Assembly (NCBI RefSeq): GCF_003477525.1
Contig: NZ_QUDO01000018.1
Location: 10,286 to 74,285, forward strand
DNA: 64,000 bases
Direction of reading: 5' to 3'
Source: Ruminococcus sp. AF41-9
Lineage (GTDB): Bacteria > Bacillota > Clostridia > Lachnospirales > Lachnospiraceae
Shown: positions 1 to 64,000 of the stretch, one piece after another
Layout: every line of letters begins with the position of its first letter
Position numbering within the stretch: the first letter of the stretch is position 1
Notes under the pieces: generated by a model
What the model saw: only the letters and a program-made list of their open reading frames with translations
The model's database searches: none
Told to the model about the DNA's origin: nothing
Made by a program: the position numbers and the translations under genes

Positions 1-25
1 GAAGACTACTCAGGAGGAGAAAAAG

Positions 26-3000
26 ATGAACAGTAGATGGCAGGCAAACAAAATAGGACTGATCAATTTCTGGTATTATGATGAGCAGGAATTTCCGTTT
101 GTAAAAGGCAGAATGCTTCTCCGTGGTTCCAATGGTTCCGGAAAATCCGTTACCATGCAGAGTGTTGTTCCACTCCTGCTGGATGGAAATATGAGTCCGG
201 AAAGACTGGACCCGTTTGGCTCAAGAGACAGAAAAATGAGCAGTTATCTTCTGGAAGAGAATGACGGACGGGAAGAACGTACCGGCTATTTATACCTTGA
301 ATTTAAGAGACAGGACAGTGAAACATACCTTACGATCGGAATGGGAATCCGTGCGAGAAAGGGGAAACCTCTGGATAAATGGTATTTCAGCCTGACCGAT
401 GGAAGACGGATTGGAAAAGATTTCTTCCTTTATAAAGAGACGGGGGAGAAAATAACTCTGTCAAAAAAAGAGCTGGAAAATCGTATTGGCAGCGGTGGAA
501 GAGTGATCGACAGACAGGCCGATTATATGGAATACGTGAACCGGCAGATTTTTGGCTTTGATACTCCGGAAGAATATAAAGAGATGATCGATCTGCTGAT
601 CCAGTTAAGAACACCGAAACTGTCAAAAGATTTCAAACCGTCAGTGATCAATGATATCCTGAGTGATTCCCTTCAGCCGCTTTCTGATGAGGATCTTCGT
701 CCAATGTCAGAAGCGATTGAAAATATGGATGCAATGAATATGAATCTGAAGAGCAGACGTGAAGCACGTCAGGCAGCAGAGAAAATCAATGTAGTGTTAA
801 AGAAATATAACAAGAAGATGCTGTATGATAAAGCAGTCAGATTTGAACAGGCGAAGTCGAAACTGGAAGAAGCAAAGAATGCAGAAACAGAGCATGAAGA
901 GCGAAAAAATCTCTGCGGCCAGAAAATAGAGGAGCTGGAAACAGAACTTCAGCAGCTGGATGCCAGACATGAATCCATGGAAAAAGAAAAGGAGTCATTG
1001 AGTAAAAGTGATGCAGTTGCGTTGAAAAACAGAGAAGCAGCACTGACTCAGGAAATAGAAAAACAGGAGAAAGATTTAGCAGAGAAAAAGCAGTTTCTGC
1101 AGAAAAAGCAGGAACAATATCAGGATGTAGAAAACCAGATTAAGGAAGAAGAAGACCGAAGATACGAGAAAGAAAAAGAGATGAATGATCTTCTGGAAGA
1201 AATGGAATCAGAAGCTGAGACAATGGCTTTTGAAGAACATTCATTTATGCAGGAAGAACTTCTTAAAAATCAGGAAGAACCTTATAAATTTGATCTGCAT
1301 CAGCAGCAGTTTGAGCATACCAGAGAACAGATTGGAAAAGGTCTGGAGATCCTGTCAGAGACCCGGAAACTGGAACAGAAAAAAGATGAACTTGTACAGC
1401 AGCGGGATCAGCAGACACGTAAAATGGATTCCGCACAGCGCAAAATATCTGAACTGGAAAGTGTACTTGTTCAGGTGGAAAATGAATGGAAAGAAGCATT
1501 ATATCAGTGGAATGGAAACAATCAGGAGTTTACTTTGGACAAAGAATTGCTCCGGGATTTAAGCAATTTTGCAGATTCTTATGGAGAAAGTTCAGACTTT
1601 GCAGTTGTCCGTCAGAAGGTTGCTGATGTATGGATCCATATTAAGACAATGATAGAGACAGCTCTGGAAAAGAGCAGACTGGAAGAAGGAGCGTACCGGA
1701 CAGAAATAGCAGAAGTTCAAAGCGAATTATCTGCGTGGGAAAATCAGAAAGAACCGGAACCGCCGCGGTCAGAAGCTGTGATCAGGAATCGCCGGAGACT
1801 GGATGCGATGAACATTCCATATCAGGAGTTCTACAAAGTAATCGAATTTGGAGCGGAACTGGATGAAACTGCCTGCAGCCGTCTGGAAGAAGCACTGCTT
1901 TGCATGGGAATCCTGGATGCGGTTGTAGTGGAGGAACAGTATAAAGAGCAGGTGCTGCAGTGGGAAAAAGGATGCGAAGACCGTTATCTTTTCGCAGGAA
2001 ACAAACAGGCAGAGAAAAGTCTGCTGGATGTTCTGGAACTTAATGAGGACATGAAGGATATTTTTTCCAGCCAGAGACTGACTAAAATACTGGGAAGTAT
2101 TGCCTACGATACAGATGCTGATATGGCAGTTCTGCCGGATGGAACTTACCGTATGGGCGTTCTTACCGGAACCATTACAGGGGAGCATGAAGCAGGATTT
2201 CTCGGACAGAAAGCAAGAGAAAGACAGAGACTTGCGAAGATAGAAGAATGCAGAAAACAGATATCTGAACTGGAAGAAAAGCTTCAGCAGTGTGAAAAAG
2301 AGCAGCAGAATCTGTCAGAGAGAAAGGAAACTCTGCAGAAAGAATATGAAAATCTGCCAACAGATATTGATCTGCGTGAAGCTCTTCATATGCTGCGGGA
2401 ACAGGAAAATGAATTAAAACTGTTAAAGAATGAAAATGACAGACTGGAAACCGCATTAAGAGATGTGATTGAAGTACTTAAGGAAAAAAAGAAAGAAGTA
2501 CTGACAATTGCGGAAGCACTTTATCTGGACTGTTCCTATACTGTTTTCAAAGATGCAAAGACAGCAGCAGAAGAATATGGAAAACATCTTGTGGGATTAA
2601 AAGCAGCTCATGAGATGCTGCTTCGAAGTATAGGATATCTGTCTGCTTCAAGAGAAAGACTGGAGGATCTGGACGCAGATATGGATCAGATCCGCTATGA
2701 TCTTGGATCACTTCAAAGAGAACTGGCAGGAAAGACAGAAGAAAAGCATTCTATTGAGGAGCAGTTAAGACTGACAGATTATGAGGAAATCAAAGAGCGC
2801 CTGGATGCATGTATTTCCTGGCTTCGCGCATATCCTGATAAATTACAGGAAACAGTGAGCAGCAAGACTCAGAAACAGGAAGAAATGAAGCAGATGGCTG
2901 TGAAACTGGAAGATGACAGGAAGAAAATCCAGGTTTACGAAGAGAAGACAAAATATTATTCCAGATGTTATGAAGCGGAATATGCTTTAAATTATATAGA

Positions 3001-4132
3001 ATTTCCGGATGAACTTCAAAAGGATGTCGGACACATCAGGGCTTATCTGGAAGCTGAAGGAAAGACTCTTAATAAGGATACGATCATCAACAATTTAAAC
3101 AGCGTTTATTTTGAAAACAGAGGATTTCTGGTAGATTATCAGTTGATGCAGAATGAATTATTTGAGGATCTGGAGGAGGAAAAAGCAGATGAATTTACTC
3201 CTAAGAGACTGGATATTTCCGCCCGTTATCAGGGGGTAAAGATTTCATTTGCAAGTCTTCTGATTCATTTGGAGGAAGACATCAGAGAGCTGGAAAATCT
3301 GATCAAAGATGGAGACCGCGAGCTTTTTGAGGACATTCTTGCCAACACAGTAAGCCGCAAGATCCGTGGAAAAATTAACTCTTCCATTACCTGGGTACAG
3401 AAAATGAATTCACTGATGAATGGAATGAATACCTCAAGCGGTTTGAAACTCAGTTTAAGATGGAGAAGCAAAACAGCAGAGCAGGAAGACCAGCTGGATA
3501 CCAAAGAACTGGTAGAATTATTGAAGAAAGATTACCGACTGATGAGCGAAGAGGAAGCTTCCCGTCTTTCAGCGCATTTCCGTTCCAAAGTAGATGAGGC
3601 ACGCAGAAATGCAAGAGACAGTGCAGGGATGGTATCATTCTATCAGATTATGAAGGATACGCTGGATTACAGAAAGTGGTTTGAATTTCAGTTGTTCTGC
3701 CAGAAGAGTGGTGAGCGTCAGAAAGAACTGACAAACAGTGTGTTTGGCACATTCAGCGGTGGGGAAAAAGCGATGTCTATGTATGTGCCGCTGTTCTCAG
3801 CAGTCGTTGCAAAGTATCAGGGCGGCAGAGAAGATGCTCCGAGACTGATTTCGTTGGATGAGGCTTTTGCAGGAGTTGATAATAAAAATATCCGGGATAT
3901 GTTCCGTCTTATGACAGAATTTCAATTTGATTTTATTATCAATTCTCAGGTGCTCTGGGGAGACTGCGATACACTGGATGCACTTGCCATCTATCAGTTG
4001 ATCCGTCCGGAAAATGCGAAATTTGTTACTGTAATGCCATATCTCTGGAATGGTCATAAGAAAGAACTGATGGAAGATGAGGAAAATGTAGAAAAGAGAG
4101 GAACAGAGATTGAGCAGGCAGCAGGAATCTGA
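26..4132 (+). CDS. jetC: Wadjet type II JetC, SMC/MukB-like ATPase (TIGR02680-type)
   Basis: This is a 1368-residue SMC-like ATPase. Walker A is GSNGSGKS at residues 34-41, a very long Glu/Lys/Gln-rich coiled coil runs from about 270 to 1130, an ABC signature FSGGEK lies near 1243-1248, and Walker B LISLDE is at 1274-1279. In type II Wadjet systems this protein forms the SMC-like motor that recognises and extrudes small circular DNA, which the partner JetD then cleaves. The ATG is preceded by AGGAGGA at a good distance. The gene overlaps the next one, which carries the matching JetD-type nuclease. Upstream jetA/jetB genes are expected but lie outside the window. The family call rests on architecture and neighbour; other SbcC/MukB-like ATPases are the only alternative. 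Confidence 0.88.
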   Translation: MNSRWQANKIGLINFWYYDEQEFPFVKGRMLLRGSNGSGKSVTMQSVVPLLLDGNMSPERLDPFGSRDRKMSSYLLEENDGREERTGYLYLEFKRQDSETYLTIGMGIRARKGKPLDKWYFSLTDGRRIGKDFFLYKETGEKITLSKKELENRIGSGGRVIDRQADYMEYVNRQIFGFDTPEEYKEMIDLLIQLRTPKLSKDFKPSVINDILSDSLQPLSDEDLRPMSEAIENMDAMNMNLKSRREARQAAEKINVVLKKYNKKMLYDKAVRFEQAKSKLEEAKNAETEHEERKNLCGQKIEELETELQQLDARHESMEKEKESLSKSDAVALKNREAALTQEIEKQEKDLAEKKQFLQKKQEQYQDVENQIKEEEDRRYEKEKEMNDLLEEMESEAETMAFEEHSFMQEELLKNQEEPYKFDLHQQQFEHTREQIGKGLEILSETRKLEQKKDELVQQRDQQTRKMDSAQRKISELESVLVQVENEWKEALYQWNGNNQEFTLDKELLRDLSNFADSYGESSDFAVVRQKVADVWIHIKTMIETALEKSRLEEGAYRTEIAEVQSELSAWENQKEPEPPRSEAVIRNRRRLDAMNIPYQEFYKVIEFGAELDETACSRLEEALLCMGILDAVVVEEQYKEQVLQWEKGCEDRYLFAGNKQAEKSLLDVLELNEDMKDIFSSQRLTKILGSIAYDTDADMAVLPDGTYRMGVLTGTITGEHEAGFLGQKARERQRLAKIEECRKQISELEEKLQQCEKEQQNLSERKETLQKEYENLPTDIDLREALHMLREQENELKLLKNENDRLETALRDVIEVLKEKKKEVLTIAEALYLDCSYTVFKDAKTAAEEYGKHLVGLKAAHEMLLRSIGYLSASRERLEDLDADMDQIRYDLGSLQRELAGKTEEKHSIEEQLRLTDYEEIKERLDACISWLRAYPDKLQETVSSKTQKQEEMKQMAVKLEDDRKKIQVYEEKTKYYSRCYEAEYALNYIEFPDELQKDVGHIRAYLEAEGKTLNKDTIINNLNSVYFENRGFLVDYQLMQNELFEDLEEEKADEFTPKRLDISARYQGVKISFASLLIHLEEDIRELENLIKDGDRELFEDILANTVSRKIRGKINSSITWVQKMNSLMNGMNTSSGLKLSLRWRSKTAEQEDQLDTKELVELLKKDYRLMSEEEASRLSAHFRSKVDEARRNARDSAGMVSFYQIMKDTLDYRKWFEFQLFCQKSGERQKELTNSVFGTFSGGEKAMSMYVPLFSAVVAKYQGGREDAPRLISLDEAFAGVDNKNIRDMFRLMTEFQFDFIINSQVLWGDCDTLDALAIYQLIRPENAKFVTVMPYLWNGHKKELMEDEENVEKRGTEIEQAAGI

Positions 4133-5411
4133 GCTGGCGAAAGAGTGTGTAGAATATTTTCGACAGAACTCGGTGTGGGAAAAAGTTCTGAAAGGATTTC
4201 GTGAGAAATATTTTTCCTACGGGAGATTTGCCGGAAGTATTGTCCTCAGGAATCCATCATTGGAAGAGATTGAAGAATTGGAAGGCTTCTTTGGAAAAAA
4301 CTTTCACCGCCAGAAAAGTGTTTCCATATCTGCTGAAAAATTTCAGAAAGTATTAGAAAACAGCCGCTATAAAGAAATCACACCAGATATGCTGCTGGAG
4401 AGTTACTTTGGACAGCCATTGCGTGGAAAACAGGAAGAAAAACTGTTAAAAGAGCAGAAAAGGCAGGAGCTGCTACGGCGTGTCAGCGGTGATTATGAGG
4501 GAACACCGGCACAGGCAGAGATGGAATATATTTTGCAGATGCTGAAAGGAAATAACAGGGAAGATTTTGCGGAACTGGAACAGCAGTTGAGATTATCGGC
4601 AGAGATATTCAACAGGCTCCCATACAGGAAAGAGCAGAAGATATACCTGGCAGTTTTTGCAGCAATGCTGACTGGGAATCCGCATGCCTTTGACCAGGGA
4701 ACTGAGGGAGGCAGAATACTTTATCAGATGGTTGAGAGAAATCTGGAACTGCGAAATTTAACAGTATCTGAAACAGAAATATTTGCGGCATATAAGAGGC
4801 AGAAAAGCTATCTTGCAGCAGGAATTCTTCTGGATGACGTGTCGAATTATGCAATGCTGTGTAATGTAGAGGCAGTCAAAAAAGATGGCAGTATTCATCG
4901 GGGAATGGATGGATTTCTGAAAGAAAACGATATGATCCAGGTTCCTCTTGCAGTGATCGCAGACTGGAAAGAAGTGAGATGTCGGCAGCAGAAAATCTAT
5001 ATTGTGGAAAATCCATCTGTTTTTGCGATGCTGTGTGGAAAGACAGAGCAGGGACAGATGGATACTCTGTGCTCCTGCATGTGTATGAACGGCCAGCCAC
5101 GACTCGCAGGTCTGATGATCCTTGATCTTCTGGCAGAATCAGGAACGACCATTTATTATTCTGGTGATCTGGATCCCGAGGGCATTCTGATTGCACAAAA
5201 ACTGGCGGATTATTATAAGGAAAAGTTTTATTTCTGGCATATGGATGTAGAAGACTATGAGAAATGCAGATCAGAGGAAACCATTTCCGACAGGAGAATG
5301 AAGATTTTGGATAAGATCACAGATGCCAGACTGATTCCGGTAGTGAATCAGATAAGAAAGTACAAAACTGCCGGGTATCAGGAAATGGTTTTTAGCGATA
5401 ACATTTATTAG
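4110..5411 (+). CDS. jetD: Wadjet type II JetD, TOPRIM nuclease subunit (TIGR02679-type)
   Basis: This 433-residue protein ends in a TOPRIM-like (DUF2399) segment with the acidic pair in SGDLDPEG at about residues 351-358, and an upstream Val-Glu-Asn-Pro motif near 302 (YIVENPSVF) typical of the topoisomerase VI A-like fold. In Wadjet, JetD is the metal-dependent nuclease that cuts plasmids delivered by the JetABC motor. I chose the TTG start at 4110 because GAGAGGAA lies 8-15 bases upstream and it gives a 23-base overlap with jetC, implying translational coupling. A strong terminator follows, so this is the last gene of the operon. Confidence 0.85.
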   Translation: MSRQQESELAKECVEYFRQNSVWEKVLKGFREKYFSYGRFAGSIVLRNPSLEEIEELEGFFGKNFHRQKSVSISAEKFQKVLENSRYKEITPDMLLESYFGQPLRGKQEEKLLKEQKRQELLRRVSGDYEGTPAQAEMEYILQMLKGNNREDFAELEQQLRLSAEIFNRLPYRKEQKIYLAVFAAMLTGNPHAFDQGTEGGRILYQMVERNLELRNLTVSETEIFAAYKRQKSYLAAGILLDDVSNYAMLCNVEAVKKDGSIHRGMDGFLKENDMIQVPLAVIADWKEVRCRQQKIYIVENPSVFAMLCGKTEQGQMDTLCSCMCMNGQPRLAGLMILDLLAESGTTIYYSGDLDPEGILIAQKLADYYKEKFYFWHMDVEDYEKCRSEETISDRRMKILDKITDARLIPVVNQIRKYKTAGYQEMVFSDNIY

Positions 5412-5465
5412 ATGCGTTGAAATAGCAAGATTAGTAAATATAATTACAGAATGAAAAGTATAAGA

Positions 5466-5503
5466 AACCTTGTTTCAGAAATTTTTCTGAAACAGGTTTT
5501 TTT
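5466..5503 (+). terminator. Rho-independent terminator of the Wadjet operon
   Basis: The arms TGTTTCAGAAA and TTTCTGAAACA form a perfect stem, extended by AACC/GGTT with one bulge, and are followed by a run of seven T. It ends the jetC-jetD transcript. Confidence 0.85.
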
Positions 5504-5585
5504 GCATCAATTTGGAATATATGTTATGGTAATATTAAAAGTGAGATAAAGTCATAGGATAATAAATTTTAAAATAAGAAGAATA

Positions 5586-7088
5586 TTGGTGATTGAAAAT
5601 ATGCTGGAAAAAATTATAGAGCTTACAAATGAATATATAGAGAGTATGCCGAAAAAAGAACGCAAAAAATATGGACAGTTTTTTACCAGTATGGAAACTG
5701 CTCGTTTTATGGCTGGATTATATAATATTAACGAAAAAAAGAGCAAAGTAAGTGTACTTGATGCAGGAGCTGGTTCAGGTATATTATCGTGTGCTTTTAT
5801 TGAACGACTGGAAACAATAGATTCCATTCAGGAGATTGAACTCACCTGTTATGAGAATGATGAAAATGTATTGCCATTGCTGAAATGTAATTTGGAATAT
5901 TGCAAAGAAAAGACAAAGAAAAAGCTTACGGTTCATATAATTGAAGATAATTATATTCTGAGTCAATATCTGGATTTTAACCATATGTTTGGTGGCAGCG
6001 CAGAGCCTGAGAAATATGATTTTGTGATTGGAAATCCACCATATATGAAAATATCAAAAGATGCACCAGAGGCAGCTGCGATGCCGGGAGTATGTTACGG
6101 CGCGCCAAATTTATACTTCATTTTTGCATCTATGAGATTATTTAACTTATGCGAAAATGGGGAGATGGTGTACATTATTCCGAGATCATGGACATCAGGA
6201 GCGTATTTTAAACGGTTTCGGGAATATTTTCTGACAGAGGGAAAATTGGAACATATTCATCTTTTTGTCAGTCGAAGTAAGGTTTTTGACAAGGAAAGTG
6301 TATTACAGGAAACAATTATTATTAAAGTAAAGAAAACAACTGAAAAACCAGAAACAGTTACGATTACATCTTCGAAATCAAATAGTGATTTTGACGAGTT
6401 AACATCATTGACAGTTCCGTATGATTTGGTTGTAGCTGGTTCAGATTATTATGTTTACCTTGTGACAGATGAAAATGAAGTGGAAGTATTGAGAAAACTG
6501 CATAAATTTGATAAAACACTTCCGGAAATCGGTGTAAAAATGAAAACAGGATTAACTGTAGATTTCCGTAATCGTGAGATTTTGAGGGATGAAGAGGAAG
6601 AAGGGGCAATACCTTTATTCTATTCACAGCATATAAAACAAGGAAAAGTAGTATTTCCAATACAGAAAGAACATGAATATGTGGTGACCGATCAACGTGG
6701 GTTGATGCAGGATAATAAAAATTATCTGTTTGTGAAACGCTTTACAGCAAAAGAAGAACCGAGAAGACTGCAGTGTGGGGTGTATCTGGCAAAAGAATTT
6801 CCACAGTACAAAAAGATAAGCACTCAAAATAAGATTAATTTTGTGGATGGAGTTCTGACAGAAATGTCGGAATGCATGGTGTATGGATTGTATGTGTTGT
6901 TCAATTCTACATTGTATGATGAATATTATCGTATTTTAAATGGTTCCACACAGGTTAATTCTACAGAGATTAATGCAATGCCTGTACCGGATTTGGAGGC
7001 AATTCAGGAAATGGGCAGAAAAATGATCAAGAGCAGAGATTATTCAGAAGCAAATTGTGATTTGATATTGGAGGGATACTGTGACTGA
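5586..7088 (+). CDS. Type II adenine-N6 DNA methyltransferase, BsuBI/PstI-type
   Basis: This SAM-dependent DNA methylase has motif I as DAGAGSG (about residues 59-65) and the catalytic NPPY motif at about 150-153, the hallmark of N6-adenine methylases. The C-terminal half is the target recognition region. The next gene, overlapping by 8 bases, is a BsuBI/PstI-family nuclease, so this is inferred to protect a CTGCAG-like site. The start is uncertain: TTG 5586, GTG 5589 (AAGAAG just upstream) and ATG 5601 are all possible. Local base composition is AT-richer than the metabolic genes to the right, which fits acquisition in a defence island. Confidence 0.85.
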   Translation: MVIENMLEKIIELTNEYIESMPKKERKKYGQFFTSMETARFMAGLYNINEKKSKVSVLDAGAGSGILSCAFIERLETIDSIQEIELTCYENDENVLPLLKCNLEYCKEKTKKKLTVHIIEDNYILSQYLDFNHMFGGSAEPEKYDFVIGNPPYMKISKDAPEAAAMPGVCYGAPNLYFIFASMRLFNLCENGEMVYIIPRSWTSGAYFKRFREYFLTEGKLEHIHLFVSRSKVFDKESVLQETIIIKVKKTTEKPETVTITSSKSNSDFDELTSLTVPYDLVVAGSDYYVYLVTDENEVEVLRKLHKFDKTLPEIGVKMKTGLTVDFRNREILRDEEEEGAIPLFYSQHIKQGKVVFPIQKEHEYVVTDQRGLMQDNKNYLFVKRFTAKEEPRRLQCGVYLAKEFPQYKKISTQNKINFVDGVLTEMSECMVYGLYVLFNSTLYDEYYRILNGSTQVNSTEINAMPVPDLEAIQEMGRKMIKSRDYSEANCDLILEGYCD

Positions 7089-8001
7089 TAAGATAGAAGA
7101 GGCAAGAGAATTTTTGAAAGCTGTAGGTATGCCGAAAGCACAGCTGACTGATATATGTTGCTATGTGATTCTGGCAATGGCGGGAATGAAACCAGATATG
7201 TTCTGGAGTGAAGCAAGCAATGAATGGATTCGTATTCATGATATCATTTAATTTGTCAATACATTTTATGGTGTTACTTATGCTGAGAACAGCAGAGAAA
7301 CATTTAGAAAACAGGCTCTGCACAGATTTCGTACAGCAGCCTTGATTGAGGATAATGGAAAAGCAACCAACAGTCCAAATTATCGATACAGACTGACAGA
7401 AGAAACTGTACAGGTTTTGAGGACTATGCAGACGCCAGACTGGGAGACATCTGTAAAAAGATTTACTCATTATCATGAAAAGCTAATTGATATATATGCT
7501 TCCAAAAAGAAAATGACAATGATGCCGGTAAATATAAATGGTAAAGATTTCAAGTTTTCTGCCGGTAAACATAATGAACTTCAGAAAGCTATTATTGAAG
7601 AATTTGCACCAAGATTTGCACCGCATTCTGAATGCTTATATGTTGGGGATACAATAGAAAAAGACCTGGTAAAGAATGTAGAAAAATTGCAAGAACTGGG
7701 ATTTGAAATTACGCTTCATGATAAGATGCCAGATGTAGTGTTATATCGTGAGGACAAGAACTGGATCTATTTTGTTGAGTCGGTAACATCAGTAGGACCA
7801 ATGGATCCGAAACGTATATTGGAAATTACAGAGATGACGAAAGACATTACGGCGGGAAAAATATTTGTAACAGCATTTCTGGATTTTAAGACATATAAGC
7901 GGTTTGCAGAGGAGCTTGCATGGGAAACAGAGGTTTGGATTGCTGAACTGCCGGAGCATATGATCCATTTGAATGGTGATCGGTTTATGGGACCGAGATA
8001 A
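7081..8001 (+). pseudogene. BsuBI/PstI-family restriction endonuclease, interrupted by a nonsense codon
   Basis: A GTG start at 7081 behind GGAGGG opens a frame that continues to 8001 with one in-frame TAA at 7249-7251. Both sides match the expected domain layout: an N-terminal winged-helix-like part (7081-7480) and a C-terminal PD-(D/E)XK nuclease part with MPDVVLY and FVESVTSVGPM. The stop is best explained by a GAA to TAA change before FVNTFYG. The downstream part alone (from TTG 7342) keeps the catalytic core but lacks the first 87 codons. The cognate methylase upstream is intact, so loss of the nuclease would be tolerated. Readthrough or reinitiation is possible but not shown. Confidence 0.82.
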
Positions 8002-8009
8002 TAAGCGAA

Positions 8010-8138
8010 ATGCTTAACGAGCAGTATGGAGATGGATTTGCAGAATTTTTGCTGTATTTGGTATTGCCTGATGAAAGATATAGTGGTAATAATATAAAAA
8101 TAAAGAACACACTTACAAAAGCGGAGGTATCTCATTGA
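8010..8138 (+). CDS. Small ORF, possible C-terminal remnant
   Basis: A 42-codon frame from ATG 8010 ends in a TGA that overlaps the TTG start of the helicase (TTGA). Its first residues, QYGDGFAEFL, closely resemble the end of the DUF4869-type protein at 11206-11649 (QYGDGVTEFL), and the DNA is similar there as well. It has no clear ribosome site. It may be a leftover C-terminus of a related gene or a short leader for the helicase; I do not know its function. Confidence 0.3.
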   Translation: MLNEQYGDGFAEFLLYLVLPDERYSGNNIKIKNTLTKAEVSH

Positions 8139-10878
8139 TAAATACCAGAAGAAACATGATTATTGTAAAAGGCGTGATCAGAACATCTCAAATCAAGTTC
8201 TGCCAGTATAATCCTGATACACGGAAAATGGATATTGTTTTTTCAGATGATAAAAAATATTCGTATTCTTATTCAAACGTAGAATACCTGAAAGATCCTG
8301 AAATACTTACACCTGAATTATATCATATCAGAAAGGGAGAAAGAGACTTATTCAACATAGAAGCAATTTATCGTTTTTTTGGAGAAAATGATACTTACTA
8401 TCATATCTGTTTTCAGAATAAAAGCGAAAGAGACTATCGGGAGAGTGAACTGGAGATTTTCAGATCCTGTCTCAGTGAGAAAAGTGCGGGAGATGTGTGG
8501 GAATATTTCAGACAGGTTGCGAATTTAAGTGAAATGAGAAATGAGGAATCCGGGGAGAAATTACTTGTCCGAAAATTTGAGAAACTGCCTTTTGTAGATG
8601 AGAAATCTGTACTTGCAAAATATTTAAATCCTGACAGGAAAGAAAATGAAGAAAAAAAAGAAGACTGGATACCGATTTTTCCTTTTGGTTGTAATAACAG
8701 CCAGTATAAAGCGGTCAAGAGAGCAATGGAGAATCAGATCAGTGTGATTCAGGGACCTCCGGGAACTGGAAAAACGCAGACAATCTTAAATATCATTGCA
8801 AATATACTGATGCAGGGAAAAAGCGTTCAGGTAGTTTCAAATAATAATTCAGCAACGGACAATGTATATGAAAAACTGGCATCACCGAAATATGGAATGG
8901 GTTTTCTTGTGGCAGCATTGGGAAATTCTAAAAATAAACAGACATTTATACAACAACAGAATGGTTGTTATCCAGATTTAAGTACATGGAGGTTGGAGAC
9001 TGACCCAAATGATTTAAAAGAAGAAATTTTTAAAAAATCAAAAGAATTAAAAACAGTTTTTGATAAAAAAGAAAGATTATCTGACTTAAGACAGGAATAT
9101 TCACAGATGATGACAGAGCTGGAGTATTTTAGACAGTATATAGAAGAGTCGGATGTAGATACGGATGTTTCCATATCCAGAAGAAAGCTGACCTCAAAAC
9201 GTTGGATGGAAATCTGGCGGGAATGTCAGTTCCTTTCAGAAAGAAAAGGGAAAATAGGACTATTGTTTATATTGAGACATTTGATTGTATATGGAATTAC
9301 AGGTCCGAAATTTTTCAGACAGGATATGGAAAAAATTATTACTTCATTGCAGGCGAAATATTATCAGGCCAGAGAGGAGGAACTTCTAAAAGAAATAGAA
9401 GAAACAGAGAGATTCCTGAATTCATCAAATGAAAATTTAATGAATGATTTATGTAAACAGTCAATGATTTTGCTGAAGGGAAAACTGGCGGAAAAGTATG
9501 GCAACAGAGAAAAGCGTAAAGTTTTTGAAAAAGATGATTTATTTCACGAACCATACCTGTTTCTGGATGAATACCCGATTACATTAAGTACAACTTTTTC
9601 TTCCCGCAACAGTCTGGGAAATGGAAACGTTATGTATGATTATCTGATTATGGATGAAGCGTCACAGGTAGACGTTGCCACCGGTGCGCTGGCACTTTCG
9701 GGAGCAAAAAATGCGATTATTGTAGGAGATACAAAGCAATTGCCAAATATAGTACCGGGAGAAGCAAGGGCAAAAGCAGAAGAAATTTTCGGGCAGTTTC
9801 ATATTTCAGAAGGATACCAGTTTACGAGAAGTTTTTTGCAGTCAGTATTGGATGTGCTTCCGGATGTGACGCAGACTTTACTGCGTGAACATTACAGGTG
9901 CCATCCGAAGATTATCAATTTTTGTAATCAGAAATTTTATCGTGGCGAATTGCTGATCATGACAGAAGACAGAGGCGAATCAGATGTTTTGCATGCAATA
10001 AAACGGTTCCGGGAAATCATGCCCGTGAACATTACAGTCAACGACAGATTGATGTGATAAAAAAAGAGATATTGTCACAATATGACTCAGATAAAAAAGA
10101 AACAGGGATTATAAGTCCGTATCGAGATCAGGTGAATGCAATTCAAAAAGAAATTCCGGATGTGGAAACTGCAACTGTGCATAAATTTCAGGGAAAAGAG
10201 AAAGACACGATTATTATTTCTACAGTGGATGATATGATTTCAGATTTTGCGGATGATCCATATCTGATCAATGTAGCAGTATCGAGGGCAAAAAAGAGAC
10301 TGATACTGGTTATGACAGGAAATGAGCAGACACAGGAACGAAATATCACAGATCTTATGAAATATATTCAGTATAATAATTTTCAGGTTACAGACAGCAA
10401 AATTTATTCTATTTTTGATTATCTTTACGGTCAGTATACAAAGGAACGAACCGAATATATGAAGAAACATAAAAGGAAGTTTCCGATGCTTTCAGAGGAT
10501 CTGGCATATTATACATTAATGGAAAAGATATTAAACCAGGATGAATATGCCAGTTTAAATGTTCTGAGTCATTTTCCTCTGAATATGCTGATCAGAAATC
10601 CGGATTTGTTAGAGGAAAGAGAGTGCCGGTATGCGATGAATCCTGCTACACATATTGATTTTCTTATCTATAACAGAATCAGTAAAAAACCTGTTATGGC
10701 ACTGGAAATTGATGGATACCAGTATCACAGAAAAGGAACGCAACAGGCAGAACGAGATCAGCTAAAAAATCATATATTGGAAGTGTATGGGATTCCTCTG
10801 TTAAGGCTAAGTACGAATGGAAGTGGGGAAGAAGAGAGAATAAAAGAAACACTGGATAAACAGTTATTTGGCTCGTGA
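8135..10878 (+). pseudogene. SF1 helicase with C-terminal DUF2726 (Vsr-like) nuclease domain, frameshifted
   Basis: The first frame (8135-10057, TTG start, GGAGG 7 bases upstream) holds a Walker A GPPGTGKT at residues 207-214 and Walker B DEASQ at 507-511. The second frame (to 10878) holds helicase motifs V and VI (KFQGKEKD, NVAVSRAKKR) and a DUF2726-like nuclease fold with an Asp, an ExD (ALEIDG) and a conserved Arg (LLRLS). The two halves join smoothly if one A is restored in the AAAA run at 10000-10003, reading KTVPGNHAREHYSQRQ across the join. The intact protein would be about 914 residues. Such helicase-nuclease fusions occur in defence islands, and placement behind an R-M pair suggests a role against foreign DNA, but the exact system is unknown. 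Confidence 0.78.
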
Positions 10879-10923
10879 CAGAATTAGAGGCAGAAGTAAG
10901 AGTATGATATATGAGGTGTAAAA

Positions 10924-11148
10924 ATATCGAAGACAAAATCTGAAATGTGGGATATGAAATACAGGGGAAGTGCAAGTCCGGTAATTAAAACGGGATATAA
11001 ATTAATGCAGGTAGATTCTGTAGATACCGCGAGCCAGATTGTCTTTGCGGGAATACGATTTACTCTGACAGGGATTCTGGTGCTGATTTTTGTATCAATC
11101 AGGGAGAAGAAAGTGATGATTCCTGACAGGAAAATTATATCATATTAA
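10924..11148 (+). pseudogene. EamA/DMT-family transporter, degraded N-terminal fragment
   Basis: The frame encodes SASPVIKTGYKL followed by DTASQIVFAGIRFTLTGIL, recognisable as the first helices of an EamA (drug/metabolite transporter) protein, but it stops after about 70 residues where a family member has near 300. The expected start reads ATA SKTKS instead of ATG, and the segment between MKYR and GSA is shorter than usual, so the start and part of helix 1 are lost. It is a relic flanked by other broken genes. Confidence 0.6.
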
Positions 11149-11205
11149 TAGCAGAAAAAGAAAGTTTCAAAATGAGGGAAATAATATGGGAAGGAAGTAG
11201 ATCAT

Positions 11206-11649
11206 ATGTTGAATATTTTCTATGGAGATATGGAGGGAGCTGTATATAACACATCTGCATATTTTAAATATGATTATGAAGACAGTTGGATAACAGACCC
11301 ATTTGTAAAGGAAATGATTCAGGCAGTGGATGAATCTACAGTTTTGGACAGTGGTGTAATTGACAGTCCAGTTCTTGGAAAAATCCCACCCACTGGACTA
11401 TCGGGAGGGATAAAAACATTGATTCTTGTAAAATTTGATAAGGACAAGGTGTTTAATGCGTCAACCTGCGGTGATAATTGTGCGGAATGGTTATTAAAGA
11501 TTGCGGAAACATTCTGGAACAAATGGAAAAAGTACAACTGGATTGGAAGAAAAATTGAAGTGATAGGCAAAGAAAAAGTCCGGAATCAGTATGGAGATGG
11601 GGTTACAGAGTTTTTGGCGCAGGCAATCCGGAGATTCTATAAACAGTGA
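11206..11649 (+). CDS. DUF4869-like protein
   Basis: The 147-residue protein starts with MLNIFYGDMEGAVYN and contains WITDPFVKEMI and NASTCGDNCAEWLL, which I associate with DUF4869, a domain of unknown function common in Lachnospiraceae. GGAAGG precedes the ATG. After about residue 95 the sequence changes character, and the tail QYGDGVTEFLAQAIRRFY looks like the end of a TipAS-type ligand domain. The ORF may therefore be a chimera of two gene pieces; that part is inference. No transmembrane segment or signal peptide is visible. Confidence 0.55.
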   Translation: MLNIFYGDMEGAVYNTSAYFKYDYEDSWITDPFVKEMIQAVDESTVLDSGVIDSPVLGKIPPTGLSGGIKTLILVKFDKDKVFNASTCGDNCAEWLLKIAETFWNKWKKYNWIGRKIEVIGKEKVRNQYGDGVTEFLAQAIRRFYKQ

Positions 11650-11662
11650 ATAATACGATGTG

Positions 11663-11700
11663 GCAAAGTCGCCAGTCTTATATTAGGCTGGCGACTTTGC
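11663..11700. repeat. Perfect 13-bp inverted repeat
   Basis: GCAAAGTCGCCAG (11663-11675) is repeated exactly inverted at 11688-11700 around a 12-base loop. It lies just after the DUF4869-like gene. No T run follows, so it is a weak candidate for an intrinsic terminator; an operator or processing hairpin is equally possible. Confidence 0.75.
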
Positions 11701-11857
11701 ATAGAGGTGTCAGATGAATCTGGCACTTTTATTATATATACGATATTTTGAAGAAAAAATATTGTAAAATTTATTCTTACCAGGGATATTTTGCAGTTTT
11801 ATCCGTCTAATCTATGTAAAAAACAAATGCCGGCAGAGCAAAGAAGGTGGTGCTAAA

Positions 11858-12345
11858 GTGACAAAAGAACAATTAGGAACATTAATTCTTGATTCTGAGA
11901 GACAACTGTATTCTACTGCCAAAACGATTTTAGCTGATGATCATGATTGTGCGGATGCAATTCAGGAACAATTGTTAAGGCGTTCTCTAAGATTGGGACA
12001 TTGAGAAATGATAAATATGCGAAAACATGGCTGATCCGTATATTGATCAATGAGTGCTATACCTTTTTGAGAAAGTCCAGTAAACTGGTACCTATGGAGG
12101 GAATGAGTGAAATGGCGGAAACAAATTCAGATAAGAATGCTGATTATAGTGAGTTGTATAAAGCACTGAATTCTCTGAAAGAAGAATTGCGCCTGCCAGT
12201 TATCCTGTATTATATTGAAGATTTCAATATAAAAGAGATAGCACAGATTCTTGAAATAAGCGAAGGGGCAGTTCAGAAAAGACTTGCGAGAGCGCGGGGA
12301 AAACTTAAGCGTGATTTACAGGAAAGTGAGGGACTGATCATATGA
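11858..12345 (+). pseudogene. ECF-type RNA polymerase sigma factor, frameshifted
   Basis: A GTG at 11858 behind AAGGTGG opens TKEQLGTLILDSERQLYSTA, the start of a sigma region 2, which leaves the frame after AIQE at 11968. The rest (KAFSKIGTLRNDKYAKTWLIRILINE, then a region 4 helix-turn-helix near IKEIAQILEISEGAVQKRLARAR) continues in the next frame. Restoring one base (GAA-GCA-ATT for GAACAATT) joins them into a 163-residue ECF sigma factor. The stop overlaps the start of the anti-sigma-like gene by four bases (ATGA), the usual arrangement for a coupled pair. Confidence 0.8.
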
Positions 12346-13784
12346 GATTAGAAGATATGAAAAATAACATTCCTGAAACTCCGGAATTTATTCATCTGAT
12401 GATTCAGGATGAGGTAAAAAAACAGCTTCAGGATACAAAAGTGATCAATATTCGAACAGGAAAAAAGAAAAAATGGACAGGTACAAAAGTCGCTGCGGCA
12501 GTAGCGGCGGGTGCACTGGCTGCCTCAACAATAGTCTATGCAGGTACGAATTTATATCACATGTTTATAGAAAAACAGGGAAAATACAGTATTTCAACCG
12601 GAATCGAGACAAATGACAAAAATGGAAAAATTAATCTTCCTGAACAAATCCATGATATAGATATTTCAGCAGGATATATTCCAGAGGGTATGGAATGGAG
12701 TGATGAATTTCATCTACAGTATTCGGAACATGCTTACAGTGGAGGATTCAGTTTTTCATCTGTGCTTTTGGATGATAACGATATCGGGAAAGCAATGCAG
12801 GATAAAAATGTTGTGGATTATGAAAAGAGAACTTTTGGCAGCTATGAGGGTGTATATCTGAAATATAATGAAGTAGTGGAAGGTTCTTATGATCAGAGAA
12901 TTTATCTTTTTTGCCCGGATTTCTATCGTGTAATTACTGTTTATATTGGCGACGATGTATTAAAAGAAGACGCTGTTAAAGTAGTTGAGAATCTTGAAAT
13001 CACGGAAAATGAGACAATGATTGAAACTGCTGATCTGTATACATGGAGTGAACTTGTATCGCCTGAAGAAACATCAGCAGAAGAGGAAGTTATTTCTATT
13101 AAAGATGATAAATTGCCGGTACATCAGATTGGTGATGAATTTAGTATAGCGGGAACGGGTGAAGACAGTGATGGTAATTATGTAGACGACAGTAATATTT
13201 CAGTTTGCGTAGATTCCGTTCAGATAGCGGATGACCTACAGTTGCTTGACCAGAGTCGCGTGCCGGAAAAATTGCTGGATGAAGTTGGAGCAGATGGAAA
13301 ACTGATAGATAACACATTGTCTTATATTAAATCCGGTGACGGAATTGACTCTGTAGATGAGATTGTAAAAACAGAAAACGTAAAGCAGAAGCTTGTATAT
13401 GCAACAGTTACTTATACGAACAGGTCAGATGAGGAAATTGATCATATGTTGTACATTGGATCGTTGATGTTTCTGAATCGCGAAGATGGAATCTATGAAA
13501 TTTATGATCCAGGAGATCAGTCTGGCGATGGATTCGACCGGGTTATCTGGAATGGCGGAGCCAAAACACGAGAAATGCAATATTATAGTGTGTCTGAAGA
13601 GTATGGAAATGGAGGAAACTATATTTCTTCTTTAAAACCCGATGAGAGTGTGCAAGTGGAGATGGCATGGATCGTGAATGAGAATGATCTGGAACATCTG
13701 TATCTTAATCTCAATGGGGATGGAGCAGCGTATGCGTTTTCAGATGCTACGTTAAAGATGGGAGTAGTGGATATTACTCAGTAG
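12342..13784 (+). CDS. Membrane-anchored anti-sigma factor-like protein
   Basis: This 480-residue protein begins with a short cytoplasmic tail, then a single hydrophobic segment at about residues 48-68 preceded by KKKW, and a large acidic extracytoplasmic domain (YIPEGMEW motif, then a second beta-rich domain with VYATVTYTNRSDEEI near 346). This is the layout of Firmicute anti-sigma proteins that hold an ECF sigma factor at the membrane and release it on a surface signal. It is translationally coupled to the sigma gene by an ATGA overlap. The ligand sensed outside is not apparent. Confidence 0.7.
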   Translation: MRLEDMKNNIPETPEFIHLMIQDEVKKQLQDTKVINIRTGKKKKWTGTKVAAAVAAGALAASTIVYAGTNLYHMFIEKQGKYSISTGIETNDKNGKINLPEQIHDIDISAGYIPEGMEWSDEFHLQYSEHAYSGGFSFSSVLLDDNDIGKAMQDKNVVDYEKRTFGSYEGVYLKYNEVVEGSYDQRIYLFCPDFYRVITVYIGDDVLKEDAVKVVENLEITENETMIETADLYTWSELVSPEETSAEEEVISIKDDKLPVHQIGDEFSIAGTGEDSDGNYVDDSNISVCVDSVQIADDLQLLDQSRVPEKLLDEVGADGKLIDNTLSYIKSGDGIDSVDEIVKTENVKQKLVYATVTYTNRSDEEIDHMLYIGSLMFLNREDGIYEIYDPGDQSGDGFDRVIWNGGAKTREMQYYSVSEEYGNGGNYISSLKPDESVQVEMAWIVNENDLEHLYLNLNGDGAAYAFSDATLKMGVVDITQ

Positions 13785-13990
13785 CAAAATGGACTATTTT
13801 ATATAGAAATATTTACTTGTGTGGCGAAAATGTTTCTGGGATTTTGTATGTGAGTTTCTGAAGTTTCAGACTGATTTAATTATAAATTGTTATATTTTTC
13901 GGGCAGAAATGTTTGAAGTGATTTTATTCGTGAAAGGCATTTCTGCTTTTTAACCAAATCAAGTAAGTCCCCTGCTTCAATTGCAAAAAG
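13785..13990. other. Intergenic stretch without a recognisable gene
   Basis: About 200 AT-rich bases separate the anti-sigma-like gene from a truncated regulator. I see only short matching segments around CAGAAATG and no gene, promoter consensus or clear terminator. Confidence 0.4.
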
Positions 13991-14614
13991 CAATATGAAC
14001 TTCCACCTGAAGCTATCAGAGAAATGATTATTAATGCGCATTGCCATCGGAATTTATTGGATGAATCTTGCATTCAGGTTGCAATATACGATGATCGTCT
14101 GGAAGTAACGTCACCGGGAGGCTTATATAATGGATTGACTTATGAAGAGGTAATGAATGGACATTCAAAACTAAGAAGTAAAGGCATTGCCAATGTCTTT
14201 AGTCAGATGGGACTTGTAGAGGCTTGGGGAAGTGGAATAAAAAGAATTTTTAACTGTGCAAGAGAATATGGACTTCCAGAGCCTAAAGTTCAGGAATTTG
14301 ATAATATGTTTCGGGTAGAATTGTTTAGGCCTGATTCTATGGTGAATATACAAAGTAAAGCATCGGAGAAAGCATCGGAGAAAGCATCGGAGAAAACATT
14401 AGAGAAGCATTGGAGAAATGAAATAAATGATACACAGGTTAGGATTATTGAAATTCTTTCTGTGAATAATCAATTATCAGCAGCTCAAATGGCGGAAGAA
14501 ATAGGAATTTCCAGACGGAATATAGAAATGAATATAAAGAAATTAAAACAATATGGTATGCTTGTTCGTCATGGTTCGCCTAAAAAAGGATATTGGGAAA
14601 TTATCAAAAAATAA
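13991..14614 (+). pseudogene. 5'-truncated RecG-like (HATPase_c_4) transcriptional regulator
   Basis: Homology begins abruptly at QYELPPEAIREMIINA and continues through RLEVTSPGGLYNGL, KGIANVFSQMGLVEAWGSGIKR and a C-terminal helix-turn-helix. That is the second half of the AlbA_2/HATPase_c_4 proteins formerly called putative RecG-like transcriptional regulators. The N-terminal AlbA_2 domain (about 200 residues) is absent, and the sequence upstream of 13991 does not code for it. A SEKA tandem repeat forms the linker before the helix-turn-helix. It is a relic unless expressed from ATG 14024. Confidence 0.7.
14357..14404 (+). repeat. 12-bp tandem repeat encoding SEKA units
   Basis: AAAGCATCGGAG occurs three times exactly and a fourth time with changes, coding for repeated Lys-Ala-Ser-Glu in the regulator fragment. 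Copy number can change without a frameshift because the unit is a multiple of three. Confidence 0.9.
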
Positions 14615-14766
14615 GAAACCATTGATAGTAAGAATATATGGCATGCTAAAATGCTGAAGGATTTTGATTTATACCAATTTCTGGTGTTTCTATAAATGTG
14701 AGCGATAAATGAGCGTTAGAGATGAAACAATGATAATGAGATGGAAAATACAATTAAAGCAAAAAA

Positions 14767-14853
14767 AATGTCATAGAGAATGTCACAGGTAATGTCATAG
14801 AAAATGTCATAGAACAGGCAAAGGCATTTAACGAAAATATGAGCGAAAAATGA
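14767..14853 (+). pseudogene. C-terminal remnant of a second repeat-bearing regulator (NVIE repeats)
   Basis: Four 12-bp units of the form AATGTCATAGAA encode Asn-Val-Ile-Glu repeats and are followed in frame by QAKAFNENMSEK and a stop at 14853. No start or upstream domain in this frame survives. NVxE repeats are found in the same place as SEKA repeats in HATPase_c_4 regulators, so this is probably the tail of another such gene. Confidence 0.5.
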
Positions 14854-14889
14854 GTGAAGTAAATATTGCGAAAGGAACAAACAGAAACT

Positions 14890-15975
14890 ATGGAACAAAA
14901 AGCAAATTACAGTTCTCAAATTTATGAATATTCATCCCGAACAGGAAAGCTGACAGCAGAAGCTGTCGGAGTGGTAAAAGGTGAAAAACACTTTCCTATT
15001 TTTGCTGGCAATCTGGTTTTTAAGCCACTGACGAAATCCAAACCGTTTTCCACCCCTCTGTTTGCCTATGCAGAAGTATTCTGGTCTTGGGTGATCAATG
15101 AGTATTTTATTCCTGCCCCGCAGTATCAGCTTGCCATTTGCGGAGGATATGAGGCGGAAACTGAGAAGTATTATGATTATGGAACTGTATGCCCGATGAT
15201 TTATGGAGAAGGTGAACATCTGATGAATCTTCTGGAGTTCTTTCGGAAGTATCCGGATAGCAATGTGAGGATCAACGATTATGTAAACTATTGTCAGATG
15301 TTCTATGACTATACAGAGATACTGAACGCAGATTATTTCCAGACCCATCATGAACTGGCAGAGGAGCTGGCGATGCAGGTTTTGATCTCGGTTCTGAAAG
15401 GTGACCAGAATTACCATTATGAGAACATTGCATTTATCTGTAATGAGGCAGGAGAAATCCTGCGGCTGGCGCCGATGATTGATCATGAATTTTCCACGTA
15501 TTTTATGTTCCCGGACAGTATGTCCAGACATCTGTACTGGTTTGAGCAGTTGCAGAGATCTATTGCAGGAGATGAAGTACGGCCGGATGAGTATGTAGAT
15601 TTTACGAATGAGGAAGAACGCAGACTTATGGAAAAGAGTGCTACCTGTCTGCATAGAAATCTGGTGTATATTAAAGAATATTATCCGAAAGTAACAGAAA
15701 CGTTTTTGAAAAAACTAAATAAACTGGAAGCGGACATTAGAGAAAACAAAGAAATGTTTTACATTCAAAAGAGTCAGACCTATCCGGATCATGCAAATTC
15801 CAATGCTTATCTGGCAGGCAAAGCCAGATACAAAGATTATGATGAAGAAAAAGCAAAGATTTATCAAGATAAGTTTGGTACAAGCGGAAAAGAAATAAAC
15901 TTTGAAATCATTAACAGTCAGATTATTTACGAAATAAAGAAAACCATACAACAGATCAGGGGAATTTTAAAGTAG
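14890..15975 (+). CDS. HipA-like Ser/Thr kinase, stand-alone
   Basis: The protein (361 residues from ATG 14890; a TTG at 14866 would add eight) shows the sparse motifs of the HipA-like kinase fold. These are an ATP-lysine region GNLVFKPLTKS near residue 40, the catalytic loop KGDQNYHYENIAF (Asp, His, Asn) near 173, and the metal-binding APMIDHEFS near 195. HipA kinases phosphorylate translation-related targets and often act as toxins. No HipB-like antitoxin gene lies next to it, so it may be an orphan kinase or a domesticated regulator. Substrate unknown. Confidence 0.6.
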   Translation: MEQKANYSSQIYEYSSRTGKLTAEAVGVVKGEKHFPIFAGNLVFKPLTKSKPFSTPLFAYAEVFWSWVINEYFIPAPQYQLAICGGYEAETEKYYDYGTVCPMIYGEGEHLMNLLEFFRKYPDSNVRINDYVNYCQMFYDYTEILNADYFQTHHELAEELAMQVLISVLKGDQNYHYENIAFICNEAGEILRLAPMIDHEFSTYFMFPDSMSRHLYWFEQLQRSIAGDEVRPDEYVDFTNEEERRLMEKSATCLHRNLVYIKEYYPKVTETFLKKLNKLEADIRENKEMFYIQKSQTYPDHANSNAYLAGKARYKDYDEEKAKIYQDKFGTSGKEINFEIINSQIIYEIKKTIQQIRGILK

Positions 15976-15999
15976 AAAAAAATCCGAAGATGAAGGAAT

Positions 16000-16191
16000 G
16001 TGCATATGTATTTCCATATTATTATGGAATTTTACATGGAGTTCTCTAAAAAGACTTTCAGACAGAGTATTCAATCGGTATCAGCCCGACTTGTCAGAGT
16101 CCTTAAAAATATCCATTGTGAGTTGGAACATAGTAGATGGAGAAAAAGTGTCAGTAAACAGGATGGTGAACCATATAGAAAAGTGCTATAA
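16000..16191 (+). CDS. Short basic ORF, unknown
   Basis: A 63-codon frame, rich in Arg, Lys and Ser, lies between the kinase and the dipeptidase. It has no convincing ribosome site and I recognise no domain. An overlapping frame of similar length exists on the same strand, so it may not be a gene. Confidence 0.2.
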   Translation: MHMYFHIIMEFYMEFSKKTFRQSIQSVSARLVRVLKNIHCELEHSRWRKSVSKQDGEPYRKVL

Positions 16192-16281
16192 TCCTACTAG
16201 TGTCTGTCAGTAGATAAAACGGAGAAAACCGACAAAAAACGAAGAAAAATGAAATGACAGATAAAAGGGAGGAAACGAGAT

Positions 16282-17766
16282 ATGCCGTGTACAACAATAT
16301 TAGTTGGTAAGAAAGCATCCTACGATGGTTCTACAATGATCGCGAGAAACGATGATTCCGGTTCCGGGCATTTTACTGCGAAGAAATTTATTGTGGTTCA
16401 TCCGGAGGAGCAGCCGCGTAAATATAAATCCGAGATTTCCCATGTGGAGATTGAACTGCCGGATAACCCGATGAGATATACATCCATGCCGAATGCCCTG
16501 AAAGGTGAGGGTGTCTGGGCTGCAAGTGGTGTGAATGAAGCGAATGTCGGAATGACTGCCACAGAGACGATCACTTCCAATCCGCGTGTACTGGGCGCAG
16601 ACCCATTGGTTGTTTATCAGCCGGCAGAGGATGGAAAAGAAGAAGCCGCAGGTGGAATCGGAGAAGAGGATATTGTTTATATTGTCCTGCCATATATTCG
16701 CAGTGCCAGAGAAGGCGTGAAGCGTCTGGGAAGCCTTCTGGAGAAGTACGGAACTTATGAAATGAACGGAATTGCTTTTCAGGACAGGGATGAAATCTGG
16801 TGGCTGGAGACGATTGGCGGACATCACTGGATGGCGCGCAGAGTACCGGACAATATGTATGTGGTAATGCCGAACCAGCTTGGAATCGATCATTTTGATC
16901 TGGAGGATGCGTTGGGAGAGCAGAGGGAATATATGTGCTCCGCAGATCTGAAAGAGTTTATTGAGAAATATCATCTGGATCTTTCTATGGATGGTGTTCT
17001 GAATCCGAGAGATGCATTCGGCAGCCACGATGATGCAGACCATGTATACAATACACCGCGCGCATGGTTTATGGAACGTTATCTGAATCCGCATACAAAG
17101 AAATGGGAAGGTCCGGATGCTGATTTTACCCCGGCTTCGGATGATCTGCCATGGGCTATGGTGCCGGAGAAGAAGATTACAGTGGAAGATGTGAAATATG
17201 TGCTGTCCGCACATTTCCAGGGAACACCTTATGATCCGTATGCTGCATACGGGGATAAATCCATGAAGGGTGCATTCCGTTCTATCGGAATCAACAGAAA
17301 TGATTTCCTGTCTGTGATCCAGATGCGTCCGGATCAGCCGGAGGATTCTGCGATTCTGGAATGGGTGGCTTTTGCATCCAATGCATTTAATGTGCTGGTT
17401 CCGTTTTATGCAGGCGTTACCACAACACCGGAATACCTTTCCAATACAACAGCAGAAGTTTCTACAGATAACTTCTACTGGTCAAGCAGAATGATCGCAG
17501 CTATGGCGGACGCTTCTTATAAGAGTTCTGTATTCCACATCGAACGCTATCAGGAACAGGTAATGGCGAAAGGCCATGAGCTGATCAATACATATGATGC
17601 ATTGCTTGCAAAAGAGTCAGATGAACAGAAGAGAATGAGCCTGAAGGAAGAGGCAAATGAAAAGATTGCAGAGATGCTGAAGAAAGCAGCAGCAGATACT
17701 TTAAGCAAAGTTCTGTTTGAACTCAGCAGTCAGATGAAGAACGCTTATTCCAGATCTGACGCATAA
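16282..17766 (+). CDS. pepD: C69-family dipeptidase
   Basis: This 494-residue Ntn-hydrolase begins MPCTTILVGKKAS; Cys3 becomes the N-terminal nucleophile after processing. Typical C69 segments follow: GSTMIARNDD near residue 20, GVNEANVGMTATET near 80, and DEIWWLETIGGHHWMARRVP near 170. It hydrolyses dipeptides, probably in the cytoplasm since no signal peptide is present, and so completes the use of peptides imported by the nearby Opp system. GGGAGGAAA precedes the ATG. Confidence 0.92.
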   Translation: MPCTTILVGKKASYDGSTMIARNDDSGSGHFTAKKFIVVHPEEQPRKYKSEISHVEIELPDNPMRYTSMPNALKGEGVWAASGVNEANVGMTATETITSNPRVLGADPLVVYQPAEDGKEEAAGGIGEEDIVYIVLPYIRSAREGVKRLGSLLEKYGTYEMNGIAFQDRDEIWWLETIGGHHWMARRVPDNMYVVMPNQLGIDHFDLEDALGEQREYMCSADLKEFIEKYHLDLSMDGVLNPRDAFGSHDDADHVYNTPRAWFMERYLNPHTKKWEGPDADFTPASDDLPWAMVPEKKITVEDVKYVLSAHFQGTPYDPYAAYGDKSMKGAFRSIGINRNDFLSVIQMRPDQPEDSAILEWVAFASNAFNVLVPFYAGVTTTPEYLSNTTAEVSTDNFYWSSRMIAAMADASYKSSVFHIERYQEQVMAKGHELINTYDALLAKESDEQKRMSLKEEANEKIAEMLKKAAADTLSKVLFELSSQMKNAYSRSDA

Positions 17767-17844
17767 AAATCGAAAAATATCTGTCTGAAAACAGGCGGAG
17801 AAAAATAAGATAAAAATAAAATAAAACAAAAGGAAACGAAAATT

Positions 17845-18114
17845 ATGTATTATGTACCAGACGGCACCAAAGAGTGCGGCTATTATGAATGTAAAAAATG
17901 TGGCAATCGTTTTCTGTCCATGCAGACGATGAAGAAGATCCCATGCCCGGACTGTGAGGCAGAGATTGATTATGAGATCGGTCCGGATGAATCTCTGGAG
18001 GATGTGCTGGATACCGCAGAACTGATTGAGAAGATCGAGGGAGAGGAAGAAGTGGCGAAGATGGATGCACTTCTGAGCCTGGCACTGACTGGTGGAGATT
18101 ATAACTGGATATAA
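17845..18114 (+). CDS. Small zinc-ribbon protein
   Basis: The 89-residue protein has two CxxC pairs (ECKKCG and PCPDCEAE) spaced like a rubredoxin-type zinc ribbon, then an acidic helical tail (GPDESLEDVLD, EGEEEVAKMD). AAAGGAAAC precedes the ATG. It lies behind the dipeptidase, but co-transcription is unproven. No function is known to me. Confidence 0.7.
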   Translation: MYYVPDGTKECGYYECKKCGNRFLSMQTMKKIPCPDCEAEIDYEIGPDESLEDVLDTAELIEKIEGEEEVAKMDALLSLALTGGDYNWI

Positions 18115-18204
18115 CAAGTTATCATAACATGCAGCAAGACATAATAAGATGTAACAATATATAATAAGAAGCAACAAGATATAATAAGATACAACAAGAT
18201 ATAG
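18112..18204 (+). repeat. Degenerate about 21-bp tandem repeat
   Basis: Units built around CAACAAGATATAATAAGAT recur about four to five times with drift between the zinc-ribbon gene and its terminator. The stretch is AT-rich and non-coding. Confidence 0.65.
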
Positions 18205-18208
18205 CCAG

Positions 18209-18258
18209 CAGCAGGTTTTTATTTGTATAAAATTGCAAATAAAAAACCTGCTGTTTTT
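18209..18258 (+). terminator. Rho-independent terminator
   Basis: CAGCAGG plus TTTTTATTTG pairs with CAAATAAAAA plus CCTGCTG around a short loop and is followed by five T. It closes the dipeptidase/zinc-ribbon unit. Confidence 0.85.
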
Positions 18259-18381
18259 GCAAAAAGAAATATAACTATGATTTACAGAAAACAATTCAGG
18301 TCAAATGAAAAATATCGGACATTATCTGACGAATTAACATGGTAATGAAGTAAAGTATAAGCAATTTCAAGCAGTATTATC

Positions 18382-18411
18382 TTGAAATCCTGAAAGAGTG
18401 TGTGGTATAAT
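18382..18411 (+). promoter_or_regulatory. Likely promoter of the opp operon
   Basis: TTGAAA (18382-18387) and TATAAT (18406-18411) are 18 bases apart. It is the best sigma-A match upstream of oppB and would give a leader of about 650 bases. Confidence 0.55.
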
Positions 18412-19073
18412 TTTAGTTATATCTGCACTAATGCAATATTTATAAATGATCGTAAAGAAAATATGGCTGTTTCCAGGACGGTACAGTTTCAAAAGCCTGA
18501 GCACATACCGGGATTTTTTCGATGGCTGTGCCTGTGCTTTTGCAACTGTATGTTTCAGAGAAGGCAGCCATGAACTGTCAGAAAGACAGGAGAAAGAAAG
18601 TGTCCTGTTGTCTGTCGGAAAGCCCAGAATGTTCAGAAAGAAAATAAAGAACAGGGATGAAAACAAAAATAAAAAATTACGGGATTTTGTGAATATTGCA
18701 GGTGTGTCCGAAAGATAAGAGTATAACGATATGAAGTAACAGATTTATTCTAAAGCAAACAGCAGATAATAACAGGCAACAGGGGAAAACCGGGGAGAAG
18801 CATTTCCGGACGTGAGATGCTTTGACGAGTGAGAGAGTGAGCGTTATGGAGGGGCGTTGTACTAAATGGTAATTCTGTGCAGAAGAACTGCCAGTGTTGC
18901 ACAAGAAGCGTGCAGAAACGACTGGAAACGTTTTTGGGACATACCAAATAAAGTTGCTGGAGATAGCGAAAGGTAATCTGACGGCAGAAAAAGTGGACCG
19001 AAATAAATGGATTGCTTTTTCCAATCACAATACAGTAACAAAAATATCTCAAAAAGTAAGAAAGGGAAAAAAC
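18412..19073 (+). other. Long untranslated region upstream of oppB
   Basis: This 660-base stretch contains open frames (for example 18446-18718) with no ribosome site, no recognisable domain and biased, unlikely composition. I call no gene here. It may be a long leader of the opp mRNA; I recognise no known riboswitch in it. Confidence 0.4.
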
Positions 19074-20024
19074 ATGGCTAACGCTAAATACTTCTTAAAG
19101 AGATTTGCAATGGCACTGCTGACAATCTTTCTTGTAGCATGTCTTACATTTCTTCTGATGAACGCTGTGCCTGGAAGTCCATGGCTCAGTGAGAAAACGC
19201 CATCTGCCGCAACTCTGGCAGCCCTGAATGCGAAATACGGCCTTGATAAGCCTGTTCACGTTCAGCTTTATATGTATCTGAAAAATATTCTGCATGGTGA
19301 CTTTGGCGTGTCCCTGAAGATGCAGAAAAACCGCGCAGTTCTGGACATTATCGTTGAAATGTTCCCGGTATCTGCCAAGGTAGGTGCGCTTGCTCTGTTA
19401 TGGGCGATCATCGTAGGTGTACCGCTTGGATGTCTTGCAGCATTCAAGAGAGGAAAACTTACAGACAGTATCCTGAGAGTCATCTGTACTTTGGGTATTT
19501 CCATGCCGAGTTTCGTAGTTGCATCTGTACTTCTTGTAACTCTGACCGGAGACCGTGCAATGAACCTGTTCCCGTCCATCTTTGACGCGTCACAGGGAAT
19601 CAGAGCCTATATCCTTCCGTGCTTTGCACTTGGATTCTATCCGATGTGTTATACCGCACGTCAGACCCGTTCTGCGATGCTGGACTCTCTGAGCCAGGAA
19701 TATATCAAGACTGCAAGAGCCAAAGGTCTGAAAAACAAAAAGATCATCTTCAAACACGCATTAAGAAATGCGCTGATCCCTGTTATCACTTATCTGGGAC
19801 CGCAGGTTGCATTTACTTTATGTGGTGGTTTCGTAGTAGAGAGTGTATTCTCCATCCCGGGACTTGGACGTTATTTCGTACAGTCCATTCAGAACCGTGA
19901 TTATCCGGTTATCATGGGAACTACGATTTTCCTTGCAACATTTATTATTCTGATGAATCTGGTCGTAGACCTCCTTTACAAGGTAGCTGACCCGAGAATC
20001 AGCCTGACAAAGGGAGGAGACTGA
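19074..20024 (+). CDS. oppB: Oligopeptide ABC transporter permease OppB
   Basis: This 316-residue inner-membrane permease starts at ATG 19074 (AAGAAAGGG upstream; the frame is open further upstream but without protein-like sequence). The N-terminal helix ends in the DppB/OppB motif FLLMNAVPGSP, and the EAA loop that contacts the ATPases is QEYIKTARAKGLKNKKI near residue 215. It forms the channel with OppC for import of peptides captured by OppA, energised by OppD and OppF. It is the first gene of a tight operon, with oppC starting two bases after its stop. Confidence 0.95.
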   Translation: MANAKYFLKRFAMALLTIFLVACLTFLLMNAVPGSPWLSEKTPSAATLAALNAKYGLDKPVHVQLYMYLKNILHGDFGVSLKMQKNRAVLDIIVEMFPVSAKVGALALLWAIIVGVPLGCLAAFKRGKLTDSILRVICTLGISMPSFVVASVLLVTLTGDRAMNLFPSIFDASQGIRAYILPCFALGFYPMCYTARQTRSAMLDSLSQEYIKTARAKGLKNKKIIFKHALRNALIPVITYLGPQVAFTLCGGFVVESVFSIPGLGRYFVQSIQNRDYPVIMGTTIFLATFIILMNLVVDLLYKVADPRISLTKGGD

Positions 20025-20026
20025 TC

Positions 20027-21388
20027 ATGGCAGAGAATAAGAAGATTAAGAAATGTCCGGTAAGTCTTCAGCCGGATATTGAAAACCTTCTTCAGGACCT
20101 GACACCGGATGATTTTTCACCGGCTTCCGGTCAGGAAAAAGAAGATTTCATCCAGGACCGCCAGAGTGTATCTTACTGGAAAGATGCCTGGAGAAGATTA
20201 AAGAAAAATGTAGTGGCAATGGTTGCGTTGGGAGTGATCATCTTCCTCTTCCTGTTCGCATTCGTCGGACCACTTCTGATCCCATATGGATATGATGAAT
20301 TTAACAATGGTGCTGAGAACCTTTACCCGTATCATTACACACTGGAAGACCAGCAGCGTGTAGACGAAGAGATCGCATCCAGAACTCAAAGTGAAGTCGT
20401 AGATGTAGATCAGATGATCGAGCAGGCAAAGGCAGAAGCAGAAGCCAAAGGTGAGAAATTCACAAAGAAAGACGAAGCAATCCTTCGTGCAAAAGCAAAA
20501 ACAGCAGCAAAGAACGATACAGCAGCCAGTGAATCTGAAGAGAATACAGATCCTGATACCGTTCGCAAAGAACTGGGAATCAAGAAACATATCTTTGGAT
20601 ATTCACAGGAAGAACTGGAGCGTAAGGCAGCTGGAGAGAAAGTATTCCCTCATGTTTTCGGAACTGATATGTACGGACGTGATATCCTTGTACGTGTTAT
20701 GTATGGTGCCCGTGTTTCCATGTCTGTCGGTGTATTCGCAGCCCTGCTGGTACTGATCATCGGTGCGTTATACGGTGCGATCTCCGGTTACTGCGGAGGT
20801 AAAGTCGATGCAGTGATGCAGCGTATCGTAGAGCTGATCTATTCGGTACCGGAAATGCTGGTTGTCCTTCTGATCGCGACAGCCCTGAAACCGATCCTGA
20901 CAGATTACATAAATTCACCGGGCGGCGGTCCGCTGAAATCTTTTGTCAATGTACTTGGCCCGAACCTGATTTCCATGTTCATTGCGTTCGGTCTTCTGTA
21001 CTGGGTAACCATGAGCCGTATCATCCGTGGACAGGTACTTCAGCTCAAACAGCAGGAATATGTAACAGCAGCCAGAGCACTTGGTGCTTCCGGCGGACGT
21101 ATCATCCGTCGCCATCTGCTTCCGAACTGTATCGGACAGATCGTTGTAACAACCTGCTTACAGATCCCGTCTGCGATCTTCCTGGAGTCATTCCTTTCCT
21201 ACCTTGGTGTTGGTGTATCTGCACCGCTTCCAAGTCTTGGATCTATGGCAACAGACGCATTAAGCGGTATGTACACTTATACTTACAGACTGATCGTTCC
21301 GTCTGTAATCCTCAGTGTAATGATTCTTGCATTTAACCTGTTCGGTGATGGTCTGCGCGATGCACTTGACCCGAAACTTAAGAAATAA
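20027..21388 (+). CDS. oppC: Oligopeptide ABC transporter permease OppC
   Basis: OppC-type permease of 453 residues, longer than the usual 300. After the first membrane helix (about 63-85) there is a roughly 110-residue Ala/Glu/Lys-rich insertion (AKAEAEAKGEKF, AAKNDTAASESEE) before the HVFGTDMYGRDIL motif. The EAA loop is QEYVTAARALGASGGRI near 340. The insertion would sit outside the cell and might contact OppA. Such insertions are seen in some Clostridia; its role is unknown. It pairs with OppB. Confidence 0.93.
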   Translation: MAENKKIKKCPVSLQPDIENLLQDLTPDDFSPASGQEKEDFIQDRQSVSYWKDAWRRLKKNVVAMVALGVIIFLFLFAFVGPLLIPYGYDEFNNGAENLYPYHYTLEDQQRVDEEIASRTQSEVVDVDQMIEQAKAEAEAKGEKFTKKDEAILRAKAKTAAKNDTAASESEENTDPDTVRKELGIKKHIFGYSQEELERKAAGEKVFPHVFGTDMYGRDILVRVMYGARVSMSVGVFAALLVLIIGALYGAISGYCGGKVDAVMQRIVELIYSVPEMLVVLLIATALKPILTDYINSPGGGPLKSFVNVLGPNLISMFIAFGLLYWVTMSRIIRGQVLQLKQQEYVTAARALGASGGRIIRRHLLPNCIGQIVVTTCLQIPSAIFLESFLSYLGVGVSAPLPSLGSMATDALSGMYTYTYRLIVPSVILSVMILAFNLFGDGLRDALDPKLKK

Positions 21389-21403
21389 GAGAGGAGGAGA
21401 ATC

Positions 21404-22411
21404 ATGTCTGAACAGAAAAACAAATTATTGGAAGTGAAGGACTTAAAAGTCTCCTTCTTTACTCCTGCCGGTGAAGTAAAGGCAGTAGGAGGAATCTCCT
21501 ATGACCTGGATTACGGCGAAGTCATGGGTGTTGTTGGTGAGTCTGGTTCCGGTAAGAGCCAGGAAGCCTACTCCATCATGGGACTTCTCCAGTCTCCTGG
21601 TAAAGTTGTCGGAGGTTCCATTACTTTCGAAGGACAGGATGTCCTGTCTTTCACCAAAGACCAGATGACAGAGTTCCGTGGAAGCAAAGTAGCCATGATC
21701 TTCCAGAACCCGATGACCTGCTTAAACCCGGTTTACACGATCGGAAACCAGCTGGTGGAAGCACTTCGCGCTCATGATAAGAAGATCAGCAAAGAAGAAG
21801 CGGAAAAACGTGCCATGGAAATGATGGAAATGGTAGGTATCAATAACGTACAGAAGCGTATGAAACAGTATCCTCATGAGTTCTCAGGCGGTATGCGCCA
21901 GCGAGTTATGATCGCCATGGGTCTGATCTGTCATCCGCAGCTTCTGATCGCAGATGAGCCGACTACTGCTCTGGATGTTACGATCCAGGCACAGATCCTT
22001 GACCTGATGAAAGACCTGCAGAAAAAGACAAAGATGGGAATCATCTTTATCACTCATAACCTGGGTGTTGTCGCAGATATCTGTGATAAAGTTTCCGTTA
22101 TGTATGCAGGACGTATCGTAGAACAGGGACCGGTTGATGATATTTTCTACAAACCTGCACATCCATATACAAAAGGACTTCTGCGCTCCATGCCTCGTGT
22201 AGATGCAGAGAGCTATGAACGACTGATCCCGATCGAAGGTTCTCCTGTCGATATGCTGAATCCGCCGGAAGGTTGTCCTTTTGCACCGCGTTGTGAGCAT
22301 TGCATGAAGATCTGTCTGAAGAAAATGCCTCCTTATGTGGAAGTAGGCGAAAAACATCGTTCAGCCTGCTGGCTGCGTGTTCAGGAACTGATGGGCAAGG
22401 AGGAAAACTGA
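21404..22411 (+). CDS. oppD: Oligopeptide ABC transporter ATPase OppD
   Basis: This 335-residue ATPase has Walker A GESGSGKSQ, signature FSGGMRQR, Walker B LLIADEPTTALD and the C-terminal Opp/Dpp extension with a cysteine cluster (GCPFAPRC, CMKICLKK) that in this family can hold an iron-sulphur centre. In most OppD proteins the residue after GKS is Thr or Val; here it is Gln. It supplies ATP hydrolysis with OppF. GAGGAGG precedes the ATG, 15 bases after oppC. Confidence 0.94.
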   Translation: MSEQKNKLLEVKDLKVSFFTPAGEVKAVGGISYDLDYGEVMGVVGESGSGKSQEAYSIMGLLQSPGKVVGGSITFEGQDVLSFTKDQMTEFRGSKVAMIFQNPMTCLNPVYTIGNQLVEALRAHDKKISKEEAEKRAMEMMEMVGINNVQKRMKQYPHEFSGGMRQRVMIAMGLICHPQLLIADEPTTALDVTIQAQILDLMKDLQKKTKMGIIFITHNLGVVADICDKVSVMYAGRIVEQGPVDDIFYKPAHPYTKGLLRSMPRVDAESYERLIPIEGSPVDMLNPPEGCPFAPRCEHCMKICLKKMPPYVEVGEKHRSACWLRVQELMGKEEN

Positions 22412-22412
22412 T

Positions 22413-23426
22413 ATGGCAAATGAAGAAAAGAAACTTGTCGAAATAGAAAATTTACGAAAATATTTCCCGATCAAAGGCACACCTGGTCCGGGTGTCCAGG
22501 CGGTTCAGGATGTTTCCCTTTACATCAAAAAGGGAGAGACACTGGGTCTGGTAGGTGAGTCCGGATGTGGTAAAACAACTCTGGGAAGAACTATCCTCAG
22601 ACTTTATGAACCGACTGGCGGTAAGATCATTTACGACGGACAGACGATTTTTGATAATCCTCTGGACAAAGAAGGCAAGCCACTTGGCAAGGCAAAATCT
22701 GTAAATATGCTTCCTTACCGTAAGAAAATGCAGATTATTTTCCAGGATCCTTCTGCATCTCTTGACCCGCGTATGACTGTGGGCGAGATCATCGGAGAGG
22801 CGATTGATATCCATAAACTGGCTGCAAATAAGAAAGACCGTGCGGATATGATCAAAGGTCTGCTTGCGAGAGTAGGATTAAATACAGAGCATGCAAACCG
22901 TTATCCTCATGAGTTCTCCGGCGGACAGCAGCAGCGTGTCGGTATCGCCCGTGCACTTGCTGTAAAACCGGAATTCATCGTATGTGATGAGCCGATCTCT
23001 GCGCTGGACGTTTCCATTCAGTCACAGGTTGTAAATATGCTCGAAGACATGCAGGCAGAAATGGGACTGACTTATCTGTTCATCGCCCATGACCTGTCCG
23101 TTGTACGTCATATTTCCAACAGAATCGGTGTTATGTATCTGGGATCTCTGGTAGAGCTTGGAGAGAGCTACGAGCTGAACCGTCACCCGATCCATCCATA
23201 TACACAGACACTTCTTTCTGCGGTTCCGGTACCGGACCCACAGTTAAGTCGCACCAGAAAGCGTATCATCCTGGAAGGTGATGTGCCAAGCCCGATGAAT
23301 CCACCGAGCGGATGTCGTTTCCACACCAGATGTCCGTATGCAACCAAGAAGTGCAGCGAGGAAATGCCGAAATTCAAAGAACATGAGCCAGGACACTGGG
23401 CAGCATGTCATCTGCTTGATAAATAA
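22413..23426 (+). CDS. oppF: Oligopeptide ABC transporter ATPase OppF
   Basis: This 337-residue ATPase starts one base after oppD (GGCAAGGAGG just upstream). Walker A is GESGCGKTT, signature FSGGQQQR, Walker B FIVCDEPISALD, with a C-terminal cysteine cluster CRFHTRCPYATKKC. It is the partner ATPase of OppD in the peptide importer and the last gene of the oppBCDF run; oppA has its own promoter downstream. Confidence 0.94.
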   Translation: MANEEKKLVEIENLRKYFPIKGTPGPGVQAVQDVSLYIKKGETLGLVGESGCGKTTLGRTILRLYEPTGGKIIYDGQTIFDNPLDKEGKPLGKAKSVNMLPYRKKMQIIFQDPSASLDPRMTVGEIIGEAIDIHKLAANKKDRADMIKGLLARVGLNTEHANRYPHEFSGGQQQRVGIARALAVKPEFIVCDEPISALDVSIQSQVVNMLEDMQAEMGLTYLFIAHDLSVVRHISNRIGVMYLGSLVELGESYELNRHPIHPYTQTLLSAVPVPDPQLSRTRKRIILEGDVPSPMNPPSGCRFHTRCPYATKKCSEEMPKFKEHEPGHWAACHLLDK

Positions 23427-23582
23427 GAAGGACAAAAAAGATTTCGTCAGAGTATTTACATAGCGGTAAAGAATAAAATGTAAATAGATGAAAATTTTTG
23501 CTAAAAATAGAAAAAGCAGAAAACAGGTAATAATTAACAAAACTATTGCCGCAATTATGGTTAAAATTGCAAAATAAAAAAC

Positions 23583-23611
23583 TTAACAACGGTATTTGGT
23601 TCCTGTATAAT
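23583..23611 (+). promoter_or_regulatory. Promoter of oppA
   Basis: TTAACA (23583-23588) and TATAAT (23606-23611) are exactly 17 bases apart, 65 bases before the oppA start. A separate promoter would let the binding protein be made in excess over the membrane parts. Confidence 0.7.
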
Positions 23612-23675
23612 GGAATTTATAATACAAACCGCTGATTTCTCATACAGCGAAAACCATAATAAAGGAGGAAAAGGA

Positions 23676-25339
23676 ATGAGAAAGGCAAAAACAATTATGT
23701 CTCTGGCTCTGTCAGCAGCTATGGTTACAAGCATGGCAGCTACAGCACCTGTAATGGCAGCAGAAAGCGATTCAACAGACGGATTTAATCTGAACCTCTG
23801 TATCGCATCCGAACCACAGAGTATCGACCCGGCACTGAACACAGCAATGGATGGTTCCGTTATGTGTCACCATATGTTCGAAGGTCTGGTCAAATGGGCT
23901 GATGACGGTGAAGGAAATGCTGTTACAGTTCCAGGACAGGCTGAATCCTGGGATAAAGAGACAAACGATGACGGAACAGTAACTTATACTGTACATCTTC
24001 GCGACGGTATCAAATGGTCTGACGGACAGGCCGTAACAGCAGGAGATTTCGAATACTCCTGGAAACGTCTGGCAAACCCGGAAACAGCAGCAGACTACTG
24101 CTACATGATCGACATGGTAAAAGGATATGCAGAAGTAGCTGACGGAAGCGCTGATCCTGATACTCTTGCAGTTACAGCACTTGATGATACTACTCTTCAG
24201 ATCGATTTAACTTATGACTGCCCGTATTTCGAAGAATCATGGCATTCCCGGCAACTTTCCCTGTTCGTAAAGATATGGTAGAGGGAAGTGACAACTGGAC
24301 ATTCGATCCTGCAACATATGTCAGCAACGGACCATACAAAATGAAAGAATGGTCACACAACTCCTACATTCTTATGGAAAAGAATGAGAACTACTATGAT
24401 TATGAAAACCTTGGTCCGGATACCATCAAATTTGCCCTTCTGGACGACAGCAACGCAATCCTGAAAGGATACAACAACGGAGAACTTGATTTCATCGAGA
24501 ACCTTCCTGTAGACGAAGTTGCTACTTACCTTGCATCCGGAGAACTGAACATCGCTGACTATATCGGAACATACTATGTATGCTTCAATACAGAAGACGA
24601 AGTATTCTCTGATCCTGCAATCCGTAAAGCATTCTCACTTGTAATCGACCGTAACTACATCGTAGACAACGTTACTCAGTCCGGTGAAGTTCCTGCAACA
24701 GGATATGTTCCATCAGGTATCTATGATGCAGAGGGAGCAAGCGGAGATGACTTCCGTACAGTAGGCGGTGAATATTACAGCGTAGCTGAAGAAGATTATG
24801 AGAAGAACTGTGAAGAAGCCCGTCAGATTCTTGCAGATGCAGGTTATCCGAACGGTGAAGGCTTCCCGACAGTTGAATATCTGTACAACACAGATGACAA
24901 ACACAAAAAGATCGCTGAAGCACTTCAGAACATGTGGCAGAAAGAACTTGGCGTTACTGTAAACCTGGACAACCAGGACTGGAACGTATTCCTTCAGAAC
25001 AGAAAGAATGGTGACTTCCAGATCGCACGTAACGGATGGATCGGTGACTACAATGATCCTTGCTCATTCCTTGATATGTGGTACACAGGCGGCGGTAACA
25101 ACGACGCTCAGTACTCTAACCCGGATTACGATGCACAGATCGATGCAGCAAAAGCTACTTCTGATCAGGCAGAACGTATGAAAGCATTCCATGCAGCAGA
25201 AGATATCCTGATCGATCAGGACAGCGTACTGGCTCCTCTGTACTTCTATACACAGCCATACATGCTGAAAGACAACATTAAGGGTATGTACTATACACCT
25301 CTTGGATACTTCTTCTTTGGTTATACAACACAGGAATAA
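23676..25339 (+). pseudogene. oppA: Oligopeptide-binding lipoprotein-like OppA, single frameshift
   Basis: The ATG at 23676 follows AAAGGAGG and opens a signal peptide (ALSAAMVTSMAATAPVMAA). There is no lipobox Cys, so cell-surface anchoring is unclear. The SBP family 5 fold follows, with SEPQSIDPALN, WDKETNDDGTVTYTVHLRDGIKWSDG split over two stretches, and NGPYKMKEW. The frame breaks after GAAGAA at 24236; restoring one A gives FEEIMAFPATFPVRK and continues to 25339 (about 555 residues in all). It would capture peptides for OppBCDF. The single missing base in an AA run makes sequencing error a likely cause. Confidence 0.88.
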
Positions 25340-25415
25340 GTTTCACGGAGAAAACGTATCAGAAACGTATTTGAATGTTTCAGATAAGTTGAAAGACTTA
25401 TAAAGTAAAATAAAA

Positions 25416-25466
25416 CAGCTCCATGCGGGAGAACCTGAAAGTTCACTGCGTGGAGCTGTTTTTTTC
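25416..25466. terminator. Bidirectional terminator between oppA and pgi
   Basis: CAGCTCCATGC (25416-25426) pairs with GCGTGGAGCTG (25448-25458), followed by eight T on the plus strand and preceded by A-rich sequence that serves the minus strand. The flanking genes converge here. Confidence 0.85.
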
Positions 25467-25518
25467 TGTTTTTGATTTTCTGTTTTTTGAGGCTGCTCTG
25501 TTCAGGCTGAAGTCAAAA

Positions 25519-27102
25519 TCAGATGTTCAGTAAATCGCTGTATACTTTGAGTGCGCCGTCAGTTTCGTGAGCAAGAACGCGTTTTGCAAGGACTTTACCG
25601 AGCTGTACACCTTCCTGGTCGAAGCTGTTTAAGTTCCATACGAAGCCCTGGAACATGATTTTGTTCTCGAAGTGAGCGAGTAATGCACCTAAAGATGCAG
25701 GTGTGAGTTCTTCGCCTGTGATGATGCTGGAAGGACGGCCGCCTTTGAAGTTTTTGTTCAGGTTTTCGTCTTTTTTGCCACATGCGAATGCTACGATCTG
25801 AGCTGCAACGTTTGCGCAGAGTTTCTGCTGGCTTGTGCTGTTTTCAATATCAACGTCCACACCTAACTGGCTCTTTTTGAAGCCGATGAACTGAAGCGGA
25901 ACGATGTCTGTTCCCTGGTGTAATAACTGATAGAAGGAGTGCTGTCCGTTGGTTCCTGGTTCACCGAAGATAACCGGTCCTGTTACATAGTCTACCGGCT
26001 CACCGAAGCGGTTTACAGATTTACCGTTGGATTCCATGTCGCACTGCTGTAAGTGTGCAGGGAAGCGGCTTAATGCCTGAGAGTATGGTAAAACTGCTGT
26101 TGCAGGATAGCCCTGTACGTTTCTTTCGTAAACACCGATGAGGGCATCGAGCATATCCGGGTTCTCGAGGATGTTTTTGTTTGTGGCAAGTTTGTCTTCT
26201 GCTGCAGCACCTTCGAGGATTTGTGCAAATACTTCCGGTCCGAATGCGAGGGAGAGGATAGCTCCGCCTACGCCGGAAACGGATGAGTAACGTCCGCCGA
26301 TATAGTCATCCATGAAGATTGCTGTGAGGTAGTCTTCGCTCTTTGCGAGTGGGGATGTTTCGCTTGTTACGGCGAGCATGTGTCTGGATGGGTTTAATCC
26401 TGCTTTTGTGAGAGCGTTCTTTACGAATGCTTCGTTTGTTAAGGTTTCAAGGGTTGTTCCGGATTTGGATACAACGATGAAGAGGGAGTGAGCAAGATCA
26501 ACAGATGCAAGAACAGCGGCTGCATCATCAGGGTCTACGTTGCTGATGAATTTGGCTTCCATTTTGAAGGTGTTGTTTGCTTTTGCCCAGTTTTCAAGTG
26601 CGATATATAATGCGCGAGGTCCTAAGTCACTTCCGCCGATACCGATCTGTACAACAGTTGTGAATTTCTCGCCGTTTTCGTTTGTGATCTCTCCTGCGTG
26701 TACTTTGTCTGCGAAATCAGCAGCTTTTTTCTGCTGTGCAACGTAGAATTCACGTTTGTCAACGCCGTCTACGACTACTGCGTCTCCGAGCTGTGTGCGT
26801 GCAAGGTGGTGGAGTACCATTCGTTTTTCACCTGTGTTGATGACTGCGCCGTTGTATAATTCCTGGAATTTGTCGATGAGCTGTGCTTCATCTGCGAGTT
26901 CTGTCAGGGCATCGAGTACGGTTTTGTCTACCTGTTTGGCAGCGTAGTTGTAGGTTAAGCCGGCTGCCATTGGGGTGCTGTAGTTCATTACACGTTCGGC
27001 ACCTTTTTCTCCGGACATTGCTTCTGCGATGTTTACGTGGTTCTTAAGATTTTTGAGTTTATCATAAGAAGCAAGGGTGTCGAGATTTTTCCATGTTGCC
27101 AT
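25519..27102 (-). CDS. pgi: Glucose-6-phosphate isomerase
   Basis: The 527-residue enzyme interconverts glucose-6-phosphate and fructose-6-phosphate in glycolysis. Family signatures are visible: QIGIGGSDLGPRAL, FIVVSKSGTTLET, and GEPGTNGQHSFYQLLHQG with the catalytic His. The start MATWKN at 27102 follows AAAGGAGGA; the frame extends 45 codons upstream but that part is not conserved. Monocistronic, with its own promoter and a shared terminator. Confidence 0.96.
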   Translation of the reverse strand: MATWKNLDTLASYDKLKNLKNHVNIAEAMSGEKGAERVMNYSTPMAAGLTYNYAAKQVDKTVLDALTELADEAQLIDKFQELYNGAVINTGEKRMVLHHLARTQLGDAVVVDGVDKREFYVAQQKKAADFADKVHAGEITNENGEKFTTVVQIGIGGSDLGPRALYIALENWAKANNTFKMEAKFISNVDPDDAAAVLASVDLAHSLFIVVSKSGTTLETLTNEAFVKNALTKAGLNPSRHMLAVTSETSPLAKSEDYLTAIFMDDYIGGRYSSVSGVGGAILSLAFGPEVFAQILEGAAAEDKLATNKNILENPDMLDALIGVYERNVQGYPATAVLPYSQALSRFPAHLQQCDMESNGKSVNRFGEPVDYVTGPVIFGEPGTNGQHSFYQLLHQGTDIVPLQFIGFKKSQLGVDVDIENSTSQQKLCANVAAQIVAFACGKKDENLNKNFKGGRPSSIITGEELTPASLGALLAHFENKIMFQGFVWNLNSFDQEGVQLGKVLAKRVLAHETDGALKVYSDLLNI

Positions 27103-27248
27103 AATAAATTCCTCCTTTAGATAGTTGCGGGGGAATCCCGGAAGCATCTTTTCGTTGTTCAGTTTCCTGATTTTGAGTGAAAAAGAGGCGGGGGGATGGC
27201 CGCAAATTGGGGCGTGGCTGGTTATTACTGTTTGCACGCTCTCAGGTA

Positions 27249-27277
27249 ATTATACTTAAAAAACGGGGGGATTTCAA
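27249..27277 (-). promoter_or_regulatory. Promoter of pgi
   Basis: On the minus strand TTGAAA (27277-27272) and TATAAT (27254-27249) are 17 bases apart, about 145 bases before the pgi start codon. Confidence 0.75.
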
Positions 27278-27360
27278 TGTACAGGGGCTGATTTGTTAAG
27301 AAAAAATCATTTTTGCGGAATTGTGTACAGTAAAGGGGACTCGTTATGTAGGGAAATGGA

Positions 27361-27390
27361 GGGGGAGGGGGAGAGAGTAAGCGGGAGGGG
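27361..27390 (+). other. G-rich tract with quadruplex potential
   Basis: Four G runs (5, 5, 3 and 4 G; loops of 1, 11 and 1) lie on the plus strand between pgi and the nucleobase permease. Two or more stacked tetrads are possible. The other 570 bases between these genes hold no gene I can support; a TTGCGT-17-TATATC pair at 27457-27485 could be the permease promoter. Confidence 0.6.
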
Positions 27391-27675
27391 AAGCAGGGCG
27401 GCTGCTCCCCACTGTGTAAGGTCTCCTTTAGCTCGCTTCGCGGCTAATAAAAAATATTGCGTCATAATAAAGTATTTGTTATATCACCGAGAATAAAGTT
27501 AGAAACACGTTTTATTTAGTAAAAAGTAACAAAAAAACAAAATAAGTTGCTAAATTTTAGGGAGAGTTTTATAATGGAAGGACAACACAAAAAGTCATTT
27601 TCTTATTTGGGTGGGGAAATGGCAGAGCGTTTGGCGTATGGGGGTACGAAAGACGTTCGGAAAGGAGGTTCTTCT

Positions 27676-29013
27676 ATGGGGAACAAAGACAGTAGTATTA
27701 ATAACATTTATCAGTTGGACGGCAAGGTGCCGGTTGCAAAGGCGATTCCGTTTGGATTGCAGCATATCCTGGCCATGTTCGTTTCCAATCTGGCGCCGAT
27801 TACGCTGATCGCGGCATCGGCACAACCGGCACTGACGCAGGCACAGATTGCAATCCTGCTTCAGAATGCCATGTTCGTCGCTGGTATAGCGACACTGGTT
27901 CAGCTTTATCCGGTATGGAAGATTGGTTCGAGACTTCCGGTAGTTATGGGTGTGAGCTTTACATTTGTTACAGTATTGTGTACGGTAGCTGCGAATTATG
28001 GTTATCCGGCAGTGATCGGAGCGGTTATCATTGGTGGTCTGATGGAAGGTACTCTGGGACTTCTGGCGAAGTACTGGCGTAAGATCATTACTCCGGTTGT
28101 TGCGGCATCCGTTGTTACTGCCATTGGTTTTTCATTGTTTACCGTAGGTGCCAGATCTTTTGGCGGTGGTTATAATGATGATTTTGGTTCTGCACAGAAC
28201 CTGATTCTTGGTACGATCACACTGGCTGTCTGCCTGATCTGGAATATTGCAGTGAAGGGATATATGAAACAGCTTTCTGTACTGGCAGGTCTGATCGTGG
28301 GTTACATAGTTGCGATTTTTATGGGTAAAGTAGATCTGAGTGCGATCATGTCCGGCGGTCTGATTTCCTTACCGCATTTTCTGCCGTTTAAACCGGAATT
28401 TCATCCGGGTGCGATTCTTTCAGTCTGCATTATTTTCCTGGTATCAGCAGCGGAGACAATCGGAGATACTTCCGCACTGGTTTCCGGCGGTCTGAACAGA
28501 GAGATTACGGGAGAAGAAATTTCCGGTTCACTTGCCTGTGATGGATATGCATCTACATTTTCAGCATTATTCGGCTGCCCGCCTGTTACTTCTTTCTCAC
28601 AGAATGTCGGGCTGGTTAATATGACAAAGGTTGTCAACCGATTCACCATTATGACAGGTGCAGCATGCATGATCCTTGCAGGTCTGCTTCCGCCGGTTGG
28701 AAACTTCTTCGCATCTTTGCCGGATGCAGTGCTTGGCGGATGTACGATCATGATGTTTGGTACAATCCTTACATCTGGTGTTCAGATGATCGCAGACTGC
28801 GGCTTTTCTCATCGAAACGTTGTGATCATTTCTCTTTCTCTTTCTATCGGAATTGGATTTACAACTGCAAGTGAAAGTGGAATCTGGGATATTTTCCCAG
28901 AACTGGTTCAATCTGTATTTGCAAGTAATGTAGTTGCCGTAGTATTTGTGGTTTCTATATTACTGAGCTGCATTCTTCCAAAGAATATGGACATCCAAAG
29001 ACCAGAGAAATGA
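27676..29013 (+). CDS. NCS2-family nucleobase:cation symporter (xanthine/uracil permease type)
   Basis: The 445-residue membrane protein starts at ATG 27676 behind AAAGGAGG; the frame continues upstream but reads as non-protein sequence. NCS2 features are visible: FGLQHILAMF in the first helix, a QN-type stretch FSQNVGLVNMTKVVNR near 310, and GETIGD-like SAAETIGDTSALVSGG near 258, where the substrate-contacting Glu lies. It imports a purine or pyrimidine base with H+ or Na+. No purine riboswitch is apparent in the leader. Confidence 0.9.
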   Translation: MGNKDSSINNIYQLDGKVPVAKAIPFGLQHILAMFVSNLAPITLIAASAQPALTQAQIAILLQNAMFVAGIATLVQLYPVWKIGSRLPVVMGVSFTFVTVLCTVAANYGYPAVIGAVIIGGLMEGTLGLLAKYWRKIITPVVAASVVTAIGFSLFTVGARSFGGGYNDDFGSAQNLILGTITLAVCLIWNIAVKGYMKQLSVLAGLIVGYIVAIFMGKVDLSAIMSGGLISLPHFLPFKPEFHPGAILSVCIIFLVSAAETIGDTSALVSGGLNREITGEEISGSLACDGYASTFSALFGCPPVTSFSQNVGLVNMTKVVNRFTIMTGAACMILAGLLPPVGNFFASLPDAVLGGCTIMMFGTILTSGVQMIADCGFSHRNVVIISLSLSIGIGFTTASESGIWDIFPELVQSVFASNVVAVVFVVSILLSCILPKNMDIQRPEK

Positions 29014-29054
29014 TCAGTACTTATGGTGCTTGTTATAAATATTAAATATTATTA

Positions 29055-29083
29055 TACCCGGGAGAAATCCTGGGTATTTTTAT
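29055..29083 (+). terminator. Terminator of the nucleobase permease gene
   Basis: TACCCGG and CCTGGGTA form a stem around GAGAAAT and are followed by a short T run. It lies 40 bases after the stop. Confidence 0.7.
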
Positions 29084-29100
29084 GGATATGTTATGGAGAA

Positions 29101-29230
29101 AATAACGCATCTTAATCCAGTCCATCAGAGGGTGAAATCCTGCGTCAGATATCTTTGCCGTGCGTCAGCACGCCTGCAGATATCTTCCTTGTCTTTCACC
29201 CTCTGCTGAACTGTCTTAAATGCATTATTT
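29101..29230. repeat. 130-bp imperfect foldback (MITE-like) element
   Basis: The left arm starting AATAACGCATCTTA and containing CAGAGGGTGAAA and AGATATCT is mirrored by a right arm containing AGATATCT, TTTCACCCTCTG and TTAAATGCATTATT. The tip is a perfect CGTGC-GTCA-GCACG hairpin. It carries no gene. The arms differ at many positions, so it is an old element or a conserved RNA structure. Confidence 0.8.
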
Positions 29231-29424
29231 ACAAGGATTGCTATAAAGAAAAATTGCGCAAAACTTTCCTACTATATGTTTGCAATAAACCGTATAAAAT
29301 GATATCATATGTAAATACAAGCAATCTAAAATAGGAAGAAATACCGTTAAAATTTTTACTGTAAAAAGTTATCACAATATATAAATCAAACAGTAATGCG
29401 GTTTTTGCAGGGAGACAGAAGGAA

Positions 29425-29925
29425 ATGGAATTTTGGGATATTTATGACAAGGATAAAAAACCAACAGGACGAACAATGAAAAGAAATGACTGGTGCCTGA
29501 AGGATGGAGAGTATCATCTGACTGTGCTTGGTGTGATTGCCAGACCGGATGGTACTTTTCTAATAACCAAACGTGTCATGACAAAGGCATGGGCACCCGG
29601 ATGGTGGGAAGTATCCGGCGGTGCTGCACAGGCGGGAGAGGACTCCTATGAGGCTGTTCTGCGTGAAGTAAAAGAAGAGACAGGACTGGATGCCCGGAAT
29701 GCAGAAGGCGGCTACCTGTTTACATATAAGAGAGAAAACCCGGGCGAAGGTGACAACTACTTTGTGGATGTATACCGATTTGTCATGGATATTGATGAGA
29801 GTGATCTGCATCTTCAGACAGAAGAGACAGACGGATATATGTTTGCGACTGTTGACGAGATCAAGGCTTTCGCAGCAGAGGGAAAATTTCTGCATTATGA
29901 CAGCATAAAAAGAGCTTTCGAATAG
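29425..29925 (+). CDS. Nudix hydrolase
   Basis: The 166-residue protein contains a complete Nudix box: GAAQAGE, seven residues, then REVKEETGL (about residues 73-95). An N-terminal MEFWDIYDKDKKPTGRT resembles the IDI-like subgroup that acts on nucleoside or isoprenoid diphosphates. The substrate cannot be read from sequence. It is preceded by AGGGAGACAGAAGG and followed closely by the sensor kinase, but a shared transcript is not certain. Confidence 0.88.
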   Translation: MEFWDIYDKDKKPTGRTMKRNDWCLKDGEYHLTVLGVIARPDGTFLITKRVMTKAWAPGWWEVSGGAAQAGEDSYEAVLREVKEETGLDARNAEGGYLFTYKRENPGEGDNYFVDVYRFVMDIDESDLHLQTEETDGYMFATVDEIKAFAAEGKFLHYDSIKRAFE

Positions 29926-30087
29926 CCTGTTCTTCTGAAATTACGGTTTGTGAGGCTGAACAGAGCAGAGTATCAGAGGGATTCCGTAAGGCTTTGGCAG
30001 ACAATCTATACTGCCGGAACCTGTATGGATGATGGAATGTAAGGATGTAAGCAAGGACACAGACTGTAGTTTCTGAAAGGAAATAGA

Positions 30088-32358
30088 ATGGTAGATATGG
30101 TAAAAAACAGTCAGAAAAAATATGGCAGACTGATCTTGGTGATTGTCAATATTCTGCTGATTCTGGCTGCTGTTTTCTCTTCTCTGATTTATTCTGATCA
30201 TATCAGGAAAGAGAAAACACAGATGGAGGTAGATGCCTTCTGTTCCACGATAGAGGGAATGAAGCAGGTTTCTGTCAGATATCTGGAGATGGAGAAGGGG
30301 TATGCAGCGAACTGGGCGGATTACATAGAAAGTCAGAATATGACAATGGATGAAGCCCTCGAATATATTAAGGAAAGCAACTCTCAGAAAGACCGATATG
30401 CGCATATTGTGGATATGGATACTTATGAGGCGCATTCCACCTATGAGAAAAATGGTGACAATTCTGTTCACTGTTATGAAGAGTTCAAAAGTGTAGGAAC
30501 TCTGACCGATCAGATCTTCTTAAAAAATATGGACCAGATGTTTGATTCGGAGGCTAACAGTATCAATGTTCTCGGCAAGTATAAAGTAAAAGAAGCCCAG
30601 ATCACGGTTGTCAGTGTCGGAACGAGAGTCACGCTGCGGACAGAGGGAAATGATACGAAGGACTATCTTCTGCTGCGTGTGATCCCGATGGAAAGCATGA
30701 GAAATATATGGGTTTTTCCTGTGGAATATACAGCGGCAGAGGTTGGGATGATCACGCAGAACGGTAACTATGTGATACAGTCTGCTTCTATGAAAGCTTA
30801 TAATTTTCTGGAATTTATCCGTACTTATAATTTTGAAAACGATTATAACAGAGTCAATGATCTGGAAAAGAGACTTCTTACTACCAAAGAGGGTCTGATG
30901 GAATACCAGGATTCCAAAGGAGAGGAGTGCTACTGGTATTATTCCGCTTTTGATGATGATTCAGGGCTGGATATTCTGGGATGTATTCCGGTGAGTGCGC
31001 TGAATACACATACTTCTAACTGGATTGCTGTTTTTCTTACCTGCGGCATTTTGCTTCTTCTGGTTCTGATCGATGGAGCTTATATTCTGAATATCAACCG
31101 GAAACTGAGAGAAACTGTGGCAGGGGCAGAATTTGCGAATCAGGCGAAAACAAGGTTCCTGTCTTCCATGTCTCATGACATCCGTACACCTATGAATGCG
31201 GTGATCGGTATGACTGATATTGCCAGAAAGTATGCAGATGATCCGGAAAAGATAAGAGAATGTCTGGATAAAGTTTCTCTTGCAAGCAGCCATCTGCTGA
31301 CACTGATCAATGACATTCTGGATATTTCCAGAATAGAAAGTGGAAATATGGTATTGAATCCGGCGATGTTTTCTGTAAAGGATCTGACGGAGAAACTGGT
31401 CAATATTGTGCTGCCGCAGATTGAGAAAAAGGAACTGGAATTCATCCATGATATTGATGATTTTAAGTATGAATATCTGGTGGCAGATGAACTGAGGCTG
31501 AATCAGATTTTTATTAACCTGTTGAATAATGCGGTGAAATATACACGGCCGGGTGGTAAAGTGAAACTGGAAATCCATGAGGAAATCATTCTGGAGGACA
31601 GCAGTAAGATCCGTCTGGTCTGCCAGATTGTGGATACAGGTATCGGAATGTCTGAGGAATTTCAGAAGACGATGTATAATTCTTTTGAGAGAGCGACGGA
31701 CAGCAGGATCAATAAGATCCAGGGTTCCGGTCTGGGGCTTGCGATTGCGAAAGAGATGGTGGAGCTGATGGATGGAACCATCGTCTGCCGAAGTGAGCTG
31801 GGAAAAGGAACAGAGTTTACGGTAATGATTGAACTTCCGGTTGTTTATGGAACGGTATCCCGTAAAGAGGAATCTGTGGCTGGAAGCACTCGTTTGAAGG
31901 GTTCTGTGGAGAATGTGGCAGAGAATGAGGCAGACAGGTTTAAGGGAATGAAAGTGCTGGTTGCGGAGGACAATGATCTGAACTGGGAGATTCTCTGTGA
32001 GCTGCTTGGTGAGCATGGAGTTCTCTGTGACAGAGCGGAAAACGGGCAGGAATGTGTGAAAATGATTTCTGCTGCGGAGGATGATACCTATGATCTGATC
32101 TTTATGGATGTGCAGATGCCGGTAATGAACGGTCGGGATGCGACACGGGAGATCAGAAAGAGTGCGAGAGAGTATGTAAGAAATATCACAGTTGTGGCGA
32201 TTACTGCGGACGCTTTTGCCGAGGATATGAAAGAATGTATGGAAGCAGGAATGAACGGACATATTTCCAAACCTGTGGACATCAGAAAAGTGCTGAATAT
32301 TCTGGAGAAAGTACAGAGGATAAAAGAGAATGACAGAAGGAGCACAGGCGAAAGATAA
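30088..32358 (+). CDS. Hybrid sensor histidine kinase/response regulator
   Basis: The 756-residue protein has TM1 at about 13-36, a 275-residue extracytoplasmic sensing region, TM2 at about 312-334, a HisKA domain with phospho-acceptor His363 in MSHDIRTPMN, a HATPase domain (NLLNNAVKYT, DTGIGM, GSGLGLAI) and a C-terminal receiver with Asp674 in FMDVQMPVMNG and a KP motif near 745. No Hpt domain is present, so a separate phosphotransfer partner or an output through the neighbours is expected. A 40-bp tandem repeat overlaps its stop codon. Confidence 0.92.
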   Translation: MVDMVKNSQKKYGRLILVIVNILLILAAVFSSLIYSDHIRKEKTQMEVDAFCSTIEGMKQVSVRYLEMEKGYAANWADYIESQNMTMDEALEYIKESNSQKDRYAHIVDMDTYEAHSTYEKNGDNSVHCYEEFKSVGTLTDQIFLKNMDQMFDSEANSINVLGKYKVKEAQITVVSVGTRVTLRTEGNDTKDYLLLRVIPMESMRNIWVFPVEYTAAEVGMITQNGNYVIQSASMKAYNFLEFIRTYNFENDYNRVNDLEKRLLTTKEGLMEYQDSKGEECYWYYSAFDDDSGLDILGCIPVSALNTHTSNWIAVFLTCGILLLLVLIDGAYILNINRKLRETVAGAEFANQAKTRFLSSMSHDIRTPMNAVIGMTDIARKYADDPEKIRECLDKVSLASSHLLTLINDILDISRIESGNMVLNPAMFSVKDLTEKLVNIVLPQIEKKELEFIHDIDDFKYEYLVADELRLNQIFINLLNNAVKYTRPGGKVKLEIHEEIILEDSSKIRLVCQIVDTGIGMSEEFQKTMYNSFERATDSRINKIQGSGLGLAIAKEMVELMDGTIVCRSELGKGTEFTVMIELPVVYGTVSRKEESVAGSTRLKGSVENVAENEADRFKGMKVLVAEDNDLNWEILCELLGEHGVLCDRAENGQECVKMISAAEDDTYDLIFMDVQMPVMNGRDATREIRKSAREYVRNITVVAITADAFAEDMKECMEAGMNGHISKPVDIRKVLNILEKVQRIKENDRRSTGER

Positions 32359-32436
32359 ACTGTGAATAAGTGACAGAAGGAGTACAGGCGAAAGGTAAAC
32401 TGTGAAAAAGTGACAGAAGAGGATACAGGCAAAAAG
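32331..32436 (+). repeat. 40-bp tandem repeat overlapping the kinase stop codon
   Basis: Two full units (32331-32370, 32371-32410) and a partial third (32411-32436) begin TGACAGAAGGAG and include AAACTGTGAA. The first unit contains the last eight codons and stop of the kinase gene, so the repeat arose by duplication of the gene end. Confidence 0.9.
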
Positions 32437-32490
32437 AAATAACTGAGGAGAAGCAGAGAAAGAAGTGGAAGAGAAGGGAAAAAGGGCTGA

Positions 32491-33816
32491 ATGATTATGA
32501 AGCGAAAAGAATGGAACAGATGGCTTGCTGTGCTCAGTGCGGCTGCGGTCACGGTGACAGGTTTTTCGGGCTGCCAGACGAAGACTGAGGAAACGAAAGA
32601 AAGCAAGGACGAAGAAACAGCGGAATTTACATCGGCTCTGGACACAGAAAAGGACGGAACTCTGGAAATTGCGGGATTTATGGGAAATTTTGAAGCACTG
32701 GATCAGGTAGTCAATAATTTTAATGAATATTATCCGAATATTTCCATCAGTTATGAACAGAACGGTGCGAATCAGCTTGCAGAGTATGTAAAGAATAATG
32801 ATTATGTGGATATTTTTATGACTGCAGAGAGCAACTTAAGTTATCCTGATGATCAGGAAGCCTATGTCGCAGATGACTGTCTGGATCTTTCCAAAGAGAA
32901 TATTGATCTGAGTGCGATTCAGGATGAGATGGTGGAATGTGGTACAGTAGATGGAAAAATCCTCAGAATCCCAATCATGGAGAATACGTTTGGCATGGTG
33001 GTCAATAAAACACTTTTGCAGAATGAAGGTCTGGATGTTCCGACAAATTATGAGGAATTTCTGGAAGTGCTGAAGGCGTTAAAGGAGAAAGGCTACACGC
33101 CGATTCAGGGCTCCAAGGTTCATGTTTATTCTGAGATGGTTGCAAACATGGCACTGTCGCAGATCGGAACGGATGAAGAACTGCTTAAGAAGCTGAATGA
33201 CGGAGATGGAAGTGCAGTGGATGTACTTCGTCCTGCATATGAAAGACTTGGAGAGATCATTCAGAATGGTTATACAGATGCAGCATTAAATGAGACTTAT
33301 CCGATGGACAATTATGACCTGGCAATCCTTAAATTTTTTGAAGGGGATGTTCCTTTCTGGATCTGCAGTACAGAGTGTGTAAGCGGAATGAAGAAGAGGG
33401 AATCCAAGTCAGAAGCATTTAGCAAGGATCCGTTTGAGTATCAGTTTCTGTATGTTCCGTTTGGGGATGAAGGCGGATTTGAGTACATGGAGTCCTGGAA
33501 TGGTTTTTCTGTAAATAAAGGCAGTGACAATAAGGATTATGCAGTGGAATTTATGAGATTCCTGACAACAGAAGAACAGATCAATGTGATGGCTTCTGTC
33601 AAAGGAATGCCTTCCGTAGCGAAGAACAGTGATGATGAGAAATATGCCGGAATCCAGAATGATGAACTGATCGAGAGAAGTTATATGGACAAAGGTGAGA
33701 TGAAAAACAGCGTAAAAAGCTGTGTGGCAGACGTTGCCAATCAGTACGGAAGCGGTGCTTTTACAGATACAGATGATGCTATGAAGGATCTTGAGAGAAG
33801 AATTTCTGAACAGTAA
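32491..33816 (+). CDS. Extracellular solute-binding lipoprotein (ABC family 1)
   Basis: The 441-residue protein has a lipoprotein signal ending in the lipobox FSGC (Cys28), a charged linker (KTEETKESKDEETAE) and the SBP family 1 fold common for sugar binding (MGNFEALDQVVNNFNEYYP, MENTFGMVVNKTLL, FWICSTECVSG). No permease or ATPase gene is beside it; it sits between a hybrid kinase and a GGDEF/EAL protein. It may therefore serve as a ligand-presenting partner of the kinase, though a distant permease is equally possible. Confidence 0.85.
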   Translation: MIMKRKEWNRWLAVLSAAAVTVTGFSGCQTKTEETKESKDEETAEFTSALDTEKDGTLEIAGFMGNFEALDQVVNNFNEYYPNISISYEQNGANQLAEYVKNNDYVDIFMTAESNLSYPDDQEAYVADDCLDLSKENIDLSAIQDEMVECGTVDGKILRIPIMENTFGMVVNKTLLQNEGLDVPTNYEEFLEVLKALKEKGYTPIQGSKVHVYSEMVANMALSQIGTDEELLKKLNDGDGSAVDVLRPAYERLGEIIQNGYTDAALNETYPMDNYDLAILKFFEGDVPFWICSTECVSGMKKRESKSEAFSKDPFEYQFLYVPFGDEGGFEYMESWNGFSVNKGSDNKDYAVEFMRFLTTEEQINVMASVKGMPSVAKNSDDEKYAGIQNDELIERSYMDKGEMKNSVKSCVADVANQYGSGAFTDTDDAMKDLERRISEQ

Positions 33817-33887
33817 ATGAAGAAAAAATCTATGATGGGATGCGGGGAAAAGAGTATACGATGATCGCAGAAAAGATAAAAAATTTC

Positions 33888-33896
33888 GGGGGGGGG
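33888..33896 (+). promoter_or_regulatory. G9 tract acting as ribosome site of the GGDEF/EAL gene
   Basis: Nine consecutive G end six bases before the ATG at 33903, exactly where a Shine-Dalgarno sequence belongs. Slippage in such a run could change the spacing or strength of translation initiation. It is also a likely place for sequencing error in run length. Confidence 0.7.
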
Positions 33897-33902
33897 ATTT
33901 AC

Positions 33903-35564
33903 ATGGATAACGAGAAAATAGTATTTGATGATCTGATAAAATATGGGGAAGCATATTCCTCCAGCATGAATGATTATCTTTATGCCTATGATATTTTAAA
34001 TGATGTATACTATATTTCCGGCAGGGCGGTGGAACGTTTCAGGATTCCCTCCTCAGTATTTGACAAGGTTATGGAAACGCATGAGAAGTTTGTCTGCCCG
34101 GACGACTGGAAAGCGTTTCAGGAGGAATTTGCACAGATTCTTTCCGGCAAAAAGACGCACCACAATATGGTCTACCGGTGGATGGACCATGAGGGAAAAC
34201 CAATCTGGATCAATTGCAGGGGAGACATGGTCTTTGATGAAGATGGAACCATGCACTATCTGATCGGATGCATCAATGAGATCGGGGCGGACCCGATGGC
34301 AGATAATACAAGTGGCCTGCTGCGTGACAAGGTATTCAGTACCCTTCTGGAAAAGAGGAATGGCTTTTTCCATGGATATATCCTGCGCGTGGGGATTGAT
34401 GAATTTAAGAAGCTGAATGAGAGACTGGGAACTTCTTACGGAGATAAGATCATCCGCGGAGTTGCAGACTGCATTAAGGAATGTTTCGAGTCAGGAGAGC
34501 AGGTGTACCGTATTATCGGGGATGAATATCTTATCGTAAATGATAATGGAGGAACTGCACAGGACGGAATTGAGCTTTACAATAAGATCAGAATCAGCAT
34601 TGAACGTTTGCTGGAGAGACTGCATTATAAAGTAGTGTTTACGATCTCCGGTGGCCTTGTGAGCAATGACGGGACAGAAAAGCTGGATTATACAGTGATG
34701 GAAAAGAAGTCCCTGTTTGCCTTAAACTATGCCAAGGAACTGGGACGGAATCAGGTTTATGTCTATGAGGAAGCGGACTATGAGAAATTTTTAAGAGAAC
34801 GCGAGCTCACCAGGGAACTGAGAACGTCAGTGACCCTTGGATATCAGGGATTTTCGCTGAATTATCAGCCAATCGTGGAGCTGGAAACACAGAAACTGTA
34901 TGCAGCGGAAGCACTGCTTCGTTTCCATACTTCCACAGGAGAGTTTATCTCACCCGTAGAGTTTGTACCGCTTCTGGAGAAATGCGGCCTGATCATTCCG
35001 GTAGGAAGATGGATCATGGATACAGCCATGACGATGTGTGAAGAGTGCAGGAAATTTTATCCGGAATTTAAGATCAGCATTAATCTTTCCTATATTCAGT
35101 TATTGAAAAGTGCGCTGGTGGAAGATTTCTATACCATTCTGGACAGACATTCTCTTTCCGCAGACAGCATTATCCTGGAACTGACGGAGAGCGGATATCT
35201 GGAAACTTCTCAGAATGTTATGAATATATGGCGGAACTTTAAGGAAATCGGAGTCTGTATTGCGATGGATGATTTCGGAACCGGATATTCCAATCTGAAA
35301 AATATCGGAATACTTTCCCCGAATACGGTGAAAATTGACCGCAGTTTTACCATGCAGGCTTTACAGAATGAATATGAACATAAACTGCTGGAGCACATCA
35401 TAGATATGATCCACAGCCTGAATCTAAAGGTGGTCGTGGAAGGAATCGAGACAGCGGAAGAACTGAAAGAGATTTCGCACATGAAACCGGATTACATTCA
35501 GGGATATTATTACAGCAAACCATGTACATCACAGCAGTTTAAAGAAAAATATCATATTGCATAA
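33903..35564 (+). CDS. PAS-GGDEF-EAL protein, cyclic di-GMP turnover
   Basis: This 553-residue cytoplasmic protein has a PAS-like N-terminus (about 1-125), a GGDEF domain whose signature reads IGDEY (205-209) and an EAL domain with EALLR at 336-340, DDFGTGYSNL and KIDRSF. The EAL residues look complete, whereas the first Gly of GGDEF is replaced by Ile, so cyclic di-GMP breakdown is the more likely activity and the GGDEF part may bind GTP as a regulator. The start at 33903 is chosen because the G9 run is directly upstream; the frame is open earlier. Confidence 0.88.
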   Translation: MDNEKIVFDDLIKYGEAYSSSMNDYLYAYDILNDVYYISGRAVERFRIPSSVFDKVMETHEKFVCPDDWKAFQEEFAQILSGKKTHHNMVYRWMDHEGKPIWINCRGDMVFDEDGTMHYLIGCINEIGADPMADNTSGLLRDKVFSTLLEKRNGFFHGYILRVGIDEFKKLNERLGTSYGDKIIRGVADCIKECFESGEQVYRIIGDEYLIVNDNGGTAQDGIELYNKIRISIERLLERLHYKVVFTISGGLVSNDGTEKLDYTVMEKKSLFALNYAKELGRNQVYVYEEADYEKFLRERELTRELRTSVTLGYQGFSLNYQPIVELETQKLYAAEALLRFHTSTGEFISPVEFVPLLEKCGLIIPVGRWIMDTAMTMCEECRKFYPEFKISINLSYIQLLKSALVEDFYTILDRHSLSADSIILELTESGYLETSQNVMNIWRNFKEIGVCIAMDDFGTGYSNLKNIGILSPNTVKIDRSFTMQALQNEYEHKLLEHIIDMIHSLNLKVVVEGIETAEELKEISHMKPDYIQGYYYSKPCTSQQFKEKYHIA

Positions 35565-35580
35565 TTTGCAGACAGCAGGT

Positions 35581-35605
35581 CAGGGGCAGAAGATTTTCGC
35601 CCCTG
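35581..35605 (+). terminator. Weak terminator after the GGDEF/EAL gene
   Basis: CAGGGGC and GCCCCTG form a perfect 7-bp stem with an 11-base loop. The T run after it is poor. Confidence 0.5.
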
Positions 35606-35652
35606 GCATTATAATGTTATAAAAATCATACAGACATGAAAGGAAGAGAAAA

Positions 35653-36672
35653 ATGGAGAAAAATCTTGAATTTATCGGGGAGCAGTTAAAGAATCTGACT
35701 GCGATTCCAAGCCCGTCCAGCTATACAAAAAAGGCAGCAGAATATCTGCTGACAACATTAAAAGAAATGGGATACGAGCCGGAACTTTCCAATAAGGGAA
35801 ATGTGCTGGTAACGATTGGCGGAGAGGGAAATCCACTGGTTCTGGCATCTCACATTGACACACTGGGAGCAATGGTACGTTCCATAAAAGACAACGGACG
35901 CCTTCGCCCGACCACTCTGGGCGGTCATCAGTGGAGAACCGCAGACGGAGAAAACTGTACCATTCACACCAGAGACGGCAGAGTTTACACAGGAGTCGTA
36001 CTGAATACAGAGCCTTCCGCACATGTGGCAGATGAGAAAGTGGAACAGACAGAAGAAAACATGGAGATTCTGCTGGATGAGAATGTAGAGTCAAAAGAGG
36101 ATGCTGAGAATCTGGGAATCCAGGTTGGAGATATCATTGCCATGGATCCCCGCACAGTGATTACAGAAAGCGGATATATTAAAAGCCGTTTTCTGGATGA
36201 CAAACTTTCCGCAGCCATTCTTCTGGGACTTGCAAAAGCTGTGAAGGAAGAAGAACTTACCCTGAACCGAAAAGTTTCCTTATTATTTACTGTTTATGAG
36301 GAAGTAGGACACGGCGGAAGTTTCGTACCGGCAGACACGGAAGAAATGATCTCTGTAGATATGGGATGTGTGGGAGCTGACCTTGGATGCACAGAACGCA
36401 TGGTGTCCATCTGTGCAAAAGACTCCGGCGGCCCGTACAATTACGACCTGATCACAGCACTGGTCAATACGGCAAAGGCGCACAATCTGGATTTCGCAAT
36501 CGACGTTTATCCGCACTACGGTTCCGATGTAGAAGCAACCTTACGTGCAGGATATGACATCCGCCACGGCCTCATCGGCCCGGGAGTATATGCCTCCCAT
36601 AATTACGAACGTTCTCATATGGACGGAGTAAGAAATACTTATGAACTCGTAAAAGCATACGTGACAGAATAA
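35653..36672 (+). CDS. M42-family metallo-aminopeptidase
   Basis: The 339-residue cytoplasmic enzyme shows the co-catalytic metal ligands of the M42 family: His67 and Asp69 in ASHIDTLG, an Asp in SRFLDDKLS, the catalytic Glu in YEEVGHGG and a final His in SHNYERSH. It removes N-terminal residues from peptides. Its length is usual for the family (about 340-360). GGAAGAG precedes the ATG. It stands alone between two terminators. Confidence 0.92.
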   Translation: MEKNLEFIGEQLKNLTAIPSPSSYTKKAAEYLLTTLKEMGYEPELSNKGNVLVTIGGEGNPLVLASHIDTLGAMVRSIKDNGRLRPTTLGGHQWRTADGENCTIHTRDGRVYTGVVLNTEPSAHVADEKVEQTEENMEILLDENVESKEDAENLGIQVGDIIAMDPRTVITESGYIKSRFLDDKLSAAILLGLAKAVKEEELTLNRKVSLLFTVYEEVGHGGSFVPADTEEMISVDMGCVGADLGCTERMVSICAKDSGGPYNYDLITALVNTAKAHNLDFAIDVYPHYGSDVEATLRAGYDIRHGLIGPGVYASHNYERSHMDGVRNTYELVKAYVTE

Positions 36673-36754
36673 GAAAGATAACTATAGTTAATGCTTAACA
36701 GCCTGCTGTTCTGCAAATGTTCTGCAAAGTTGTTGAGCCGACTTACAGTAAAAT

Positions 36755-36808
36755 AAAAATCTGCGAAAGATACATTTATCTGATTTCCTGTATCTTCCGC
36801 AGATTTTT
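36755..36808 (+). terminator. Terminator of the M42 peptidase gene
   Basis: AAAAATCTGCG (36755-36765) pairs with CGCAGATTTTT (36798-36808), extended by AGATAC/GTATCT inside. Confidence 0.8.
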
Positions 36809-36854
36809 CTATATCACAGAAAATTTATCCGGTAATATTCCTGTGATATAAAAG

Positions 36855-36886
36855 TTCTTCGGCAGGATCACCCTGCGGCGAAGAAG
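36855..36886 (-). terminator. Terminator of thrH
   Basis: TTCTTCG-CAGG pairs with CCTG-CGAAGAA around a short loop five bases after the thrH stop on the minus strand; the following minus-strand bases are AACTTTTA. Confidence 0.55.
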
Positions 36887-36890
36887 TGTT

Positions 36891-37493
36891 TTATTTCATT
36901 GCATTTTTGATAGCAGCCAGCAGTTCATCATACTCTTCATAAGCCGGGATATCCGGATAATCTGCTTTGATCTTATCTGTACTTCTGAACAGGAAACCAG
37001 CCTTGCTTGCCTGGATCATACCAAGGTCGTTGTAGGAATCACCGCTTGCGATAGTATCAAATCCGATAGACTGTAACGCTTTTACAGTGGTTAACTTAGA
37101 CTGCTCAACTCTCATCTTAAAGCCTGTGATCTCACCATTTTCAGCAACTTCAAGTGTATTGCAGAATAAAGTAGGTCTGCCAAGTTTCTCCATCAGAGGT
37201 GCTGCAAACTGTGTGAAAGTATCACTGATCAGAATGACCTGAGAGAAAGAACGAAGTTCATCCAGAAATTCTTTAGCACCCGGAAGCGGATCAATCTTTG
37301 CGATAACATCCTGAATCTCTTTCAGACCAAGACCATGTTCCTTCAGAATGCCAAGTCTCCAGTTCATCAGCTTATCATAATCCGGCTCATCACGGGTTGT
37401 TTTCTTTAATTCCGGGATTCCACTTGCCTCTGCAAACGCGATCCAGATTTCAGGTACCAGTACGCCTTCTACGTCAAGACATGTAATATACAT
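36891..37493 (-). CDS. thrH: Phosphoserine phosphatase/homoserine phosphotransferase ThrH
   Basis: The 200-residue HAD-superfamily enzyme has motif I DVEGVLVPEIW (nucleophile Asp7), motif II ISDTF, the Lys of motif III near KLTTVKAL and motif IV SGDSYNDLGM. The VLVPEIW stretch is distinctive for ThrH, which removes phosphate from phosphoserine and can pass it to homoserine. The start follows GAGGAGGAAA. It is transcribed divergently from the marR-ABC operon. Confidence 0.9.
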   Translation of the reverse strand: MYITCLDVEGVLVPEIWIAFAEASGIPELKKTTRDEPDYDKLMNWRLGILKEHGLGLKEIQDVIAKIDPLPGAKEFLDELRSFSQVILISDTFTQFAAPLMEKLGRPTLFCNTLEVAENGEITGFKMRVEQSKLTTVKALQSIGFDTIASGDSYNDLGMIQASKAGFLFRSTDKIKADYPDIPAYEEYDELLAAIKNAMK

Positions 37494-37712
37494 AATAATA
37501 TTTCCTCCTCATATCCATTGTTGACTTTTACATTTTATCGCTGTACTCAATGAAATTATCTTACCATATTCTTTTGCGGGTTGCAATTCTAAAATTCCAG
37601 CAGCGTATCTTTATTACGGTGAATGTCTGGAGACAAGCTTTTATTTTTTTACTTTCTGCCTTGCACTCCCAGACCAGATTTTTTGGGGGGCGTCCGAATT
37701 TAAAAAAAGAAG

Positions 37713-37741
37713 TTGACAACTCATCTATGTGTCTTTATAAT
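37713..37741 (+). promoter_or_regulatory. Consensus promoter of the marR-ABC exporter operon
   Basis: TTGACA (37713-37718) and TATAAT (37736-37741) are 17 bases apart, a perfect sigma-A match. Such a strong promoter fits a gene set normally held off by its own repressor. Confidence 0.9.
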
Positions 37742-37748
37742 AGTAAAA

Positions 37749-37779
37749 AGTTAGGACACGAACTATTAGGAGGCTAACT
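37749..37779 (+). promoter_or_regulatory. Candidate MarR operator
   Basis: AGTTAG (37749-37754) and CTAACT (37774-37779) are inverted arms just downstream of the -10 box, with TTAGGA and TTAGGAGG between them. Position over the transcription start suggests autorepression; this is inference. Confidence 0.4.
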
Positions 37780-37819
37780 AATTAGCAAAATTATCAGCAA
37801 AAAGGAGGAGGTGTAAAGC

Positions 37820-38299
37820 GTGGATGAAGAGCTGAAAATCAAAGTAGAAGATATGCACATGGGAAGACTGATCGGTATTCTTTCTCATCAGATGGTGCGA
37901 AACAGAAATAATCCGTCAGATGTAATGAAATCCGATGAACTGACTGCAATGCAGAAACATGTGCTGAAGTTTATTCTTCTGGAAACTTTGCACCGGGATC
38001 TTTATCAGAAGGATATCGAAGAAGAATTTCAGATACGGAAATCAACCGCAACAGGTACCCTTCAGCTAATGGAAAAGAAAGGCTTTATTTACAGAGAATG
38101 TGAAAAACAGGACGGACGCCTGAAACGGATCATACCAACCGATAAGGCAAAAGATATCCTTCCGGCAATCCTGGAACATATTGATGAGACAGAACGCTGT
38201 CTGGAAAAAGGAATCTCAAAAGAAGATGTGGCCCTGTGTAAACAGGTTCTCTGGATGATGCACAAAAATCTGGAAGAAATGCAGCGAAAACAAGACTGA
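37820..38299 (+). CDS. MarR-family transcriptional regulator
   Basis: The 159-residue protein has the winged-helix core of MarR: YQKDIEEEFQIRKSTATGTL as the recognition helix region, then the wing EKKGFIYRECEKQDGRLKRI with its conserved Asp-x-Arg. Initiation is at GTG 37820 after AAAGGAGGAGGTG. It precedes two ABC exporter genes and very likely represses them until a drug-like ligand binds. Confidence 0.9.
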   Translation: MDEELKIKVEDMHMGRLIGILSHQMVRNRNNPSDVMKSDELTAMQKHVLKFILLETLHRDLYQKDIEEEFQIRKSTATGTLQLMEKKGFIYRECEKQDGRLKRIIPTDKAKDILPAILEHIDETERCLEKGISKEDVALCKQVLWMMHKNLEEMQRKQD

Positions 38300-38401
38300 A
38301 ATCCAAAAACAAAGTTGAAATTCAGAAATAAAACTGAAAAACAAAAACGAGAAGAAAAACAAAAACAGTAAAAATCAATAATCAAGGAGGACATCGAAAA
38401 G

Positions 38402-40135
38402 ATGAACAAGAAACTTTTACGTTCCGTCCGGGAATACAAAAAGCAGTCAGTACTGGCTCCGATCCTTGTAATCCTGGAAGTACTGATGGAAGTTCTGATT
38501 CCGCTGGAAATGGCGAAGATCATCGACACAGGTATTGCAAACGGTGACATGAGCTACATCATCCAGCGTGGCGCCATCCTTGTTGTCATGGCAATGCTTG
38601 CCCTGTTCTTCGGCGTACAGGCTGGAAATATGGCGGCAGTTGCGGCAGCAGGATTTGCCAAAAACTTACGACACGATATTTTTTACAAGGTACAGGACTT
38701 CTCCTTCAAAAATATCGACCACTTTTCAACTTCAGGTCTGGTCACACGTATGACCACAGATATCACCAACGTACAGCAGGCATATATGATGAGCATCCGT
38801 CTCCTTGCCAGAGCACCGTTTATGATCATTCTGTCATGGATCATGACACTGACCATCAACAAACCAATTGCAATGCTGTTCCTGGTTGTTGTTCCGCTTC
38901 TGGGCGGCACACTCATCTTTATTGCAAAGAAGGCACATCCACATTTCATTAAAGTATTTGGTGAATATGATGTCCTGAACAACTCCGTGCAGGAAAATGT
39001 AAATGCATCCCGTGTTGTGAAAGCCTTCGTAAGAGAAGACTACGAAATTGAGAAATTCCATGGAATTTCCAAATACGTTTACACACTGTTTACCAAAGCA
39101 GAAAAGATCGTTGCATGGAACTCACCGGTTATGATGTTTACCATGTATACCGTGATCATTATCATTGTTGCGATTGGCGGAAGAGGAATCGTATTCGGCA
39201 GTATGGAAACCGGTGAACTGACAAGTATCATTGTCTATGCACTTCAGATCCTGATGTCTCTGAACATGGTAACTTTCGTATTTGTCATGCTGATGATCTC
39301 AGAAGCCTCCACAGAACGTATCACAGAAGTTCTGGATGAAGTTCCGGAGATGCAGGACAAAGATGACGCAGTGAAAACAGTAGCTGACGGTTCGATTGAC
39401 TTTAACCATGTAGACTTCAGCTATGCAGGCGAAGGCGGAAACCTTTCCCTGAAAGATGTAAACCTTCATATTAAATCAGGCCAGACGGTAGGTATCATCG
39501 GTGGAACCGGAAGTGCCAAGTCTACTCTGGTGCAGCTTATCCCGAGACTTTATGATGTCACAAACGGTAATGTTCAGGTCGGCGGCGTGGATGTCCGCAA
39601 CTATAACCTGGAAGTACTCCGTGATCAGGTTTCCATGGTACTTCAGAAAAACGTGCTGTTCTCCGGAAGTATCTATGAAAATATCCGCTGGGGTGATGAG
39701 AAAGCCAGCGATGCCGAAGTTCAGCGTGTATGTAAGCTGGCTCAGGCAGACGGATTCGTCAGTGAATTTCCGGATGGCTACAACACCATGATCGTTCAGG
39801 GCGGTAACAACGTATCCGGTGGTCAGAAACAGCGTCTGTGTATTGCCAGAGCACTGCTTAAGAAACCGAAGATCCTGATCCTGGATGACTCTACCAGTGC
39901 GGTAGATACCAGAACCGATGCCCTGATTCGTAAGGCTTTCCGCGAAGAAATCCCGAACACAACAAAGATCATTATCGCACAGCGAGTTTCTTCTATTGAA
40001 GATGCAGACCAGATTATTGTACTGGATGACGGTAAGATCGTAGGCGTAGGCACTTCAGAAGAACTTCTGAAAACAAACGACATTTACAGAGAAGTATATG
40101 AATCACAGGTCAAAGGAGGCGGAGACGATGAATAA
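38402..40135 (+). CDS. Heterodimeric ABC exporter, half with degenerate catalytic site
   Basis: A 577-residue half-transporter with six membrane helices followed by a nucleotide-binding domain: Walker A GGTGSAKST (367-375), signature VSGGQKQR and Walker B ILILDDSTS. The residue after the Walker B Asp495 is Asp496 instead of Glu, the mark of the inactive site in heterodimeric exporters such as BmrC/LmrC. It pairs with the next gene, whose site is complete. AAGGAGGA precedes the ATG. Confidence 0.93.
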   Translation: MNKKLLRSVREYKKQSVLAPILVILEVLMEVLIPLEMAKIIDTGIANGDMSYIIQRGAILVVMAMLALFFGVQAGNMAAVAAAGFAKNLRHDIFYKVQDFSFKNIDHFSTSGLVTRMTTDITNVQQAYMMSIRLLARAPFMIILSWIMTLTINKPIAMLFLVVVPLLGGTLIFIAKKAHPHFIKVFGEYDVLNNSVQENVNASRVVKAFVREDYEIEKFHGISKYVYTLFTKAEKIVAWNSPVMMFTMYTVIIIIVAIGGRGIVFGSMETGELTSIIVYALQILMSLNMVTFVFVMLMISEASTERITEVLDEVPEMQDKDDAVKTVADGSIDFNHVDFSYAGEGGNLSLKDVNLHIKSGQTVGIIGGTGSAKSTLVQLIPRLYDVTNGNVQVGGVDVRNYNLEVLRDQVSMVLQKNVLFSGSIYENIRWGDEKASDAEVQRVCKLAQADGFVSEFPDGYNTMIVQGGNNVSGGQKQRLCIARALLKKPKILILDDSTSAVDTRTDALIRKAFREEIPNTTKIIIAQRVSSIEDADQIIVLDDGKIVGVGTSEELLKTNDIYREVYESQVKGGGDDE

Positions 40136-42011
40136 GAAGAAAAAAATAGACCAGAACACCATCAAAACTGCCAAAAGACTTCTGAAATATATGACAGGAA
40201 CACATAAGATACAGTTTATCATCGTATTTATCTGCATCTTTGTCAGTTCCGTGGCAAGTATTGCAGTCTCTCTGTCCCTGAAATTCCTGCTGGATGATTT
40301 TATCATTCCGCTGATCGGACAGACGGATCCGAACTTTGCAGAGCTGTATAAAGCACTGGCAGTTCTTGGCACGATTTTTGCACTGGGTGTTATTGCCACA
40401 TTTATTTATACAAGAATGATGGTTTTCATCGGACAGGGTGTGCTCAAGAGTGTACGTGATGACATGTTCGAGCATATGCAGACTCTCCCGATCCGCTACT
40501 TCGACCAGAACACAAACGGATCTATCATGAGTCTTTATACCAATGATACCGATACTCTGAGACAGATGATCAGCCAGGCGATTCCGCAGGCATTGATGGC
40601 ATTGTTTACCATTATTGTTACTTTTATTTCCATGCTGCTGTTAAGCCCGCTGCTTACCATTCTGGCAGTTGTGATCATCTTTGTCATGCTGAAAGTTACC
40701 AATAAGATTGGTTCCAACAGTGGAAAATATTTCATCCGTCAGCAGGTAGCTCTGGCAGATGTGACCGGATTTGTGGAAGAACGAATGAACGGTCAGAGAG
40801 TTGTAAAAGTTTTCAACCATGAAGACAAATCCAAGGTGGAATTTGACAAACTCAACGAAGCTCTTTTCGAGAGCTCCGCAAACGCAAACAAATACGGAAA
40901 CATGATGGGACCGGTGATCGGTAACATCGGTAACCTGCAGTTCGTACTGACAGCAGTACTTGGCGGACTTCTCTCTGTCACAGGTGTGGGCGGCATTACT
41001 CTTGGTGTTATGGCTTCCTATTTACAGTTCACAAAGAGCTTCACTCAGCCATTCATGCAGGTGGCACAGCAGTTCAACGCGATCGTTATGGCACTTGCGG
41101 GTGCAGAACGAATCTTTAAACTCATTGATGAGAAACCGGAAGAAGATGAAGGTTATGTAGAACTTGTCAATGCGAGAAAAGATGCAAACGGAAATATCAC
41201 CGAATGCAAAGAGAGAACCGGCATGTGGGCATGGAAACATCCGCATTCCGCAGACGGTTCCGTTACTTACACTGAACTGACAGGTGACGTTCGTTTCGAA
41301 GACGTTACCTTCGGATATAACCCGGATAAAGTGATCCTGAAAGACATCAGTCTTTTTGCAAAACCTGGTCAGAAACTTGCTTTCGTAGGTTCTACCGGTG
41401 CAGGAAAGACAACCATCACCAACCTGATCAATCGTTTCTATGATATTCAGGAAGGTAAGATCCGTTACGACGGAATCAACATCACCAAGATCAGGAAAGA
41501 TGACCTGAGACGTTCTCTGGGAATCGTACTTCAGGATACCCATCTGTTTACAGGAACCATCAAGGAAAACATCCGCTATGGGAAACTGGATGCCACAGAT
41601 GAGGAAGTATACGAGGCAGCAAGACTGGCTCACGCAGACCAGTTCATTAAGATGCTTCCAAACGGATATGATACCATGTTAAGCGGAGACGGCGAAGAAC
41701 TCTCCCAGGGACAGCGCCAGCTTCTCTCCATCGCCAGAGCAGCCGTAGCCAACCCGCCGGTACTGATCCTGGATGAAGCAACTTCAAGCATCGATACCCG
41801 TACTGAGAGTATCGTACAGAAAGGTATGGATAACCTCATGAAAGGCCGTACCGTATTCGTAATCGCCCATCGACTCTCAACGATCAGAAACAGCGATGCG
41901 ATCATTGTACTGGATCACGGTAAGATCATAGAGCGAGGCGATCATGAAGACCTCATTAAGTTAAAGGGAACCTATTATCAGCTTTATACAGGTAAACTGG
42001 AACTGTCTTAA
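40128..42011 (+). CDS. Heterodimeric ABC exporter, catalytically complete half
   Basis: A 627-residue half-transporter with an ATG at 40128 that overlaps the end of its partner by eight bases behind AAAGGAGG. Walker A is GSTGAGKTT, the signature LSQGQRQ and Walker B LILDEATSS with catalytic Glu550. About 25 extra residues (NARKDANGNITECKERTG) sit between the membrane and ATPase parts, as in LmrD-type proteins. The pair probably exports drugs or lipids under MarR control. Confidence 0.93.
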   Translation: MNKKKKIDQNTIKTAKRLLKYMTGTHKIQFIIVFICIFVSSVASIAVSLSLKFLLDDFIIPLIGQTDPNFAELYKALAVLGTIFALGVIATFIYTRMMVFIGQGVLKSVRDDMFEHMQTLPIRYFDQNTNGSIMSLYTNDTDTLRQMISQAIPQALMALFTIIVTFISMLLLSPLLTILAVVIIFVMLKVTNKIGSNSGKYFIRQQVALADVTGFVEERMNGQRVVKVFNHEDKSKVEFDKLNEALFESSANANKYGNMMGPVIGNIGNLQFVLTAVLGGLLSVTGVGGITLGVMASYLQFTKSFTQPFMQVAQQFNAIVMALAGAERIFKLIDEKPEEDEGYVELVNARKDANGNITECKERTGMWAWKHPHSADGSVTYTELTGDVRFEDVTFGYNPDKVILKDISLFAKPGQKLAFVGSTGAGKTTITNLINRFYDIQEGKIRYDGINITKIRKDDLRRSLGIVLQDTHLFTGTIKENIRYGKLDATDEEVYEAARLAHADQFIKMLPNGYDTMLSGDGEELSQGQRQLLSIARAAVANPPVLILDEATSSIDTRTESIVQKGMDNLMKGRTVFVIAHRLSTIRNSDAIIVLDHGKIIERGDHEDLIKLKGTYYQLYTGKLELS

Positions 42012-42124
42012 AGGGCAGGAAAAGAAAAAAGCAGGAAGAAACGGAAATTTACGATTTCTGTAATTCCGTTTTGATATTGGAAAAAAACTGAATTATTCAA
42101 CAGAATCGTATCGAGAAGATATGG

Positions 42125-42164
42125 CCGCAATCCATTCAGAAGATGATGGATTGCGGTCTTTTTT
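42125..42164 (+). terminator. Terminator of the ABC exporter operon
   Basis: CCGCAATCCAT pairs exactly with ATGGATTGCGG and is followed by TCTTTTTT. Confidence 0.9.
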
Positions 42165-42252
42165 GCCCTCACTGCATAAAATATAGATGGAAATATCCAT
42201 GGACGGGTTAACAGGCTGTGACAATCATGTATGGAAAGGCAGGGAGAGCAGA

Positions 42253-42810
42253 ATGAAAAATAAAAAATATGGTTGGCCCAGGCGATGTTTAAGCCTTATA
42301 TGTGTGATGGTGCTTATCAGTATGATCGTACTGCAAAGCGTTCCGGTCACATATGTATCCGGAAGTGATGATTCAGAATGGCTGAACATGGAACCGGATC
42401 CCTTTACGTCAGAACCTGAAGGAAATTCACAGATGACAGAAACCTCGAAAATGGAACCTGAGCAGGAGAACAATCCTTTTTCGGATGGGACGACCTCAGA
42501 TGGAGTAACAGAGGTTTCAGAAGAACCGCAGCTGACAGAAACGCCGGAAGTACCTCCAACAGAAGTTCCGGAAGTATCTCCGACAGAGACACCGGAAATA
42601 TCCCCGACAGAAATTCCGGAACCGTCTCCGACGGAAAAACCGGACAATGCAGACGCAGAAGTCACAAAATATGATTATCAAAGTGAAGATATTAATGTAA
42701 AAGTAACACTGACAGATCCGTCAGACCTCCCCGACAACGCGAAACTGGTAGTTACCCCGGTGGAGATCAGCCAGGAGGCACAGGATCAGCTTGAAAATAC
42801 GCAAAAATAA
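42253..42810 (+). CDS. Secreted Thr/Pro/Glu-repeat protein, possibly truncated
   Basis: The 185-residue protein has a signal peptide (basic start, then LSLICVMVLISMIVLQSVPV), an acidic linker, a series of PTExPExS repeats (about 111-145) and a short C-terminal domain with DINVKVTLTDP and LPDNAKLVVTPVE. The last element normally recurs in long surface proteins of Lachnospiraceae and here stops after one copy, with no sorting signal. It may be a shortened surface adhesin or a small secreted protein. GGGAGAG precedes the ATG 42253. Confidence 0.6.
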   Translation: MKNKKYGWPRRCLSLICVMVLISMIVLQSVPVTYVSGSDDSEWLNMEPDPFTSEPEGNSQMTETSKMEPEQENNPFSDGTTSDGVTEVSEEPQLTETPEVPPTEVPEVSPTETPEISPTEIPEPSPTEKPDNADAEVTKYDYQSEDINVKVTLTDPSDLPDNAKLVVTPVEISQEAQDQLENTQK

Positions 42811-42832
42811 AAAATGAAAATAGTAAGTGCAG

Positions 42833-42866
42833 TGCCGCAGGAATTATGAGTTTCTGCGGCATTTAT
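42833..42866 (+). terminator. Terminator after the secreted protein gene
   Basis: TGCCGCAG pairs with CTGCGGCA, followed by TTTATT. Confidence 0.75.
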
Positions 42867-43000
42867 TATGGTTACAGTTGTGATGCGGTTTATATGGAAG
42901 AAATCTGCAAATAAATGTATGTAGACAGGTTTTGGGAGAAACTGCATGTGTGAAAAAAATATAAAATTGTGTGAATAATCTATAAAAATATATAGAAATA

Positions 43001-43029
43001 TTGAATTTGCAGATAAAAAATGATACAAT
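43001..43029 (+). promoter_or_regulatory. Promoter of the yceG-telA-terD module
   Basis: TTGAAT (43001-43006) and TACAAT (43024-43029) are 17 bases apart, 75 bases before the first start codon of the module. Confidence 0.65.
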
Positions 43030-43104
43030 ACCAAGTAAATTAGCCAGAACAATTTGGATTTCAGACTATCTGTTCTGAAATTCGTAGCAAAAAGGTGAAC
43101 ATAT

Positions 43105-45572
43105 ATGTTTAGACATCAGAAGATACAGAATCTGGATGATTTTTTTAAAAATCTTTCAGACAGGGGAACGTGTCAGGATATCTATTTTTATCGGATTAAC
43201 GGATATACAGAAGAGATTGAACAGTTTATCTGGAAATATTATGAAACTGCCCGGAGACGGGGAGTGGTGATCGAGGGGAAGATTCCGAATCCGGATGAGA
43301 AGAATCTTCCTATTATGGAGAAATCATGGGTATGGACTTTGTACTGAGTCAGGAATTTATCAGCACAAGTCTGGAGAAATGGCTGCCCAGAATGAAGGTT
43401 CACCAGAGGAAGAATGTGGCGGATTCGATTTATGATTCTCTTTTTTTACTGAGAAGAGAAGGAAAAAATGACAATATGCTCCGCAACGCCTACATTAAAT
43501 TTATGTGCTGGCTCTATTATAAATTTGAACGGATCGTAAATCTTCTGGGAGAAGAAGAAATCCCGAAGATTTTATATGAAGGAGAAATCAGCAGATATGA
43601 ACTGATGCTGATCTCCATTCTGGCGAATGCCGGATGTGATGTGGTGCTTTTGCAGTATCACGGAGATAAAAAATATCTGGAGCTGGATCCGAAGTCTGCA
43701 TTGTCGGATGAACTTCAGATACAGAGCCTGAAACGGACGGAGATAACAGGACAGGAAAGATATATGGGACCGGGGGCAGAAAATGCTCTTTCTGGTTCTG
43801 AAATGAAAGCATTTCCGGCAGAATTTAACCTGAAATGGCTGCGTGAGCAGATACAGCGGGAAATGAATGCAGAACGTCTGTATGGAAAGAAACCAGAGTT
43901 GCTAAACTGTACCAACGCATGGATATCCGGAAAAGGTCTGGATGATATCCGGACTCCAGTGATGAACAGAAGGCTGGAGGGAAAGTCGGATGGAGCGGTA
44001 AATGAAACGTTGAATGGAACGTCAGATCCGAAACTGTTTTATAACTGTTTTCTGCTGATCAATGGTGTGGAGGATAAGCTGACTTATCTGAATGAGCTGT
44101 ACCAGTTCGGGCAGGAATTAAAAGCTGCCGGACGTCCGGTCGTGATCGTAAATGGCAGGATTCAGCCGCCATCCCCGGAGGAAATCGCAGGAATCCGAAG
44201 GCAGAATTACAGAAATACAGATGAACTGCTTATGAATTTATCCGAAAATATTCATTATGCAAGCGAACCGGAGCTGCAGAGACTGATGGTGAAGGCGTTT
44301 GTAGATATAATGAAGAAGGAAGCGTCTCACCCGGACATGAATCTGAATAAGCTGACAGGAAAGGCGGTTTATCTGCTTTGCTGGCTGAAACGATATCAGG
44401 CACAGCTTTTTCCGGCATGGAAGATGCCGGAGATCAGTTGTTTTATTTATATGGAAGGAAATGGAAGTACAGGAAACAGGAATGAGGCGGAGGGCCTTTT
44501 CCTGAAAATGCTTTCCCGGCTTCCGACAGATGTACTGATCTTAAATCCCGACAGGAACCATAAAGTAGAATTTGGGGAAGTTCCGGAGAAACTTCAGGAA
44601 AATTTCAGGAAAAATCTTCAGGATAAAATGCTTTATGAGCTGAATTTTGAAGAATCGCTTTCTGTGAAAGAATTTCCGGAGGAAAATAATAGTGTACAGA
44701 TGGGAACCGCCGCCTACCATGCGGAGCGGGAGCTGGATACGCTGATGTACCAGAATTCCGGGCTGTACAGGGAGAAGCAGTACCAGAAAGCAGTGTCGGT
44801 CAGCCTTCAGACGATGTATGAAGAAATCTGGATGCTCTGGAAAGAAGATCTGAAGTACCGGCCGAATTTCAGTACCACAGAGGATAAGGTGAATATGCCT
44901 GTGATCTTTGCCAAGGTATCCGGGGTAAAGGATGGATCAGTGGCTCATTACTGGGAAAAGATTCAGGAACTGATCACGGAAGATACGGTAGTGGTAAAGA
45001 ATGTACCGTTTCTTGATCCGATGAAAGAGAACTCAATGAAGGCACCGGCGGTTGGTTTTTACAGGAATCACCGGTTGCAGAGGGAGAAGATTAAGAAGCA
45101 TCCGGATTATCCTTATGGTTTTCTGCGGGAGGAGATTCAGGAGTACATTCTGGACAAGCTTCAGCTTCTGATCGATGAGAAATTGATCCGTGGAACGTTT
45201 GAGAATGGGACGGAGTATACGATCATTGCGACTGTTCTGAATCTTCCGAAAGAAATCCTCAGACTGATACAGAAATTTGATTTTACAAAAAAGAATCCGA
45301 AAATGGTATATATCAATACAGGGGAAAAAATAATGTCCCTGGAAGATTCGATCTTAACTGCGTTTTTGAATCTGGTGGGATTTGACATTGTGTTCTTTAT
45401 CCCTACCGGATATCAGAATATAGAGAAACATTTTAACAGAAAGGTGATGGAGGAACATCAGGCAGGAGAATATCTGTATGATCTTACAGTTCCGGATTTC
45501 CGGACAGTTTCCGCTTCATCACCGGCAAAGCCTAAATCATGGATAGAAAGACTGTTTGGGGGAGGAGTGTGA
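43105..45572 (+). pseudogene. yceG: YceG-family stress protein, single frameshift
   Basis: Two frames (43105-43347 and 43326-45572) form one YceG-type protein of about 822 residues when one T is restored in CTT-CCT at 43307-43309, giving KNLSYYGEIMGMDF. The large part shows KFMCWLYYKFERI, NAGCDVVLLQYHGDKKY and EDSILTAFLNLVGFDIVFFIPTGYQNIEKHF, split across helices as in Bacillus YceG. YceG belongs to the Ter-linked biosynthetic module; its biochemical activity is not established. It is followed directly by telA and two terD genes. Confidence 0.78.
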
Positions 45573-45576
45573 GAGA

Positions 45577-46722
45577 ATGGGACTTGATTTCAGTAAAGCA
45601 GGAGCAGGGAGTGCACCACAGAGTGGGGCAGTGAAAAATGTTCCTGAAGTCGTGAAGCAATATGATATTGTGGCGGACCGGCAGCAGATGAATGAAACAC
45701 TGACAGGTTCTCAGGAAGTGGACGATATCGTCAGTACGATTGAGGTCAATAATCTGGAGACGATCGTATCGTTTGGCGCAGAAGTGGCGGAGGAGATTTC
45801 CAAAGCATCGGACGTGGTTCTGAACAGCATGAATATGTCCCAGCTGGATGAGACGAGCGAAATGCTTACGACTCTGGCGAAGGTTATGGACAAGTTTGAT
45901 TTGGAGGAAATCAATAAGAATCCGGGAATGATCGAGAAGCTGTTTGGCGGATTTAAGAAACAACTGGATAAAATTCTGGATAAATATCATACTATGGGAG
46001 AAGAAATCGATAAGATTTATGTTCAGTTAAAGCAGTACGAATCCGAGATTAAGCAGTCGAACCGTAAGCTGGAGACAATGTTTGATGCCAATGTAAACTA
46101 TTATCATGAACTGGTGAAATATATTCTTGCCGGAGAGCAGGGATGCCGGGAACTGGAAGATTACATTGCACAGCGGCAGGCAGATATGGAAGCAACCGGC
46201 GACCAGTCTATTCAGTTTGAATTGACGACTCTGAATCAGGCACTGATGATGCTGGAGCAGAGAACGCAGGATTTAAGAACTGCGGAGAGTGTGGCAATGC
46301 AGTCCATTCCGATGATCCGCACAATGGCATTCAGCAATATGAATCTGGTGCGGAAAATTAACTCTGCATTTATCATTACGCTTCCGGTATTCAAGCAGGC
46401 ACTGGCACAGGCAATCATGCTGAAACGCCAGAAAATGCAAGCAGAAGCACTCTCAGCGCTGGATGAAAAGACAAATGAAATGCTTCTGAAAAATGCACGG
46501 AATACCGTGGAACAGTCTAAGATGACTGCGCGTATGGCATCCGGAAGTTCCATCAAGGCAGAAACTCTGGAAACAACCTGGAAAACAATTGTCAACGGAA
46601 TTGACGAAACCAGACAGATTCAGGAAGATGCCCGCAGAAAGCGTGTGGAAGACCAGAAAAAGCTGGAGGATATTAAACAGGAATTTAACCGAATGTACCA
46701 TATGCCGCCAAAGAAACAATAA
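45577..46722 (+). CDS. telA: Toxic anion resistance protein, TelA family
   Basis: The 381-residue helical protein matches TelA/YceH: VDDIVSTIEVNNLETIVSFG, LFGGFKKQLDKILDKYHTMG and ANVNYYHELVKYILAGEQGC are family segments. It is almost wholly alpha-helical with coiled-coil stretches at about 130-185 and 330-370. It starts four bases after yceG. Homologues confer tellurite and membrane-stress resistance; the mechanism is unknown. Confidence 0.9.
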   Translation: MGLDFSKAGAGSAPQSGAVKNVPEVVKQYDIVADRQQMNETLTGSQEVDDIVSTIEVNNLETIVSFGAEVAEEISKASDVVLNSMNMSQLDETSEMLTTLAKVMDKFDLEEINKNPGMIEKLFGGFKKQLDKILDKYHTMGEEIDKIYVQLKQYESEIKQSNRKLETMFDANVNYYHELVKYILAGEQGCRELEDYIAQRQADMEATGDQSIQFELTTLNQALMMLEQRTQDLRTAESVAMQSIPMIRTMAFSNMNLVRKINSAFIITLPVFKQALAQAIMLKRQKMQAEALSALDEKTNEMLLKNARNTVEQSKMTARMASGSSIKAETLETTWKTIVNGIDETRQIQEDARRKRVEDQKKLEDIKQEFNRMYHMPPKKQ

Positions 46723-46752
46723 TAAATCCATAAATCCAAGGAGGAAAAAATT

Positions 46753-47334
46753 ATGCCTATTAATTTATCAAAAGGACAGAAAGTTGATTTAACAAAGGGA
46801 AATCCATCACTGAAAAATATCATGGTAGGACTTGGCTGGGATGTCAATGCATTTGATTCCGGTTCTGATTTCGACCTGGATGCAGCAGCTTTTATGTGTG
46901 GCGCTAATGGCAAATGCCCGACAGAAAAAGAGTTCGTTTTCTACGGAAATCTGGTTCATCCGAGCGAAGGTGTAAAGCATATGGGCGACAACCGTACCGG
47001 TGAAGGTGAGGGTGATGACGAGCAGATCGAAATCGACCTGACAAAGATTCCTGCCAATATCGAGAGAATTGCTTTTACAGCAACCATCTATGATGCAGAC
47101 GTAAGACGCCAGAACTTCGGACAGGTTTCCAATGCCTATATTCGTATCGTGGACGAAGCTACAAATCAGGAGCTGATCCGCTATGATCTGGGAGAAGATT
47201 TCTCCATCGAGACAGCAGTGGTTGTAGGTGAACTTTACAAACACAATGGCGACTGGAAATTCAATGCGATCGGAAGCGGTTTCCAGGGTGGACTGGCTGC
47301 ATTATGCGGACACTATGGAATTGAGGTTGCGTAA
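46753..47334 (+). CDS. terD: TerD-family calcium-binding stress protein
   Basis: The 193-residue TerD protein has the conserved start [20 protein letters not shown], the acidic metal site [11 protein letters not shown] and the second acidic motif [17 protein letters not shown]. It binds Ca2+ through these Asp residues and takes part in tellurite, phage and envelope stress responses. AAGGAGGAAA precedes the ATG. It forms an operon with telA and the next terD. Confidence 0.95.
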
Positions 47335-47470
47335 GAATAACCAGAAGTGTTTTTTATGAGAAGCCGTTATCGTAAGATTTTTGCTGAATATCCGGAAACA
47401 GATATAAAGATGGATGTAAAAACGGATATAGAAACAGCAGAGAAATCAGTATAAATTAAGGAGGTGCCGT

Positions 47471-48064
47471 ATGGCAATCAGTTTACAGAAAGGACAGAAG
47501 GTCAGTCTTTCCAAGGAAAGTCCAGGGCTGTCAAAGGTTATCGTAGGACTTGGATGGGATGAGGCGCCGCAGCCGAAAGGACTGCTGTCACTTTTTACAG
47601 GAAAGCAGGATATCGACTGTGATGCATCTGCGATCCTTCTGAAAAATGGCAGACTGGTGAACAGAGAGGATCTTGTTTACTTTGGAAATCTCAAACACAA
47701 AACAGGCACTGTGTTACATATGGGAGATAACCTGACCGGTGCCGGAGAGGGAGACGATGAACAGATCGTGATCGATCTGGCACATGTTCCGGCGGAATAT
47801 GATAAAATCGTGATCGTGGTAAATATTTACCATGCCTTAAAGAGACACCAGCACTTTGGAATGATCCGGAATGCATTTATCCGTCTGGTGGATGACAGAA
47901 ACCAAAAGGAAATCTGCCGTTATAATCTGACAGACAGCTATCCGGATATGACAGCTGTGATCTTTGGAGAAGTTTACAGACATAACGGAGAATGGAAGTT
48001 CGGCGCGATCGGACAGGGCACCAAAGATCCGGGTCTGGGAGAACTTTCTGCAAGATATCAGTAA
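47471..48064 (+). CDS. terD: TerD-family protein, second copy
   Basis: The 197-residue paralogue keeps SLQKGQKVSLSKESPGL, the acidic site DIDCDASAILL and [17 protein letters not shown], and has an insertion (PQPKGLLSLFTGKQ) after the GLGWD motif. The insertion marks the TerD subgroup often placed second in ter operons. TAAGGAGGTG precedes the ATG. A 32-codon frame (47356-47454) lies in the gap before it without a ribosome site and is not called. Confidence 0.93.
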   Translation: MAISLQKGQKVSLSKESPGLSKVIVGLGWDEAPQPKGLLSLFTGKQDIDCDASAILLKNGRLVNREDLVYFGNLKHKTGTVLHMGDNLTGAGEGDDEQIVIDLAHVPAEYDKIVIVVNIYHALKRHQHFGMIRNAFIRLVDDRNQKEICRYNLTDSYPDMTAVIFGEVYRHNGEWKFGAIGQGTKDPGLGELSARYQ

Positions 48065-48157
48065 AAAAAGACTGGATAAGAATATGTTTGTTACTGGGGA
48101 ATGGCAGTGAGGTAAAAGAAAGCAGTACAAACAAAAAAATTAAGAAGGAGCAGCAAC

Positions 48158-50815
48158 ATGAAATTTAACGGACTAACAGACAAAGAAGTTGAACAGTCGC
48201 GGCAGCAGAACGGTTCCAACGTAATTCCGGATTCAGAACCTACCACGTTCTGGCAGGAATTCAAGGAAACTTTCAGTGATCCGATGATCCGTATTCTGCT
48301 TGCAATCGCAGCACTGATGATCGTTATGTTTTTCTTTGGCTACGCAGAGATTTATGAGCCTCTGGGAACCATTGTGGCAGTGATCATCGTTGCTTTCGTG
48401 TCTGCCAAGACAGGCGTTGCCAGCGACACGAAGTACCGTGAGCTGAAAGACAACACGGAGAAGGACAAATGTAAGGTCCACAGAAATGGTGTGATTACCA
48501 TCATTGAAGTGGATGATGTAGTAGTGGGAGATAAGGTTCTCCTTCAGTCCGGGGACAAGGTTCCGGCAGACGGTATTCTGGTGGACGGTTCTCTGCGTGT
48601 GGACAACTCAGCCCTTAACGGTGAGGCAGAGGAATGTAAGAAGACAGCAGCAGAAGAAGGATTTCAGCTTGCAGATGACATCACAGGTGATACATTTGTA
48701 GATAAGCATTCTCTTTTCCGCGGAGCAGTCGTATTTGACGGAGAAGGTATTCTGGATGTACGCAAGGTCGGCCTGAAAACCATGATGGGTAAGATGGCAG
48801 AGGAAATGCAGGAAGACGAGCCGGATTCTCCGCTGAAAGTCAAACTTGCGAAGCTGGCGAAACAGATTTCCACTTTTGGATATATCGGTGCGGTAGTGAT
48901 TGCAGTGCTGTATTTTGTAAGTTTTATCCTCCTGGGCGGTGGTCCGGGGGCATACTTCGGACAGGGCTTCGAAGTGATCATTCAGGATCTGGTAAGAGCG
49001 GTATCTCTGGCAGTTGTTATCATTGTCTGTGCAGTTCCGGAAGGTCTTCCGCTGATGATTTCACTGGTACTGATGCAGAACACCAGTAAGATGCTGGATC
49101 ACAACGTACTGGTAAGAAAAGCAGAAGGTATCGAGACAGCAGGTTCCCTGAATATTCTTTTCAGTGATAAGACAGGTACCATCACCAAAGGACGACTGGA
49201 AGTGGTAGATTTCTTTACCGCAGACGGACAGTCCATTGAGATTTCACAGTTAAGCAGACACAGTGAAGTCAAAGGTCTGGTAGACCTTGCAATCGGTAAA
49301 AATACACAGTCTATGTTTGACGCAGAACACAGAGTCATCGGTGGTAATGCGACAGACCAGGCACTGATGAAATTTATCGGAGAGGATACGTTCAATGCTC
49401 TCGATCAGAGTAAGGAATGTGTGGTAACAGAGCATCAGGGATTTAACTCTTCCAATAAATTCAGTCAGGCGCGGATCGAAAGTCTGGGAAAAACTTTCTA
49501 TAAAGGTGCTCCTGAGAGACTTCTGGCAAAAGCGAAATTATACATGGATCAGGACGGCAGGATCCAGAAGATGGACAAAGCTGTTCTGGACAGAAAGATT
49601 GATGAGCTGGCCGGTAAAGCCATGCGTGTGCTTGCTTTCGGATACTCTGAGAGTAAGATGGTGGAAAACAGCATCAATGATGACGTAGTGATCATTGGTC
49701 TGGTAGGAATCCGTGATGATGTCCGTCCGGAAGCACGAGATGCGATCCGTGAGGTTCAGGGTGCCGGCATCCAGGTTGTTATGATCACAGGTGACAGACT
49801 GGAGACAGCCGTTGCCATTGCAAAAGATGCAGGACTTCTGCAGAATGCAAGTGACAGAGCATTATCTTCCGCACAGCTTAATGAGATGAGCGATGATGAA
49901 GTGAAGAAGATCATTCCGAATATCAGAGTGATCGCCAGAGCACTTCCTACCGATAAATCCAGAATGGTAAGGCTCTGTCAGGAAATGAATCTGGTAGTCG
50001 GTATGACCGGTGACGGTGTCAATGACTCTCCGGCATTAAAGAGAGCAGATGTTGGTTTTGCCATGGGAAGTGGTACCGAGGCTGCCAAGGAAGCCGGTGA
50101 GATCGTTATTCTGGATGATAACTTCAAATCCATTAAGGATGCAATCCTCTATGGAAGAACGATTTATCACAATATCCTGAAGTTCTGTAAGTTCCAGCTT
50201 GTGATCAATGTCACAGCGGTAGTTGTCAGTGCGCTGGCACCGTTCTTTGGCGTGGATGAGCCACTGAAAGTTACTCATCTTCTGTTCGTTAACCTGGTAA
50301 TGGATGGTCTGGGAGCGATCATGCTTGGTAATGAACCGGCTCTTGAGAAATACATGACAGAGAAGCCGAGAAGAAGAGATGAGAGCATCATCAGCAAACA
50401 GATGATGGCCCAGATCCTGATCATGGGACTGTGGCTGACTGTGGTAAGTTTCGTATATCTGAAAGCTCCGTTCTTTAAGAACCTTTTCGGAAGCGAAGAA
50501 CAGCATCTGACCGGTTACTTCGTACTGTTTATCATCAGTGCATTGTTTAACGGATTTAATGTCCGTGATGACGGTTTCGGAATTTTTAAAGGACTGGATG
50601 AAAATACCGGTTTCCTGAAAGTATTCTTTGGCATCATTCTGGTACAGGCTGCAATCGTAAACGCTGCCCTGGTTCCGCTGGCACCATTTAAAGTAATCGG
50701 AGAAATGTTCTCCTGTGTACCATTTGGAATCAAAGGCTGGATCGCAGTGATCATTCTGGGAGCAACCATGATCCCTGTGGACATGCTTAGAAAACTGATT
50801 ACGAAATCAAAATGA
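48158..50815 (+). CDS. Calcium-translocating P-type ATPase
   Basis: The 885-residue P2-type ATPase has the phosphorylation motif DKTGT (Asp337), the TGE-equivalent loop LNGEAEE, a PEGLP calcium-site motif in M4, the hinge MVTGD variant VMITGDRL and GDGVNDSPALKRADVGFAMG. It pumps Ca2+ out of the cell. Its place directly behind two Ca2+-binding TerD genes suggests that the module couples calcium movement to stress sensing. AAGGAG precedes the ATG; a strong terminator follows. Confidence 0.92.
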   Translation: MKFNGLTDKEVEQSRQQNGSNVIPDSEPTTFWQEFKETFSDPMIRILLAIAALMIVMFFFGYAEIYEPLGTIVAVIIVAFVSAKTGVASDTKYRELKDNTEKDKCKVHRNGVITIIEVDDVVVGDKVLLQSGDKVPADGILVDGSLRVDNSALNGEAEECKKTAAEEGFQLADDITGDTFVDKHSLFRGAVVFDGEGILDVRKVGLKTMMGKMAEEMQEDEPDSPLKVKLAKLAKQISTFGYIGAVVIAVLYFVSFILLGGGPGAYFGQGFEVIIQDLVRAVSLAVVIIVCAVPEGLPLMISLVLMQNTSKMLDHNVLVRKAEGIETAGSLNILFSDKTGTITKGRLEVVDFFTADGQSIEISQLSRHSEVKGLVDLAIGKNTQSMFDAEHRVIGGNATDQALMKFIGEDTFNALDQSKECVVTEHQGFNSSNKFSQARIESLGKTFYKGAPERLLAKAKLYMDQDGRIQKMDKAVLDRKIDELAGKAMRVLAFGYSESKMVENSINDDVVIIGLVGIRDDVRPEARDAIREVQGAGIQVVMITGDRLETAVAIAKDAGLLQNASDRALSSAQLNEMSDDEVKKIIPNIRVIARALPTDKSRMVRLCQEMNLVVGMTGDGVNDSPALKRADVGFAMGSGTEAAKEAGEIVILDDNFKSIKDAILYGRTIYHNILKFCKFQLVINVTAVVVSALAPFFGVDEPLKVTHLLFVNLVMDGLGAIMLGNEPALEKYMTEKPRRRDESIISKQMMAQILIMGLWLTVVSFVYLKAPFFKNLFGSEEQHLTGYFVLFIISALFNGFNVRDDGFGIFKGLDENTGFLKVFFGIILVQAAIVNAALVPLAPFKVIGEMFSCVPFGIKGWIAVIILGATMIPVDMLRKLITKSK

Positions 50816-50827
50816 TAAAATTAATGA

Positions 50828-50864
50828 GAAATGCAGTGCTTGCGGGCACTGCATTTCGTGTTTT
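50828..50864 (+). terminator. Terminator of the ter/Ca-ATPase module
   Basis: GAAATGCAGTGC pairs exactly with GCACTGCATTTC around a six-base loop, followed by GTGTTTT. Confidence 0.85.
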
Positions 50865-50958
50865 ATAATATGCGTGAAGAAATTTGCCAGGACAAATAAA
50901 AAATATCTGGTAGTATATTATATGAAAGGTATTATGAGGATATAATTAGTGCTATTTG

Positions 50959-51003
50959 TGGCACTATTGGCACTAATCAGAGTATTATTTTGGCACTAAT
51001 CAG
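50959..51003 (+). promoter_or_regulatory. Iterated GGCACTA sites upstream of the COG0523 GTPase
   Basis: TTGGCACTAATCAG occurs at 50967-50980 and again at 50990-51003, with a partial copy (GTGGCACTATT) from 50959. The 23-base spacing of the full copies is near two helical turns. This could be a metal-responsive operator; no regulator is identified. Confidence 0.45.
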
Positions 51004-51067
51004 GGATACATTGCTTCCCTGATTCTACAGTTATAGTAAAAATGAAATACAGGAGAAAGAGAGAACA

Positions 51068-52081
51068 ATGGTAAAAGTAGATTTAATTACAGGTTTTCTT
51101 GGTTCAGGGAAGACGACATTTATCAGAAAGTATGCGCAGTATCTGATGGATGCAGGAAAGAATATCGGGATTCTGGAGAATGATTATGGGGCAGTGAATG
51201 TGGATATGATGCTGCTTCAGGATTTGATGGGTGATAACTGTGAACTGGAAATGATTTCCGGGGGATGCGATAAGGACTGCCACAGAAGGAGATTTAAGAC
51301 GAAACTGATTGCTATGGGAATGTGCGGTTATGACCGGGTGATTGTGGAGCCGTCGGGGATTTTTGATGTGGATGAGTTTTTTGACATTCTTCATGAGGAG
51401 CCGCTGAACCGTTGGTATCAGATTGGAAATGTGATCGCAATTGTGGATTCGAAACTGGAGAGTGATCTGTCGGATGAGGCGGATTTTATTCTGGCTTCGG
51501 AAGTGGCAGATGCAGGGTGCATTGTGATGAGCAAGAGCCAGGATGCGTCACCGGAGGAGATTCAGGGGACGATTGAGCATGTGAATCATGCACTGGAAAA
51601 GGTGCATTGCAGCAGGAGATTTGGAAAAGATTTTGATGGCAGCGATGAAGCAGGAGTTAGAAACAATGTTATCCACAAAAACTGGAATGAGATGTCGAAA
51701 GAGGACTTTGACCAGATTGCGGATTGTGGATATGAGATGGCAAGTTACCGGAAACCGGAGTTTGAGGCGGAGGATGCGTTTACTTCTCTGTACTTTATGA
51801 ATGTGAAGATGACGGAGAAGGAACTGAGAGAGGCTGCTGAGAAGATTTTGTCTGATCCGGCATGCGGGCATGTGTTCCGTATGAAGGGATTTATGAGAGT
51901 AAGTGACGGGGAGAGTTCTGAAGAATCTGCTCAGACTCAGGAAAATGGACAGCATTGGATTGAATTAAATGCTACCAAGAATGAAATTATGATTCGTCCG
52001 CTTCATGTAGGGCAGGAGGTTCTGATCGTGATTGGGGAAGGGCTGCAGGAAGAGAAAATCAAGTCTTACCTGAAAATCTGA
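51068..52081 (+). CDS. COG0523 (CobW/YjiA-like) GTPase, non-canonical metal motif
   Basis: The 337-residue G3E GTPase has Walker A GFLGSGKTT at residues 8-16, the ENDYGAVNVD switch and VDSKLESDL near 125. Family members insert or allocate metals such as Zn, Ni or Co. The usual CxCC metal site is replaced by GGCDKDC (about 66-72), so its metal may differ. A C-terminal CobW_C domain (HVFRMKGFMR, QHWIELNATKNEI) is present. It is preceded by GGAGAAAGAG and iterated GGCACTA sites. Confidence 0.85.
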   Translation: MVKVDLITGFLGSGKTTFIRKYAQYLMDAGKNIGILENDYGAVNVDMMLLQDLMGDNCELEMISGGCDKDCHRRRFKTKLIAMGMCGYDRVIVEPSGIFDVDEFFDILHEEPLNRWYQIGNVIAIVDSKLESDLSDEADFILASEVADAGCIVMSKSQDASPEEIQGTIEHVNHALEKVHCSRRFGKDFDGSDEAGVRNNVIHKNWNEMSKEDFDQIADCGYEMASYRKPEFEAEDAFTSLYFMNVKMTEKELREAAEKILSDPACGHVFRMKGFMRVSDGESSEESAQTQENGQHWIELNATKNEIMIRPLHVGQEVLIVIGEGLQEEKIKSYLKI

Positions 52082-52114
52082 GATTTGAACGCAGGTCGCG
52101 AAGTGACTGCGTTC

Positions 52115-52143
52115 ATGAGCAAGTAGCGAAGCGGATTGCGAAT
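52115..52143 (+). repeat. 29-bp dispersed repeat, copy 1
   Basis: ATGAGCAAGTAGCGAAGCGG plus ATTGCGAAT recurs at 59131-59159 with one mismatch (A to G). Both copies are intergenic, on the same strand, after a gene and before a promoter or leader. Confidence 0.8.
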
Positions 52144-52159
52144 GTCCACTTTATTTTAT

Positions 52160-52190
52160 AAAAAAGGGCACTTGAAAAATTCAAGTGCCC
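52160..52190 (-). terminator. Terminator of the toxin transcript (minus strand)
   Basis: GGGCACTTGAA and TTCAAGTGCCC (52166-52176 and 52180-52190) form a perfect 11-bp stem with a three-base loop. On the minus strand it is followed by six T. It lies downstream of the holin-like ORF and overlaps the -35 box of the antisense RNA promoter. Confidence 0.75.
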
Positions 52191-52200
52191 ATTGTATAAT
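52172..52200 (+). promoter_or_regulatory. Promoter of the antisense (antitoxin) RNA
   Basis: TTGAAA (52172-52177) and TATAAT (52195-52200) are 17 bases apart. No ORF follows on this strand, only a short structured RNA ending in a terminator. Confidence 0.7.
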
Positions 52201-52206
52201 CTACTT

Positions 52207-52305
52207 AGAAGATGACCGGAAGCGTGTTCCGGTTGCCCTCGGTAAATTTAATAAGTGAAGAAATTAAGCATCCTACCGCCCAAAGTTGGATGCTTATTTC
52301 TTTTT
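52207..52305 (+). ncRNA. Candidate type I antitoxin RNA
   Basis: A transcript starting near 52207 would contain the hairpin GACCGGAAGCGTGTTCCGGTT, written here as ACCGGAA/TTCCGGT arms, and the single-stranded TGCCCTCGGTAAA. It would end in a terminator (AAGCATCC 52266-52273 with GGATGCTT 52288-52295, then TTTCTTTTT). It overlaps the 3' end of the minus-strand toxin ORF by about 12 bases and the toxin mRNA by its full length, which allows antisense pairing. The promoter and terminator are seen; the function is inferred from the arrangement. Confidence 0.65.
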
Positions 52306-52374
52306 ATGTTGATCTATGTAAGTTAATGCCGTAAAGATTACTAACAGTAAAGTAAGAACTTCCATTGTATTCAT
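52294..52374 (-). CDS. Holin-like type I toxin peptide
   Basis: A 26-codon ORF, MNTMEVLTLLLVIFTALTYI then DQHKKK, is a single hydrophobic helix with a polar, basic tail. That is the layout and wording of the putative holin-like toxin family (TxpA/BsrG group; MxTFEVLxLL start, TYIDxKKK end). A strong GGAGGG ribosome site lies 9 bases upstream. Such peptides insert in the membrane and are silenced by a convergent antisense RNA, which is present here. It is too short for ordinary gene callers. Confidence 0.78.
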   Translation of the reverse strand: MNTMEVLTLLLVIFTALTYIDQHKKK

Positions 52375-52383
52375 CTGGCATCA

Positions 52384-52407
52384 CCCTCCTTTCGTGAAAC
52401 TGGAGGG
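52384..52407 (-). promoter_or_regulatory. Hairpin masking the toxin ribosome site
   Basis: On the minus strand CCCTCC pairs with the Shine-Dalgarno GGAGGG across a 12-base loop just before the toxin start. Such self-masking is usual in type I toxin mRNAs and delays translation until processing. Confidence 0.6.
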
Positions 52408-52453
52408 CAGGGGTCGAAACTTCGCATCCGGGTCTGTTCAATTATACTTGTTC

Positions 52454-52482
52454 AGTATAACGTGAAAAATAGAAGATATCAA
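52454..52482 (-). promoter_or_regulatory. Promoter of the toxin transcript
   Basis: On the minus strand TTGATA (52482-52477) and TATACT (52459-52454) are 17 bases apart, giving a 5' leader of about 70 bases before the toxin ATG. Confidence 0.7.
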
Positions 52483-52511
52483 GTACTTTGCGTTCTATAT
52501 TATTAAAAACA

Positions 52512-52561
52512 AAACAGGGTATGAAGCTCATCGTAATCTGATGAAACTTCATACCCTGTTT
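52512..52561 (-). terminator. Terminator of the TRAP transporter operon
   Basis: AAACAGGGTATGAAG pairs exactly with CTTCATACCCTGTTT around 20 bases, 34 bases after the last stop codon; the minus-strand flank is GTTTTTAAT. Confidence 0.85.
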
Positions 52562-52594
52562 GTTTATTTTTATGGAGTTTTGTAACCGTAAGGA

Positions 52595-54557
52595 TTATTT
52601 GGTAAACAGATCAACCAGATCCTGAGCGTCGTCATAGCCCTGGGTCTTGAGTTCGTTTACGAACCATTCGTCTACACCATCAACGGCTTCCTTGAAGGAA
52701 TCGATATCCATATCAGATTTCTCTGTGAATGTCACGCCGTTTTTGGATGTCCAGCGTTCTTTGATCTCGTTGTCGCTGGAACGGTTGATGTAACGTTCGT
52801 ACTCAACTGCTTTCTGTCCACACTCGTCAACAACTGCCTGCTGTTCTGGTGTCAGGTCGTTGTAGATGTCTTCGTTGATGCAGAAGAACAGACAGTCATA
52901 AATCGCATCCCACATAGAGCAGTAAGGCTGAACTTCCTGAACGCTTGCTGCGTCGATAGCCGGAAGTGGGTTTTCCTCACCTTCAACTGTGTTCTGCTGG
53001 AGAGCTGTGTAAGTCTCGGACCAGTTCATGTTGGTAGCATCAGCGCCCCATCTCTTGTAGCATTCCATCAGAAGGTTGGAACCTGCTACACGAACCTCAG
53101 GTTTTTCATATCGTCTACAGATTTGATCTCTCGTTTGCTGTTAGTCAGTTCACGGAAACCGTTCTCTGCAATACCCATACAGTGGAGTCCGTATTCGCCA
53201 AGGATTTCCTTCAGCTTCTCACCTGCTTCGCCGTCGAATTTCGCATCTGCGTCATCGTAAGAATCATAGACGAATGGAAGAGAAACAACGTTGAAACGTG
53301 GGTCAAATGCAGAGTAGATCAGGTTGGAGTGCATGGAGATCTGAACCGGGTCACCATTCATCAGAGCCTGAATACCTTCGGACTGGTTGCCGTTTGTCAG
53401 CTGGTCAGCAGCGTAAATGTTGACTTTGACTTTGCCGCCTGTAGCTTTTTCCATCAGTTCACCGAACTTGCGTCCGCCGTCAGCCCAGGTACTTGTCTCA
53501 GTAGTGGAGCATGCGAAGTTCCAGGTTGTTTCCGGCCAGTCGAGGTCACTGTAATCTTCCACTGTGTTGAAAGATTCTTTTGTGAAAAGGTCTACCAGAT
53601 CCTGAGCATCGTCATATCCCTGGCTTTCCAGTTCATTTACGAACCATTCGTCTACACCCTCAACTGCTTCTTTGAAGGAGTCGATGTCCATGTCTTCTTT
53701 TTCTGTGATTGTTACACCGTTCTGGCTTGCCCAGCGTTCTTTGATCTCGTCATCTCCGGAACGGTTGATGTAACGCTCATATTCAACTGCTTTCTGTCCT
53801 GCTTCGTCAACAACTGCCTGCTGTTCTGGTGTGAGACTGTTGTAGATGTCTTCGTTGATACAGAAGAACAGACAGTCATAAATTGCATCCCACATGGAGC
53901 AATAAGGCTGAACCTCCTGAACGCTTGCAGCGTCGATAGCAGGAAGTGGATTCTCCTGACCTTCTACAGTGTTCTGCTGAAGTGCTGTGTAGGTTTCGGA
54001 CCAGTTCATGTTTGTGGCATCAGCACCCCATCTCTTGTAGCATTCCATCAGAAGGTTGGAGCCTGCTACACGAACCTCAGGTTCTTCAGATCGTCTACAG
54101 ATTTGATCTCATGTTTGCTGTTTGTGATTTCGCGGAAACCGTTCTCTGCAATACCCATGCAGTGAAGTCCGTACTCACTGAGAATTTCTTTCAGTTTTTC
54201 ACCAGCTTCGCCGTCGAATTTCGCATCTGCATCATCGTAAGAATCATAGACGAATGGAAGAGAAACAACGTTGAAACGTGGGTCAAAAGCAGAGTAGATC
54301 AGGTTGGAGTGCATGGAGATCTGAACCGGGTCCCCATTCATCAGAGCCTGAATACCTTCGGACTGGTTGCCGTTTGTCAGCTGGTCAGCTGCGTAAATAT
54401 TGACTTTAACTTTGCCGCCGGTAGCTTTTTCCATCAGTTCACCGAACTTACGTCCGCCGTCAGCCCAGGTACTTGTTTCAGTAGTGGAGCATGCGAAGTT
54501 CCAGGTCATTTCCGGCCAGTCAAGGTCACTGTAATCTGCGATTGTGTCAAATGAGTT
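52595..54557 (-). repeat. Tandem duplication of the DctP domain, 980-bp period
   Basis: The segment from DYSDLDWPE to DLVDLFTK is present twice (about 54540-53580 and 53560-52595). The N-terminal halves differ at about five residues, the C-terminal halves at about thirteen of 157, with many silent differences. Both carry the same frame break after KNLR. Confidence 0.9.
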
Positions 54558-55924
54558 ATTGCCGTCTCCTGCGTCCTTGGCTGTTGTGTCAGAGGAAGAG
54601 GAGGACTGATCACCTGTGTAGGAGCCTTCTTTTGCAAGTGCTTTCGGAAGGAAAGTAGAGGTGATCGGGATGTATGTAACGATCAGAAGAACTGCAACAG
54701 AAGCTGCGATCATTGGCACAACTGCCTTTGAAATTTCCTGAAGAGTAACTTCCAGACCTTTTTTGATCCTGATACTGATTGCTACGAAGAGGTTTACACC
54801 TACAGGAGGAGTTACCTGTCCGATTGCAAGGTTTACAGTTGCCATAACACCGAATGCGACGACGTCATATCCGAGTGCCTTGCATACAGGAAGCATGATC
54901 GGAACGAAGATGTACATTGCGGAGTTTGCATCGATGAAGCATCCTGCGATCAGGAAGATGATGTTTACGATCAGCAGGAAGGTAAACTGGTTATGTGCGA
55001 TGTTTCCAAGTAATGTGGAAGCTGCTTGTGCGATACCGAATTTTGTACATACAAAGGAGAACAGTGATGCACTGGCAACGATAAGCATGATTCCACCGGT
55101 TGTTTTTGCAGAGTCTACGAGGATGTCAAACATATCGCGGATGGAAACTTCGCGGTAGATGACCATACCTACAAAAAGTCCGTATACAACGGATACGGCT
55201 GCTGCTTCTGTTGGTGTGAAGATGCCGCCGTAGATACCGCCCAGGATGATGATTGGCATCAGGAATCCCCAGAAAGCATCTTTGAAAGCGTCCCAGCGTT
55301 CTTTGCCTGAGGCTTTTTCTCTGGATGGTTTGATGTTGTGTTTCTTTGCTTCCAGCATTACTACGATTACCAGTGCCACGCCCATAAGAAGACCTGGTAC
55401 GATACCTGCCATGAACATATCTGCGATGGATACACCTGTGATGGATGCGTATACAACGAAGGCAATACTTGGCGGGATGACGATGGCAATGGAGCTTGAG
55501 GTAGCCATCAATGCTGTGGAGAATGGTGCGGAGAAGCCGCCCTGCTCTACCATGGCCGGGATCAGTACGGCACCAAGGGCTGCAACAGTTGCAGGGCCGG
55601 AACCGGAGATCGCGCCGAAGAAGCAGGCTACGATAACACATACGATGGCGATACCGCCTTTTTTGTGCCCTACGCAGGTATCAACGAATTTGATCAGTCG
55701 TTTGGAGATACCGGCTTTTGCCATGATGTTTCCTGACAGTACGAAGAATGGGATTGCCAGGAGCAGGAATTTGCTGATTCCTGAGTACATGTTTGTGCTA
55801 CGATCGTCAGCGAGGTACCGGAGTAGAGGATTGCGCATACGGAGGAAAGTCCGAGGCAGATTCCGATCGGTACGCCGAGGATCAGGAATATGAAGAAGGA
55901 GATAAATAAGATTGCACTGATCAT
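52595..55924 (-). pseudogene. dctM: TRAP permease DctM fused to two tandem DctP binding domains, with three frameshifts
   Basis: From ATG 55924 (AAAGGAGGAC upstream) the gene encodes a DctM large permease (IGICLGLSSVCAILYSG, ACFFGAISGSGPATVAALG, GQVTPPVGVNLFV) that ends in ITSTFLPKAL and continues in frame through a Ser/Asp/Gly-rich linker into a DctP-type binding domain and then a second, near-identical one. Neither domain has a signal peptide. Frame breaks near 55790 (CAAACATG), 54078 and 53098 (CTGAGGTTCG in both copies) each need one added base; the restored protein would be about 1110 residues. TRAP systems use ion gradients to import organic acids, with DctP as the capture protein. A tethered double DctP is unusual. 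Alternatives are a duplication artefact in assembly or separate decayed genes. Confidence 0.75.
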
Positions 55925-55927
55925 TTT

Positions 55928-56467
55928 TTATTTGTCCTCCTTTTTGGTTTTGGTGTTGTTGGTTTTGAGGTCGTTGTTGTTCGTATCGGTACCGAAGCCA
56001 AGAAAGTCCAGGCAGTATTCGATGAAGTGAAGGATCATGCATCCTGCTCCGATCGGTACGAAGGACCAGAAGATCCATTCCGGCCAGTTTAATACGAAGG
56101 TTCTTTTTCCGTTTTCCAGCTGAGTGATTACTTTGTCCATGCCATATTTGAAAAGGATGGCGGAAAAGATGAGGCTCAGGACTGTGATCAGGATTACGGA
56201 TGGTTTTTTCAGTTTTTCCGGAAGACGGTCTGTGATAAGTGTCAGGCTGACCAGTTCTCCTTCGCGGCAGGCGAGTGCTGCGGCGAGCAGTGTGATCAGA
56301 ACGAATACCGCTACTACGAGTTCTTCTGTGAAAGACCATGAGCGGTGGATGACTTTACGGGAAAATACGTTTCCGACAGTCAGCACCAGGATGAGCAGTG
56401 TGGAGATCACAAGGACGATCTTTTCTACTGCGGCCAGTGCGTTCATGATTTTTTTGTAGATTTTCAT
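55928..56467 (-). CDS. dctQ: TRAP transporter small permease DctQ
   Basis: The 179-residue membrane protein has four helices and the DctQ signature SWSFTEELVVAVFVLITLLA with ACREGELV after it. It forms the membrane complex with DctM, whose start lies three bases downstream. ATG 56467 follows GAGGAGTAGAGAGC; six further codons upstream are open but lack a better site. The C-terminus is Asn/Thr/Lys-rich. It is the first structural gene behind the T-box leader. Confidence 0.9.
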   Translation of the reverse strand: MKIYKKIMNALAAVEKIVLVISTLLILVLTVGNVFSRKVIHRSWSFTEELVVAVFVLITLLAAALACREGELVSLTLITDRLPEKLKKPSVILITVLSLIFSAILFKYGMDKVITQLENGKRTFVLNWPEWIFWSFVPIGAGCMILHFIEYCLDFLGFGTDTNNNDLKTNNTKTKKEDK

Positions 56468-56678
56468 GCTCTCTACTCCTCTCAAAAATTTTGGCTGGTG
56501 TTTTTCGGAAAAGGGAGCAGATTCAGGCAGGTGGAATGTAGTGATTATGTTTGAGTAATCATTGTATTTTTCATCTGTGGTGAATTCTGCTGTTTGGCGA
56601 AAAGCAGAAGCTGTGTTTCGGTTTCAGATCTGGCAGTCTGGAAGTTTGAAAAGGGTTATGTCTCGTCTGTCAGGGCAT

Positions 56679-57025
56679 AAAAAAAGTCCGCCCCACGCAG
56701 GGACGGACATATGATATTCCGTAACCACCCTGTTTCATCTTTGAAACAAGTACGATTCTGCAACGTACCGATATACGCGGCTCCTGTAACGGGGGGCGGC
56801 CGGGAATGCTTACTGTGGGCTGTACTTATTGTGCGGCAATGCAATGTTAATATTGACAGCTACCGGATTATAAGTAGTTACGGGTTCGGCGTTCCTTCTC
56901 AGGGATGATATTCAAAACAGGTCTGTCACTGCATTGCACCGGACTGCAGTTCTCTGAGGGCAGATTTGGCTGTTTTTACTGGTTCCCTTCATTGAATTTG
57001 TGTGTTATAGGTTTAGCTGTTTAAA
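56679..57025 (-). promoter_or_regulatory. T-box leader of the TRAP operon, probable Ile (AUC) specifier
   Basis: Read on the minus strand, this leader has a Stem I region (AGAGAACTG, CCGGTGCAATG), a specifier-loop segment GAATATCATCCCTGAG near 56905, and the T-box core AGGGTGGTTACGG at 56719-56732. It ends in a terminator (GTCCG-CCC / GGG-CGGAC at 56708-56686 with seven T). AGGG of the T-box can pair with CCCT inside the terminator stem, so the two are mutually exclusive as expected. With the usual GAA-N-codon spacing and a purine after it, the codon is ATC (Ile); TAT (Tyr) is the alternative. Uncharged tRNA would switch on dctQ-dctM. Confidence 0.8.
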
Positions 57026-57036
57026 AAGCTAAAGCA

Positions 57037-57065
57037 ATTTTAACTCTGTTTTTGGGGGAAGTCAA
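57037..57065 (-). promoter_or_regulatory. Promoter of the T-box/TRAP transcript
   Basis: On the minus strand TTGACT (57065-57060) and TAAAAT (57042-57037) are 17 bases apart, giving a start near 57028, directly before the T-box leader. Confidence 0.7.
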
Positions 57066-57131
57066 GAGGATTTTGTAAGTATTTGGAAGAAGGTTGTTGG
57101 TGTGGGGCGTACATTTTCGGAGGGAAGGGAC

Positions 57132-57346
57132 GCGCGAAGCAGCATCTCTCTGCAGGTTCAGTTCCGGGGGCTAAGTAACTCTAAGGTGCGGAAAATCCGC
57201 TAAAGGCATGAAGAAAAATGCAAAACTCGCTCCGTTGCAGACTTCGCTCAGACAAGTTGCGATTTTTCTTCATAACGCAGATTTCCCCCACCTAAGAGTT
57301 ACTAAGCCCCCTCCAAATTCACCTGCAGAGAGATGCTGCTTCGCGC
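57132..57346. repeat. 215-bp foldback (MITE-like) element
   Basis: GCGCGAAGCAGCATCTCTCT followed by GCAGGT at the left end is mirrored at the right end (ACCTGCAGAGAGATGCTGCT, TCGCGC). Inner arms CTAAGTAACTCTAAGGTG and ATGAAGAAAAAT are also mirrored near 57289-57306 and 57262-57273. It carries no gene and lies between the TRAP promoter and the alkyltransferase-like gene. Confidence 0.88.
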
Positions 57347-57496
57347 TGACAGTGGAAATGGGGAGGAAAAAGATGAGTTTGTTGGAAGAAATTGGGTAAG
57401 GCCAATTTCTTCAGAGATAGTTGGGAAAATGTAAATAATGTCCGGGATGTATAAATATGTTACAGAAGACGCATTATTTTCTGGAATTGCTATAGG

Positions 57497-57862
57497 TTAT
57501 ATGTTTGCTTGTTTGAAAAGGTTCTCAAAGTATAAGGCATCATCAAAGGTAGTTTTCCATTGGTATTTTTTGAGGTCAGTTTTCCAGCCTTTATCTGTGC
57601 GGATGACGGTTATGCCTTCGTTTTCAAGGAGAAGTTTCTGCTGGTCGTAGGTTTCGAAAGATGCGGCACCGCTCAGGATGCCGGAGGCATTCAGGATTCG
57701 GTGGGCGGGGATATTTTCGCCGAGTTTGCCGGTACGGAGAGCGTAACCCACCTGACGGGAGTTTTTCGGTTTCTGGCAGAGCAGGGCAATCTGACCGTAG
57801 GTGGCGACGGTGCCGTATGGGATGCTTTGGCAGATGATGGAGGCGCGTTTATAGAAGTCCAT
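57497..57862 (-). CDS. Alkyltransferase-like (ATL) DNA-binding protein of the MGMT family
   Basis: The 121-residue protein matches the DNA-binding domain of O6-alkylguanine methyltransferase: IPYGTVATYGQIA, RQVGYALRTGK and the active-site stretch IPAHRIL. The catalytic Cys of PCHR is Ala here, so it cannot remove alkyl groups; ATL proteins instead mark O6-alkylguanine for nucleotide excision repair. AAAGGATAATTC precedes the ATG. It is monocistronic. Confidence 0.88.
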   Translation of the reverse strand: MDFYKRASIICQSIPYGTVATYGQIALLCQKPKNSRQVGYALRTGKLGENIPAHRILNASGILSGAASFETYDQQKLLLENEGITVIRTDKGWKTDLKKYQWKTTFDDALYFENLFKQANI

Positions 57863-58107
57863 AGTGAATTATCCTTTCTATAAGAAAATAGGTATGGGTA
57901 AAATATATCATGGATTTTTGGAGAATTAAAGTCTGCTGTACTCATTCTACAGTTGATTATATGATAAAAAAGAATTACAATTATAAATACATATAAGGAA
58001 CTGAAATTGAAGATTTTGTGGAGGGAAGTTTGCTTAAATATTAGATCAGTGAGTTAAGTATAAAGAAAGAAGATGAGAAAGTGTTTTCTGATTATGGGGC
58101 AGCTATG

Positions 58108-58659
58108 AATACATTATTTCGGGGAGTGTTAATGCTTGCAGCCTGTGCAGGATGTTATCTGCTCTGGTGGGGTGTGGCTTTTTATCCGGAGAGGCATGAA
58201 CCGTTGTGGTTGTCAGGGATTTTGCTGGTGGCGACGGCGATTTGCGGGATTATGGCAGTGGACTGGATGGGGCAGGGAATTTTTCAGGCAGAGGGAATTC
58301 GGAAGGGAGTTTCCGGTGGATGGATTCTGGCAGGCGGTGTGATCTGTTATATTGTTTTGCTGGTGATCAGTAATCTTGTTTTTCATCGTATGGTGACAAC
58401 GGAGTTATTTTTGATCGTTGGATGGGCAGTGCTGAATTTGGTTACGGTTAATGTATTGTATACCAGTGGGCTGTTTTCGTACGGAATTTCCATAGCGTTT
58501 TGTGTTTTGACGCTGGCGGTGGTTGTTGGTAGTCTGTATTGTTATATGATTTATTATAAGTTGGAGAAGTGGAAGGGCTATATAGATGGATTTCTGCCGT
58601 TGGTTATGGTGGGAATTGCGATGCTGTTGATGGTAGCAGTTATGTTTTACGAAAAATAA
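58108..58659 (+). CDS. Multi-pass membrane protein, unknown
   Basis: The 183-residue protein (from ATG 58108; GTG 58081 is an alternative) has about six hydrophobic segments (MLAACAGCYLLWWGVAF, LSGILLVATAICGIMAV, GGVICYIVLLVISNLVF and three more). I recognise no family. GGGGC just upstream of the ATG is a poor ribosome site. It precedes another unknown gene by 20 bases and the two probably share a transcript. Confidence 0.6.
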   Translation, partial: NTLFRGVLMLAACAGCYLLWWGVAFYPERHEPLWLSGILLVATAICGIMAVDWMGQGIFQAEGIRKGVSGGWILAGGVICYIVLLVISNLVFHRMVTTELFLIVGWAVLNLVTVNVLYTSGLFSYGISIAFCVLTLAVVVGSLYCYMIYYKLEKWKGYIDGFLPLVMVGIAMLLMVAVMFYEK

Positions 58660-58679
58660 TAGTGGGAGGAAGCGAACCT

Positions 58680-59024
58680 ATGAGAGATAAGAATAATGAA
58701 ACACTGGTTGGGCAGTTTTTTGATGTTATGGAGAATATCAGAAGCAGGGAGCTGGATGAAGAGGGAAAGAGGGAGACGTTGTTTTTGTCTGTGCGGATTA
58801 TCAATCAGCTTGCGTATAAGAGAGTGTGTACGGGTCTGGAAAAGCAGGAACTGCGTGAGTTCATATGGCAGATGAGTGACCAGGAACTTGATAAAATGAT
58901 GGAGATTTTATATTACAGTCCTGAGAACGGAGTGACGGTTATTGAGCATATGGAGCGTTTTCTGGACTGGGTTTATGCGGAAATGGCGCGTAAGAGGTAT
59001 GATCTGGCAGCAGAGAGAAAATGA
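58680..59024 (+). CDS. Conserved-looking cytoplasmic protein, unknown
   Basis: The 114-residue, mostly helical protein is rich in Glu, Arg and Met. It starts at ATG 58680 behind GGGAGG. No domain is recognised. Placed directly after the membrane protein, it may act with it, but there is no evidence for the function. Confidence 0.6.
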   Translation: MRDKNNETLVGQFFDVMENIRSRELDEEGKRETLFLSVRIINQLAYKRVCTGLEKQELREFIWQMSDQELDKMMEILYYSPENGVTVIEHMERFLDWVYAEMARKRYDLAAERK

Positions 59025-59130
59025 TAATAATTATTGATGCATATAGAATTTATATAGAAAAACCATCCTTGTGTGTGACGTAGTCTGAGACTGCTGAGAC
59101 GGGGATGGTTAAAGTGCGGGTTATCTGGTT

Positions 59131-59159
59131 ATGAGCAAGTAGCGGAGCGGATTGCGAAT
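59131..59159 (+). repeat. 29-bp dispersed repeat, copy 2
   Basis: This is the second copy of the repeat at 52115-52143, one mismatch in 29 bases, upstream of the VOC gene. Confidence 0.8.
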
Positions 59160-59163
59160 ATTC

Positions 59164-59179
59164 GTCTGACTTGTCAGAC
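59164..59179 (+). promoter_or_regulatory. Perfect palindrome upstream of the VOC gene
   Basis: GTCTGAC and GTCAGAC are separated by two bases, 26 bases before the ATG. It could be an operator or a 5' hairpin; no regulator is known. Confidence 0.5.
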
Positions 59180-59204
59180 TGATCAGCAGAAAGGGGTAAA
59201 AATT

Positions 59205-59597
59205 ATGGATTTAAAAAATTATTCAACAGGTGTACAGCACGTTGGGATTCCTACCAATGATATTGAGAAGACGGTGGAGTTTTATCATAAGCTGGGATTT
59301 GAAACTGCATTTGAGACTGTGAATGAGGAAGCGAATGAGAAGGTTGTTTTCCTGAAGCTGGGGACTCTGGTAGTGGAGACTTATGAGAATCATGCAGCGA
59401 AGATGGAGCACGGAGCGATTGATCATGTGGCTCTTGATGTGAGAGATATTGAGGAGATTTACCAGTATATTAATGAGTCTGGATTAAACAGCACTCAGGA
59501 TACGATTCATTTTCTTCCGTTCTGGGAAAATGGGGTAAAATTTTTTACAATTGAGGGACCGAATAAGGAGAAGGTTGAGTTCAGCCAGTATCTGTAA
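59205..59597 (+). CDS. VOC-family (glyoxalase/bleomycin-resistance fold) protein
   Basis: The 130-residue protein has the two beta-alpha-beta-beta-beta halves of the VOC fold: VQHVGIPTNDIEKTVEFYHKLG at the start with the first metal His, IDHVALDVRDIEEIYQYI in the middle with the second, and FFTIEGPNKEKVEF at the end with the last Glu. It may act like a lactoylglutathione lyase or another metal-dependent isomerase; substrate unknown. AGAAAGGGG precedes the ATG. Confidence 0.85.
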   Translation: MDLKNYSTGVQHVGIPTNDIEKTVEFYHKLGFETAFETVNEEANEKVVFLKLGTLVVETYENHAAKMEHGAIDHVALDVRDIEEIYQYINESGLNSTQDTIHFLPFWENGVKFFTIEGPNKEKVEFSQYL

Positions 59598-59719
59598 ATA
59601 GTTAGTGATACGGTTATTGTAAATTTTGTGTATAGCGAAATGGATTGCAATTGTGTTGCTGAGAACGGAGTGAACAGTAACATGTATTTTTTGAAAAATG
59701 TTCACGTTAAAAAAATTCA

Positions 59720-59748
59720 TTGACTAAACAAAAATGCAACGATATAAT
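59720..59748 (+). promoter_or_regulatory. Promoter of the YheO-like regulator gene
   Basis: TTGACT (59720-59725) and TATAAT (59743-59748) are 17 bases apart. The rest of the 320-base gap holds no supported gene. Confidence 0.8.
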
Positions 59749-59920
59749 ACAGTCAGACATGAAAGACAGTAGAGAAAGTGGAAAAATGATAACACCGGGC
59801 ATGGAATGAACGGGGATTATTTGTTTCTATATGCGACAGTTTTTACATCTCCTTTTGTGTGTCTGTATGGTCTGGATTATTTTTGTCGGTAAAATAGTTG
59901 GTTATACGGGAGGAATGTTC

Positions 59921-60592
59921 GTGGAATTAACGAAAACAGATAAAGCGATTTTAAATTCTTATAATAAGATGCTGGATGGACTTTCCATGTATCTGGGAGA
60001 AGGGTACGAGATTGTCCTTCACAGCCTGGAGGATTATGGGAGTTCTGCGGTGAAAGTGCTGCATGGAGACCATACGGGAAGAAGTGCCGGTGCGCCGTTG
60101 ACGGATCTGGCACTGGATTATCTGGAACGGATGGAAAAGAAGCCGGACGATGAGGAAAAGAAGGGGATTGCTTATTTTACCCGTAACAGAAAGGGAGAAC
60201 CGCTGCGATCTGTGACGATTCCGGTTAAGGGAGAGAATGACCGGGTGATTGGTCTGGTCTGCATTAACTTTAATCTGAACACTTCGTTATTACAGTATAT
60301 CAATAATTTCGTTGATAATGAGGAGCATCTTCAGGGCAACTGGGAGGACAGGGAGGAGAAATTTTCCCTGAGTGGTCCGGAACTTGTGGAGAGTATGACA
60401 GAACAGATACGGGATGAAGTAATGGAGGATATGAGAATTGCTTCTGTGAATAAGAATAAAGAGATTATTCAGCGTCTGGAAGAGAAGGGGATTTTTAAGG
60501 TTAAGGAATCCGTGGCAAAAGTTTCTGAGATTCTGGGGATCAGTAAGAATACGGTTTATCTGCATCTGAGAAATCTGGAAGCAGAGAAATAG
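59921..60592 (+). CDS. YheO/DctR-like PAS transcriptional regulator
   Basis: The 223-residue protein starts at GTG 59921, seven bases after GGGAGGA; the ATG at 59915 is too close to that site. It has a YheO-type PAS domain (ILNSYNKMLDGLSMYLGEGY, EIVLHSLEDY, PLRSVTIPVKG, VIGLVCINFN) and a C-terminal helix-turn-helix (SVAKVSEILGISKNTVYLHL). Such regulators control transporter or catabolic genes. It converges on the DAACS symporter gene, a plausible but unproven target. Confidence 0.82.
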   Translation: MELTKTDKAILNSYNKMLDGLSMYLGEGYEIVLHSLEDYGSSAVKVLHGDHTGRSAGAPLTDLALDYLERMEKKPDDEEKKGIAYFTRNRKGEPLRSVTIPVKGENDRVIGLVCINFNLNTSLLQYINNFVDNEEHLQGNWEDREEKFSLSGPELVESMTEQIRDEVMEDMRIASVNKNKEIIQRLEEKGIFKVKESVAKVSEILGISKNTVYLHLRNLEAEK

Positions 60593-60682
60593 TCTTCCGG
60601 TAGTAACAGGAAGAAGAAAATAATCGCCCGGTTATGACAGGAAGCAGAGAAATAATATCCTGCTTATGACAGGAAGAGAGAA
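60580..60682 (+). repeat. About 31-bp degenerate tandem repeat at the regulator stop codon
   Basis: Units around GACAGGAAGCAGAGAAATAA recur three times; the first contains the last codons and stop of the regulator gene (GAAGCAGAGAAATAG). It resembles the repeat at the end of the sensor kinase gene in position. Confidence 0.65.
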
Positions 60683-60703
60683 CTTTTTGGGACAGGTAAA
60701 TGG

Positions 60704-60752
60704 TAAAAAAGGAAGAAGACAGTTCGGGTGGGAACTTCTTCTTCCTTTTTTA
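60704..60752. terminator. Bidirectional terminator
   Basis: TAAAAAAGGAAGAAGA pairs with TCTTCTTCCTTTTTTA between convergent genes, with T runs in both directions. Confidence 0.85.
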
Positions 60753-60788
60753 CTTACAGAAAAGAGTGTCTGTAGTGCTGTTCGTTAT

Positions 60789-62010
60789 TTAATCTTCCAG
60801 TTTGATTTTCTCTTTGAGGACTACGCATCCTGCCATGTCACCGATAACGTTGACGCAGGTTGCACCCATATCGCAGAGTGTATTGATACTGATGTAAACG
60901 CCCATAACTCCTGCCGGCAGACCTGCCATGGTTGCGAGGGCTGCGAAGGATGCGATGGCACCTCCAGGGATACCTGGTGTTCCTACGGAGAGGAGCACAT
61001 TTGCCAGAAGGATGACGATCATCATGGAGATACTTACGTTAATTCCGCATGCATTAGCGAAGAACATGATCATGAATGACATCAGGATGGATACAGCATC
61101 CATGTTTACGGTAGCACCAAGAGGAATGGCGATACTTGTGATCTTGTTGGATACGCCCATTTCCTCTTCCATACGCTGTTTGCTGATCGGAATGGTTGCT
61201 GAACTGGAGCAGGTTCCGAATGCATTTAAGGCAGCAGGAAGCATTGCTTTGAAAAATTTTACAGGGCTTTCTTTGCCGATGAATTTCACGGAACCGCCGT
61301 AAACGATCAGGCAAATCCGAAGAATGCTGCATACAGGATGATGAGCTGGGTTGCCAGTGAAATGATGGTTTCGGTACCGTTGGCTTCTACAACCGGGACG
61401 ATAGTACAGAAGACACCGATCGGTGTGAAGTACATAACAGTGCTGATTACTTTCAGACAGACTTCGTTGCAGGAATCGATCACGTTCAGAAGCGCTTTGC
61501 CTTTTTCACCGATCGCGATCAGTGTGAATCCTACGATGACTGCGAATACAAGTACCTGAAGCATGTTTCCGTTTGCAAAAGCTGCAACCGGGTTGGATGG
61601 GATCAGGTTTTTGATGGTGTCCAGAATACTGGTCATTTCTGTTGCCTGAATGTCGGATGTCGCCATTTCGAATTTGACACCTTCGCCAAGGTGGATCAGT
61701 CTTGGGATGATCAGTCCGGCGAGGCTGGCAAGTGCTGTGGTGCACAGGAAGAAGATCATGGCGCCTGCAGTGATCTTACCTGTGGTACGGGCATTTCCGA
61801 TACTGGAGATACCCATGATGATTGAACAGAATACCAGTGGAAAGATCATCATGTTCAGGGCATTCATGTAAATGCTTCCGATCAGACTGGTGACAGTAAG
61901 TACCGGTTCGAACGGCCTGCCAGAAAAAGTCCGGTAAAGATACCAAGGATCAGGCCGATAAAGATTGCTGTGGTAATATGCTTTTTATACCACGAATAGA
62001 AATTTTTCAT
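60789..62010 (-). pseudogene. Dicarboxylate/amino acid:cation symporter (DAACS), two frameshifts
   Basis: From ATG 62010 (AAGGAGGGAAC upstream) the gene encodes a DAACS membrane protein: MNALNMMIFPLVFCSII, the hairpin SSSATIPIS, GATVNMDAVS, and the C-terminal TLCDMGATCVNVIGDM. The frame breaks near 61911 (GGCCGTTCGAA) and 61310 (TTTGCCTGATC). One added base at each gives GRFEPVLTVTSLIGS and FGFALIVYGGSVKF and a protein of about 406 residues. It would import glutamate, aspartate or a dicarboxylate with Na+ or H+. Both breaks are single missing bases, so sequence error is a fair explanation. Confidence 0.82.
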
Positions 62011-62271
62011 TAGTTCCCTCCTTCATTTTCCTGATAAATTTGGTTTATTCAGAAAAAAAATAGCATGAGACTACTTTACCACAACAACGTGTGAATTACA
62101 ATGAGAGGTATTGTATTTGCCGGATTTTCTGTGATATTATGGATATTAATGTAAGTATTTCAGGAACACTACGAATACCAATATGACAGACTGCTTATGA
62201 AGTATCAGACTTTTGGCTGTATGATATTGCATTATAATATGGAAGAACAGAAATCAGAAAGGATAATTCAG

Positions 62272-62655
62272 ATGAAACCAACCATTTTATTAATAAATTT
62301 CAAAGACCAGCAGAAACTCCGCAAATTAAAAATGGCATTACTGCCATTTAAGATCCGTTTGAAAACAGTAGAGCCGCAGGATTATTGTCAGTCAGTCGGT
62401 TATCTGGCGGGAGTGAAGGAGATTTCCAGGGCAGAAATCCCGGCAGCATTGATTCCGCAGGAGCAGATGGAGAAAGAAATGCTGGTCATTGCAGGAATTA
62501 CGGGCAATTTATTTGATCAGGTGCTGTTTACATTGCGAAAAGCGGGAACACCTGTAGATTATAAGGCTGTTCTGACAGAGCACAACCAGAACTGGAATTG
62601 TATCCAGCTTTATAAAGAACTGGAAAAAGAACACCAGATGTATCATCCGAAATAA
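62272..62655 (+). CDS. DUF3783-like protein
   Basis: The protein (127 residues from ATG 62272) starts KPTILLINFKDQQKLRKLKMALLPF and contains VKEISRAEIPAALIPQEQM, which matches my memory of DUF3783 proteins in Clostridia. Function unknown; cytoplasmic. Upstream ATGs at 62197 and 62239 are possible, but the sequence before 62272 is less protein-like. Confidence 0.6.
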   Translation: MKPTILLINFKDQQKLRKLKMALLPFKIRLKTVEPQDYCQSVGYLAGVKEISRAEIPAALIPQEQMEKEMLVIAGITGNLFDQVLFTLRKAGTPVDYKAVLTEHNQNWNCIQLYKELEKEHQMYHPK

Positions 62656-62717
62656 ATACAAAAAATAGAACGTCGTTCTTACAATAAAATAACAGAAAAT
62701 TGCTATAGGGAGCTATT

Positions 62718-63647
62718 ATGACACTAACACAGATGAATTACATCATTACAATTTCAGAGACAGGTTCGCTGAATAAAGCAGCAGAGGCACTGTACATTTC
62801 TCAGCCGTCTCTGACAAATGCAGTGAAGGAACTGGAAAAGGAACTTGGCATTACCATATTTAACCGCAGCGGCCGCGGTGTCACTCTGACCAATGACGGA
62901 ACTGAATTTCTGATGTATGCCCGTCAGATATACGGTCAGTATGAGAGTGTTCTTGAGAAATACAGCGAAGGTGGTTCTTATAAGAAGAAGTTTGGTGTTT
63001 CCACCCAGCATTATTCTTTTGCAGTAAAAGCATTCGTGGACATGGCACAGGAATTTGATATGTCGGAATATGAATTTGCCATCAGGGAGACAAAGACAGC
63101 AGAGGTGATCAGTGATGTCAGTGCCATGAAGAGCGAAGTCGGCGTACTTTATCTCAGTGATTTTAACCGTAAAGCGTTATTGAAACTTCTTCATTCTGCG
63201 AATCTGGAGTTTCATCATCTTATAGATTGTCAGGCATATGTATATTTATGGAAGAATCACCCTCTGGCGAATGAGAAATCCATCAATTTCAGTCAACTGG
63301 AAAAATATCCGTGTCTGTCATTCGAGCAGGGGGACAAGAGCAGTTTTTATCTGGCAGAGGAGATTCTGTCCACCAATGAATATACCAGAACCGTCAGAGC
63401 TTCAGACCGTGCAACCATGCTGAATCTGATGGTTGGACTGAACGGCTATACTCTTTGTTCCGGAATTATCTGCGAAGAATTAAACGGCAGCGATTATCTG
63501 GCAATCCCGTTTGAGGGAGATGAGCAGAATCAGAACAGTGACATGGAAATCGGTTATATTACCAGAAAGAATTCTATTCTCAGCAAGATGGGAAATATGT
63601 ATGTATCTTCCCTGCGAAGATATCTGGAGCAGAATGTTTCTTTTTAA
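62718..63647 (+). CDS. LysR-family transcriptional regulator
   Basis: The 309-residue protein has the LysR helix-turn-helix at residues 1-60 (SLNKAAEALYISQPSLTNAVKELE, split here by its turn) and a C-terminal periplasmic-binding-like effector domain. It is preceded by AGGGAGC. It lies beside a DUF3783 gene and an element end, so its target is not evident from context; it may regulate itself or a gene right of the window. Confidence 0.92.
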   Translation: MTLTQMNYIITISETGSLNKAAEALYISQPSLTNAVKELEKELGITIFNRSGRGVTLTNDGTEFLMYARQIYGQYESVLEKYSEGGSYKKKFGVSTQHYSFAVKAFVDMAQEFDMSEYEFAIRETKTAEVISDVSAMKSEVGVLYLSDFNRKALLKLLHSANLEFHHLIDCQAYVYLWKNHPLANEKSINFSQLEKYPCLSFEQGDKSSFYLAEEILSTNEYTRTVRASDRATMLNLMVGLNGYTLCSGIICEELNGSDYLAIPFEGDEQNQNSDMEIGYITRKNSILSKMGNMYVSSLRRYLEQNVSF

Positions 63648-63713
63648 CAAATCAGGCAGGCGGCGAAGCGGATGCTTGTATCCGTCTGGCGATGTATCAT
63701 AATGGAGAGCATA

Positions 63714-63824
63714 ATGAGTCAGAAAAAAGTACAGATAACGAAAACACTTGGTCAGCAGACTGAGGATCAGTTAGTCAACTATCCATCACCTAAAGGTAAT
63801 GGGCTTGTAACTGCCCAGTCGTAG
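63714..63824 (+). CDS. Short ORF at the edge of a structured region
   Basis: A 36-codon frame (MSQKKVQITKTLGQQTEDQL...) starts five bases after GGAGAG. Its last third overlaps the hairpins described next, so it may be the start of a gene cut by an inserted element or may not be translated. Confidence 0.3.
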   Translation: MSQKKVQITKTLGQQTEDQLVNYPSPKGNGLVTAQS

Positions 63825-63925
63825 TAACGGCTTACGCCTCCGACCTTTTATCCCCAATAGGCATTGCTGCCTAAAGTGGCGTTACATCACAGGGTGGTTG
63901 ACAGCACCCTTTACAGACAAGATAT
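63775..63925 (+). ncRNA. Hairpin-rich non-coding stretch, possible IS200/IS605-type end or omega-like RNA
   Basis: Within 150 bases five hairpins follow each other: CCATCACCT/AGGTAATGG, GGGC/GCCC, GTCG-GTAA/TTAC-CGAC, TAGGC/GCCTA and GGGTG/CACCC. A hairpin built on ACCTAAAGGT followed by compact structured RNA is reminiscent of the left end of IS200/IS605 elements carrying an RNA-guided nuclease gene. No nuclease gene is visible before the window ends. Confidence 0.35.
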
Positions 63926-64000
63926 ACTCATCTGTAACTGTATCAGGTACTAAACTTCCCATGCTATACAGTAGGAATTTTATTACGGGTAAGATTTTAC

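Follow-up and report, generated by a model that had tools for sequence, protein, structure and literature searches.

A TRAP permease fused to tandem DctP receptors, with an isoleucine-type T-box leader, in Lachnospiraceae

TRAP transport is usually understood as the hand-over of substrate from a free binding protein. In the stretch of DNA analyzed here (64,000 nucleotides from Ruminococcus sp. AF41-9, contig NZ_QUDO01000018.1, positions 10,286 to 74,285; hereafter the window), the permease DctM is instead joined to two DctP receptor domains in one gene, and this DctM-DctP-DctP fusion is real. The architecture, as well as the purifying selection, the kept binding residues, and the T-box leader with its specifier described below, were read from sequence or homology. 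Together, they lead us to consider, with fair confidence, that the locus encodes a DctP-type TRAP importer with receptors built into the permease, tethered outside the cell, largely interchangeable, and controlled by tRNA-Ile, the substrate probably being isoleucine or a precursor of it.

The locus lies on the minus strand and reads, from 57.0 to 52.6 kb, T-box leader with hairpin, dctQ, DctM, a 44-residue linker, DctP, an 18-residue linker, and DctP. The T-box leader (56696..57001; Rfam RF00230, E = 5.8e-18; specifier AUC, Ile) is located upstream of dctQ, and its 3′ end overlaps a terminator-like hairpin followed by seven T (56686..56708; nine pairs, seven of them G-C), which is a consensus match from a pattern scan. 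dctQ (55928..56464; Pfam DctQ, E = 7.6e-33) encodes the small membrane subunit of 178 amino acids. The fused gene starts with the ATG at 55924-55922 and ends with the stop codon at 52597-52595. It comprises the DctM permease domain (54636..55924; Pfam DctM, E = 5.2e-109), a Ser/Asp/Gly-rich tether (54504..54635), DctP domain 1 (53578..54503), the shorter linker (53524..53577), and DctP domain 2 with the stop (52595..53523), which repeats copy 1; each DctP domain is divided by a frame break, and Pfam DctP matches both pieces. The DctM match and a DctP match (E = 5.6e-28) are held by the same open frame, and the two pieces that follow also match DctP. At the DNA level, the fused gene contains a repeat of 300 nt (84% identity) at a spacing of 980. 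No signal peptide was seen by eye between DctM and DctP domain 1. The coordinates, the domain order, the composition of the linker, and the missing signal peptide given in a preliminary description of this DNA, made from the letters alone, were thus borne out by open frames, Pfam, and inspection of the sequence. Its statement that DctM runs in frame into two DctP domains holds for the junction, but the gene as printed is broken at three sites, which the description did not mention.

A scan of GTDB species genomes for relatives yielded 60 loci (L001-L060). The fused open frame could be parsed in 39 of these, with one DctP (n = 13), two (n = 21, including L003, in which a frame break interrupts copy 2), three (n = 4), or four (n = 1). 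Among the remaining 21, L021 is a fusion truncated within the first DctP by the end of its contig, in L033 a separate DctP comes after DctM, DctP and DctM occupy separate frames in L041-L055 and L059, and L056, L057, and L060 are cut pieces. Judged by the titles of the loci, the hosts are mostly Blautia and other Lachnospiraceae, single-DctP forms being found in Selenomonadaceae and Treponema as well. Other DctM proteins with two DctP domains, for which the preliminary description had proposed a search, are present at 21 of the 60 loci. A dctQ homologue was present at all 41 loci scanned. L033 (4848-7289) is a close relative in which the separate DctP carries its own N-terminal extension, an arrangement that may be ancestral or may have arisen by a later split. 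L026 (three DctP) and L027 (one DctP) are related loci sharing, by eye, their neighbors on both sides, indicating a recent change of copy number; in Fusicatenibacter saccharivorans, two copies were found in L007 and three in the database protein P0034.

When 5.8 billion proteins were searched, the 7990 candidates sharing most words were scored and 3648 matched at E = 1e-3. Among the best 120 of these 3648 (P numbers), three DctP matches were found in 115, two in 3, and four in 2, a list that favors many-copy proteins because repeats raise the score. Of the two with four matches, P0092 (1311 aa) counts short fragments, and only P0071 (1741 aa) clearly has four. Among the matches listed, P0034, P0110, and P0118 are on contigs of 3.8-6.2 Mb, and the database names, where shown, are "DctP family TRAP transporter solute-binding subunit" or a TRAP-type name. 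With the junction as query, one open frame spanning it was found in 15 of the 64 genomes searched in the L001 genus (in one more it is split over two contigs) and in 16 of 397 in the L001 family. The corresponding counts were 3 of 121 for the family of L037 and 4 of 118 for that of L038, and among 391 genomes sampled across the class, only L001's own gave a match. No plasmid relatives of the fusion were found. Free DctPs besides the fusion occurred in six of eight genomes searched; in the genome of L001, both DctP matches are the fused ones, and the three in the genome of L003 all stem from pieces of the fused gene.

The T-box of the window scored 81.8 bits, below the curated 93. T-boxes were surveyed at 41 fused-type loci (L001-L040 and L058, L033 being the unfused one) and were present at 27, of which 20 were above the curated score; those of L001 and L013 were below it (91.6 and 85.3 bits), and five were recognized by letter pattern only (L017 and L028, where the score was not reached, L003, L021, and L040). 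The specifier AUC stands six bases before the conserved GAG in all 27 leaders and in the window, irrespective of the base preceding it, which varies. No T-box was found at the other 14 loci (L005, L015, L018-L020, L024, L025, L032 with 380 bases, L033, L034, and L036-L039). These include all single-copy loci outside Lachnospiraceae, and isoleucine control may thus be a later addition in part of the fusion family. Thirteen loci with unfused DctP (L041, L047, and L054 left out) had no T-box either, but belong to other lineages and hence are no clean control.

As a check of the codon register, all 26 T-boxes in two genomes of the same genus were read. The specifiers of the control leaders agreed with their genes (ileS AUC, valS GUA, pheS UUC, thrS ACC, tyrS UAC, proS CCG, metG AUG, leuA CUC, trpE UGG, and ilvB GUA), and the spacing of six bases to GAG recurred among them. 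The thrS leader L083, without GAG, was read by eye, and GAG is located further on in proS L085 and in both metG leaders. NCBIfam named ileS, thrS, and pheS, with ileS and thrS cut by the end of the locus and under the cut-offs; the genes that we take to be valS, tyrS, proS, metG, leuA, trpE, and ilvB were named by eye. Two further arrangements were observed. In L029, two T-boxes stand back to back (3486-3742, minus strand; 3975-4230, plus strand), one of Val type (GUA) ahead of the acetolactate synthase genes ilvB-ilvN and one of Ile type for the TRAP operon. In L071 and L075 (Blautia-genus genomes G268 and G315), a gene that by eye is CstA-like, possibly a second isoleucine-ruled transporter, is preceded by a T-box whose AUC stands six bases ahead of GAG. 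The accessible part of a published T-box survey places the codon 1-5 bases before GAG (PMC2494555), compared with six in the window, its relatives, and the controls.

Since the leader would read uncharged tRNA-Ile, isoleucine or one of its precursors is the probable substrate. The nearest solved receptors by sequence or fold gave no decision; among the matches listed, they carry sugar-acid, isethionate, and sialic-acid labels, and none is labeled isoleucine. Nor did the neighbors settle the matter. At 21 of 41 loci (e.g., L028 9195-9785 and L016 6784-7365), the fused gene has a LysE-type amino acid exporter as a recurrent neighbor, which is absent from the window and from all 18 unfused loci; the best NCBIfam relatives of the exporter are cysteine/O-acetylserine, threonine, and leucine exporters, all under the cut-off, and by eye no clear catabolic operon was apparent. 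Isoleucine auxotrophy is unsupported because all 18 genomes have ilvC (in 17, the match exceeds the cut-off), so that uptake would be scavenging rather than rescue of an auxotroph. The labels of the nearest solved receptors and the 14 loci without a T-box would also be compatible with a tethered importer of another carboxylate, e.g., a sugar acid, to which the isoleucine T-box is linked only indirectly. We regard this as rather unlikely, as AUC was kept in every one of the 27 leaders although neighboring bases vary, and as the specifiers in the accessible part of the earlier survey agreed with all tRNA ligases and all genes of verified function (PMC2494555).

As printed, the fused gene of the window consists of separate pieces without a single long open frame. 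It has three one-base frame breaks, near 55796 (early in DctM), at ∼54078-54069, and at ∼53098-53089, the latter two at the same position of both DctP copies, between the lobes. The relatives are open at all three places, which appear as one-base gaps in the alignment (L003 has its own break elsewhere, in copy 2). Moreover, three other genes of the window are likewise split into two frames, with pieces matching successive parts of one Pfam profile: an AAA helicase (8093-10875; AAA_12 4-48, then 96-191), an SBP_bac_5 receptor (23565-25336; SBP_bac_5 3-87, then 95-367), and an SDF symporter (60792-61984; SDF 18-217, then 216-385). For both reasons, leftover assembly indels are likely the simplest cause of the breaks; the identical site in both DctP copies would be consistent with gene conversion as well as with systematic sequencing error. 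Programmed frameshifting seems unlikely, as by eye no classical slippery heptamer is present at the breaks and the relatives are open there. That the gene is decaying in this strain, as three breaks, two of them sharing one site in both repeats, could suggest, is improbable in view of the low dN/dS in both window copies, the three other genes split in the same way, and the intact close relatives. The tandem itself is not an artefact of assembly: dS between copies is 0.19-1.30, the first and last copies of the window group with the first and last copies of relatives, and megabase contigs of genomes of the same genus carry open frames of 1109-1110 aa.

Comparison of the two window copies gave 30 differences in 450 bases for the N-lobe pieces (21 synonymous and 5 replacement codons; 5 of 150 residues) and 64 in 471 bases for the C-lobe pieces (42 synonymous and 12 replacement codons; 12 of 157 residues), in line with the almost identical N-lobes and about 13 C-lobe differences noticed at the outset. 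The corresponding dS was 0.30 (N-lobe) and 0.83 (C-lobe), with dN of 0.019 and 0.049. Across adjacent copies, omega ranged from 0.016 to 0.26 in both lobes of all 31 pairs (the pair of L003, with its interrupted copy, was excluded). The copies compared, which are old, are thus maintained by purifying selection. The likeness of the window N-lobes reaches synonymous sites, as partial homogenization would leave it; the gap in dS between N- and C-lobe was not seen in every locus. In the three-copy proteins P0001 and P0034, the C-half of the middle copy is identical to the first copy and its N-half to the last, a signature of unequal crossing-over. In a tree of DctP copies (91 rows; L003, L029, L040, and two free DctPs were excluded beforehand), window copy 1 groups with the first copy of L001 and the first and middle copies of P0001 (SH-aLRT 90), and the last window copy groups with last copies (SH-aLRT 80, drawn open). 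The position labels required 36 changes on this tree compared with a shuffled mean of 47. Duplication, loss, and homogenization have a long history among the copies.

The carboxylate site of DctP involves an Arg/Arg/Asn set, according to the accessible part of PMC11668362. All 95 aligned copies have the first Arg, and wherever the position is readable, the second Arg (93 copies) and the Asn (94 copies) are present without exception; the frame breaks make the second Arg unreadable in both window copies. All three binding motifs were present in 426 of 430 DctP matches, which include those of the best 120 of 3648 proteins; the four lacking a motif are the cut copy of L003, two fragments of P0092, and one copy of P0080. 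At the 103 alignment columns with an identity of 99% or more, the two window copies agree throughout, their 20 differences all lying elsewhere, and when 34 first were compared with 34 last copies, a single column differed consistently, ahead of the fold. From the kept motifs, the spared columns, and the position of the one discriminating column, we infer that the copies share one ligand, and they look interchangeable rather than having two specificities. The preliminary description had compared the gene with GlnPQ, and a doubled receptor tethered to a permease is indeed what was found. Its further idea, that the tandem receptors diverged in ligand or affinity, could draw on the 12 differing C-lobe residues and on C-lobes usually being less alike than N-lobes within a protein; we give it little credence, because the nearly invariant columns are untouched, the motifs are kept except in cut or fragmentary matches and the one P0080 copy, and the only discriminating column lies outside the fold.

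The fused receptors appear to face outside, as the M part matches PpSiaM, the nearest solved M subunit, over its full length, and PpSiaM is reported to be N-out/C-out. Lys and Arg are more frequent ahead of the last DctM helix than behind it in 31 of 34 proteins. Homology and charge bias thus both place the DctM C-terminus outside, the orientation on which the preliminary description had made its proposal hinge. The tether of L001 is predicted to be disordered (pLDDT < 50 at 441-456 of the predicted structure); in structure searches with the L001 model, the second DctP had no separate entry among the matches listed. The DctM-DctP linker measured 40-53 residues in 26 of 47 proteins, those for which the motif search gave a length. 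By a geometric estimate, each domain would have a local concentration of ∼0.4-4 mM for a reach of 130-60 Å; the in vitro assays with free receptor described in the accessible part of PMC10942642 contained 50 μM SiaP. That the chain is cut after export, leaving the receptors free and the fusion to serve co-production and export only, would suit a long linker predicted to be disordered but is very improbable given that linker length is kept (40-53 residues) and that by eye the linker has no cut site.

For induction, docking, substrate, and the interchangeability of the copies, we propose the following scheme around the tethered importer. Uncharged tRNA-Ile would cause the leader to let transcription through, and DctQ and DctM-DctP-DctP would be made. 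DctQ and DctM would form the membrane elevator, and the DctM C-terminus would exit the membrane on the outside and continue through the flexible linker into the tandem DctP receptors, the last DctM helix standing in for signal peptide and lipid anchor. Each receptor would close on its carboxylate ligand and dock in turn on its own permease, and more copies would mean more loaded receptors per permease; copy number would change via unequal crossing-over. Owing to the tether, the receptor could not be lost from a periplasm-less cell and its local concentration would stay high. Several points speak against this scheme: the three frame breaks of the window gene, the window T-box under the curated score, the 14 loci without a T-box, the lack of an isoleucine label among the nearest solved receptors listed, and the free DctPs in six of eight genomes.

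We see about an even chance that these loci represent a class of secondary transporters with a built-in receptor array (one to four domains, varied by unequal crossing-over) as well as a tRNA-Ile-ruled TRAP system, serving gut Lachnospiraceae as a scavenger of isoleucine or a precursor, in some species without any free DctP. The natural series of one to four receptors per permease chain, a fixed ratio, lets the effect of receptor number be asked, and the fusion would show how periplasm-less cells can retain their receptors. Through the T-box, the substrate class can be tested directly; if the assignment is true, TRAP would join the tRNA-controlled transporter families. The carriers include human gut bacteria (Blautia and Fusicatenibacter). 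In the literature searched, which mostly excluded subscription papers, neither a DctM-DctP fusion or array nor a T-box-ruled TRAP system was found, nor any paper pairing "T-box" with "TRAP transporter."

DctQ, DctM, and DctP families are encoded together, as Pfam and the dctQ homologue at every locus scanned indicate, and the Arg/Arg/Asn set is that of a DctP-type carboxylate site. However, the binding protein is not a separate exported protein but, at 39 of 60 loci, shares a single open frame with the permease, and the fused system is therefore filed as a variant of the DctP-type TRAP transporter rather than a standard member. The TRAP fusions named in the accessible parts of two reviews are Q-M and, rarely, Q-P (PMC5812351, PMC8276074). 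From SiaPQM and IsePQM, which are of the DctP type, the present system differs in that DctP sits on the C-terminus of DctM, is repeated, and by eye has no signal peptide. With the T-box-ruled isoleucine transporters (LIVCS and ABC), it shares a tRNA-sensing leader before a transporter gene; the accessible part of the survey lists seven families of T-box-ruled transporters, TRAP not being among them (PMC2494555). GlnPQ likewise has two binding domains tethered to its permease, by linkers of 19 and 14 residues as given in the accessible part of PMC8025302, but is an ATP-driven ABC transporter with two specificities, whereas here tandem domains, one to four and alike, are covalently joined by a longer tether to a TRAP permease, and no ABC family, be it membrane domain or ATPase, matches the chain. 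Another related case is that of the TAXI-GltS fusions described in Lachnospiraceae in 2025, in which a binding protein is also fused to a secondary transporter and for which the authors, in the accessible part of their paper, suggest tethering (PMC12344293); there, a single N-terminal TAXI domain is carried by GltS, whereas here one to four C-terminal DctP domains are carried by DctM.
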